From assembly GCA_905480225.1 (NCBI GenBank), contig CAJQPO010000003.1, forward strand, positions 1 to 37,046: a stretch of 37,046 bases of DNA, in the 5' to 3' direction. Made by a program: the position numbers and the translations under genes. Below, one piece after another: positions 1 through 37,046 of this stretch. The notes below the pieces were generated by a model, which worked only from the letters and a program-made list of their open reading frames with translations, had not been told where the DNA came from and ran no database searches. The stretch is from an uncultured Flavobacteriales bacterium (lineage in GTDB: Bacteria; Bacteroidota; Bacteroidia; Flavobacteriales_D; Parvicellaceae). Numbering within the stretch: the stretch's first letter is position 1; each line of letters begins with the position of its first letter.

Positions 1-1
1 T

Positions 2-961
2 AGAAGTGAAAATGGAGATTCATTGCCGTATTTAGATGCGATTACGATTACCTTTTTACCAGACAGGCATCAAGAATACATGCAATTTAAATTAGGTAAG
101 TATGAAATGATTTCTGGTTTAGATCAGAGTTTTCAGGAGACATTACTCACTGATTTTGGCGAATTAAAAGAGTCTCTAGATAGTACGATGACATTTTCAA
201 AGCTGCCTTGGCTTAAAACAGATTATTTAGGATTCTTGGTAGATACAACCAAGAAGATTGCAAAAAACAGCCCATTAAGTAATCGCTTAGTTAGGCAAGC
301 AGTTAATTGTGCATTAGATCGAGATGAATTAGTCACGTATATGCGCAAGAATATTGGAAAGGGGGCGAGCAGAGGCTTTTTACCTAAGGGAATGCCGGGG
401 TTTGATCAATTAACTGTTGCGCGCAATGAATTCGATCCCGAAAAGTCCAGAGAGTTATTGAGAAAAGCAGGTTATGCCGGCGAACCCATAAAACTAATAG
501 TTGCCAATCAGTATAAGCAAATGTGTAATTACATTCAGCGTAAATTAAAAGAGGTGGGTTTAGATGTGCAAGTTGATGCGGTTTCGAAATCTGTTCATCG
601 AAAAGACATGGCTACATTTCAAGCTAACTTTTTTCTTAAAAACTGGACGGCTGATTATCCAGATGCTACTAACTTTTACCAGCTTTTCTACAGTAATAAT
701 TTTGCTCCAGAAAATGGGCCAAATTATACGCATTTTAACAACGAGAAATACGATGAATGTTTTGAGCTTTTGTTGGAAGAGACCAACGATTCTGTTAAAT
801 GGTCTTTGTGTAATCAGTTAGAAGCCATTTTGGTAGAAGATGCACCTATCATACCATTATTTTATGATGAAACTGTCCGTTTTTTCTCTCCGCGAGTAAG
901 CGGAATCAAGGCCAATTCAATGAATCAACTGGATTTGTCTGAAGTTAAATTGCATAACTAA
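2..961 (+). CDS. ABC transporter substrate-binding protein, family 5 (5'-truncated)
   Basis: C-terminal part of a periplasmic solute-binding protein of the SBP_bac_5 (oligopeptide/dipeptide/nickel) family, which delivers substrate to an ABC importer. The frame is open to the left edge, so the true start lies outside; a TTG at 23 is only an internal codon. Visible family hallmarks are the 'LPYLDAI' segment near the left edge, the SNRLVRQAVNCALDRDEL stretch (the VRQA-x-NYAIDR family signature), 'GFLPKGMPGF' (family: gplP.gmpgy), the 'DPEKSRELLRKAGY' lobe motif and, near the end, 'EDAPIIPLFY' (family: d.Pw.Ply). It ends at TAA 959-961, which overlaps the stop codon of the convergent gene. No permease or ATPase gene is visible. 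The family call is firm; the ligand cannot be told. Confidence 0.88.
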   Translation, partial: RSENGDSLPYLDAITITFLPDRHQEYMQFKLGKYEMISGLDQSFQETLLTDFGELKESLDSTMTFSKLPWLKTDYLGFLVDTTKKIAKNSPLSNRLVRQAVNCALDRDELVTYMRKNIGKGASRGFLPKGMPGFDQLTVARNEFDPEKSRELLRKAGYAGEPIKLIVANQYKQMCNYIQRKLKEVGLDVQVDAVSKSVHRKDMATFQANFFLKNWTADYPDATNFYQLFYSNNFAPENGPNYTHFNNEKYDECFELLLEETNDSVKWSLCNQLEAILVEDAPIIPLFYDETVRFFSPRVSGIKANSMNQLDLSEVKLHN

Positions 962-2082
962 TATTCGATAACGGTACTGATTGCTCTGTGATCGGATAAT
1001 TGTTCCTTATGCGTTTTGAAATTAAAGGAGTTAAAGTCCTTGGAATGGAGTATATAATCAATTCTAATCATTGGAAATGAGCAGTAGGTTCCAGCTGTTC
1101 CATTAGCACTCAGTGTAAAAGCATCACAAAAATTTTTTGTGAGGCACTTGTAATTGTAGGAGACGGGCGTGTCATTAAAATCACCACAAAGAACCAGTGG
1201 ATAAGGTGAGTTGTTGGTGTGCTTTAGAAGTATGTCAGTTTGAACCGATCTTTTTTTGTAGGCATTACTTAACCTGGAAAATATTTGCGAATTATTATTG
1301 GCTTTTTGATGTGGCCAAGTTTTATAATTGCCTTCTGCGCCAATAGCTTCATAGTCTGCTTGCGAAAACCTAGCGGACCCAATGTGTGCGTTGTAGATTC
1401 GAATGGTGTCCTCATTTATTTTAAGGTCTGTATATAGAAAGCTGTTGCTTTTATCATTATTGAATTTAAAATGAGCGTGATTAATAATGGGAAATTTACT
1501 CAAGGTAATTAGCCCGAAGAATTGATTTTGTTTGATGTTGACGGTATAGCCTTCTGCGAAATTTTTAGCCTTTAGAAATTGTATGAGGGTATCTCGTGTT
1601 GGAAATTGCCAATCATTGGTCTCATTTTGATGATAAAATTCTTGAAAACAAATGACCTCGGGATCTTCTTTGGATAGAAAGTCAAAGATTTGGTTTCTAG
1701 TTTGTTTGTTTTGTGTCCAATTGTATAAATCGAATAGTCGGACATTGTAGCTCATAATGGTAAACTCTGTTGATTTGTTTGGATCGTTCCTATTGGTAAT
1801 AGTGAGTTGCACGAAATGGCTGAGGTGCGAATATCCAATTAGAATGGTGATTAACGAGAGTAAAAACAGTTTTTTTCTTTTCAATATCCAGTAGACTAAA
1901 AAGAATGTATTTGCGAATAAAAAGGCAGGATATAGCAAACCGAAAAATGCAATTAAAGAAATTTTTGCAGGGCTTACAAAGGTTGAAGTATATGCTAGAA
2001 GTAATCCGACAATACAGAAAAAGTTAATTGTCGCAATGAACCGATTTAGGCGTGAAAGTGTTTTATAACCTTTTTCCTTCAT
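958..2082 (-). CDS. Membrane-anchored endonuclease/exonuclease/phosphatase (EEP) family protein
   Basis: 374-residue protein with two or three hydrophobic helices in residues 15-95, followed by a complete EEP (DNase I-like) hydrolase domain, residues 107-374. Expected catalytic and metal residues are present: N113 (SYNVR), E148 (CFQEF), H233 (NAHIGS), D301 and N303 (CGDFND), D342 (IDYIL) and D364-H365 (SDHRA). The family cleaves phosphodiesters in nucleic acids, phospholipids or inositol phosphates; here the catalytic domain is tethered to the membrane, probably on its outer face. It is the last gene of the mutL-rhomboid cluster and its start overlaps the upstream rhomboid gene by 20 bases, so translation is probably coupled. 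Its stop codon overlaps that of the convergent transporter gene. The substrate is unknown. Confidence 0.9.
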   Translation of the reverse strand: MKEKGYKTLSRLNRFIATINFFCIVGLLLAYTSTFVSPAKISLIAFFGLLYPAFLFANTFFLVYWILKRKKLFLLSLITILIGYSHLSHFVQLTITNRNDPNKSTEFTIMSYNVRLFDLYNWTQNKQTRNQIFDFLSKEDPEVICFQEFYHQNETNDWQFPTRDTLIQFLKAKNFAEGYTVNIKQNQFFGLITLSKFPIINHAHFKFNNDKSNSFLYTDLKINEDTIRIYNAHIGSARFSQADYEAIGAEGNYKTWPHQKANNNSQIFSRLSNAYKKRSVQTDILLKHTNNSPYPLVLCGDFNDTPVSYNYKCLTKNFCDAFTLSANGTAGTYCSFPMIRIDYILHSKDFNSFNFKTHKEQLSDHRAISTVIEY

Positions 2083-3013
2083 TAAATAAATAGTCCTTTT
2101 CAGCTTTAGAAAGAGACTCGTAACCTGACCTTTTAATTTTATCTAAAATAGCGTCAATCTTAGCTTGTCGATCAACCTTTTGTACATTGTAATCAGCATC
2201 TGTCTTGGTTGTGGTCCTTTTGCTTTTATTTTTTGATTTGAAGTCTTTGTTTCGATATTTAACCTTCATTTTACCTCTAGGGTTACTTTTACCTGCAAAT
2301 AATGCGGTTAGTCTATTTAATAGCCGCGTGAACCAGCTTAATATATCTTTGCCATCCTGCTTAAATTTTACGGCCAAATAGCCAAACGCTAACCCAGCAA
2401 CATGCGCTACGCTACCTCCCAGGTTATTGCTAAAAGTTGAAATCGTAGAGAGGTCGATTAAAACATAGATTCCTGCGATTAGAATTAATGGAGGTTGGAC
2501 AATAAGCATGTTGAATCGCATCATAGGAGCATATGCAACAGATGCGCCTAATATTCCCATTACACAACCTGATGCACCTACTATACTAGAACCTACTAAA
2601 CTTCCTTCAAAAACTCCCAAAGCATGTAAAAGATTAAAAAAGACTACGTAAACAAGAAAACCTGTAATTCCGCTTAGAAGAAAAGTGGCTGTATAATCTT
2701 TATCGGACATAAATTGAGACAATACTCTTCCAAAAAAGTAGATGCCAATCATGTTGCCAAAAAAATGACGGGGACCATCATGAATGAGTATATTGGTAAA
2801 TATGGTCCATGGTTTAAAAAACAGGCTGGGTAAGTGAGCAGTGCCAGCCAGCCAGCTCAAATTTTCTTGGATGGACAAACCTTGTCTATTGACACTGACG
2901 ACTATAAAATTTAGGATTAGCGTTGTAACAAAAATTACAGCAAAAATCATGATGGTTTTAATGGAAATACCACCTGTTTGATAAATTCTTTTTATATCGT
3001 CACTGAATGCCAT
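2063..3013 (-). CDS. Rhomboid family intramembrane serine protease (with basic C-terminal tail)
   Basis: 316-residue polytopic membrane protein. Rhomboid signature residues are all there: H83 and N87 of the H-x3-N motif (HFFGN), nucleophile S148 in GASG, and H204 in 'AHVAG', so the Ser-His dyad is intact. About six helices occupy residues 20-215. A lysine/arginine-rich soluble tail (about 245-316) follows and ends in a short helical module (KIDAILDKIKRSGYESLSKAEKDYLF), a C-terminal domain often seen on Bacteroidota rhomboids (DUF6576-like, from memory). It starts immediately after the stop of the preceding rhomboid gene (no spacer) and overlaps the next gene by 20 bases. It presumably cleaves transmembrane segments of membrane proteins; the targets are unknown. 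Confidence 0.93.
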   Translation of the reverse strand: MAFSDDIKRIYQTGGISIKTIMIFAVIFVTTLILNFIVVSVNRQGLSIQENLSWLAGTAHLPSLFFKPWTIFTNILIHDGPRHFFGNMIGIYFFGRVLSQFMSDKDYTATFLLSGITGFLVYVVFFNLLHALGVFEGSLVGSSIVGASGCVMGILGASVAYAPMMRFNMLIVQPPLILIAGIYVLIDLSTISTFSNNLGGSVAHVAGLAFGYLAVKFKQDGKDILSWFTRLLNRLTALFAGKSNPRGKMKVKYRNKDFKSKNKSKRTTTKTDADYNVQKVDRQAKIDAILDKIKRSGYESLSKAEKDYLFNEGKRL

Positions 3014-3751
3014 TTAATAGAATTTGGTTTTGTTTTTTTGCCAGATTAGTAACATAATCAGCCCTATTAAAGCTCCGCCAATGTGGGCGAAATGTGCTAT
3101 GCCGCCTGCTTGACTGCCAAATGCCTGATAGCCCAGATAAATTTCCAAACCACCATACATCAGCACAAACCATTTGGCTTTTATGGGGATAGGAGGGAAA
3201 AGAAGCATGAGTTCTGTATTAGGAAATAACCAGGCAAATGCAGCAAGCAATCCAAAAATAGCTCCAGACGCGCCAACAAGAGGTATGTTCTCCGTACCAA
3301 AAAGAATTTTAAGAGTTGGTTCTGGCCAATTGGTGTAAACTGATCCAGTTTCGTTGTAAATTGCTAATTGGTCATTGGATAGCATTTCTAAATAGGGTTG
3401 TATTTCAACCATTGTGACAATGTTATGCAATACATAAGATCCTAAACCACAGATTAAATAGTAGGTCAAGAATCGTTTTGGTCCCCAAACTCGTTCAATT
3501 TGACTGCCAAACATTACCAGTGCAAACATGTTAAACAGGATGTGCATTAACCCCCTGTTGTCGTGCATAAACATGTGTGTGATAATTTGATAGGGTTCAA
3601 AGTTCTCAGAACCCCAATAATAAGCACCTAGAATAGTATTTAAATTTAATTGTTGGCTTGAAAAAACAAAGTTAGCCAACATGAGTACAACATTAATCAA
3701 GAGTAGGTTCTTGACAACGGGTGGCATGTTTCTAAAAATATTCTGTAGCAT
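3014..3751 (-). CDS. Rhomboid family intramembrane serine protease
   Basis: 245-residue rhomboid with six predicted helices and almost no extra domains. H70 and N74 (HILFN), nucleophile S162 in GASG and catalytic H223 in 'AHIGG' are all present, so it should be an active Ser-His intramembrane protease. A loop of about 40 residues between helices (residues 115-155) is longer than in the neighbouring rhomboid. It lies 3 bases downstream of mutL and directly abuts the second rhomboid gene, so the two are made from one transcript. They differ greatly in sequence outside the motifs, so they are old paralogues rather than a recent duplication. Confidence 0.93.
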   Translation of the reverse strand: MLQNIFRNMPPVVKNLLLINVVLMLANFVFSSQQLNLNTILGAYYWGSENFEPYQIITHMFMHDNRGLMHILFNMFALVMFGSQIERVWGPKRFLTYYLICGLGSYVLHNIVTMVEIQPYLEMLSNDQLAIYNETGSVYTNWPEPTLKILFGTENIPLVGASGAIFGLLAAFAWLFPNTELMLLFPPIPIKAKWFVLMYGGLEIYLGYQAFGSQAGGIAHFAHIGGALIGLIMLLIWQKNKTKFY

Positions 3752-3754
3752 TAT

Positions 3755-5560
3755 TTATAAGTCAAATTTCTTTTCAAATTCTTCTAATGGAACATTGACT
3801 GTAGTTGGCTTCCCAGCCGGAGAATAAAAAGGTTGTTCGCAAGCAAATAACTCATCAATTAAGTTTTGCATTTCTAATACAGAAAGTGTTTGTCCACTTT
3901 TAATACACTCTGCTTTTGCCATGCTGCGCGCTAGTTTTTCTTCAAAACGAATATGTATTTGGTCTTCGTCCTTAAGACTTGATAAAATAAGTTCAAAAGC
4001 ATGCTGTAAGTTCATTTCGTTCACTACAGAAGGAATAGCATTAATAATGATTGATCCTTGTCCAAATTCTGATACATCAAACCCCATTCCATTTAGTTGT
4101 TTACTGACAGATTGTAGTAAAACAATGTCTTGATTGTTCAATTCGATGGTAATGGGGAATAATACCTGTTGCGCGCTCATTGCATTGTTCGCAATTTTTT
4201 GAATGTATCTTTCAAACAAGATTCTTTCATGCGCCTTTTGTTGGTCAATCAAAATGAATCCTGATTTAATGTGGTTGATAATGTATCTTTTATGCAGCTG
4301 ATAGGGTAGGCGTTGTTCTTGAACCTCCATTAATTCTTCTTCATCATTAACAACATTGGGCGAGTCGTTGGCATTTTTGTACATGTTTTCCAGTGCCAAG
4401 ATGTCAGACGAACTGGCCTTTTTTCCCGTAAAGTCTGATTGTGCAGATGAAAGGTGAAAGGGATTGTAATCAGGATCTCCTTTTACGTGAGGCGGAGAAA
4501 CGGTTCTGTCTTTTGGTAATGGATTGATTTCGAAGCTGGTTTCTTGGTCAAAATCAAGCGTTGGCGCTATGTTGTACCGACCTAAAGATTGTTTAGAAGC
4601 AGAACGAAGAATAGCATAAATAGCCCGTTCGTCTTCAAATTTAATTTCCGTTTTTGTAGGATGAATGTTAACATCAATTGTAGCAGGATCAACCGTTAAA
4701 TAAATAAAATAAGAAGGGTGTTGGTCTGGAGCAATTAGTTCTTCATATGCTTTTACAACTGCATGATTGAGATACGGACTTTTTATAAATCGATTATTAA
4801 CAAAGAAATATTGTTCTCCTCTGGTTTTTCTTGCTGCTTCTGGTTTCCCAATAAATCCACTTACTTTAATAATCGTCGTGTCTTCTTCAATGGGAACCAA
4901 TTTCTCGTTGTAATTTTTACCCATTATCGCAACGATTCGTTGTCTAAGACTCTGACCGATTAGGTTGTGCACTTCATTACCATTGTGATTTAGTTTCATC
5001 CCCAATTCTGGATGGGTTAGTGCAATGCGCAGAAACTCTTCAATTATGCGTCTTAATTCGGCAGTATTTGATTTGAGAAAATTTCTTCTTGCAGGAACAT
5101 TGTAAAAGAGGTTTTTCACCTGAATGTTAGTCCCCGTAATTGTGGGGCAGGGTTCATTCAGTTTAACCTCAGAACCTTCGATAATTAAACGGGTACCTAA
5201 CTCTTCATTTGCCGTTCGAGATTTAATATCAACTTGAGCTACAGCAGCGATGGATGACATCGCTTCACCTCTAAATCCTTTTGTCTGAATGGAAAAAAGG
5301 TCATCAACCGACTCAATTTTAGAAGTAGCGTGTTTTTCAAAACACATTTTTGAATCCGTTGGATTCATACCAATTCCATCATCAATGACTTGAATTAATG
5401 AACGTCCGGCATCTTTTAGAATGACCTGAATGTTTTCGGCTTTTGCATCTACAGCATTTTCTAACAGCTCTTTTACGACAGAGGCTGGCCGCTGTACAAC
5501 TTCCCCAGCTGCAATTTGACTGGCTACGTGATCCGGGAGTAACTTAATGACATCTGGCAT
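3755..5560 (-). CDS. mutL: DNA mismatch repair protein MutL
   Basis: 601-residue MutL. The GHKL ATPase region shows E31 and N35 (KELLENAVDA), DDGIGM at 60-65 and GFRGEA at 95-100, followed by the transducer domain with 'IDVNIHPTKTEIKF'. A linker of roughly 90 residues leads to the dimerisation/endonuclease domain. MutL acts after MutS recognises a mismatch; in species without MutH it usually nicks DNA itself. Here the endonuclease motif DQHAxxExxxxE reads DQQKAHERILFE (439-450), and the conserved CPHGRP zinc motif reads SPAGKP (580-585), so the metal site is altered; see findings. It lies between a small membrane-protein gene (3-base gap) and the rhomboid pair (3-base gap), in one apparent operon. 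Confidence 0.97.
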   Translation of the reverse strand: MPDVIKLLPDHVASQIAAGEVVQRPASVVKELLENAVDAKAENIQVILKDAGRSLIQVIDDGIGMNPTDSKMCFEKHATSKIESVDDLFSIQTKGFRGEAMSSIAAVAQVDIKSRTANEELGTRLIIEGSEVKLNEPCPTITGTNIQVKNLFYNVPARRNFLKSNTAELRRIIEEFLRIALTHPELGMKLNHNGNEVHNLIGQSLRQRIVAIMGKNYNEKLVPIEEDTTIIKVSGFIGKPEAARKTRGEQYFFVNNRFIKSPYLNHAVVKAYEELIAPDQHPSYFIYLTVDPATIDVNIHPTKTEIKFEDERAIYAILRSASKQSLGRYNIAPTLDFDQETSFEINPLPKDRTVSPPHVKGDPDYNPFHLSSAQSDFTGKKASSSDILALENMYKNANDSPNVVNDEEELMEVQEQRLPYQLHKRYIINHIKSGFILIDQQKAHERILFERYIQKIANNAMSAQQVLFPITIELNNQDIVLLQSVSKQLNGMGFDVSEFGQGSIIINAIPSVVNEMNLQHAFELILSSLKDEDQIHIRFEEKLARSMAKAECIKSGQTLSVLEMQNLIDELFACEQPFYSPAGKPTTVNVPLEEFEKKFDL

Positions 5561-5563
5561 AGA

Positions 5564-5899
5564 TTATCCGCCTAATTTTTCAAAGGTAGAAGAAACCGCA
5601 TCGATATTCTTGTAGAGATAAACGAATGTTGCGGTGAGAATCGCTAAGATAATGAGTAATCTAAAATTACTTTTAGTTCTCGCCTTTGACACTTGTTTTT
5701 TCTTCCAATCAATATCCGTCTTATTTCTGAAGTTCATTTCTCGGCGAACTCTTTCCCCTTCCTCTTTACCTTTTTCTTGTTCAATTTCATTGACTCTTCG
5801 CATCAATCGTTCCTTGTCAGCATCGTAGTAACGAGTGGCCAGATTGAAAGACTTGGGCTTTCGGATTTTAAATAATCCTATTCCTTCTTTTAGAATCAT
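5564..5899 (-). CDS. Small single-pass membrane protein of unknown function
   Basis: 111 residues. The first 78 are highly charged and probably helical, with many Lys, Arg and Glu (for example the stretch LMRRVNEIEQEKGKEEGERV), and are followed by one transmembrane helix at about 80-98 (LLIILAILTATFVYLYK) and a short tail. The topology is likely N-in, C-out. It begins with 'FKIRKPKSFNLATRYYDADKE', a pattern I associate with small conserved proteins encoded beside mutL in Bacteroidota, but I cannot name a function. It is the first gene of the five-gene minus-strand cluster, 3 bases before mutL. A TAAATTTG sequence on the minus strand at 5904-5911 could be a -7 box but lies so close that the transcript would be nearly leaderless. 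Confidence 0.8.
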   Translation of the reverse strand: MILKEGIGLFKIRKPKSFNLATRYYDADKERLMRRVNEIEQEKGKEEGERVRREMNFRNKTDIDWKKKQVSKARTKSNFRLLIILAILTATFVYLYKNIDAVSSTFEKLGG

Positions 5900-6076
5900 A
5901 CAACAAATTTAAGAATCTATCTACATAACCGAAGGTACAATCAAAATATTGTGGGCACGGTTGTTGACGAATAATAAGAAAAGCTACACTATTCACAATG
6001 GCTTTAGGATAAGATGATAGAAAGCCTGAATTAGTTAAATAGGATTAAGGTAAATTTAATTGAAAGAAGGGGAGTT

Positions 6077-9034
6077 ATGCGGTACGTATTGGGAATAATA
6101 GCAATAATTGTGTTAAATGTGTCATTTGCCGGTGACCCATTAATCGTTGGAGGTGATGCGGATAGTCCCGCAAAATCTTGGGCGGATAGTGTGATTAGGA
6201 AAATGTCTTTGGAAGAAAAAATTGGTCAGCTTTTCATGGTTGCGGCATACTCAAACAGGGATGAACAGCATCGTAAGGAAATCACAAACCTGATTGAAAA
6301 GCATCACATTGGCGGATTAATCTTTTTTCAAGGTGGTCCTGCGCGTCAGATTGATTTAACCAATTTCTACCAATCTAAAAGTAAAGTGCCTTTAATGATT
6401 GGTATCGATGCTGAGTGGGGTTTGAAGATGCGTCTAGACTCTACGTTTAAGTTTCCTAAACAAATGACACTTGGTGCTATGCAGGAGGATACTTTGGTAT
6501 ATCACATGGGAAAGGAAATAGCCAATCATTGTAAACGAATTGGGGTACATGTTAATTTTGCACCCGTGCTGGATGTCAATAACAACCCCAATAATCCAGT
6601 TATCAATTACCGCTCTTTTGGTGAAAACAGAGAAAATGTATCGCGTAAAGGAATTCAATACCTGAAAGGTCTGCAGGATTATGGTGTTTTGGCCAATGGA
6701 AAACATTTTCCAGGACATGGCGATACCGACAAAGATTCGCACAAATCATTACCAACAGTGCCACATGGTAGGGCTAGATTGGATTCGGTAGAGTTATTTC
6801 CTTTTCAAAATGCAATTAAAAATAACCTAGGTAGTATCATGGTTGCTCATTTGCGGGTTCCGAACTTAGAATCAATGCCGGATTTGGCAACAACTCTTTC
6901 CCCTAAAGTTGTTACTCAATTATTAAAAGATGAGATGGGTTTTGAAGGACTCATTTTCACAGATGCTTTAAATATGAAAGGGGTAAGTGCCTATTACAAA
7001 CCGGGAGAAGTAGATGTTAAGGCTTTGCTGGCTGGTAATGATGTTTTGCTGTTTTCTGAGGATGTGCCCACTGCGATAAAAAAGATTAAAGAAGCAATCA
7101 AAAGCAAAGAAATTTCTACAAAGGAGATTACAAAAAGAGTTCGGAAAATCCTAGAATATAAAAAGACATTTGGTGTGGATACATTTGTGCCAATTGGAAA
7201 AGAAAATTTATATGAAGATTTAAAAAATAAAAAAGCTGAGTTGCTAAAAAGACGCATTTATGAAGAAGCGTTGACGGTGGTGAAAAATGAGGCGGAGCTG
7301 CTGCCCTTGACCGGATTAGAATCAAAAAAAATGCTGGGAATATCAATAGGTAAACCAGTTTCTAATGCTTTCTCAGTAGGGATGGATCGATATTGCAAAT
7401 TGAGTGTACTACAACTCGACAAGAATGGTGGTCATAATCAGGTATTAGAAAATATCAAAACAATTGCAGAGCATGATGTTATTGTCGTCTCAACGCATGA
7501 TTTGAGTCAGCGTGTTAAAAACAACTACGGTTTAACGAAAGATGCTGTAAAAATTATTCAGGAATTAGCCATTCTAAGACCAACTATATTGGTGCATTTT
7601 GGCAATCCTTATGCTTTGAGTAAGCTTGATTCCTTGACAGATTTAAAAGCAATCGTAGTAGCCTATGAAGAAGAAACAGTTGTTTTAGATGTTACTTCTC
7701 AGCTGCTTTTTCATGGAATACCGGCTAAAGGAAAATTACCTGTTTCTATTAATGAGCAATATCCTGAGGGTACTGGAGTGACTTGGACGGATAGAACTCG
7801 GCTGAAATATACGATACCAGAAGATATTGGAATTGGCCAACTGGAATTAGAACCCATAGATAGTATAGTTCAAGATGCAATCGCTCAAAATGTTTTTCCA
7901 GGGTGTCAGATAATGGCAATCAAAGATGGAAATGTTTTTTATCACAAGGCGTTCGGAAAGCATACCTATGATGGTGACCAAGAAGTAGATCTCAATGATG
8001 TATATGATATTGCTTCAATTACGAAAATCGCATCTTCAGCAGCATCAATAATGAAAATGGAGGATCAAAATCAATTTGATGTTGAAAAAACGTTAGGAGA
8101 CTATCTGCCAAACTTAACCGATAGTACGGACTATAAAGAGGTAGCATTAAAAGACATGTTAACACATCAAGCTGGATTTGTATCGTGGATTCCATTTTAT
8201 GTGAGAACTTTGCACAAAGGACAACCAAGTTTCAAGCTGTACAGTCCGAAGAAAACACCATTTAACAACATTGAAGTAGCGGAAGGTCTTTGGTTAAACC
8301 CTAATTACCAGGATACGATTTTTAAAAGAATCTTAGGAACACCGGTTGCTAAAAATAAAAAATACAAGTATTCGGATTTGGGTTATTATTTCATTAATAG
8401 AATAGTGACGGATGTCAGTATGATGAGTCAGCAGGAGTTTGTGGACAGTAATTTTTACAAGCCTCTGGGACTTGAGCAGATAGGTTACAGGCCATTAGAT
8501 AGGTTTCAGAAGAAAAATATTGTTCCAACGGAGCGGGACGACTATTTTAGGCATCAGTTAGTACATGGTTACGTGCATGATCAAGGTGCAGCAATGTTTG
8601 GTGGAGTCCAAGGCCATGCAGGATTATTTTCTAATGCAAATGATTTGGGCGTAATGATGCAAATGTATTGTAACTATGGCTCGTATGGTGGAACCAGGTA
8701 TTTGTCTGATTCAATTGTAAGAAAATATACATCTTCACCGTTTTTAGAAAACAGAAATAGACGAGGAATTGCATTTGACAAACCGGTAAGAGAAGGTGGT
8801 AGTGGTCCAACATGCAGCAAATGTGCATCTGACGAAAGTTTTGGTCATTCGGGTTTTACAGGAACGCTTACATGGGTTGATCCTAAATTGAACTTGGTTT
8901 ACGTTTTTCTATCTAATCGAGTATACCCAGATGCAGGAAATCGAAAGATCATTTCTATGGGAATTCGAACTAAGATTCAACGTGTATTGTATAATGCTGT
9001 AAATTCGGCTAACGAATCTAAGCTTGATTTATGA
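6077..9034 (+). CDS. Glycoside hydrolase family 3 (NagZ-like) fused to a beta-lactamase-fold serine hydrolase
   Basis: 985-residue secreted two-enzyme protein. A signal peptide covers residues 1-18 (cut near SFAGD). Residues 35-365 form a GH3 beta-N-acetylhexosaminidase domain: KHFPGHGDT at 209-217, the D220-S-H222 acid/base dyad typical of NagZ-type enzymes, and nucleophile D296 in FTDALNM. A GH3 C-terminal-like domain follows to about 575. Residues 590-975 form a serine beta-lactamase/DD-peptidase-fold domain with S647-I-T-K650, Y765-S-D and H924-S-G. The protein probably trims N-acetylglucosamine from cell-wall fragments and hydrolyses a peptide or ester in the periplasm. An AAGGGGAG stretch sits just before the ATG. 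The last four bases overlap the bshA start (ATGA), implying translational coupling. The fusion type is known in Bacteroidota; the true substrate of the second domain is not known. Confidence 0.93.
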   Translation: MRYVLGIIAIIVLNVSFAGDPLIVGGDADSPAKSWADSVIRKMSLEEKIGQLFMVAAYSNRDEQHRKEITNLIEKHHIGGLIFFQGGPARQIDLTNFYQSKSKVPLMIGIDAEWGLKMRLDSTFKFPKQMTLGAMQEDTLVYHMGKEIANHCKRIGVHVNFAPVLDVNNNPNNPVINYRSFGENRENVSRKGIQYLKGLQDYGVLANGKHFPGHGDTDKDSHKSLPTVPHGRARLDSVELFPFQNAIKNNLGSIMVAHLRVPNLESMPDLATTLSPKVVTQLLKDEMGFEGLIFTDALNMKGVSAYYKPGEVDVKALLAGNDVLLFSEDVPTAIKKIKEAIKSKEISTKEITKRVRKILEYKKTFGVDTFVPIGKENLYEDLKNKKAELLKRRIYEEALTVVKNEAELLPLTGLESKKMLGISIGKPVSNAFSVGMDRYCKLSVLQLDKNGGHNQVLENIKTIAEHDVIVVSTHDLSQRVKNNYGLTKDAVKIIQELAILRPTILVHFGNPYALSKLDSLTDLKAIVVAYEEETVVLDVTSQLLFHGIPAKGKLPVSINEQYPEGTGVTWTDRTRLKYTIPEDIGIGQLELEPIDSIVQDAIAQNVFPGCQIMAIKDGNVFYHKAFGKHTYDGDQEVDLNDVYDIASITKIASSAASIMKMEDQNQFDVEKTLGDYLPNLTDSTDYKEVALKDMLTHQAGFVSWIPFYVRTLHKGQPSFKLYSPKKTPFNNIEVAEGLWLNPNYQDTIFKRILGTPVAKNKKYKYSDLGYYFINRIVTDVSMMSQQEFVDSNFYKPLGLEQIGYRPLDRFQKKNIVPTERDDYFRHQLVHGYVHDQGAAMFGGVQGHAGLFSNANDLGVMMQMYCNYGSYGGTRYLSDSIVRKYTSSPFLENRNRRGIAFDKPVREGGSGPTCSKCASDESFGHSGFTGTLTWVDPKLNLVYVFLSNRVYPDAGNRKIISMGIRTKIQRVLYNAVNSANESKLDL

Positions 9035-10152
9035 AAATAGGTATCGTATTGTATCCTACTTATGGTGGGAGTGGAATTGTAGCGACGGAGCTGGGCAAGG
9101 AATTAGCCAAAATTGGGCATGAAGTTCATTTTATAACATACAGTCAACCGGTAAAGTTAGGTGGATTTAATAAAAACATTCATTACCACGAAGTTCGAGT
9201 CTCTGATTATCCGTTGTTCACGTATACACCTTATGAATTAGTATTGACCAGTAAGTTGGTCAATGTTGTAAAGTATGAGAATCTAGATTTACTTCATGTT
9301 CATTACGCTGTGCCACATGCGTCAGCTGCGTACATGGCACAACAAATCCTATTATCGCAAGGGATTGAAATTCCCTTTATTACAACGCTGCATGGCACAG
9401 ACATCACCTTGGTTGGTAAGGATGCATCTTTTGAACCGGTTATTAATTTTGCAATTAACAATTCAGATGCAGTAACTGCTGTTTCTAATAGCTTGAAGAA
9501 GGATACCTTAACATATTTTAAGGTTAATAAAGAGATTAAAGTAATTCCGAATTTCATTCGATTGGAGAATTACCAAAGAAATCCTAACGCAGTTATCAGA
9601 AACAAGTATTCACCTAATGGAGAAAAGATAATCACACACATATCTAACTTTAGACCAGTAAAAAGAATTCCAGATATAGTAAATGCATTCAAGAAAATTA
9701 TCGAATTTCAACCAGCAACATTATTGTTAATTGGTGATGGGCCTGAAAGAGATAATGTAGAACGAATGTGCAGAGAATTGGGGGTATGTGAACACATTCA
9801 CTTTCTAGGGAGCATCAAATATCCACAGGATGTGCTTCAGATTTCTGATCTTTTTATGCTTCCATCAGAAACCGAAAGTTTTGGACTAGCAGCCTTGGAA
9901 GCAATGGCTTCTGGTGTTCCAGTTATAGCATCGAATACTGGGGGACTGCCTGAGGTGGTTGAGAATGGTGTAGGAGGATTATTACACGAAGTAGGTGACG
10001 TTGAAGAAATGGTTAAAAATGCTCAGCGAATATTTAATGATTCCGCTAATTTCAAAAAACAAGCTTCGGAAAGAGCAAAGGGCTTTTCTATTGATCAAGT
10101 CCTATCCCAATACATTGAGCTGTATGATAGTTTACTATCTGTACAATGTTAA
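9031..10152 (+). CDS. bshA: N-acetyl-alpha-D-glucosaminyl L-malate synthase BshA
   Basis: 373-residue GT-B retaining glycosyltransferase (family 4). It makes GlcNAc-malate from UDP-GlcNAc and L-malate, the first step of bacillithiol synthesis, in the cytoplasm. Seen: the N-terminal 'YPTYGGSGIVATELG' donor/acceptor loop and the 'HVHYAVPHA' segment, both characteristic of BshA; 'LHGTDIT'; and the C-terminal GT4 nucleotide-sugar motif E282-x7-E290 followed by ASGVPVIASNTGGLPE. Length matches the family. It starts within the stop codon of the GH3 fusion gene (ATGA overlap). Its 3' end overlaps the convergent T9SS gene by 18 bases. bshB and bshC are not in this window. Confidence 0.96.
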   Translation: MKIGIVLYPTYGGSGIVATELGKELAKIGHEVHFITYSQPVKLGGFNKNIHYHEVRVSDYPLFTYTPYELVLTSKLVNVVKYENLDLLHVHYAVPHASAAYMAQQILLSQGIEIPFITTLHGTDITLVGKDASFEPVINFAINNSDAVTAVSNSLKKDTLTYFKVNKEIKVIPNFIRLENYQRNPNAVIRNKYSPNGEKIITHISNFRPVKRIPDIVNAFKKIIEFQPATLLLIGDGPERDNVERMCRELGVCEHIHFLGSIKYPQDVLQISDLFMLPSETESFGLAALEAMASGVPVIASNTGGLPEVVENGVGGLLHEVGDVEEMVKNAQRIFNDSANFKKQASERAKGFSIDQVLSQYIELYDSLLSVQC

Positions 10153-12162
10153 ATGAAATTGGTCTTCAATTGCATTTGGAATCCTCAATCCAGTAGTTGA
10201 GTCGTATGTAGAACCATATGTTCCAAAAATAAGTACGTAGAATATCCCCTCTGCACAGTCTTCACCGCGCTTGTTTTTCCCGTCCCATTTAAACTCTGGA
10301 TCGTTAGACTCGAACACTTTCAATCCCCAGCGATTAAATATTTCAACGTGAACCGTATCGTAACAGGGATCTGCTATTCCTTCCAATTCGAAAAAATCAT
10401 TTTTTTGATCTCCATTTGGCGTGAATACGTTGGCAACTGGATATACATAGCCTTGAGGTGGGTCAACATGAATGGAAGAACCATTATAGGTGGTGTCTGA
10501 ATTACATTTGGTAGAGTACGCCATAAACTGTAAATCAACATCTTCAATAAACACGTCTCCACAATCAACTTTCCAACAATATTTTAAAGGAACATCCTGC
10601 ACAGCACCAACGGCCAAATTGGACGTATATACGTAGTTATTCATCCAAACGGTATCCTGCCCCATAAAATTTAAATAATAAGCTGAACCCATACCCGATA
10701 AAATAGGACTGATATAATTAGAACCGAAGTCAAATAGGGAGCTAGTTGGCTCGATAAACAAGGTATCTTCGGTGTTAACAGTATCTGTTGCAAATACTTC
10801 GAAGCAAATACTATCGTTAAAAGTAACATTCATCGTATCTGGAATAGATAGCATGATGGGAGGGACAATATTGATTACAGCAATTTCCACATTGGTCGTT
10901 GTTGTATCTGACCCAGAGCAACCCAGGGAATAAGTAATTAAGTCGAGACCAAAAACAGAATCAACGGTTTCACAAGGAGGATTCCAGCAATATCTTAAAG
11001 GAATTTCTCCAATTCCCTCATACGTTCCGCCTCCAATATCTTCAAAATGAGGTATCCAAATGGTATCTTGACCCATATAATCTAGATAATAATACGCTCC
11101 TGAAGAAGACCCTCCTGAAGGAGTTGGAGAGACGAAATTTCCTATTAAGTCAAACTCCGTCGATAGAGGTGTTAAATAAATGGTATCTAACCCATCATTG
11201 TCATAAGACATGATATCAAAACAAATTTGCTCTTCAACAATAACAGTTATAGTATCGTCTAAAGTCGTGAATAAAGGAGGAGAATCAACGGTACACGCCA
11301 ACCCCTCGTATTGGATGTCTAAGGTTGTTTCTCCAATTTTAACGCCAGCTCTCCACTCATGCACTTTTAAGGCAAATGCGTATTTTCCAATGTTATCTGG
11401 GCTCGCATTTATAATTCCTGTTACCGGATCAACGGTCATTGGTGGTACTCCACCACAAATATCTGCCAGGCTAAAAGTTGGACCAAATGGAGGACTTGAA
11501 GCCCAAGTTATAGGTGGATAAGGTTTTGAGTAGGTACCATTTGTTGTCGAAGCGGCAGTTGCACAACCAAGGGGATTCACTAACTCATATGATAAACTGT
11601 CACCGTCAGGATCAGTTACCCCAAAATCAAAATATTTTGTAAAACCAACACACAAATAGGCATCTGCGGGATATGGACCGAATTCAGGAGAATTATATAC
11701 TCCTATTGCAGGGTCTGGCATTTCCGCATAAAACGACATTCCCGTATCGCCAGGCGATTGAATATTTGTTATACTATTGTTTCGTGCATAAAGCTGTGTT
11801 TGAAGGTAGTAACCAGCTGTATAATCTGGTATGGTAATAACAGCAGATGTAAAAACACCTCTATCAACACACAAGCCCGTAGGTGTGTAACAGCTGTCTC
11901 CAAAAGGAAGGTTTGTTGTAATGGCGGGGCTATTTAGCGAATGACTGGATAGCAATACGTCTGTATCTAATCGATAAATGCCTACTTCAATTGATGTTGG
12001 CATAGGTGCAGATAATGCTTCGCAAGATCGATAAACTTTCACAATAACTTGGTACTGGTTCATGCTGACATATTTCACTTCAATGTTTCCGCCGGCGATG
12101 TGCGTTGCGAAAATTTGCGAACTGAATATTACTAGAAAGCAAATTGCCAAAATATTTTTCAT
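10135..12162 (-). CDS. Secreted protein with T9SS type B (gliding motility-associated) C-terminal domain
   Basis: 675-residue exported surface protein. A signal peptide covers residues 1-19 (MKNILAICFL...IFATH). The N-terminal region (20-290) opens with 'HIAGGNIEVKYV' and holds 'DFGVTDPDGDSLSYELVNPLG', both common in large Bacteroidota adhesin-like proteins. Two related modules follow, about 300-425 and 438-560, sharing I-C-F-[DE], 'YYL[DN][FY]MGQDT[IV]W' and 'P-L-[RK]-Y-C-W'. Residues 576-650 are the CHU_C/type B sorting domain: FTPNGDQKNDFFELEGI, then IFNRWGLKVFES, 'WDGKNKRGEDCAEGIFYVLI', ending in LYR. Type B domains direct T9SS export and, unlike type A, may attach by a different route. 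Function is unknown; the architecture suggests adhesion or surface structure. Confidence 0.92.
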   Translation of the reverse strand: MKNILAICFLVIFSSQIFATHIAGGNIEVKYVSMNQYQVIVKVYRSCEALSAPMPTSIEVGIYRLDTDVLLSSHSLNSPAITTNLPFGDSCYTPTGLCVDRGVFTSAVITIPDYTAGYYLQTQLYARNNSITNIQSPGDTGMSFYAEMPDPAIGVYNSPEFGPYPADAYLCVGFTKYFDFGVTDPDGDSLSYELVNPLGCATAASTTNGTYSKPYPPITWASSPPFGPTFSLADICGGVPPMTVDPVTGIINASPDNIGKYAFALKVHEWRAGVKIGETTLDIQYEGLACTVDSPPLFTTLDDTITVIVEEQICFDIMSYDNDGLDTIYLTPLSTEFDLIGNFVSPTPSGGSSSGAYYYLDYMGQDTIWIPHFEDIGGGTYEGIGEIPLRYCWNPPCETVDSVFGLDLITYSLGCSGSDTTTTNVEIAVINIVPPIMLSIPDTMNVTFNDSICFEVFATDTVNTEDTLFIEPTSSLFDFGSNYISPILSGMGSAYYLNFMGQDTVWMNNYVYTSNLAVGAVQDVPLKYCWKVDCGDVFIEDVDLQFMAYSTKCNSDTTYNGSSIHVDPPQGYVYPVANVFTPNGDQKNDFFELEGIADPCYDTVHVEIFNRWGLKVFESNDPEFKWDGKNKRGEDCAEGIFYVLIFGTYGSTYDSTTGLRIPNAIEDQFHLTLYR

Positions 12163-12281
12163 GTTATCTTATTTCTTTCCTAGACGCGCTATTACTACAA
12201 AAAGTTGCCAGCGGACTAAATTCTATGCGAAACTACTAATATTTTGAGGTCTTTTATAGTAATTTAAGCTAGTAAAAAGAA

Positions 12282-12289
12282 TACTTTTG
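12282..12289 (+). promoter_or_regulatory. Predicted -7 box of the E1 fusion gene
   Basis: TACTTTTG matches TAnnTTTG and lies 19 bases before the ATG, a spacing shared with other genes here. No convincing -33 TTG/TTTG was found at the usual distance. The 146-base gap upstream is a divergent region between this gene and the T9SS type B gene. Confidence 0.45.
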
Positions 12290-12308
12290 TTGGAAAGCAA
12301 ATATACAA

Positions 12309-14312
12309 ATGTCGGTCTTGGATAAGGAAATGATGAAATATGGGGTGAAGGAGTTATCAAATAATCTTCAAAAAGATTTATATTATAACTTATTGAGACC
12401 TAGATTGATAGAAGAGAAGATGCTCATTTTGCTTAGGCAAGGAAAAATCTCCAAATGGTTCTCCGGAATTGGTCAAGAAGCGATTTCTGTTGGATGCACA
12501 CTGGCCATGGACGAGGATGAGTTCATGCTGCCCATGCATCGCAATCTTGGCGTATTTACCTCACGGAATGTGCCTCTTGAAAGATTATTTGCACAATTTC
12601 AAGGAAAAGCGTTGGGATATACACAAGGCAGAGACCGTTCATTTCATTTTGGTACCAAAGAGCACTTTATAGTTGGAATGATATCGCATTTAGGTCCTCA
12701 ACTGGGTTTGGCAGATGGAATTGCATTAGCGCATAAACTAAAAGAATCTGGTAAAACAACGCTGGTTTTTACTGGTGATGGTGGTGCAAGTCAAGGAGAT
12801 TTCCATGAGGCGTTGAATGTAGCGGCAGTTTGGGATTTGCCAGTTATATTCGTCGTTGAAAATAACCAATGGGGCTTATCCACGCCATCTTCTGAGCAAT
12901 TTAGATGTAAACAATTTATCGATAAGGGAATTGGATATGGCATAGAAGCATTACAAGTTGATGGCAATAATATTACAGAAGTCTATAACACGGTAAAAAA
13001 GTTAAAACAATCGATTTCTAAAAAGCCGAGGCCTGTTTTATTGGAATGTATGTCTTTTCGAATGCGTGGCCATGAAGAGGCTTCAGGAACGAAGTATTAT
13101 CCAGAGGGGATTCAAGATGAATGGGCGAAGAAGGATCCATTAAAGAATTTTGAAAAGTTTTTGATTAGGTCGGAGGTGATTAGTGAATCAGAAGTCGAAC
13201 AAATGACTCATGGTATTAAATCTGAAATTAATGATGCGCTTGAAATCGCTTATGCTGAACCTGAAGTGCGTGTCGAAACGAAGATTGAATTAGCTGGTGT
13301 TTACCAAAATTATGAATTCAACGAAACGCAACCAAAATCGGAAAGTACAAGTGACAAGCGACTAATCGATGCGATTTCAGATGGACTGGGTCAATCCATG
13401 GAAAAGTATGACAATCTAGTTGTAATGGGGCAAGACATTGCCGAGTACGGTGGTGTTTTTAAGGTTACAGAAGGATTTATAGAGCGATTTGGTAAAGATC
13501 GGGTTAGAAATACGCCGCTTTGTGAATCTGCAATAGTTGGTACCGCTTTAGGCTTATCCATAAATGGATTTAAGGCGGTCATGGAAATGCAATTTGCTGA
13601 TTTTGTTACCTGTGGGTTTAATCAAATCATTAACAATCTTGCAAAACTAAATTATCGCTGGGGCGAAAACGCAGATGTAGTAGTAAGAATGCCCACTGGG
13701 GCCGGTGTAGGCGCTGGGCCATTCCATTCACAATCAAATGAAGCTTGGTTTGTGCATACCCCTGGGCTAAAAATTGTTTACCCAGCGTTTCCTGGTGAGG
13801 CAAAAGGCTTGTTAGCAGCAGCTGTTGAGGACCCGAACCCAGTCTTGTTCTTTGAACACAAAGCGCTGTATAGAAGCATTTCGGAAGACGTGCCAAATGA
13901 TTATTATACGACCGAGATAGGCAAAGCGGCAACTGTAAAAGAAGGGGTTGATGTGTCTATTATTACCTACGGAATGGGTGTTCATTGGGCGGTAGATGCT
14001 CTTAAGGAACTTACAGAAATTTCAGCAGATGTAATTAATCTCAGAACGCTGTTACCCTTAGATACTGAAGCTGTATTTAATTCGGTAAGAAAAACAGGAA
14101 GAGCAATTATTTTGCACGAAGATTGTTTGACTGGTGGTATAGGAGGGGAGCTTTCCGCTTTAATCACAGAGAACTGTTTTGAATACCTAGACGCACCAGT
14201 TGTTCGTTCTGCTAGTCTTGATACGCCGGTACCTTTTGCCATTCCATTGGAAAATAATTTCCTACCTAATAACAGGTTTAAAGAACAATTGTTGGATTTA
14301 TTAAACTACTGA
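12309..14312 (+). CDS. 2-oxoacid dehydrogenase E1 component, alpha/beta subunits fused
   Basis: 667-residue fusion of the two E1 chains of a thiamine-diphosphate 2-oxoacid dehydrogenase (branched-chain 2-oxoacid or pyruvate type). Residues 15-330 are the alpha part, with the ThDP/Mg motif GDGGASQGDFHEALN at 156-170 ending at N185-N186, and 'RMRGHEEASGTKYYP'. From about 348 the beta part begins (DKRLIDAISDGLGQSM, 'VVMGQDIAEYGGVFKVTEG', 'NTPLCESAIVGTALGLS', the FADFVTCGFNQIINNLAKLNY stretch, 'RMPTGAGVGAGPFHSQSNEAWF') and ends with a transketolase C-terminal domain. The enzyme decarboxylates a 2-oxoacid and passes the acyl group to lipoylated E2. No E2 or E3 gene is adjacent. A TACTTTTG -7 box lies 19 bases before the ATG. 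Four bases after its stop a barrel-like gene starts. Confidence 0.95.
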   Translation: MSVLDKEMMKYGVKELSNNLQKDLYYNLLRPRLIEEKMLILLRQGKISKWFSGIGQEAISVGCTLAMDEDEFMLPMHRNLGVFTSRNVPLERLFAQFQGKALGYTQGRDRSFHFGTKEHFIVGMISHLGPQLGLADGIALAHKLKESGKTTLVFTGDGGASQGDFHEALNVAAVWDLPVIFVVENNQWGLSTPSSEQFRCKQFIDKGIGYGIEALQVDGNNITEVYNTVKKLKQSISKKPRPVLLECMSFRMRGHEEASGTKYYPEGIQDEWAKKDPLKNFEKFLIRSEVISESEVEQMTHGIKSEINDALEIAYAEPEVRVETKIELAGVYQNYEFNETQPKSESTSDKRLIDAISDGLGQSMEKYDNLVVMGQDIAEYGGVFKVTEGFIERFGKDRVRNTPLCESAIVGTALGLSINGFKAVMEMQFADFVTCGFNQIINNLAKLNYRWGENADVVVRMPTGAGVGAGPFHSQSNEAWFVHTPGLKIVYPAFPGEAKGLLAAAVEDPNPVLFFEHKALYRSISEDVPNDYYTTEIGKAATVKEGVDVSIITYGMGVHWAVDALKELTEISADVINLRTLLPLDTEAVFNSVRKTGRAIILHEDCLTGGIGGELSALITENCFEYLDAPVVRSASLDTPVPFAIPLENNFLPNNRFKEQLLDLLNY

Positions 14313-14315
14313 TTA

Positions 14316-15167
14316 ATGAAGATTTTTATTGTATGCATCTCTTTGATTATTGCCAGCTCTGCATCTGGTCAAAGAAGTTCTTCAGCAAACGATATGGAGT
14401 TGAAAAAGCTTTTCATTGGGGTAAATTCGGCTGGATATTTTGCCAATAAGAACACAGCTAATTTCTATAACGGTTTTGAAAGCGGTGGTATTGCAAGAGT
14501 CATTAATACACAGGTTTATAAAGATCAAATAGATCAGCAATTAATCTACGATTGGACTTTCGGCCAGTTTCCAGAAGAAATGAAGTACAGTGTTGCTCTT
14601 CAGTTGGGTGTTCATTTGGGTTATCATGTTAATGAAAATTTTGCATTGATTGCGGACGTTGATATCATTAATCTAAAAGTAAAGGACTTTGTTACATTTA
14701 GCATTGATGATCCCAATAACGGATCTCCAGAACCTACCATAGAAACAATGCCAATTTTAGGAGAGGAAAAAAGGTTAAATATTAATGTTGGTTTCCAAAA
14801 TTATTTAAGTGAGGAGAATAATACATTCTTTTATTGGTCTATGGCGCTCAATGTATCTTCTACGAAATTTGTTAACAACACGATGAAAGTTCGCCAGAAT
14901 ACGTATTACATTGGCGACCCACTTTGGGTAGGTAATGTAAATGCATTTACAGGTGCTGTTGTTAATGAAAATGGTAGGACCAAACCCGGAGGAATTGGTT
15001 TTGGTGGTGTTGCGGGTATCGGAGTTAAGTTTAAATTTAACCCCAATTTTATTTTTGATTTGGGATATAACTTGAACTATTCAACGATTAACTTGACGGA
15101 TTATCAGCTAACTAATAAAACTCGTGGAGTGCATCACAGTCTATTTGTCCGAATCATTCGTGGATAA
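14316..15167 (+). CDS. Putative outer-membrane beta-barrel protein
   Basis: 283 residues with a signal peptide (residues 1-18, cut near ASGQ). The rest alternates hydrophobic and polar residues in strand-like segments with many aromatic residues, for example 'YSVALQLGVHLGYHVNENFALIADVDIINLKV', 'EKRLNINVGFQNYL', 'GFGGVAGIGVKFKFNPNFIFDLGYNLNYS', ending 'GVHHSLFVRIIRG'. This fits an eight- to ten-stranded outer-membrane barrel of the PorT/OmpW-like kind common in Bacteroidota, but I recognise no named family. The start codon is only 4 bases after the E1 stop codon, so it is very probably co-transcribed with the dehydrogenase; the functional reason is not evident. Confidence 0.78.
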   Translation: MKIFIVCISLIIASSASGQRSSSANDMELKKLFIGVNSAGYFANKNTANFYNGFESGGIARVINTQVYKDQIDQQLIYDWTFGQFPEEMKYSVALQLGVHLGYHVNENFALIADVDIINLKVKDFVTFSIDDPNNGSPEPTIETMPILGEEKRLNINVGFQNYLSEENNTFFYWSMALNVSSTKFVNNTMKVRQNTYYIGDPLWVGNVNAFTGAVVNENGRTKPGGIGFGGVAGIGVKFKFNPNFIFDLGYNLNYSTINLTDYQLTNKTRGVHHSLFVRIIRG

Positions 15168-15177
15168 AAGCATTGCG

Positions 15178-16599
15178 CTATTTATGGGTTTCATTATCTG
15201 CGAACAATAAACTACAAATTGCAAATTCATTGCGATTCGTGTTCCATGCAAGAACATAATAATTGGAATCAATCTGCTTTAAAGAAGCAAGATCTAGTCC
15301 ACAAGAATCATTTATTGCATCATTAAGTTCAAAATTAATCGCTGGCGTAAAAACATTATTCGAATCTGAGAAATGATTTATTTTGGAAGTGATCGATTTA
15401 TTTAAGGTTTGATTATGCAGCAGGGACAAGTGGTTAGAATCAATTAAAAATTGGTGTTTATTCCAAAAACCACGGTCATTTTCACTCTGTTGATTGACTT
15501 TTAGAGTCTGAGTCATTTCTTTCATTCCGTCTTTATTCAAAATAATTAGAGCTAATTGGTCGGTGCTAAATGAAATCTGTTGCTCTTGACCAACAAAGTG
15601 TTTTTCTCGCTGAGAATGTGAGGCGCTAAGGACGATTTCATCCCGAAACAAATTCATTTCTCCCATTTTATAGCCCAATAATCCACCATTTTTTTTGGCG
15701 ATTTTTTTGCCTTGACTCTGTGTTAGGAAATCAAAATCAAAACCATATTGTTTAAAGATAATCGGGCGAGATGTTTGGTCAATTTTATAATAGAAACAAC
15801 CTTCAAATACACGGTAATTGACCGAAGAATAAAAGCCAGCCAAATGCAGATTGTTTTGTTCATCTAATTGGTATTTAATATCAGCAATGCGCTTACCCAT
15901 TAGCTTTAAAGATGTTCGGTGGTGCTTCTTTTTTTCTGGGTTGATGGTATACACGAAATAATTATTGTCTTGTGCTATTATGTGTCTTTTGATTAGGAAA
16001 AATAATCCAGTGTTGGACATAACTGGAACATTTACTTTGACCCTGGTATTCTTTTCAGGTAATGCAAGCTTGTAATAACATTGTTCATGAATAACATCAT
16101 CAAAAACCCAGACTTCAATTTCTTCATTGGTTCCCTTGATATAGGGAGTTTCAGCTATGATACCAAAATACGCTCCATTATTGGATTTTGAAAAGTCAAA
16201 TACTGAATTACTAAAAATGGCCTTGCAAATTATTTCAGGATTAGAAAACGCATAATCATCATAAATTCTTGCCAACACACAATTTGCGTTATCAATTACC
16301 TTAGAAGTGAAAAGGACTATTTTGTCATTTAAGTAGGTGCATTGCAAAATAGATTCGTTCTCAAAGTTCAGTTCAATTTCGGAATTATAAAGTAGCTCCT
16401 TATTGAATTCTATTAGTTTTCCTTGCTTCTTAGATTTAGAATGAATTAGCACCATAATGTGCTCATTTTGCGTTTCACCAATGATTTGGGCATAAGGCAT
16501 TTCATTGGCTTCTATTCTTGCAGAAAACCTGCCAATTGCATTTTGCGCAGCGCAATTCAGTGTATGGATAAATAAAATGAAAAGTAGAATGTTTTTCAT
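15178..16599 (-). CDS. Exported protein of unknown function
   Basis: 473 residues with a clear signal peptide (MKNILLFILFIHTLNCAAQN; cut near CAAQ, the cysteine is not in a standard lipobox). The mature part has repeated short strand patterns resembling a beta-propeller-type fold (for example the segment ILQCTYLNDKIVLFTSKV and 'NLHLAGFYSSVNYRVFEG'). I see no catalytic motif, no T9SS sorting domain and no membrane segment. The gene is monocistronic, flanked by convergent neighbours on its 3' side (10-base gap) and divergent from the deiminase gene. A palindrome overlapping a -7 box lies just upstream (16608-16626), so it may be specifically regulated. Confidence 0.78.
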   Translation of the reverse strand: MKNILLFILFIHTLNCAAQNAIGRFSARIEANEMPYAQIIGETQNEHIMVLIHSKSKKQGKLIEFNKELLYNSEIELNFENESILQCTYLNDKIVLFTSKVIDNANCVLARIYDDYAFSNPEIICKAIFSNSVFDFSKSNNGAYFGIIAETPYIKGTNEEIEVWVFDDVIHEQCYYKLALPEKNTRVKVNVPVMSNTGLFFLIKRHIIAQDNNYFVYTINPEKKKHHRTSLKLMGKRIADIKYQLDEQNNLHLAGFYSSVNYRVFEGCFYYKIDQTSRPIIFKQYGFDFDFLTQSQGKKIAKKNGGLLGYKMGEMNLFRDEIVLSASHSQREKHFVGQEQQISFSTDQLALIILNKDGMKEMTQTLKVNQQSENDRGFWNKHQFLIDSNHLSLLHNQTLNKSITSKINHFSDSNNVFTPAINFELNDAINDSCGLDLASLKQIDSNYYVLAWNTNRNEFAICSLLFADNETHK

Positions 16600-16607
16600 A
16601 AATCGTA

Positions 16608-16626
16608 GAATACTTCAAAAGTATTC
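16608..16626 (-). promoter_or_regulatory. Predicted promoter -7 box inside a perfect inverted repeat (possible operator)
   Basis: GAATACTT-CAA-AAGTATTC is a perfect inverted repeat with 8-base arms and a 3-base centre. On the minus strand it contains TACTTTTG (16616-16623), which matches the Bacteroidota -7 consensus TAnnTTTG and lies 16 bases before the ATG of the exported-protein gene. A TTTG 25 bases further upstream is a poor -33 box because of its spacing. An operator is an inference. Confidence 0.45.
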
Positions 16627-16714
16627 AATTATTCGCAATTGCATTTCGCAAAATTCAAACGTGCTTATTTATGATTAAAGTGTAATTTTAACATGCATCA
16701 AATTTAAGTACCTC

Positions 16715-18490
16715 ATGAAATTACTTCTTTTCTTTTCTTCTTTATTTTTAATTAGTTTCGGACTGCTGGGTCAACACATCGTTCCAATTCAAGCCACGCC
16801 GCATGAGTTAACAAAATCTTCGATTAATGATTATAGAAAGACTTACGATAATGAATCAAAAGCGGTCATTACAACACAGCCTGTCGGAAACCTCAGAACA
16901 ATGGCCGAATGGGAAGAGGTTCAGGCCATATGTATTACTTGGACGAGTTATAAAAGTATTTTAGCCCAAATCGTTGCCGAAGCGCAAAGTGAATGTGAGG
17001 TAATTATTCTTTGTTCCAATGCTGCATCTGCACAAAGTGAACTGATAGGCTACGGTGTATCGCTTACTAATGTGACTTTTGTAGCGGACGATTACAATTC
17101 CATTTGGATGCGGGATTATGGTGGAAATACCGTTTATAAAGACTATGTAGATTCTCTTATTCTGGTTGATTGGATTTATAACAGGAGTCGACCTGATGAC
17201 AATACCGCGCCTGACGCAATAGGCAGTTTTAAAAACATTCCGGTTTATGAAATGTCCCAATCGGGAAGTGATCTGGTTCACACAGGTGGGAACTTTATGG
17301 CCGATGGATTTGGAACGGCTTTTTCTTCTGAGTTGGTGGATTATGAAAACAGTGTTTCAGGTTCTTTCAACATAACAGTGAAAACACCTGCGGAGGTAGA
17401 TCAATTAATGGAAGACTGGATGGGAATTGATACCTATGTAAAAATGACTGTTCTACCGTATGATGATATTCATCACATTGATATGCATATGAAATTGATT
17501 GATGAAGAGACGCTTGTTATTGGTGAATTTCCAACTTCTGTTTCTGATGGACCTCAAATAGAAATGAACATTCAGTATGTACAAGATAACTTTACTTCGG
17601 TTTATGGAACTCCTTATAAAATTATCAGAATTCCAATGGTTCCTAGTACGTCTGGTGGTTATCCAACGGGTTCATGGGGAGGAGCTTCCTACAGAACCTA
17701 TGCTAATAATCTTATTGTAAATAAAAAAGTTTTGGTTCCTACTTATAGAGAGGAATACGATTCCATTGGCTTAAGAATTCTTAGAGAATCCATGCCGGGT
17801 TATGAAGTTATTGGGATTGATTGTGATAATTCAGGTGCAAATATTATTGGTTCTGGTGGCGCAATTCATTGCATTACCAAGGCCATTGGGGTGGAAGACC
17901 CATTGTTGATTTCTCATCAAGAATTACCAAATACTGCAGATGTCAGTAACCCTTATAATGTCGATGCTTTAATCATGCATCGATCTGGAATATCTGATGC
18001 AATTTTATTGTACAAAGTTGGATTGTCTGGAACTTATACATCCGTATCCATGAGCAACACTTCTGCAGATAATTGGGCAGCTGAGATTCCCGCACAAAGT
18101 GCCGGTTCAAAGGTTTATTATTACATTAATGCAACATCCATGTCTGGCAAAAATCAAGTAAGACCAATAACTGCACCCGATGGTTATTTTCATTTTGAAG
18201 TTTCAGAAAGTGTTGGGGTTGCGGATGTAGAAATTTCTTTTGGTCGTGTTTTTCCTAATCCATCAGCAGGTTTAACATGTATTGAATTGAATAATACTAG
18301 GGAATTCTCAGGAACCTTATCTGTTTATAATGTTCTTGGACAAGAATTAGAAACCATTCATGCTGGATTGTTTAGGGGTAATAATCGAAAATACTTTATC
18401 GATGTCTCAAATTATGCTGCTGGTGCGTATCAGGTTGTTCTTAAATCAAATGCTATTTCACAATCGAAACCTCTTCTTGTGTATAAATAA
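16715..18490 (+). CDS. T9SS-exported agmatine/peptidylarginine deiminase family protein (PAD_porph)
   Basis: 591 residues. Signal peptide 1-19 (cut near LLGQ). Residues 60-392 are a guanidine-group-modifying deiminase domain of the Porphyromonas-type family (Pfam PAD_porph), which also contains agmatine deiminase. The catalytic set appears in the expected order: D134 (WMRDYG), H254 and D256 (HHIDMH), N331 or N332 (YANNLI), and nucleophile C386 (GGAIHC). R157 and R159 in YNRSRP resemble the arginine pair that binds the substrate carboxylate in P. gingivalis PPAD. A linker domain (about 400-497) and a T9SS type A sorting domain (511-591: FPNPSAG, 'YNVLGQELE', 'VSNYAAGAYQVVLKS') follow, as in PPAD. 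It should convert arginine or agmatine guanidine groups to ureido groups outside the cell, releasing ammonia. Which substrate is used is not settled. Confidence 0.92.
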   Translation: MKLLLFFSSLFLISFGLLGQHIVPIQATPHELTKSSINDYRKTYDNESKAVITTQPVGNLRTMAEWEEVQAICITWTSYKSILAQIVAEAQSECEVIILCSNAASAQSELIGYGVSLTNVTFVADDYNSIWMRDYGGNTVYKDYVDSLILVDWIYNRSRPDDNTAPDAIGSFKNIPVYEMSQSGSDLVHTGGNFMADGFGTAFSSELVDYENSVSGSFNITVKTPAEVDQLMEDWMGIDTYVKMTVLPYDDIHHIDMHMKLIDEETLVIGEFPTSVSDGPQIEMNIQYVQDNFTSVYGTPYKIIRIPMVPSTSGGYPTGSWGGASYRTYANNLIVNKKVLVPTYREEYDSIGLRILRESMPGYEVIGIDCDNSGANIIGSGGAIHCITKAIGVEDPLLISHQELPNTADVSNPYNVDALIMHRSGISDAILLYKVGLSGTYTSVSMSNTSADNWAAEIPAQSAGSKVYYYINATSMSGKNQVRPITAPDGYFHFEVSESVGVADVEISFGRVFPNPSAGLTCIELNNTREFSGTLSVYNVLGQELETIHAGLFRGNNRKYFIDVSNYAAGAYQVVLKSNAISQSKPLLVYK

Positions 18491-18504
18491 AGAATCTTTG
18501 TGAG

Positions 18505-19158
18505 CTAGTAGTTTAAGTAATAAAAAGCAGTGTCACCAATATTACAAGTAATTGAATTACTGTAAGAATTTGTAAAACCATTTTTGGTTACTATCCATCC
18601 AATATCAAGTGTGCTATTGCCAAAGGTTAAACATTTTAATGAGGTGTCAACGGTGTCACCACTTAAGTTTGAGATGAGGTTTCCACAACAGCTCGGGCAA
18701 GATGGTTGACTGCTCGTAATTTGATATCGCAACAAGTCGGAAGAGTCTACGGGACTGGTATTTTTAATAATTACTTTGTACCACGCTTTTGGCTGTAAAT
18801 TAAAATCGTAGGTATTGGTTTCATTTCTTTGCAATTCATCAGAATCGAGAACAAGCGATTCACTAAACCTGTTTTGTCCAGTCACATCAATTTTATATTC
18901 GATTGCATTATAAGCTTCAAAATCATGTGAGTAATGACCAGAAGCATTTGAATTAGCGGTATGAAACACTACGAAATTATTAGAATATGTACCCGATGAA
19001 ATTTCTTTTACAGCTAATTGAATTTCTGCATCAGGAATCGTACTAGATGCGTCACTTATGGTACCTTCAATTGTGATTCTTGCCGAACTTGGTTTTTTAC
19101 ACGAATAAAACGTTGAGAAGAGTAAAATTAAAATAGTAACAGAAATAGAAGTTCTCAT
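18505..19158 (-). CDS. Lipoprotein with carboxypeptidase-regulatory-like domain
   Basis: 217 residues. Lipoprotein signal (TILILLFSTFYSC, lipidation cysteine at about 20). Residues 28-125 resemble a transthyretin-like/CarboxypepD_reg fold ('ITIEGTISDASSTIPDAEIQLAV' ... 'GHYSHDFEAYNAIEYKIDVTG'). The C-terminal half holds CPSCCGN and two further cysteines, probably forming disulfides or a small cysteine knot. It is the last gene of a minus-strand group; its start overlaps the stop of the upstream gene (ATGA). I do not recognise a specific function; a surface or periplasmic structural role is a guess. Confidence 0.8.
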   Translation of the reverse strand: MRTSISVTILILLFSTFYSCKKPSSARITIEGTISDASSTIPDAEIQLAVKEISSGTYSNNFVVFHTANSNASGHYSHDFEAYNAIEYKIDVTGQNRFSESLVLDSDELQRNETNTYDFNLQPKAWYKVIIKNTSPVDSSDLLRYQITSSQPSCPSCCGNLISNLSGDTVDTSLKCLTFGNSTLDIGWIVTKNGFTNSYSNSITCNIGDTAFYYLNY

Positions 19159-19970
19159 TTCATGTCAAAGGTATCCGTTGCATTATCGTAGCTTAGATAG
19201 TATTCTGCTTTTTCTAGATTGGAAACCTTCACAGAATCTCCATAACCTCTCTTGACTAATCGCCCGTATAAATCATGTATTTCATATTGTGTAGGGAGAG
19301 AAAAAACCAATTCTTTGGTTCTTTTGTTATATATGAAAGTTAATTTCGGTATGGACGATTTATGAATTACAGAAGTGCTTTTTTTAATTTTTCCTTCGTA
19401 ATTCCGCTGAATTATGCGGAACTTATTGTTTCCCGAAATCAGTTGAACTTTGAATAAATAGTCATGCATGTCAGGCGTGCCAATTCCTGCAATTTGACCA
19501 ACATCAACCCATTTATTCCATTTGAATTGTTGAACTACATAGTCTAAAATACCGGCTTCATTGGAAGTGGACCATGTCAAAATTCCTTCAGCGTTTAAAT
19601 CAATTTTTTCGGTTTCAAAGGTTGGTTTTGGCTTTAGTCCCGCTGGATTTAATACTTTAGGAGCACATCCACTTTTGTGTTTGATTTCAATAACAACCCT
19701 TTCTCCTGTCTTCAAGTCGAATTGTTTCAAATCAATTTCAAATGCTTTTCCATTTACTTCATCTGGGATTAGTTCTCCATTCACTCTAACCTCGTAAGTA
19801 CAATAGCCAACTCCATTCTCAGGGTATGGATTTGCAACATATATATTGCGATTTTGGTATTTGCCTTCAAGAATTATAACCCCTTCTTTTTCGTATTCAT
19901 TCACCGCATAAGTGAATGACATTAGAATGACCAAAATGGCAATGGTTAATATTTTGAGAAGTGGTTGCAT
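19155..19970 (-). CDS. Exported protein of unknown function with degenerate T9SS-like C-terminus
   Basis: 271 residues with an N-terminal signal peptide (residues 1-23, MSFTYAVNEY). The 25-110 region ('GVIILEGKYQNRNIYVANPY', 'GVGYCTYEVRVNGELIPDEVN', 'GERVVIEIKHKSGCAPKVLNP') and the 120-200 region look like beta-sandwich domains. The last 60 residues (LTFIYNKRTKELVFSL, YEIHDLYGRLVKRG, VSNLEKAEYYLSY) follow the strand pattern of a type A sorting domain but lack the usual P-N-P start. Homologous proteins occur in Bacteroidota, but no function is known to me. It sits 77 bases downstream of the Smr gene and overlaps the lipoprotein gene by 4 bases. Confidence 0.78.
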   Translation of the reverse strand: MQPLLKILTIAILVILMSFTYAVNEYEKEGVIILEGKYQNRNIYVANPYPENGVGYCTYEVRVNGELIPDEVNGKAFEIDLKQFDLKTGERVVIEIKHKSGCAPKVLNPAGLKPKPTFETEKIDLNAEGILTWSTSNEAGILDYVVQQFKWNKWVDVGQIAGIGTPDMHDYLFKVQLISGNNKFRIIQRNYEGKIKKSTSVIHKSSIPKLTFIYNKRTKELVFSLPTQYEIHDLYGRLVKRGYGDSVKVSNLEKAEYYLSYDNATDTFDMK

Positions 19971-20047
19971 GGTATAAAGTTACAATGTATACGTTAAATA
20001 GCCATAAAAGTGACGTAGAAATGTTACATTTCTTTAGATATTCTGGA

Positions 20048-20302
20048 TTAATGCCTGAAATGAATAAACAAACGCCCCCAATTCTTCCCATCTTTTTCTA
20101 CTCTGTGATACTTTTGCTTAATGGTTTTCTGATTCAAAAATCGAAGAACCTTCTTTTTTAATTGACCAGAGCCCTTACCCGGAATAATCTCAACCAATTT
20201 GATTTTTTTATCAATTGCCTCTTCAACGATGTCTTCCAAAGCTTGATCTATCAAATGGCCTTTGTTGTAAATATCATGAAGATCTAATTTAAGTTTGGCC
20301 AT
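20048..20302 (-). CDS. Stand-alone Smr-domain protein
   Basis: 84 residues, essentially one Smr (small MutS-related) domain. It begins with the conserved 'LKLDLHDIY' (family: hDLHG), continues with a helix, and has 'VEIIPGKGSGQLKKKVLRFL' (38-56), the counterpart of the IHGKGxGxLR nucleic-acid-binding loop, with P in place of H. Smr domains are nucleases or nucleic-acid binders; stand-alone versions are usually of unknown role. Its start overlaps the 3' end of the acpH-like gene by 14 bases, implying coupled translation. Related Smr modules sit at the C-terminus of MutS2, but no MutS2 sequence is here. Confidence 0.88.
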   Translation of the reverse strand: MAKLKLDLHDIYNKGHLIDQALEDIVEEAIDKKIKLVEIIPGKGSGQLKKKVLRFLNQKTIKQKYHRVEKDGKNWGRLFIHFRH

Positions 20303-20882
20303 GGTTCATTTTATACGAATTACAAAAATCGATAATTTGTGGAAAAAAACAATTGAATTCAGTGTTGTATAAATTCTCGTGTAACAACAAATCGGAGCTG
20401 GCATTTCTCATGTTATTTTCAAATTTGGTTCTTTTGGATAATCCATTAAGTGCTTTTGAAATACCTGAAACGTTTTGATAGCTAGTCAGCCAATCGTCTT
20501 CGACCATCTTATGGAATATCATTTGGGATAGCGGTGGCATGAATTTGATGTTCTTTTCAAGAATTTGATATTTATCGTTGATGAATGTTTCTAATGGTTC
20601 TTCACTAAATTTTAACCAATTTTTGCACAGGAAATAGTCGTAAAATAAATCAACGAGAATTCCAGAAAATTTATGATGACGAGGGTATAGTCGCGCTTTA
20701 CCTTGTAAAACAATTTTATGATTATCCGTGAATGAATCAATTGCTCTGTGCATTTTAATTCCCATTGCTATTCGAGGAGAGTAATTTAAAAAAGCATTGC
20801 CTTTTACGGCATCGCCAATAAAATTGCCGATGAGCAATTCATTGTCATTTCCACTAAGCAAAAGATGAGCCAGGTAATTCAT
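20289..20882 (-). CDS. Acyl-carrier-protein phosphodiesterase (AcpH family)
   Basis: 197 residues, the usual family length. It removes the 4'-phosphopantetheine arm from holo-ACP, giving apo-ACP. Family features are the N-terminal 'MNYLAHLLLS' with H6, 'IGNFIGDAVKGN' with N20 and D24, 'GIKMHRAIDSFTDNH' (H45, D49, D53), then 'ILVDLFYDYFL' and 'WLTSYQNVSGISKALNGLSKR', which all align with E. coli AcpH. The HD-like metal site is therefore complete. It is the first gene of the minus-strand group 20882-18505 and is divergent from the sensor kinase gene with 72 bases between them. Confidence 0.92.
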   Translation of the reverse strand: MNYLAHLLLSGNDNELLIGNFIGDAVKGNAFLNYSPRIAMGIKMHRAIDSFTDNHKIVLQGKARLYPRHHKFSGILVDLFYDYFLCKNWLKFSEEPLETFINDKYQILEKNIKFMPPLSQMIFHKMVEDDWLTSYQNVSGISKALNGLSKRTKFENNMRNASSDLLLHENLYNTEFNCFFPQIIDFCNSYKMNHGQT

Positions 20883-20954
20883 AGGTATTTATGTGCTTTT
20901 GTAATTTGATTCATACCTTTCCAGTAAATTTAGTAAAAGCAGTAATTTATCAGT

Positions 20955-21983
20955 ATGAGTAAGGCAGTTTCTTATTGGATTGCGCAAGTTCTGGGTTGGG
21001 GAACACTCATTACATTGGGTTTAATTTTTCAAAAGGGGGAGATACGGTCTGAATTTGTTTTAGAGGCGGCACTTTTCTTTTTGTCAGGAATAGTTATAAC
21101 TCATTTCTACAGAGGCATAATTATTAAATGGAATTGGCTCACTCTAAAATTGATTAAGCTAATTCCAGTCGTGTTAATCGCTAGTATTCTATTATCTGTT
21201 TTGTTTTTTTCTACTGATTTCATGATGGATTATTTGCTTGGGAGAAGACCGGTTATTTTGAAAAATTTCGGGGACTTAATTTTCCAGATTTTAAGCTATG
21301 CTGCTTACTTTTTATTTTGGTCCATTATCTATTTTGGTTACCATTTATTTGAAAAATCTCGAGAACAGGAGATTAGAAATATTCAACTCAGAGCAACTAA
21401 AAATGTAGCTGAATTGCAAAACTTGAGAACTCAACTTAACCCTCATTTCATGTTTAACGCTATGAACAGCATTAGGGCTTTAGTGGATGAGAATCCTGAA
21501 AAAGCAAAAGTCGGCATTACCAAGCTATCTAATTTACTTAGAAGTACTTTGATAGCGGGTAAAAAAGATTTATTGCCTTTTGAAGATGAATTAGATATCG
21601 TTAAGGATTATCTAGACTTAGAAAAAATTAGATTTGAAGAACGATTAAATTTTTCATTTGATATTGAACCAGAATTATTAAAGCGAAATTTCCCTCCGCT
21701 ATTATTGCAAACCATTGTTGAAAATGCGGTGAAACATGGAATTTCAAGTTTGTCTAAGGGTGGTAGAGTTTTCATTTCTGCCAATATGGTAGAAAACAAC
21801 ATGATTATACGGGTTTTAAATTCTGGAAAATATAATCCAGATAAACGTTCAAAATCCACGGCCATAGGAATTGAGAATTCAATAAAAAGATTACAAATTA
21901 TGTTTGGAGACCAAGCACATTTGAAAATTGGAAATCATGCTGGTGAGGTTAGAACTACCATTACACTCCCATTGAATGAATAA
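20955..21983 (+). CDS. LytS-type sensor histidine kinase
   Basis: 342 residues. Four hydrophobic helices at about 8-26, 38-58, 68-88 and 108-130 form the membrane sensor with no extracellular domain of note. A short helix leads to the His_kinase domain: LRTQLNPHFMFNAMNSI with phosphoacceptor H164, then the HATPase with N-box N257 (VENAVKHGI) and the AIGIENSIKRLQ G-box. This is the LytS/YehU subfamily, which pairs with LytTR regulators. The stop codon is 11 bases before the regulator gene, so the pair is one operon. The ligand cannot be inferred. Confidence 0.95.
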   Translation: MSKAVSYWIAQVLGWGTLITLGLIFQKGEIRSEFVLEAALFFLSGIVITHFYRGIIIKWNWLTLKLIKLIPVVLIASILLSVLFFSTDFMMDYLLGRRPVILKNFGDLIFQILSYAAYFLFWSIIYFGYHLFEKSREQEIRNIQLRATKNVAELQNLRTQLNPHFMFNAMNSIRALVDENPEKAKVGITKLSNLLRSTLIAGKKDLLPFEDELDIVKDYLDLEKIRFEERLNFSFDIEPELLKRNFPPLLLQTIVENAVKHGISSLSKGGRVFISANMVENNMIIRVLNSGKYNPDKRSKSTAIGIENSIKRLQIMFGDQAHLKIGNHAGEVRTTITLPLNE

Positions 21984-21994
21984 ATAGTCAGAGT

Positions 21995-22717
21995 ATGAAA
22001 ATAATAATTATTGATGATGAAAGGTTAGCCCGTCAGGAACTCGCAAATTTATTGAGTGAGTATGCCGAGATGGAAATAGTTGATCAGTGCAGTAATGCCA
22101 ACGATGCCATTGTTAGCATTGAAAAATGGAATCCAGACCTTATTTTTTTAGATATTAATATGCCCGAAAAATCTGGTTTTGATCTTTTGATGGAATTAGA
22201 ATATGCTCCGAAAGTCATTTTTGTAACTGCTTATGATGAATTTGCACTCAAGGCATTCGAAGTAAATGCATTGGATTATTTGCTAAAACCAGTAGATCCG
22301 AATCGTTTACAGGAAGCGGTTAATAGGATTAATGCGGAACAAGATTCAATTCCAGATTTATTGAAAGACCAGAATGGAAGACTTGGAATGAATGATCAGA
22401 TATTTTTAAAGGACGGTGAAAAGTGTTGGTTCGTAAAATTGGAAGATATCCGATTGTTTGAATCAGAAGGGAATTATGTTCGTGTATTTTTTAAAAGTTT
22501 TAAACCGCTGATTCTGAAGTCATTGAATACATTGAACGACAGGTTGGATCAGAAACACTTCTTCAGAGTAAGTAGAAAGTATATAGTTAATCTTTCCTAC
22601 ATTGATAAAGTTGAAAATTGGTTTAATGGTGGTCTTCAGCTGACTTTGAAAAATGGGGAAAAAATAGAAGTCTCTCGACGGCAAGCTACCAAATTTAAAG
22701 ACCTGAAGAGTCTTTGA
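21995..22717 (+). CDS. LytTR-family response regulator
   Basis: 240 residues. The receiver domain (1-115) has the acidic pair D7-D8, phosphoacceptor D53 (FLDINMPEKSG), T78 and K98, all canonical. The 'DEFALKAFEVNALDYLLKPV' segment is typical of LytR/AlgR-type regulators. Residues 135-237 are a LytTR DNA-binding domain ('IFLKDGEKCWFVKLEDIRLFES', 'NYVRVFF', 'FFRVSRKYIVNLSYIDKV', 'VSRRQATKFKDL'). It is the obvious partner of the upstream kinase. A hairpin overlaps its stop codon. Target promoters are unknown; LytTR sites are usually direct repeats about 10 bases apart, which I did not find next to the genes. Confidence 0.95.
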   Translation: MKIIIIDDERLARQELANLLSEYAEMEIVDQCSNANDAIVSIEKWNPDLIFLDINMPEKSGFDLLMELEYAPKVIFVTAYDEFALKAFEVNALDYLLKPVDPNRLQEAVNRINAEQDSIPDLLKDQNGRLGMNDQIFLKDGEKCWFVKLEDIRLFESEGNYVRVFFKSFKPLILKSLNTLNDRLDQKHFFRVSRKYIVNLSYIDKVENWFNGGLQLTLKNGEKIEVSRRQATKFKDLKSL

Positions 22718-22720
22718 ATT
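22692..22720 (+). terminator. Hairpin overlapping the regulator stop codon
   Basis: AATTTAAAGAC (22692-22702) pairs with GTCTTTGAATT (22710-22720), an 11-base-pair stem with one G-U pair and a 7-base loop. It includes the TGA stop (22715-22717). No U-run follows, so it is not a classical intrinsic terminator; it could mark or protect the 3' end of the two-gene message. The function is inferred only. Confidence 0.35.
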
Positions 22721-22823
22721 CATCGTAATAATTAAACGTTTTATCCATTCGAAAATTTAGTTAGTAGAAATTGTGTGACAAGATTAAATAATTGTTCCCA
22801 TATTGTAAATAAGAAATCAAAGC

Positions 22824-23216
22824 ATGGATCAACTTTACATTCAGGAAACTGCTCTCACGCCAGAAGTAATTTTCCGCCCTAGTGATGGTACTTTTGTAAT
22901 TTCAGGAAAGTCTATTCCTGAAGATGCTGAGACATTTTACAGCCCAATACTAGATTGGGTAGACCAATTTTCGAAAAATGTATCCTGCGAGGTACATTTA
23001 ACTATTGAATTAGAATTCTTTAATATATCTTCTTCTAAAAGGCTACTTTTTTTAATGTACAAGTTAAATGAGCTTGTGGATCAAGGGGAAAAAGTTGAAA
23101 TTACTTGGATGTGTAAAGAAAATGATGACGATATGTACGAGGTAGGTCAAGATTATGCATTTATGGTAAATATTCCATTTCATTTTTACACTAACGGTGA
23201 AAAAATGCTAGCGTAA
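22824..23216 (+). CDS. SiaC-like regulatory phosphoprotein (DUF1987)
   Basis: 130 residues, the full length of a DUF1987/SiaC protein. Visible family features are 'FFNISSSKRLLFLMYKLNEL' (66-85) and 'ITWMCKENDDDMYEVGQDY' (93-111). In Pseudomonas SiaC is phosphorylated on a Thr in an N-T-S-S motif by the kinase SiaB and binds the diguanylate cyclase SiaD; here the corresponding segment reads N67-I-S-S-S, so the Thr position is Ile and S69-S71 are candidates instead. The alignment is from memory. No SiaA, SiaB or SiaD gene is adjacent. It starts 106 bases after the regulator and may be separately transcribed. Confidence 0.87.
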   Translation: MDQLYIQETALTPEVIFRPSDGTFVISGKSIPEDAETFYSPILDWVDQFSKNVSCEVHLTIELEFFNISSSKRLLFLMYKLNELVDQGEKVEITWMCKENDDDMYEVGQDYAFMVNIPFHFYTNGEKMLA

Positions 23217-23337
23217 GGATTGCTTTTCTCATTTTTTCTCCTTGAGTTAATAGAGAATTTTATTGTACCCAAAATATTTTTTCTCAAACTAATCTATAAT
23301 AACTGATGGAATCATCAATTGAATCCTAGTTTTGTGC

Positions 23338-23345
23338 TATTTTTG
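23338..23345 (+). promoter_or_regulatory. Candidate -7 box (TATTTTTG)
   Basis: TATTTTTG matches TAnnTTTG and has a TTG 16 bases upstream (23319-23321), slightly shorter than the usual 17-23. It lies 9 bases before the GTG proposed as start of the next gene, which would give an extremely short leader. It could serve the 23355-24827 gene group. It counts against the TTG at 23319 as start codon. Confidence 0.35.
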
Positions 23346-23354
23346 CCCGAATCA

Positions 23355-23609
23355 GTGCGAATAGTAAAAGAAATACCTCATAGACAGTTCAAAATTACCA
23401 TCTTTTCATGGAATGGGAAGTTCCAGATTAAAATAGAACTTGATCAATACGAACAGGTTTTTAAAATTAAAGAAGAGGATGTTGAAGGAATAGAGGATGT
23501 TGTCAAGATGTTAGATGCGGACTTCCTTAAAACTACTATGCAGCGTTTTTTAACTATGCGTTCGGATTTTGCAGAATCTTTTAAGCGAAAAAATTTCATC
23601 AATGAATAA
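23355..23609 (+). CDS. Small conserved protein of unknown function
   Basis: 84 residues from the GTG at 23355. The sequence (VRIVKEIPHRQFKITIFSWN, then 'GKFQIKIELDQYEQVFKIKEEDVEGIEDVVKMLDADFLKTTMQRFLTMRSDF') follows a pattern I know from small Bacteroidota proteins that start close to 'KEIPHP' and contain 'KITI.[AS]WN.K[YF].[IV]K.E...EQ.[YF]K'. For this reason I choose the GTG rather than the in-frame TTG at 23319, which lies upstream of a -7-like box; no ATG is available before residue 55. The coding region overlaps the OmpH-like gene start by 8 bases. No function is known. Confidence 0.72.
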   Translation: MRIVKEIPHRQFKITIFSWNGKFQIKIELDQYEQVFKIKEEDVEGIEDVVKMLDADFLKTTMQRFLTMRSDFAESFKRKNFINE

Positions 23610-24276
23610 TAAAGCCCTTTCCGTGGTTAATGTGCTGCTAATAGTAGCAGTAATCATCTTGTTTATCATGCAACTTAATAATTCGGAGCCTACAGTTGAA
23701 AATAATGAAATGAGTGATGATCCGGTACCAGAAGTAAATATTAAAGACGAAGTTTTGACCAAGCCGGATTCTGCTATGGCTAAACTACCAGAGTTCAATC
23801 GAGGTTTAAAAATAGCTTTTGTTAACTCAGATAGTCTTAATAAAAATTATAGATATTATGAAGATGCTAAAAATGAGATCAGTCAGGAATTAGCCAAGGT
23901 TCAGGGAAGAATAGAAGGGAAAAAAAATGCGCTCATGAAGAAGTATGCGGCCTTAGAACAAAAGGCCCAAGGCGGTCAAATGTGGAATGATGAAATTCAA
24001 GCAGAAGCTGCTAAACTGCAAGAGCAAGAAATGAGATTGGGGCAAGAAGCACAAGAGCTTCAGGCTAAACTGTCTAATGTAGAATATGAAGTTACCTTAA
24101 AAGTAATCAATGAAACGGCAGATTACCTGGATGAAATTGGCAAAGAACTAGGGTATGATTATGTACTAACTTATGCGAAGTCTAATCAAATCATTGTTTT
24201 CGCTAATGAAAATTTTGATATTACCGATTACGTAACGAAAAAATTAAATGAGGCCTACGCTTCGAAAAAGAACTAA
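23602..24276 (+). CDS. OmpH/Skp-like periplasmic coiled-coil protein
   Basis: 224 residues from the ATG at 23602 (a TTG 33 bases earlier is also in frame but lies well inside the preceding gene). A hydrophobic N-terminal helix (residues 8-24, LSVVNVLLIVAVIILFIM) anchors or exports it. After a linker rich in acidic residues comes 'GLKIAFVNSDSLNKNYRYYED', the start of an OmpH/Skp domain, then a long coiled coil (about 90-160) with AQ- and EQ-rich repeats, and a C-terminal 'GYDYVLTYAKSNQIIVFANENFDITDYV'. Skp-type proteins chaperone outer-membrane proteins. The gene overlaps both neighbours (8 bases before, 1 base after), so the three form one unit. Confidence 0.88.
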   Translation: MNNKALSVVNVLLIVAVIILFIMQLNNSEPTVENNEMSDDPVPEVNIKDEVLTKPDSAMAKLPEFNRGLKIAFVNSDSLNKNYRYYEDAKNEISQELAKVQGRIEGKKNALMKKYAALEQKAQGGQMWNDEIQAEAAKLQEQEMRLGQEAQELQAKLSNVEYEVTLKVINETADYLDEIGKELGYDYVLTYAKSNQIIVFANENFDITDYVTKKLNEAYASKKN

Positions 24277-24827
24277 TGCTAATTGCTCAAGCTAAAAAAG
24301 AAGAGAACGTTATTGAATACATATTGTATATGTTTCAACTTCAAGATTTAATTAGGGGACTTCGCTTTGAAGAAGAATCCATTCGATCCAATTTAGCTGT
24401 GCCCATGGCCACATCCAAGAAGGAAGAAGAATTGATAATGGATTGGTATCGTGATCTTGTTAAAAAGATGACAAATGAAGGGTTGCGAGAAAAAGGATTT
24501 ATAAGTGATGTGCTTTCGGTCATCGGCGAATTATCTCTTTTACACGGTATGCTAATGCAACAACTCAATGATAAAACATATGCGGGTATTTTTGAAAAAG
24601 CAAGGCCCTTTATTGAAGAGTATAAAGTCAAATCAAAAGATGAAAAAGTATCAGATATCTTGATTTGTATCAATGCGATGTATGCAAAATTATTACTTAA
24701 ATTAAAGAAGACTCCAATATCCAAAGAGTCCGAAGAGGCGTTCACCACGTTTTCTGCTTTATTGGCTTACCTGGCCATCAAATACAAAGAAATGTATCAA
24801 GGTAAATTGTCCTATTCTTTAAATTGA
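24276..24827 (+). CDS. DUF4924 family protein
   Basis: 183 residues, all-helical and soluble, with no signal peptide. The opening MLIAQAKKEENVIEYILYMF, then 'QLQDLIRGLRFEEESI', is the characteristic start of this Bacteroidota-restricted family; later 'ELSLLHGMLMQQLNDKTY' and 'AFTTFSALLAYLAIKYK' also fit. The function is unknown. The ATG overlaps the stop of the OmpH-like gene by one base (TAATG), and the start is therefore certain. It is the last gene of the group; a weak stem (TGATT/AATCA) follows its stop. Confidence 0.9.
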   Translation: MLIAQAKKEENVIEYILYMFQLQDLIRGLRFEEESIRSNLAVPMATSKKEEELIMDWYRDLVKKMTNEGLREKGFISDVLSVIGELSLLHGMLMQQLNDKTYAGIFEKARPFIEEYKVKSKDEKVSDILICINAMYAKLLLKLKKTPISKESEEAFTTFSALLAYLAIKYKEMYQGKLSYSLN

Positions 24828-24962
24828 TTATTAAATCAGTTAAAAGCTAAATAATTTTTGAAAAAACAGTTTAAATCTTTCGGCTTGTGTATATTAGGCG
24901 TAAGGAACATCTCGATTAATAGATAATTATTAGTTGAATAGTTGAAAAAAAGGAAAACGATT

Positions 24963-25799
24963 ATGATAAAAACTTCATTAATTTTCCCATCCATTCTATG
25001 GGTATTTACTATGTTGTGTTCTTGCGTAACTGACAATCACGATCAAATAGTTGAAGAAAGTGATTATAATAAGCCATTGGCAAACCTTGCTATAGATGAA
25101 GTGGAGCTGGTGATGATACCTACGCCCGTTCAAACTCCGACCATATTGGTTCATTCTAAATGCAACTATAATCCAAGCCATATTGAATTTGCTGACCTTG
25201 TTGGCAAGTCAACAACCAGCAGTCAAAAGGCGATAAGTTTGGGGATAAGTATTGTGGATTTCACTTATGCAGGTGTTAACAAAGACCATATTTTGGCCAA
25301 AGAGAAATTAGCAAATTGTATGGGTTTAATGGATGACTTGGGAATAGATATTCCTAAGGATGAGGAATTTTTAATTAGAATAGAGGAGAACCTAGAAAAC
25401 AACGACTCGCTTTCCTATTATGTTCTTTCAGCTTTTGAAAGAAGTACTCAGTATTTTAGGAATACCGACAAAGAAGAGTTGGGCATATCTATTTTAGTGG
25501 GTACCGCCTTAGAAAGCTCTCTTCTTTTAACGCAAGACTTGAATCCAGAATTGAATAGTGTATATTTTAATTTCTTTAGTCAGCAAAAACAGTACGCCAA
25601 GGGTTTGGAAGTCATTATGAGAAGGTTTAAAGGCCTCGAGTCGATGAAAAGAAATATAGAAATAGCTGAGAAATTAAGAGGAGCTTTTGAAAAATATGAA
25701 GACTGGGCGACTTCTGCTGATAGTGCTTTAAGATTTCAAGAAAGTAAAGACAACTTAATTGCTGAGATCACAGAAGTAAAAGAAAATTGTTATCACTAA
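24963..25799 (+). CDS. Putative lipoprotein of unknown function, mostly helical
   Basis: 278 residues from the ATG at 24963 (a TTG 21 bases earlier is in frame but the signal peptide fits the ATG better, and AGGAAAAC precedes it). The lipobox is 'TMLCSC', lipidated cysteine at about residue 19. The mature part is predominantly helical: 'SQKAISLGISIVDFTYAGVNKD', 'NCMGLMDDLGIDIPKDEEFLIRIEENLENNDSLSYYVLSAFERSTQYF', 'ELGISILVGTALESSLLL'. I remember similar unnamed lipoproteins in Bacteroidota with the same 'LGI..aD..Y' and 'n.DSL' segments, but no function. It lies 10 bases before the first of two T9SS cargo genes, probably in the same operon. Confidence 0.82.
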   Translation: MIKTSLIFPSILWVFTMLCSCVTDNHDQIVEESDYNKPLANLAIDEVELVMIPTPVQTPTILVHSKCNYNPSHIEFADLVGKSTTSSQKAISLGISIVDFTYAGVNKDHILAKEKLANCMGLMDDLGIDIPKDEEFLIRIEENLENNDSLSYYVLSAFERSTQYFRNTDKEELGISILVGTALESSLLLTQDLNPELNSVYFNFFSQQKQYAKGLEVIMRRFKGLESMKRNIEIAEKLRGAFEKYEDWATSADSALRFQESKDNLIAEITEVKENCYH

Positions 25800-25809
25800 A
25801 GAAAAAAAG

Positions 25810-26802
25810 ATGAAGTATTTATTGATTTTATTATTGATTCTTTTGATGGGAGAATCTGTTTTTGCATCAAGGACAAGAATTACATCACAAACCAGTGGTA
25901 ATTGGAGAGATGTTACTACTTGGGACTTAGGTAGAACACCTGAGAATGGAGATATTGTCGTAATTGACGCGCTTCATACGGTTACGGTAATATCAAATAA
26001 TGGAACTTGTAATGGTGCACCAGACACACACTTGTACGTTAATGGTACTTTAACTTTTTCAAATGGATCAAAATTAAGGCTTGGTTGCGCCTCATCTGTG
26101 ACTATTGAAGTCGGGGGCTTACTTGCTGGAGGTTCTGGGGGAGGTTCTAGTAAAAAATTGTACATCTGTGAAAACGAACAATGGAATTCCAGTGATCCAG
26201 ATGTTCCTGGTTTTTATGTTTTTGGAAAGCCTCTACCTATTGAATTAATGGATTTCAGCGCAGAAGTGAGTGATAATAACATCTTATTAGAGTGGGTTAC
26301 AGCTGCAGAGGAAAACAATGATTATTTTGAAATATTAAGAAGTAAAAATGGATTAAGTTATGAGGTAATTGGACAAGTTTATGGTTCAGGAACAACCAAT
26401 AACACAATGTTCTATGAGTTTGAAGATTACGATCCAATTGACGGATTGTCATACTACATGCTCAGACAGACTGATTATGATGGAAAGTCCGAATCCTTTA
26501 GTCCAATTGCTGTGGAATTTACCACAGAACCTGATGGGTCATGCGTTTTAACGGTTTATCCTAACCCATGTCCAGGAAATTGTAAAGCGAAACTTAATGA
26601 GTGTCCTAATGGCAGTCCACAGGTTAGACTAATGATGACAGATGCAACTGGACATATGGTTTCTGAAGTGTACGATTCTAGGAATTTTGATGGCTCATTC
26701 GATATACATATTGATAAAACCAACAATTTAAAGCCAGGCGTTTATGTCATATCAGCGATAATAGGAGAAGAAAATATTTCCGAAAAAATCATCTTGAAAT
26801 AG
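25810..26802 (+). CDS. T9SS type A sorting-domain protein, copy 1 of a tandem duplicate
   Basis: 330 residues with a signal peptide (MKYLLILLLILLMGESVFASR). The N-terminal beta domain (20-125) starts 'TSGNWRDVTTWDLGRTPENGD', a common T9SS-associated module related to G8-type/right-handed helix domains, and has three cysteines plus a glycine-rich GGSGGGSS loop. Residues 140-245 are the usual fibronectin-like spacer ('ELMDFSAEVSDNNILLEWVTAAEENNDYFE', ... 'YYMLRQTDYDGKSESFSPIAV'). The C-terminal type A sorting domain contains 'VYPNPCPGNC', unusually cysteine-rich. No enzyme motif. It is closely similar to the next gene in order and sequence. Confidence 0.92.
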   Translation: MKYLLILLLILLMGESVFASRTRITSQTSGNWRDVTTWDLGRTPENGDIVVIDALHTVTVISNNGTCNGAPDTHLYVNGTLTFSNGSKLRLGCASSVTIEVGGLLAGGSGGGSSKKLYICENEQWNSSDPDVPGFYVFGKPLPIELMDFSAEVSDNNILLEWVTAAEENNDYFEILRSKNGLSYEVIGQVYGSGTTNNTMFYEFEDYDPIDGLSYYMLRQTDYDGKSESFSPIAVEFTTEPDGSCVLTVYPNPCPGNCKAKLNECPNGSPQVRLMMTDATGHMVSEVYDSRNFDGSFDIHIDKTNNLKPGVYVISAIIGEENISEKIILK

Positions 26803-26921
26803 AGAATCGTTTCTACATAATTGTTTTATTCATTTCTTAATTAATGGCGGCGTGGCTCTTGTAAATCGTTTTATCAGCTAATCCGGCGTTCTTGTCATTC
26901 AATACCTCCCTGTTGTAATTT

Positions 26922-26957
26922 TTTGATGCTAAAAAATGTGCTGTCCACGTACATTTG
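26922..26957 (+). promoter_or_regulatory. Predicted promoter before T9SS cargo copy 2
   Basis: TACATTTG (26950-26957) is an exact TAnnTTTG -7 box, with TTTG (26922-26925) 24 bases upstream as a -33 candidate, a base or so longer than usual. The box lies 19 bases before the ATG at 26977. The 174-base gap has no other coding evidence. It implies that copy 2 can be transcribed on its own. Confidence 0.5.
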
Positions 26958-26976
26958 AGAAACAATTTTGCCAAAC

Positions 26977-28041
26977 ATGAAACTAAATCAATTATTTACT
27001 AAACAAGTATTGAAAATAAATGCGAGTAACGACTCATTGAAGGTTACGGTTTTTAGAAGAATTTTAATCTTGTTAGCACTTTCTTTTATTTCTCCATCTT
27101 TTATTAATGGTGCAACAATTACGTCATTATCTAGTGGGAACTGGAGAGATGTAAGTACGTGGGACCTCGCAAGAACTCCAGAAAATGGGGATATCATAAT
27201 AATTGATGCATCACACACGATTACTATGCTCACAAACAATAGTTCGTGCAATGGTGCCCCTGATACGCACTTGTATATTCGTGGTACTTTAACCTTTTCT
27301 AATGGTTCAAAATTATGGTTGGGTTGCGGTTCTTCCGTTACCATTGAAGTTGGCGGCTTACTTGATGGAGGTTCTGGTGGAGGTTCAAGTAAGAAGTTGT
27401 ATATATGCGATAACGAACAATGGAATTCGAGCGATCCTGATGTTCCTGGGTTTTACGTTTTTGGAAAGCCCCTTCCAATAGCATTAATGGATTTTAGTGC
27501 CAAGGTGGGTGATAATTACATCTTACTGGAGTGGATTACAGCTGCTGAAGAAAACAATGATTATTTTGAATTATTAAGAAGTAATAATGGTGTGAACTAT
27601 GAGGTAATCGGTCAGGTTGATGGTTCAGGAACGATAAATAATACGGTCATTTACAATTTCGAAGATTTGAATCCTTTAGAAGGACTGGCTTACTATAAGT
27701 TAAGACAAACCGATTATGATGGTAAATCTGAATCGTTTGATCCAATTGCCGTGAAAAATACTAATGAAATCGTTGGTCCTTGTATTTTAAGTGTTTACCC
27801 TAATCCTTGTCGTGGAAATTGCAAGGTGAAACTAAGTAATTGCCCAGAGGGGGTAAACCGAATTAAATTAATGGTTACCGATGCAACAGGCCTTTTGGTT
27901 AATGAATGCATTGAAATAAAGAAATTCGACGGTTCTTTTGATATACAACTTGACAAATCGAACGATTTAAAACCTGGAATTTATTTAATTTCGGTTTTAG
28001 CAGGACGAGAAAGTTATTCAGAAAAATTAATTATCCAATAG
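26977..28041 (+). CDS. T9SS type A sorting-domain protein, copy 2 of a tandem duplicate
   Basis: 354 residues from the ATG at 26977 (an in-frame TTG is 9 bases earlier). The first 27 residues are hydrophilic and precede a standard signal peptide (RRILILLALSFISPSFINGA), so either the signal is unusually long or the N-terminus is not conserved. The rest matches copy 1 nearly throughout: 'GNWRDVSTWDLARTPENGD', 'SCNGAPDTHLYIRGTLTFSNGSKLWLGC', the GGSGGGSSKKLYIC loop, the 'ALMDFSAKVGD' spacer and 'VYPNPCRGNC' sorting domain. No catalytic motif is seen. The stop codon abuts that of the convergent M42 gene without a spacer. Confidence 0.92.
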   Translation: MKLNQLFTKQVLKINASNDSLKVTVFRRILILLALSFISPSFINGATITSLSSGNWRDVSTWDLARTPENGDIIIIDASHTITMLTNNSSCNGAPDTHLYIRGTLTFSNGSKLWLGCGSSVTIEVGGLLDGGSGGGSSKKLYICDNEQWNSSDPDVPGFYVFGKPLPIALMDFSAKVGDNYILLEWITAAEENNDYFELLRSNNGVNYEVIGQVDGSGTINNTVIYNFEDLNPLEGLAYYKLRQTDYDGKSESFDPIAVKNTNEIVGPCILSVYPNPCRGNCKVKLSNCPEGVNRIKLMVTDATGLLVNECIEIKKFDGSFDIQLDKSNDLKPGIYLISVLAGRESYSEKLIIQ

Positions 28042-29127
28042 TTATTTTAGATATCTAAAGTCTTGGTCTTTTTTTAAACTGAGCAAAGTTTCATAGATTA
28101 AAGAAATAACATGCTCAACGTCATTTTTGTGAACTGTTTCAACTGTTGTGTGCATGTATCTCAAGGGCAATGATATCAAGCAGCTTGCAACACCTTCGTT
28201 TGAATAAGCAAATGCGTCTGTGTCTGTTCCTGTAGCTCGAGAAGCGGCTAATCTTTGAAACGGTATTTTATTTTTTTCTGCCGTTTGAATTACTTGTTTT
28301 AATAAATTGTTTTGGACTGCAGGGCCGTAGCTTAGAACAGGTCCACCGCCCATTTTCAGATCACCTTGGGCTATTTTGTTAACCATAGGTGTTTGTGTAT
28401 CATGGCAAACATCAGTCACAATTGCTACATTAGGTTTGATTCGTTCTGCTACCATTTGAGCTCCTCGTAGTCCTACTTCTTCCTGAACAGCATTGACAAT
28501 ATACAGTCCAAAAGGTAAAACAACGTTGTTTTCTTTTAATAATCTGGCTACTTCTGCGATCATAAAGCCGCCGATTCTATTATCCAGAGCCCGACCAACA
28601 TATTTGTTTTTATTAAGAATCATGAATTCATCTTCATAGGTAACAACACAACCCACATGAATGCCTAATTTTTCAACTTCTAACTTTGATGAACAGCCAC
28701 AATCTAGAAATATATTTTTCAGCGTTGGACTTTCTTCTTTTGGCCTCCTTGTATGAATTGCTGGCCATCCAAAAACGGCTTTAACCAGTCCTTTTTCTGT
28801 GTGTATGTTGACTCTTTTAGATGGAGCAATTTGGTGGTCAGAACCTCCATTTTTCCTGAGATATATGAATCCGTCTTTGGTAATGTAATGAACGAAATAG
28901 GAAATTTCATCTGCATGCGCTTCTATAACGACTTTGTAGTTGTTTTTAGGATTAATTACACCAACAACCGAACCGTAGGTATCTACAAAATAATCATCTA
29001 GGTAAGGAGAAATATACGATAACCATAATTTTTGACCTTCTGTTTCAAACCCAGTGGGAGACGGATTGTTTAAATAGGTTCTTAGAAAGGTTTCCGCATT
29101 TTTTGTAATTATTTTCTTTTTGGCCAT
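28042..29127 (-). CDS. M42 family metallo-aminopeptidase
   Basis: 361-residue cytoplasmic enzyme of the M42 glutamyl/tetrahedral aminopeptidase family (FrvX/YsdC-like). All co-catalytic metal ligands and the catalytic Glu are visible: H71 and D73 (EAHADE), D182 (ALDNRIGG), E216-E217 (VQEEVGLRG), D239 (VTDVCHDT) and H326 (RYMHTTVE). It removes N-terminal residues from peptides and normally forms a dodecameric shell. It is expressed as a single gene, divergent from the TPR gene and abutting the convergent T9SS cargo gene at its 3' end. Confidence 0.95.
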   Translation of the reverse strand: MAKKKIITKNAETFLRTYLNNPSPTGFETEGQKLWLSYISPYLDDYFVDTYGSVVGVINPKNNYKVVIEAHADEISYFVHYITKDGFIYLRKNGGSDHQIAPSKRVNIHTEKGLVKAVFGWPAIHTRRPKEESPTLKNIFLDCGCSSKLEVEKLGIHVGCVVTYEDEFMILNKNKYVGRALDNRIGGFMIAEVARLLKENNVVLPFGLYIVNAVQEEVGLRGAQMVAERIKPNVAIVTDVCHDTQTPMVNKIAQGDLKMGGGPVLSYGPAVQNNLLKQVIQTAEKNKIPFQRLAASRATGTDTDAFAYSNEGVASCLISLPLRYMHTTVETVHKNDVEHVISLIYETLLSLKKDQDFRYLK

Positions 29128-29189
29128 AAAACTCAGATATTAAAAGGGTATAAATTTTGTACATTCGTTCCTGCACCAAATTAAGTAAA

Positions 29190-30269
29190 ATGCGAGCAAT
29201 AATCTCATTTTTTTTTATCGCGATATTCTGTGGTACCTCAGCAGCTCAAGAAGATGACCTACAAGCTAAAAAAGATTCTTTGATTCAGAATGATAGTTTA
29301 TTTCAAATTGCGGAGGCGGAAAGACACTATAATCTTGGCGTTTCGTTAATGCAAAAGAATGAAAATCCTCGTGCAATTGATGCATTTAATTTGGCCTTAT
29401 CGATTATGCCAGATTTTGTTGTAGCCAAGTTTAATAGGGGTATGGCTTACTTTTCAATGAGTCAAAATGACAAAGCTAAAGGCGACTTTATACAAGTTTT
29501 GAAAATGGATTCGACTTATCACCAAGCTCATTTTCAAATCGGACTAGTCCAAATGAAAAATAACCAAATGGAACCAGCCTTAGCCTCTTATTCTGAGGCG
29601 ATAGCCTTAAATAAAAAGCAAGCAAAATATTTTTATTATCGAGGGATGATCAAGTTTCAGCAGAATGAATTTAAAGAAGCCATTGTTGATTATGACCGTG
29701 CTATAATGCTAAAAAGAGATTATGCTTATGCCTATAACGATAGGGGAAGTGCAAAACGAAAATTAAATAATTTGGAAGGGGCTGTTGCGGATTATATTTT
29801 GGCTGTAAAAAGTAATCCAGGTCTTGCTTTTGCCTATAATAATTTAGGCTCTGCAAAACGACAACAAAAGGATTACGATGGTGCTATTAGTGAGTACAAT
29901 CAGGCCATTCGACTGAAAAAGGAATACTACGTAGCTTTTAATAATAGGGGAATGGCTAAGTATGCTAATAAAGATTATGAAGGTGCTATTTCCGATTTTA
30001 CGGAAGCGATCAAGATTAAATCAGATTATGCATTTGCCTTAAACAATAGAGCATCAGCAAAAATTAGGTTGGAAAAGTATAAATCTGCAATTGCAGATTG
30101 TGATGCAGCCATTAAACTTAATCCTTCTTATGGTTACGCTTTTTATAATAGAGGTATTGCCAATGAAATGACCCGAAATATAGATGCAGCTTGTTCAGAT
30201 TGGGAAAAGGCCTCAAGCATGGGAATTGAAATTGCTGGAGAATATAAAAGAGTAACGTGCAATCAATAA
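29190..30269 (+). CDS. Exported tetratricopeptide-repeat protein
   Basis: 359 residues from the ATG at 29190 (a TTG 33 bases upstream is in frame, but the ATG directly precedes the signal peptide RAIISFFFIAIFCGTSAAQ). The mature part is a series of about eight TPR repeats of 34 residues, starting near residue 40, with the W/L-G-Y-A-F-A-P spacing clear in units such as 'AYNDRGSAKRKLNNLEGAVADYILAVKSNP', 'AYNNLGSAKRQQKDYDGAISEYNQAIRLK' and 'AFNNRGMAKYANKDYEGAISDFTEAIKI'. TPR superhelices hold protein complexes together. The stop codon shares its last base with the start of the OmpA gene, implying coupling. Confidence 0.9.
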   Translation: MRAIISFFFIAIFCGTSAAQEDDLQAKKDSLIQNDSLFQIAEAERHYNLGVSLMQKNENPRAIDAFNLALSIMPDFVVAKFNRGMAYFSMSQNDKAKGDFIQVLKMDSTYHQAHFQIGLVQMKNNQMEPALASYSEAIALNKKQAKYFYYRGMIKFQQNEFKEAIVDYDRAIMLKRDYAYAYNDRGSAKRKLNNLEGAVADYILAVKSNPGLAFAYNNLGSAKRQQKDYDGAISEYNQAIRLKKEYYVAFNNRGMAKYANKDYEGAISDFTEAIKIKSDYAFALNNRASAKIRLEKYKSAIADCDAAIKLNPSYGYAFYNRGIANEMTRNIDAACSDWEKASSMGIEIAGEYKRVTCNQ

Positions 30270-32386
30270 TGGATAGGAAAATGAAGAACGTAATTTTGAT
30301 ATTGGTGATGACGTGTTTTGCGCATATTAGTATGTCGCAGAAGGATGGGGATGTGCCGTTTGAAAAAGAATTTTTCAAAGAAAATAAAGCAGAGTTCAAG
30401 GAAGCTAAAAAATGGCTTCAAGAGGGATTGGCCTTGGTAGACGTTCCAGAGGGTTTTTATCCAAATTATAAGGCTGCAATACCCTTACTTAAAAGAGCAT
30501 ATGCCTTTAATCCCAAAAGTGCTGATTTGTGCTATAAATTAGGTATTTGTGAAATTAACAGTTCATACAAGTTTGATGCGCTTCATTTCTTTCAAGAGGC
30601 ATATCATCTAAAGCCAAATGTAGACAGGATGATACATTACTACATTGGTTTTGCAAAGCAGTTGCATTATGCATTTGATGAAGCACTTTATGAGTACAAA
30701 CTCTATCGAAATGCCTTAAGCCCGTCTGCAGATGCAGTGCAAGTAAGAGAGGTGTCGAAGAGAATTATGGAATGTGAAAGTGGTATTCAATTACTAGAGG
30801 AACCTGTTAGAGTATGGATCGATAATCTTGGGTCAGAAATTAATGGTAAATATCCAGAATATGCGGGAGTCATATCAGCTGATGAATCACTGATTATTTA
30901 CACCTCCAGAAGAGAAGGTAGTACTGGAGAAGAAATGGCGAATGGTTCTTATATGGAGGACATTTACATCTCTAATAAAATAGGAGATAAATGGACACAG
31001 TCTGTTGGGATTTCAGACCGAATAAACACGAAGAATCACGATGCAACTGTTGGGCTTTCTAACGATGGTCAAATGCTTTTCACTTATTACGATAGTGGTA
31101 AAAATCGGGGAGATTTATTTTATTCTACAAAAGAATTAGACGGGTGGTCTAAATTGGAAGATCTTGGAAAAAACATCAACAATAAAGATACCTGGGAGAC
31201 AGGCGCCTCAATCAGTTTTGATAAAAAGACGTTGTATTTTGTTTCGGATCGAGAAGGAGGAAAGGGAAAAAGAGATATCTGGAAAAGTAATTGGGATGAG
31301 GAAAAATCTAGGTGGGGTGAGGCTTCAAATTTAAGTGGAACAATTAATACAGCCTATGATGAAGTGGGAATATTTGTGCACCCTGATGGTAAGACATTTT
31401 ATTTTTCATCTGGTGGTCATAATTCAATGGGTGGTTTTGATATATTTAAAACTACTTTGAACGAGGATGGTACTTTTGAAACGCCTAAAAATATTGGATT
31501 TCCGGTTAATACGCCTGATGATGATGTCCATTTCGTAATGGCTGGAAATGGCCGACACGGTTACTATTCATCTTTTAAAGCGGATGGATATGGCGAAAAA
31601 GACATCTATTTAATTACTTTTTTGGGTGAGGAGAAAATTCCTTTAATGAATGCCGAGGATAATTTATTAGCAATGGTCGCTAAACCTGTCTTAGAGAAGG
31701 TTGTAATGCCAAAAGTTGAAGTGCAGCAATCAAATCTTGCTATTTTGAAAGGCGTAATTAGAGACGAGAAAACACAGAAACCCCTAATGTCGACTATAGA
31801 ATTAGTCGATAATTCCTTGGGTACTATTATTCAAACCTTTAAATCTGACCCAGTATCTGGTAGGTACTTAGTTTCTCTTCCGTCTGGAAAAAATTATGGA
31901 ATAGCGGTTAAATCAAATGGTTATCTTTTTCATTCTGAGAATTTTGATTTGCCAAAAGCTTCAGGGTACCGAGAATACGAGAAGAATGTGGACCTTAAGA
32001 AAATTGAAGTTGGTAAGGCAATTGTGTTAAGGAATATTTTCTTTGATTTAGATAAATTTACTTTACGAAAAGAATCAAAAACAGAGCTGGAGCGCTTAAA
32101 TAAGCTGTTGATAGAAAATCCGACGTTAAAAATAGAGTTGTCCGGTCACACGGATACGCGTGGATCTTCATCACACAACAAAACACTTTCTGAAAATAGA
32201 GCCAAAGCGGTTGTTGAATATCTTAAAAAGAAAGGTGTTTCTGCATCAAGATTAATTTCTGCTGGGTACGGGGAAGAAAAAACCATTGTTTCTGATGCTG
32301 AAATTGCGAAAATGAGTTCCAAAGAAGAGAAGGAAGAAGGACATCAACAGAACAGACGTACGGAGTTCAAAATATTGAGTAAGTAA
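30269..32386 (+). CDS. OmpA-family protein with TPR, beta-propeller and CarboxypepD_reg domains (PorE-like architecture)
   Basis: 705 residues from the ATG at 30269 (another ATG at 30281 is equally possible; both precede the signal peptide). Order: signal peptide 5-24; TPR-like helices 40-150; PD40/WD40-type propeller repeats about 190-455 ('YAGVISADESLIIYTSRR', 'TLYFVSDREGGKGKRDIWKSN', 'TFYFSSGGHNSMGGFDIFKT'); carboxypeptidase regulatory-like domain 490-575; OmpA peptidoglycan-binding domain 585-705 ('IFFDLDKFTLRKES', 'SGHTDTRGSSSHNKTLSENRA', 'GYGEEK'). This is the architecture of PorE, the periplasmic T9SS component that ties the apparatus to peptidoglycan. Bacteroidota often have several such paralogues, so which one this is remains open. 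Confidence 0.9.
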   Translation: MDRKMKNVILILVMTCFAHISMSQKDGDVPFEKEFFKENKAEFKEAKKWLQEGLALVDVPEGFYPNYKAAIPLLKRAYAFNPKSADLCYKLGICEINSSYKFDALHFFQEAYHLKPNVDRMIHYYIGFAKQLHYAFDEALYEYKLYRNALSPSADAVQVREVSKRIMECESGIQLLEEPVRVWIDNLGSEINGKYPEYAGVISADESLIIYTSRREGSTGEEMANGSYMEDIYISNKIGDKWTQSVGISDRINTKNHDATVGLSNDGQMLFTYYDSGKNRGDLFYSTKELDGWSKLEDLGKNINNKDTWETGASISFDKKTLYFVSDREGGKGKRDIWKSNWDEEKSRWGEASNLSGTINTAYDEVGIFVHPDGKTFYFSSGGHNSMGGFDIFKTTLNEDGTFETPKNIGFPVNTPDDDVHFVMAGNGRHGYYSSFKADGYGEKDIYLITFLGEEKIPLMNAEDNLLAMVAKPVLEKVVMPKVEVQQSNLAILKGVIRDEKTQKPLMSTIELVDNSLGTIIQTFKSDPVSGRYLVSLPSGKNYGIAVKSNGYLFHSENFDLPKASGYREYEKNVDLKKIEVGKAIVLRNIFFDLDKFTLRKESKTELERLNKLLIENPTLKIELSGHTDTRGSSSHNKTLSENRAKAVVEYLKKKGVSASRLISAGYGEEKTIVSDAEIAKMSSKEEKEEGHQQNRRTEFKILSK

Positions 32387-32387
32387 G

Positions 32388-35300
32388 TTATTTTTTTGCA
32401 ATTCTCACCATTTGTGGAGTTCCAGAAACTTTAGTTTTTAAAATGTAAATTCCTGCACTGTACCTGCTTAGATTGATTATTGGATTATCTGACTCTATGA
32501 GCATTCTTCCCGCGTAATCATAGATTTCATACACTGTTCCAATTGGTAAGCCTTGTACATTAAAAAAACCTGTTCCTGGGTTTGGATATACGCTGATGTT
32601 GGGTTTTTCAATTTCGGATGTGTTGGTAGCGGGTTGATAATTGGTTATATTAATGTTGTCTATATAAAGCCAATTTCCTTGTCTGCCAATATTTCTAAAA
32701 ATAATTTTCACACTGCTATCGCCAATTACATTGCTGACATCAACTGTTACTTTTGTCCAATATGTCGGTTCGGGAGAGAAGGGTCCAGTAAACAGTCCGC
32801 TCACCGTTGCTAAATTAGTACCACCTTCTTGCCATTCATGGTTTACCATCCCACCACAGTTAGATGTAGTATAAATCGCTAAGCTGTCTTTCTTGTACCC
32901 ACTATTCCGACCATAGGCATAATCAAATTGTAACCAAATTTCCGATTCATTAGAAGCGTCAAAGGCCGCTGAAAAAAATTCATCAATGGCCAAGAAGTTT
33001 TGACTGTAATTATCTATTGCAATGCACGAATCGCTTAGGCCGTAAGCGCCAAAAGGTTCGAGTTTCCACCCTTGCAACAAGTCTGGATTGTTAATGACCC
33101 ACTCCGAATTAATGCCAGATTCAAAGTCTTCGTATAAATCTAATGGGTTAACTAAAGGATGGTCAACAGATATGTGATGTAATTTATCAATGGTGTCACT
33201 CCCTGTGGCATTGTTTACAATAAGCTGTACATCGTATGTTCCAAGTGCCGGATAAGTTACAATGGGATTTTGATCTGTACTTGTTGCTGGTATCCCTCCT
33301 GGAAAACTCCATGACCACAAGGGGCCGTGGTTGCTGCAATTATCAAAAAAATGTACAATTTGACCCGGGCAAACATCATTAAAATCTGATTTAAAATCCG
33401 CTACTGGTAGACCTAGTGGTCCCTTTAGAGGAGATTCCCAGACACCTCTTCCATATGTTCCAGCTCGAATAGTAGCGGTTGCATAATGAATGTTAAGCTC
33501 GTTAACGATTACATTGGGAAGACCATCATCAAAAGTTTGCCAATAAACTAAATTACTGTCTTTGTAGTAAACGCCATTATCTGTTCCTATATAAAGACCC
33601 GCGTTAGAACCTGCTTCATATACGATACAATTGACAGGTATATTGGGTAGATTCACGGTGATGTTGTCCCAAGAAGCACCGGCATTATTTGTTACATAAA
33701 CTTTCTTCCCGCTGGTATAACCAGACAGTGTTAAAAAAACCACATTTGGATTAGTCGGACTAATAGTAAACGAAGATATCCACTGGCCAGAAGGAAGATT
33801 GGAATTGCAATTAACCCATGTTGCACCGGCATCATCTGTTCGCCAAATGTCATTGTAGCTTGAGTAATACACAACATCTGGATCCGCTGAAGAAATCTCC
33901 ACGTACTGTATTGTGGTGCCTGAAGGGGAAACTTTTTCCCAATCTAGACCACCATCTACAGTTTTCCAAATGGCTGAATACCCTGCGTACAATATGTCTG
34001 TATTCGAAGGATTAATTACATACGGAGTAACCCATCCGCCATTATCAATTATACTGTCAGAAATACCAAAAAAATTAATTCCTCCATCTGTCGTTTTATT
34101 CATCGAACCATTTTGGTAGCAGGTATACCATGTGTTTTGATCGGAAGGGTCAATGATTGCTTCCATTCCATCGCCACCTCTAATGTGTTCCCAACCACTA
34201 GCTTTTCTAATGAAAGTACCATTGTCTTGTAGTCCACCAATAATTAGATCTGCATTTTGCTCTGTTAAGCCGATTTTGTAAAATTGTGAGACCTCCAATC
34301 CTTCGGATAAGTCTGTCCATGTTGTTCCGCTATTATATGATTGAAAGATACCTCCGTCACTACCACAGTATAGCTTAGCCCCGATGTAATCTAAACAGTG
34401 AATGTCAGCATGCGTATAACCCACTGAAGACGGATGCACCCAATGGGAAATTATGGTGAAGAAATTTCCACCATCATTCGATCGCCAGACATTAACTCCT
34501 CCTACAACAATACGTTCTTTGTTGGAGTGGCTGCATGCAATAGCAAGATCGTACCAACCTTGACCACCTGAGCTTGTACCATCTTCAGAGTAACCCAACA
34601 GATTGGTTGTATCGTATCTTAAATCATAAGTAATACCACCATCAACAGAGCGATATACACCTAATAAGCCATTATCTGCAACACTTGAAGCAAGCGCGTA
34701 AACATAATTTGAATCTGCTTCCGTGACGGCAATTGCAACTCTGCCAACAATTGAAGTTGCCGGTAGTCCGGAACTTGCTGTAAAAGAATTACCACCATCA
34801 TTGGAATAAAATGTGGAAATACCACTTGCATAAATTGTATTCGGGTTCGCTGGGTTTAATTCAATATCTCTAATGGAATAGTTGTTTTTTCGTACCCAAT
34901 TATCACCACCGTCAGTCGTTTTATAAAACCCGTTATTTGTGGCCGCCCATAAAATTTGATCATTTGTGGGATGTATTAACAATTTGTACACTTTTTTCGC
35001 TGAGGTTACCACGTAGTTTAAGTCTGTAGTAGACCATGTCAATCCACCATCTACGGATTTAACTACGCCAATACTATATGTATCACTACCGTCTCCATCG
35101 CCTGTTGCAGCGTAAATTAAGTTTGAATTGGAATTGCTGATAACAATAGACGAAATGCCCATGCAAATAAAATCATCAGATAACGGAGTCCAGGTGCTAC
35201 CCGAATTTAAGGATCGCCATATGCCTCCAGAAGGAGAACCAATGTAAATGATGTTAGAGTTATTAGGGTCTTCTGTGATGCAATTTACACGTCCATTACC

Positions 35301-35651
35301 GGGATTCCATCCAGTAGGATTTGTCCAGCTATTAGGTCCAAGGGAAGTCCAATAACTTGATTTTTGTTCAATGGGTGGAAATTTTGACTCAAAATTCAAT
35401 CGCTCAATGTAATTAGCAACAGGGGATGGGCGATTTCCTGTGGGATACACACGCGGCTCCATAAAATATTCCCATCTTTTAAATTGTTTATACCCTAGGC
35501 CTCTCTCAATATTTCTATTGCCCCAATGGTCCAAAAAAGATTGTTGGACGGTGTAAAAGTTGACATCGGGGTCTTGCATTTCTTCGACCCAAACTTGTCC
35601 ATTAATATTTTTGACAAAAATTAAAAGAGCGATAATGACGATAATTTTCAT
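32388..35651 (-). CDS. Large T9SS cargo: BNR/sortilin-like propeller, PKD and type A sorting domain
   Basis: 1087 residues. Signal peptide 1-18 (cut near NINGQ). About 110-740 consists of repeats typical of BNR/VPS10-like propellers, such as 'GIWRSLNSGSTWTPLSDDF', 'GFYKTTDGGDNWVRKN', 'AIWKTVDGGLDWEKVSP', 'DIWRTDDAGATWVNCN'. Residues 749-830 are a PKD domain (PVADFKSDF, 'WSWSFPGGIPATSTDQNPIVTYPALGTYDVQLIV'). A jelly-roll-like domain at 840-1005 opens with 'YEDFESGINSEWVINNP'. The sorting domain is at 1020-1087 (VYPNPGTG, 'YEIYDYAGRML', 'SRYSAGIYILKT'). A glycosidase-like or binding role for the propeller is common in this family, but no active site is recognisable. Confidence 0.93.
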   Translation of the reverse strand: MKIIVIIALLIFVKNINGQVWVEEMQDPDVNFYTVQQSFLDHWGNRNIERGLGYKQFKRWEYFMEPRVYPTGNRPSPVANYIERLNFESKFPPIEQKSSYWTSLGPNSWTNPTGWNPGNGRVNCITEDPNNSNIIYIGSPSGGIWRSLNSGSTWTPLSDDFICMGISSIVISNSNSNLIYAATGDGDGSDTYSIGVVKSVDGGLTWSTTDLNYVVTSAKKVYKLLIHPTNDQILWAATNNGFYKTTDGGDNWVRKNNYSIRDIELNPANPNTIYASGISTFYSNDGGNSFTASSGLPATSIVGRVAIAVTEADSNYVYALASSVADNGLLGVYRSVDGGITYDLRYDTTNLLGYSEDGTSSGGQGWYDLAIACSHSNKERIVVGGVNVWRSNDGGNFFTIISHWVHPSSVGYTHADIHCLDYIGAKLYCGSDGGIFQSYNSGTTWTDLSEGLEVSQFYKIGLTEQNADLIIGGLQDNGTFIRKASGWEHIRGGDGMEAIIDPSDQNTWYTCYQNGSMNKTTDGGINFFGISDSIIDNGGWVTPYVINPSNTDILYAGYSAIWKTVDGGLDWEKVSPSGTTIQYVEISSADPDVVYYSSYNDIWRTDDAGATWVNCNSNLPSGQWISSFTISPTNPNVVFLTLSGYTSGKKVYVTNNAGASWDNITVNLPNIPVNCIVYEAGSNAGLYIGTDNGVYYKDSNLVYWQTFDDGLPNVIVNELNIHYATATIRAGTYGRGVWESPLKGPLGLPVADFKSDFNDVCPGQIVHFFDNCSNHGPLWSWSFPGGIPATSTDQNPIVTYPALGTYDVQLIVNNATGSDTIDKLHHISVDHPLVNPLDLYEDFESGINSEWVINNPDLLQGWKLEPFGAYGLSDSCIAIDNYSQNFLAIDEFFSAAFDASNESEIWLQFDYAYGRNSGYKKDSLAIYTTSNCGGMVNHEWQEGGTNLATVSGLFTGPFSPEPTYWTKVTVDVSNVIGDSSVKIIFRNIGRQGNWLYIDNINITNYQPATNTSEIEKPNISVYPNPGTGFFNVQGLPIGTVYEIYDYAGRMLIESDNPIINLSRYSAGIYILKTKVSGTPQMVRIAKK

Positions 35652-35668
35652 TCAGCGTTTGATTTCAG

Positions 35669-35699
35669 CAAATGTATCATCTAGCTAAATAACATCCAA
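35669..35699 (-). promoter_or_regulatory. Predicted promoter of the BNR/PKD cargo gene
   Basis: On the minus strand TTG (plus-strand 35697-35699) is followed after 20 bases by TACATTTG (35669-35676), a match to TAnnTTTG and to the spacing range of flavobacterial promoters. The box is 17 bases before the ATG. It is the best promoter match in the window. Confidence 0.6.
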
Positions 35700-35769
35700 T
35701 TAGTAATCGAATCAATATTGGTATGCTATGTAACGAACAGATGACCATTGGTTATAAAGGAAATAACTC

Positions 35770-37046
35770 ATGGTACGCGTCATTTTTTGTTTCCTGTTCA
35801 TCCCTTCTGCTTTGTTTAGTCATGAGGCTGATGTCCTTCATGTTCCCAATTGTAAAGTCGTAAAGGGAAGCTTTCTTTTTGCCGCTGAAACTGAAGTGAC
35901 AAACGGGCAATACCTTCTCTTTTTGAACGACCAGTGCAGAAAGCATGGTGCCGAATGCTATTCGTCTTTACTTCCGGATACCTCGGCATGGTTGTCACCG
36001 GGCACGTATTCTGAACCGTATAGTCAGTATTATTTTAGACATCCGGCGTATAGAGAGTATCCAGTGGTCAATGTGTCCAAAAGACAAGCTGAAGCGTTTT
36101 GTGAATGGATGGAGGTTCAATTGAATGAACAGTTCGGAAAATTGACAAATCAGCCAATCGTTTCTGTAGATGTTCGATTACCTACGGATCAAGAATGGCA
36201 AGAAGCAGCTCGTGGTGGCAATCAATACGCAATTTTTCCGTGGCCAGGTTCAGGAATGCGAAATACAACTCAAAAACACAAAGGTAGATTTATGGCTAAT
36301 TTTTCGAGAGGACGAGGAGACTACATGGGTGTTGCCGGAATTCTGAATGATGGAGCGGACATTACTGCACCGGTTCGTTCGTATTGGCCGAATCAGTTTG
36401 GTCTTTACAACCTGTCTGGAAATGTGGCTGAAATGCTGCAGGAGGAAGGCAGAACAAGAGGCGGTAGTTGGTCGAGCCGAGCACCTTATCTTGAAATTTC
36501 AGGCGTTGATCCTTTTGAAGGGTTTTCAAAACCATCTCCGGAAATAGGATTTCGGTATTTTGTGGAGGTGTTAGATAGGCGGGATTGCAAAACCATACGT
36601 AAACAGAAGATAACAGCAAGGCGAATTGAAAAAATGCTGGTTTCGGTAATTCAAGATACATTGATGGCTTGGAAATATGAAATTTCAAATGAATGGTATG
36701 ATGAATTTGTTCAGGAAACTTCTGATGAAAACAAACCCAATGGAGAATTATGGATAGGAGAGCTGTCCTATGCGCGCCGTCTTAAGAATGATTACAGCAC
36801 GCATTCCGATTTTAAAAACCACCCGGTTGTTAACATTAGTCGTGACCAGGCATTGAAGTTTTGCGAGTGGTTGACCAAGAAGTACCATCAATTCCCAGGT
36901 AGAAGATACACTCAGTTGAAATTCGATCTGCCATTAGAGCGTGAGTGGGAGAGAATGGCGTCCGGTAACATCAATTGGTATCGTTTCCCATGGGGAGGGC
37001 CATTTGTTACGAATGCAAAGGGTGAATGGTTGTGCAATCACAATAC
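35770..37046 (+). CDS. Protein with two FGE/SUMF1-type domains, 3'-truncated by the window
   Basis: 425 codons run from the ATG at 35770 to the right edge with no stop. An in-frame TAA at 35764-35766 and an AAAGGA stretch (about 35756-35761) support this start. A signal peptide covers residues 1-17. The first FGE-sulfatase (SUMF1) domain spans about 30-268: 'AAETEVTNGQYLLFLND', 'YPVVNVSKRQAEAFCEWM', 'VRLPTDQEWQEAARGG', 'NQFGLYNLSGNVAEML', 'TRGGSWSSRAPYLE', 'SPEIGFRYFVEV'. A second copy starts near 285: 'AWKYEISNEWYDEFV', 'HPVVNISRDQALKFCEWL', 'FDLPLEREWERMASG', 'YRFPWGG'. Active FGEs use two cysteines; the first domain reads SWSSRAP where a Cys is usual, so it is probably non-catalytic, like the GldJ/GldK proteins of the gliding/T9SS system. 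It is divergent from the large cargo gene. Confidence 0.88.
   Translation, partial: MVRVIFCFLFIPSALFSHEADVLHVPNCKVVKGSFLFAAETEVTNGQYLLFLNDQCRKHGAECYSSLLPDTSAWLSPGTYSEPYSQYYFRHPAYREYPVVNVSKRQAEAFCEWMEVQLNEQFGKLTNQPIVSVDVRLPTDQEWQEAARGGNQYAIFPWPGSGMRNTTQKHKGRFMANFSRGRGDYMGVAGILNDGADITAPVRSYWPNQFGLYNLSGNVAEMLQEEGRTRGGSWSSRAPYLEISGVDPFEGFSKPSPEIGFRYFVEVLDRRDCKTIRKQKITARRIEKMLVSVIQDTLMAWKYEISNEWYDEFVQETSDENKPNGELWIGELSYARRLKNDYSTHSDFKNHPVVNISRDQALKFCEWLTKKYHQFPGRRYTQLKFDLPLEREWERMASGNINWYRFPWGGPFVTNAKGEWLCNHN

Follow-up and report, generated by a model that had tools for sequence, protein, structure and literature searches.

Gene and domain organisation of the deiminase

Within the window (the whole stretch of 37,046 nt that was analysed, from an uncultured marine Flavobacteriales bacterium), an intact ORF at 16715–18490 on the forward strand, with the boundaries given in the preliminary description of this DNA, encodes a 591 aa product that is predicted from translation, Pfam, phmmer and dN/dS to be a secreted arginine deiminase resembling the PPAD of Porphyromonas gingivalis. 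Orthologues within the same genus and family are of equal length, and comparison with a congener gave a dN/dS of 0.07; the gene is under purifying selection, and its residue pattern is real and selected. The protein starts with a predicted signal peptide, read by eye (MKLLLFFSSLFLISFGLLG followed by Q; 16715–16771, +), which has no lipobox cysteine and forms a helix at residues 2–17 in the structure model. This is followed by a guanidino-modifying PAD_porph catalytic domain (residues 62–389; 16898–17881, +; Pfam PF04371, E = 4.8e-36; Foldseek to PPAD, E = 3e-39) and by a predicted Ig-like β-sandwich at approximately residues 395–495 (17897–18199, +), the putative counterpart of the PPAD IgSF domain, where β-strands are present in the AlphaFold model and through which the phmmer alignment to PPAD extends, up to residue 494. 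The C-terminus, from residue 512 to the end (18248–18487, +), is a T9SS type A sorting domain, matching Por_Secre_tail PF18962 at residues 512–585 (E = 3.2e-8) and TIGR04183 above its cut-off. The PPAD-like layout proposed in the preliminary description is therefore present in full, with the Ig-like domain after the catalytic domain in addition to the signal peptide and T9SS tail. No second PAD_porph gene was found in the genome, which is 96% complete, and a scan for σ70 promoters gave no site on the strand of the deiminase gene, with a site count below that in shuffled sequences.

The AlphaFold2 model, built with 78 sequences, had a pLDDT of 88.5 and a pTM of 0.86, and PPAD accounted for each of its top seven Foldseek matches in the PDB (E = 3e-39 to 3e-38; TM by target 0.85–0.87, and 0.86 for the best), whereas structures of the agmatine deiminase type began at E = 2e-22. 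Similarly, a phmmer search against all PDB sequences had PPAD (4yt9) as top match over residues 53–494 (E = 4.4e-37), versus E = 5e-18 for the best chain of the agmatine deiminase type.

Conservation of the active site

Residues were mapped by alignment to 4yt9, with PPAD numbering taken as chain position + 43 because the catalytic Cys351 corresponds to residue 308 of the chain, and conservation was scored in an alignment of 78 sequences, made up of the query plus 77 relatives taken from GTDB genomes. The D/H-x-D/N/C set described earlier for this protein is complete, with D134 (17114–17116, +) corresponding to the guanidinium-binding D130 of PPAD, H254-x-D256 (17474–17482, +) to H236-x-D238, and C386 (17870–17872, +) to the nucleophile C351, while the choice left between N331 and N332 is settled in favour of N331 (17705–17707, +), the equivalent of N297. 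All five residues are invariant (78/78), as is T190 of the PPAD-type TGGN motif (T190–N193; 17282–17293, +), a position occupied by Glu in agmatine deiminases. The equivalent of the Michaelis loop, the role of which is known from PPAD (PMC4487231), lies at 17444–17479 (+) and carries the clade motif LPYDxIHHI(D).

The R157-S-R159 segment (17183–17191, +) aligns without a gap (WIYNRSRPDDN versus FIYNRPRPNDD) with R152-x-R154 of PPAD, which are ligands of the substrate carboxylate and carbonyl (PMC4487231, PMC4893104), as the preliminary description had supposed; given the overall fit of the model to PPAD, the side chains of both arginines may reach into the pocket. Judged from the alignments, the pair is not there by chance, since R157 and R159 are identical in 78/78 clade sequences and neither arginine occurs in any of the 16 Bacteroidota agmatine deiminases, where the first site holds Ala, Gly or Ser and the second Tyr, Phe, Trp, Ile or Ser.

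Phylogeny and distribution

In an IQ-TREE phylogeny of 48 catalytic domains, which was not rooted by the data, the agmatine deiminases formed a separate clade (100/100), and the query protein did not cluster within them. The branch side supported at 99/93 holds the query clade (94/72), PPAD, a group from the unnamed Bacteroidota family f33 and two Flavobacteriia proteins; PPAD pairs with the f33 group (100/98) and not with the query clade, which neighbours the PPAD subclade but lies outside it. In this tree the deiminase is thus a cousin of PPAD and not its sister. With agmatine deiminases taken as outgroup, PPAD seems to sit within a set of secreted R-x-R enzymes, and secretion and the R-x-R pair therefore probably predate Porphyromonas. 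An origin of PPAD from a cytosolic agmatine deiminase fused to secretion domains has been proposed previously (PMC4487231).

The R-x-R pair is not universal among the relatives of PPAD. The two Flavobacteriia proteins grouping with PPAD (L056 in G239 and L057 in G191, ~520–536 aa) keep the catalytic residues and TGGN and lack both arginines (YKYGCP, VNSDP); they have no evident T9SS tail and a lipoprotein-like Cys at the N-terminus, and their substrate probably differs. A third secreted group (L047–L051 and L069, ~700 aa; 100/98) carries EGGN, so that Glu occupies the T180 site, and has just the second of the two arginines (G/T/P-x-R); it may represent an intermediate linking agmatine deiminases to enzymes of the PPAD type. 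A further T9SS-tailed PAD_porph homologue (L068, G269:C25:116000–118500) has the triad His, Asn and Cys replaced by N, Q and E, and is likely to be a secreted pseudoenzyme.

A close homologue was detected in 16 of the 37 family genomes searched, and homologues with >40% identity in 20 other genomes out of ~395 drawn across the phylum, while two short patterns matched no fewer than 546 candidate relatives among GTDB genomes; the R-x-R pair was checked in the 78 aligned sequences and not in all 546 candidates. The best 80 of the 546 came largely from Bacteroidota of marine, freshwater, groundwater and sludge habitats, including Crocinitomicaceae and Saprospiraceae, and the nearest named relatives are genomes from marine metagenomes, so that the term environmental, used in the preliminary description for an enzyme of this type outside Porphyromonas, is fitting. 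By these homologue counts the clade is widespread in environmental Bacteroidota. PPAD has been called unique among microbes (PMC4487231), but pPAD genes have also been noted in passing to occur more widely than had been assumed (PMC8826395), and wide distribution alone is thus not new; bacterial PADs have also been reported as donors of the PADs in centipede venom (PMC7864903). In the openly searchable literature we found no study of this deiminase clade, or of a missing Tyr gate outside Porphyromonas.

Export, arginine metabolism and gene neighbourhood

The genome encodes SprA (2514 bits) and PorU (1241 bits), which together with the matches of the C-terminal tail makes the previously suggested T9SS export of the deiminase credible. 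The possibility of a gingipain partner, known from P. gingivalis, was considered and rejected, as neither of the two C25 proteins is a gingipain: one is PorU and the other is PorU2-like. The latter is 1736 aa in length (G000:C38, L158:1859–7069), and is present besides the canonical PorU located elsewhere in the genome. Another T9SS cargo, of 1087 aa with Sortilin/Vps10-type repeats and a PKD domain, is encoded at 32388–35651 of the window.

Arginine scavenging, one of the roles suggested for the enzyme in the preliminary description, is unlikely, because citrulline would not be convertible to arginine by the ArgG or ornithine carbamoyltransferase (OTC) routes. Neither ArgG nor OTC was found in the 96% complete genome, the OTC-like match being PyrB, and ArgG was above cut-off in 0/39 family genomes, and salvage via the deiminase was hence rejected. 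Release of ammonia or modification of peptides would be likelier roles.

A 217 aa putative lipoprotein is encoded convergently with the deiminase (18505–19158, −). Weak homologues of it sit immediately upstream of the deiminase gene at several Flavobacteriales loci elsewhere, and it is a possible partner. In many Flavobacteriales (window 18505–22714; loci L102, L106, L115, L116, L121 and L136), the genes near the deiminase code for an ACP phosphodiesterase, a LytTR response regulator together with a histidine kinase, a 271 aa protein and a small lipoprotein; a gene for a SiaC-like regulatory phosphoprotein (22824–23216) is located near the two-component pair. Elsewhere the deiminase gene often comes after those for an MltF-like lytic transglycosylase, present nearby in ~20 loci, and a small lipoprotein. 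The MltF-like gene is absent from the window and the lipoprotein gene there is convergent with that of the deiminase, and we therefore do not claim a link to either as operon partners.

Substrate and proposed function

In PPAD, R152 is indispensable and touches the substrate carboxylate (PMC4487231). R154, which is less important, contacts both the carboxylate and the carbonyl before it, and Y233, on the mobile Michaelis loop, is a third carboxylate ligand that obstructs any chain continuing after the arginine (PMC4487231, PMC4893104). The preliminary description took the R-x-R pair as a sign of PPAD specificity, but arginine deiminases and human PADs possess the two arginines as well (Goulas et al. 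2015, PMC4487231), and the pair hence does not fix exo-specificity; it is a sign of binding of the arginine main chain, and no proof of specificity for C-terminal Arg. Moreover, the PPAD-type Tyr gate is missing, with Y233 replaced by D251 (17465–17467, +). Among the 78 clade sequences, this site is Gly in 38, Asp in 17, Glu in 9, Asn in 5, Val in 3, Ala and Leu in 2 each, and Gln and Ile in 1 each, and is never Tyr. The Michaelis loop also holds residue 249 (Tyr in 72 and Phe in 6 of the 78) and the invariant Asp250, which may take over the gate role in this clade.

We consider it probable that the protein is an arginine deiminase of the PPAD superfamily, located at the cell surface or released, which acts on arginine with a backbone and not on agmatine. 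Its signal peptide would direct it into the periplasm, from where the T9SS type A tail would guide it through the SprA translocon, with PorU expected from its presence to cleave the tail. Based on the conserved residues and the fold, the five-blade guanidino domain would hydrolyse the guanidinium of arginine by means of Cys386, His254 and Asn331, together with Asp134 and Asp256, giving citrulline and ammonia, while R157 and R159 would hold the main-chain carboxylate or carbonyl. Arginine-ending peptides are the most likely substrate, and free arginine could also be used; as the Tyr gate is missing, peptide chains continuing beyond the arginine may meet less obstruction than they do in PPAD. 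The enzyme would likely yield citrulline and ammonia outside the cell, or altered peptides, rather than recover arginine. The acidic D251, close to where the carboxylate is expected, counts against this reading.

The absence of Y233 would also fit an endo- or broad peptidylarginine deiminase that accepts internal arginines, as PAD4 (Ser468) and PAD2 (Thr468) do: R-x-R is common to PADs, replacement of the Tyr (by Ser or Thr in human PADs) is the stated reason for their use of extended substrates with internal arginines (PMC4487231), and Gly is the most frequent residue at this site in the clade. The conserved Tyr/Phe249 and Asp250 may however close the pocket instead, and we regard internal-arginine activity as an unlikely, if substantial, alternative. 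A bolder version, in which a large environmental clade of T9SS-exported, gate-less PADs citrullinates internal protein arginines, with PPAD as a late, gate-closed derivative, is slightly less likely again, but would make extracellular protein citrullination common in aquatic Bacteroidota. An extracellular deiminase of free arginine, yielding ammonia and citrulline, would be in keeping with R-x-R as the carboxylate site of arginine deiminases too (PMC4487231) and with the ability of PPAD itself to act on free arginine (PMC4893104); against this stand the missing ArgG and OTC to use citrulline, and the cost of destroying external arginine to an organism that probably needs it, which makes this a rather improbable function.

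That the protein is a secreted agmatine deiminase, as the nearest NCBIfam models suggest, is highly improbable. The fold is the same, but the similarity to these models is weak and below cut-off, at 52 bits versus 381.8 for TIGR03380 (agmatine deiminase) and 483 for the other. The 16 agmatine deiminases have an A/G/S-W insertion (A/G-W-G segment) and Glu at the site of PPAD T180 (T190 here), both absent from the deiminase, and R-x-R argues for arginine with a backbone, and against agmatine, as the substrate. SpeA and AguB were not found in the genome (96% complete), where the best matches were LysA and a PRK10438-type amidohydrolase, making an agmatine role unlikely. Identity as an agmatine deiminase was thus rejected on residues, tree and missing pathway partners.

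Of the earlier interpretation, the layout, the R-x-R pair, separation from agmatine deiminases, export and occurrence outside Porphyromonas are supported, and PPAD specificity and arginine scavenging are not; nor is the deiminase the closest kin of PPAD. The secreted, Ig-bearing R-x-R layout appears widespread in environmental Bacteroidota, with PPAD falling among such enzymes, and Porphyromonas is probably not alone in citrullinating outside the cell. Enzymes that naturally have or lack the Tyr gate offer a means to test exo- versus endo-specificity in citrullination.

Comparison with known systems

Agmatine deiminases (AguA, PF04371; 1xkn, 1zbr and 2jer) share the Pfam family, fold and catalytic residues with the deiminase, but are ~350 aa in length, lack R-x-R as well as Ig and T9SS domains, and form a separate clade. 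Human PAD4 and PAD2 resemble the deiminase in having two main-chain-binding arginines and no Tyr gate (PMC4487231), but according to the literature are calcium-dependent, have another domain build and show sequence kinship only at superfamily level. The f33 proteins (L043–L046), the nearest relatives of PPAD that were found, have R-x-R, TGGN and the catalytic set as in the deiminase, with a T9SS tail in the three members seen at full length; they have open frames of 886–1064 aa and Ala at the Y233 site, and are 36–43% identical to PPAD and ~31% to the query. PPAD itself (4yt9, 4ytb, 4ytg and 5ak7) has the same order of signal peptide, guanidino domain, Ig-like domain and T9SS tail, and shares the D/H-x-D/N/C set, R-x-R, TGGN and the lack of the agmatine deiminase insertion. 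The deiminase differs from PPAD in belonging to a separate clade with about 26–28% identity, in the replacement of the Y233 gate by D251 and of C239 by the invariant Met257, and in the Michaelis-loop motif of its clade, LPYDxIHHIDMHMK, which is unlike that of PPAD.

Follow-up and report, generated by a model that had tools for sequence, protein, structure and literature searches.

The window, by which we mean the whole 37,046-base stretch of DNA that was analyzed, ends within a gene for a conserved exported protein with two inactive domains of the formylglycine-generating enzyme (FGE) fold; the part present is the first four fifths of that gene. Its relatives GldK/PorK and GldJ are the ring and track proteins behind secretion and gliding in Bacteroidota. 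The features of the locus are as follows.

35770..37046, + strand: tandem FGE-fold gene, first 425 codons; the open reading frame is open at its 3' end, and a homologue has 529 aa.
35770..35823, + strand (end approximate): probable Sec signal peptide without a classical lipobox, from the hydrophobic N terminus read from the sequence and a lipobox pattern search.
35851..36576, + strand: first FGE-fold domain, residues 28 to 269, from PF03781; residues 22 to 269 of a homologue model match PorK (Z 23.7).
36457..36486, + strand: RGGSWSSRAP, with Ser at the site of the first catalytic Cys of FGE, from alignment to two annotated FGEs.
36616..37044, + strand: N-terminal part of the second FGE-fold domain, residues 283 to 425, from PF03781; whole in homologues, where it matches PorK (Z 24.8).
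37018..37038, + strand: KGEWLCN, counterpart of the RGCF loop in GldK, from the alignment and cysteine table; Glu at the client-Cys position and Cys three residues on.

In the window's list of open reading frames, the last whole codon ends at position 37044, which leaves 425 residues and an open 3' end. Since the window is the entire contig (37046 bases) and the gene runs off its end at residue 425, the frame is cut by an assembly break and not by a stop codon, in agreement with the earlier description of the gene as cut by the window edge. Approximately 104 further codons are expected beyond the contig end, judging from the 529-residue homologue of a genus-mate; the missing C terminus had no match elsewhere in the same genome assembly (2.76 Mb, 96% complete).

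Pfam model PF03781 (FGE-sulfatase) matched the window protein in two stretches (E value of 8.5e-41 for the whole protein), and both domains are complete in the full-length protein of the genus-mate, so that the tandem arrangement claimed in the sequence-only reading holds, as do all of the fold motifs that it quoted (RLPTDQEW, FGLYNLSGNVAEM, RGGSW-SSRAP, and IGFR). The same reading had placed a signal peptide, but no lipid anchor, at the N terminus. By eye, the N terminus looks like a signal peptide, and a pattern search of the 14 homologues found no classical lipobox in the window protein; elsewhere among the 14 there were three doubtful matches (ILNC), which lie some 12 polar residues past an ordinary-looking cleavage site. 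As a control, a similar pattern matched 34 of 42 GldJ and GldK proteins.

The question of formylglycine chemistry was addressed by aligning the 14 tandem proteins with two annotated FGEs that carry the motif GGS-x-LC-xx-YC, the cysteines of which we take to be the catalytic pair. The first domain of the window protein has Ser in the first catalytic column, as had been noticed from the letters, and a gap in the second. Against these two FGEs, no first domain (0/14) and no second domain (0/14) has Cys in either column; the second domain of the window protein stops before the catalytic site, and the real test is therefore that of 13 second domains, none of the complete homologues having a catalytic Cys there. 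No CxPxR sulfatase was found in the genome: it encodes two sulfatase-fold proteins, neither of which shows a C/S/T-x-P/A-x-R motif, and an FGE would thus lack a visible substrate. A PF03781 search of the genome returned only three proteins, namely, the window protein, a protein on contig C83 that is GldK (574 bits; cut-off, 350), and a protein on contig C44 that is GldJ (461.9 bits; cut-off, 458.2). With no CxPxR sulfatase and no FGE-family protein beyond GldJ and GldK, formylglycine chemistry is effectively ruled out, as the sequence-only reading had suspected. The protein does belong to the same fold family as catalytic FGEs (PF03781); however, neither cysteine is present in either domain and the genome lacks a CxPxR sulfatase, and the probability that it is a formylglycine-generating enzyme is close to nil. 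An enzyme with other chemistry on the same fold (EgtB-, SenA-, or PvdO-like) is hinted at by weak NCBIfam matches to SenA (31.5 of 420 bits) and PvdO (28.3 of 500 bits), but these scores are far under the cut-offs, and the nearest kin, PorK, is described as nonenzymatic in PMC12421860; we consider such an enzyme quite improbable.

The closest relatives of known structure are indeed components of the type IX secretion system (T9SS). When solved structures were ranked by sequence, four PorK chains stood on top with 98 to 99 bits, versus 44 bits for the best FGE, and a family profile gave 162 bits for PorK versus 66 bits for the best FGE. An AlphaFold2 model of a full-length homologue, built from a 14-row alignment (mean pLDDT, 75.3; pTM, 0.65), was compared with solved structures, with Foldseek ranks obtained in addition to the Z scores: the first domain (residues 22 to 269) best matched PorK 9myj_B (Z 23.7, rmsd 3.0, 233 residues) and the second (residues 284 to 529) PorK 9mzu_A (Z 24.8, rmsd 2.6, 220 residues), whereas FGE structures reached a Z of about 20 to 21 against the same model. 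The proposed kinship with GldJ and GldK is thus upheld by sequence and by predicted fold, PorK chains being the nearest solved relatives. Within NCBIfam, the best match of the window protein was the GldK model TIGR03525, with 226.7 bits (equivalog cut-off, 350), and full-length homologues scored 229 to 293 bits against the same cut-off; the GldJ models TIGR03524 and TIGR03530 gave the window protein 152.8 of 458.2 and 158.0 of 382.9 bits, respectively. In these NCBIfam scans, no model scored above its cut-off for the window protein or for its tandem and solo relatives. Identity as GldK or GldJ was rejected, both curated cut-offs having been missed and normal copies being present in the same genome, where the GldK gene is followed by gldL, gldM, and gldN, as read from the sequence. 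Because the scores fall below the cut-offs, a classical lipobox is lacking, and an ordinary GldJ and GldK coexist with it, the tandem protein is neither GldK nor GldJ.

A search of 40 genomes, its own included, yielded full-length two-domain genes of 514 to 555 aa in 11 genomes, besides the cut window gene itself and two contig-end fragments (in genomes G014 and G034). The nearest homologue, that of the genus-mate, lies in the same gene order and is 86.6% identical over 425 residues. Across 299 genomes of the order, the tandem profile matched 48 at an E value of ≤1e-60; by match span and inspection of reading frames, those of the lowest-ranked matches being read in part, these comprise 21 two-domain genes in a single frame (the cut window gene counted), 2 fragments, and 25 one-domain matches, so that 23 of the 299 genomes carry the tandem gene, whole or partial. 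It follows that the two-domain form is a real and established but patchy family; within its own family of bacteria, most of the sampled genomes lack the gene. Carriers are mostly Flavobacteriales metagenome-assembled genomes (MAGs), whereas the solo exported relatives range more widely, with MAGs labelled as Chitinophaga, Saprospiraceae, or other Bacteroidota among those that encode them. These solo proteins, of ~220 to 340 aa, are scattered in Bacteroidota (L161, L162, L163-L167; L138-L148); in the hot-spring-type MAG KatS3mg027 there are three, of which two lie side by side (L162). In a Kiritimatiellae-labelled MAG (L169:5613-8672(+)), a 1019-aa protein has a long unrelated part followed by a C-terminal FGE-like domain. 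Among 157 plasmid records, only more distant FGE-like proteins were found, every one with less than 60% identity; among the solo relatives on plasmids, some bear the annotation "SUMF1/EgtB/PvdO family nonheme iron enzyme," which is likely misleading for the tandem and solo proteins. In searches of the open-access literature (PMC, preprints excluded), none of the titles and abstract openings returned dealt with an FGE protein of the GldJ/GldK-like kind, tandem or solo.

Comparison of the window gene with that of the genus-mate gave a dN of 0.077, a dS of 0.40, and a ratio of 0.19; for GldJ in the same pair of genomes, the values were 0.009, 0.53, and 0.017. The tandem gene is therefore under purifying selection, roughly tenfold weaker than that on GldJ, and is not decaying. 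The truncation by the contig end and the faster evolution relative to GldJ would suit a decaying GldK/GldJ duplicate or an assembly artifact, but 11 other full-length genes in 40 genomes, a dN/dS of 0.19, and two genus-mates with the same neighborhood make this very improbable, and we rejected it as contradicted by the intact homologues. No premature stop, which would have pointed to decay, is present in the relatives. In one genome (G007), the second domain is degenerate.

In the gliding-track model of PMC12635249, GldJ and GldK form antiparallel lines that lie next to each other, and it therefore matters whether the tandem protein combines one GldJ-like and one GldK-like domain. Profiles were built from 19 GldJ and 20 GldK domains and applied with G007, G014, and G034 left out and three tandem proteins unsplittable by pattern. 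All 17 first domains scored higher with GldJ than with GldK (median, +49.5 bits); second domains scored higher with GldK in 16 of 17 cases, with one tie and none favoring GldJ (median, -19), and 17 of 21 solo proteins leaned toward GldJ. In the 43 columns diagnostic of GldJ versus GldK (rows K_G002, J_G034, J_G013, and D2_G007 left out), first domains had 151 GldJ-type, 77 GldK-type, and 280 other residues and 8 gaps, and second domains had 73, 124, 294, and 68, respectively, counts that are not independent because the sequences are related. Speaking against a GldJ-like first domain, when single domains were scored with the broad NCBIfam models, the first domains scored somewhat higher with GldK in 4 of 4 tested (149.9 to 161.5 versus 94 to 140 bits), and the three second domains tested preferred GldK far more (101 to 154 versus 40 to 63 bits).

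In a maximum-likelihood tree built from 69 of the 74 domain rows (without K_G002, J_G034, J_G013, the window second domain, and D2_G014), GldJ grouped with GldK (support, 94.7/92), and both tandem domains fell outside this group. Approximately unbiased (AU) tests used 10 GldJ, 10 GldK, 11 first, and 11 second domains; G007, the solo proteins, and the anti-sigma-like rows were excluded in addition. The grouping of first with second domains versus GldJ with GldK was preferred (p 0.863), the pairing expected of a fusion (first with GldJ, second with GldK) lay above rejection (p 0.137), and the reverse pairing was rejected (p 0.0014). Three other models on the same trees agreed with these outcomes (p 0.133 to 0.212 for the fusion pairing). 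Over the central 110 columns, the fusion pairing was the preferred one, nonsignificantly (0.786 versus 0.25). On these sequence comparisons, the second domain is clearly GldK-like and the first relatively more GldJ-like, GldJ descent being a candidate only; the tandem protein may have originated by fusion of two genes or by internal duplication.

Turning to the surroundings, the adjoining gene at 32388-35651(-) contains the T9SS sorting domain TIGR04183 (30.8 bits; cut-off, 23), as expected of the large T9SS cargo gene that had been recognized there. The gene at 30257-32386(+), which had been called PorE-like, does match the PorE model, but with 264.9 of 600 bits it is below the cut-off, as it is for CHU_0125 (296.5 of 620 bits); it encodes an OmpA-domain protein with PD40 repeats that stands between the PorE and CHU_0125 families. 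Farther upstream, 25810-28041(+) holds two adjacent genes for related proteins that cluster together, the second with a T9SS sorting domain. The T9SS-cargo and PorE/CHU_0125-like neighbors hold their place only in three members of the genus. In other genera, the tandem gene lies amid unrelated genes: apart from it, no neighbor family is common to more than 4 of 12 loci, Pfam searches of neighbors in other genomes returned DUF4920, porin-like, and T9SS-cargo genes without a pattern, and across genera the 12 loci showed no T9SS gene in conserved linkage with the tandem gene. The use of the neighborhood as evidence of T9SS function was not borne out and was set aside; since the neighbors are conserved only within the genus, location says little.

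Every one of the 23 tandem-bearing genomes has GldK (13 of 13 in one set, 12 of them over the cut-off, plus the other 10 genomes). The suggested co-occurrence thus exists, but it does not discriminate, because GldJ/GldK-like matches occur in 40 of 40 relatives. In two tandem-bearing assemblies, the GldK gene is broken: in G002 (L077, G002:C222), it is in two pieces, cut at a contig end and with an unrelated-looking tail, and in G013 (G013:C3:41291-42723), it is split in three, with an in-frame TGA.

Outside the catalytic columns, cysteines are conserved at residues 28 (11/14 proteins), 111 (14/14), and 365 (13/14), with further ones at residues 422 (8/14) and 419 (4/14). In GldK, according to PMC12635249, Cys343 in an Arg-Gly-Cys-Phe loop is disulfide bonded to SprF and PorG. 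Most members retain, in the second domain, the motif around this site, PWGGPYIRN-x-KG-x-x-L-x-N. At the client-binding position itself, Cys is found in 4 of 14 members; in the window protein this residue is Glu, and a Cys follows three residues later. Given this low count, a disulfide role is possible in some members but is not general.

For the tandem protein, we postulate a pseudoenzyme scaffold, soluble in the periplasm and with an accessory role, the likeliest partners of which belong to the T9SS or gliding track or ring, and put the probability of this reading at about 0.5. With a signal peptide and no lipid anchor, the protein would be soluble in the periplasm, where its two noncatalytic domains may act as a scaffold or binding protein through PorK-type interaction surfaces; GldK, GldJ, and GldN would be the likeliest partners, and a cap, assembly factor, or adaptor would be more in keeping with the protein than a structural repeat. 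In favor of such a track accessory, PorK chains lead the comparisons of sequence and, for both domains, those of predicted fold, the top NCBIfam model is GldK, and none of the 14 proteins has a catalytic Cys; GldK is present in every tandem genome, and dN/dS is 0.19. By analogy, the same fold could serve for docking here: in PMC12421860, PorK uses it as the hub on which PorN and neighboring PorK dock. Against it are the lack of conserved T9SS linkage, the near ubiquity of the T9SS in these bacteria, the patchy distribution, the degenerate second domain in G007, the client Cys in only 4 of 14 members, and constraint weaker than that on GldJ.

The main rival reading gives the tandem protein a general role in periplasmic binding or sensing on an FGE/C-type-lectin-like fold: it would be a relative of GldK no longer connected with the T9SS, and its ligand would be a glycan, a peptide, or an envelope component. 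This is a serious possibility to which we assign appreciable, though less than even, weight. The orphan location in every genus and the patchy distribution fit it, as does the occurrence of the same fold in the Treponema variable protein and the phage Major Tropism Determinant, both of which were among the structural matches; it gains further weight from related domains on anti-sigma-like membrane proteins behind ECF sigma genes. However, sequence and fold are nearest to PorK and not to those binders, and GldJ/GldK signature motifs are retained. At three loci (L057:6179-8105(+), L058:7650-9047(-), and L144:8397-10272(+)), an ECF sigma gene is directly followed by a gene for a membrane protein in which a cytoplasmic-looking N terminus and a single transmembrane stretch precede an FGE domain of the GldK/GldJ-like type at the C terminus; Pfam was checked in L057 and L144, the sigma gene of L058 being presumed. 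Such a protein could be an anti-sigma factor that senses the state of the envelope or of the T9SS.

For the track-accessory reading, a more specific form can be envisioned. In PMC12635249, the T9SS and gliding track has recently been redrawn: GldJ, GldK, and GldN make up a polymer that moves and carries its clients through disulfide bonds. A soluble polypeptide with one GldJ-like and one GldK-like domain would be a ready-made end piece or adaptor, docking on track ends and limiting or nucleating the track; where the loop Cys is kept, it could receive a disulfide from SprF or PorG clients without a membrane anchor. We regard this elaboration as speculative and rather unlikely. The conserved soluble two-domain family and the wider set of solo proteins provide concrete candidates for track-related function.

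Among known systems, GldK/PorK is the closest. The tandem protein shares with it an FGE-like pseudoenzyme fold, PorK being the best structural match of both domains, and motifs of the YYFRHPAYxxYPVV and PWGGPYIRN types; unlike GldK/PorK, a lipoprotein of the T9SS ring and track, it has two domains in a row and no classical lipobox, lies at its own locus away from gldKLMN, and has mostly lost the client Cys. With GldJ, a lipoprotein of the gliding track, it has in common the GRGDYMGVAG-LND-ADVTAPV-SYWPN stretch of the first domain, but it falls under the cut-offs, lacks the classical lipobox, and has a first domain for which the models of NCBIfam itself prefer GldK. FGE/SUMF1 and SUMF2 have the same fold. 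SUMF2 is catalytically inactive, and in this the tandem protein resembles it. The tandem protein differs from this group in the absence of the catalytic cysteines, in its two domains, and in its GldK-type motifs. The solo exported FGE-like proteins of Bacteroidota, for which no established name turned up, have the same kinship and an export-type N terminus but only one domain.
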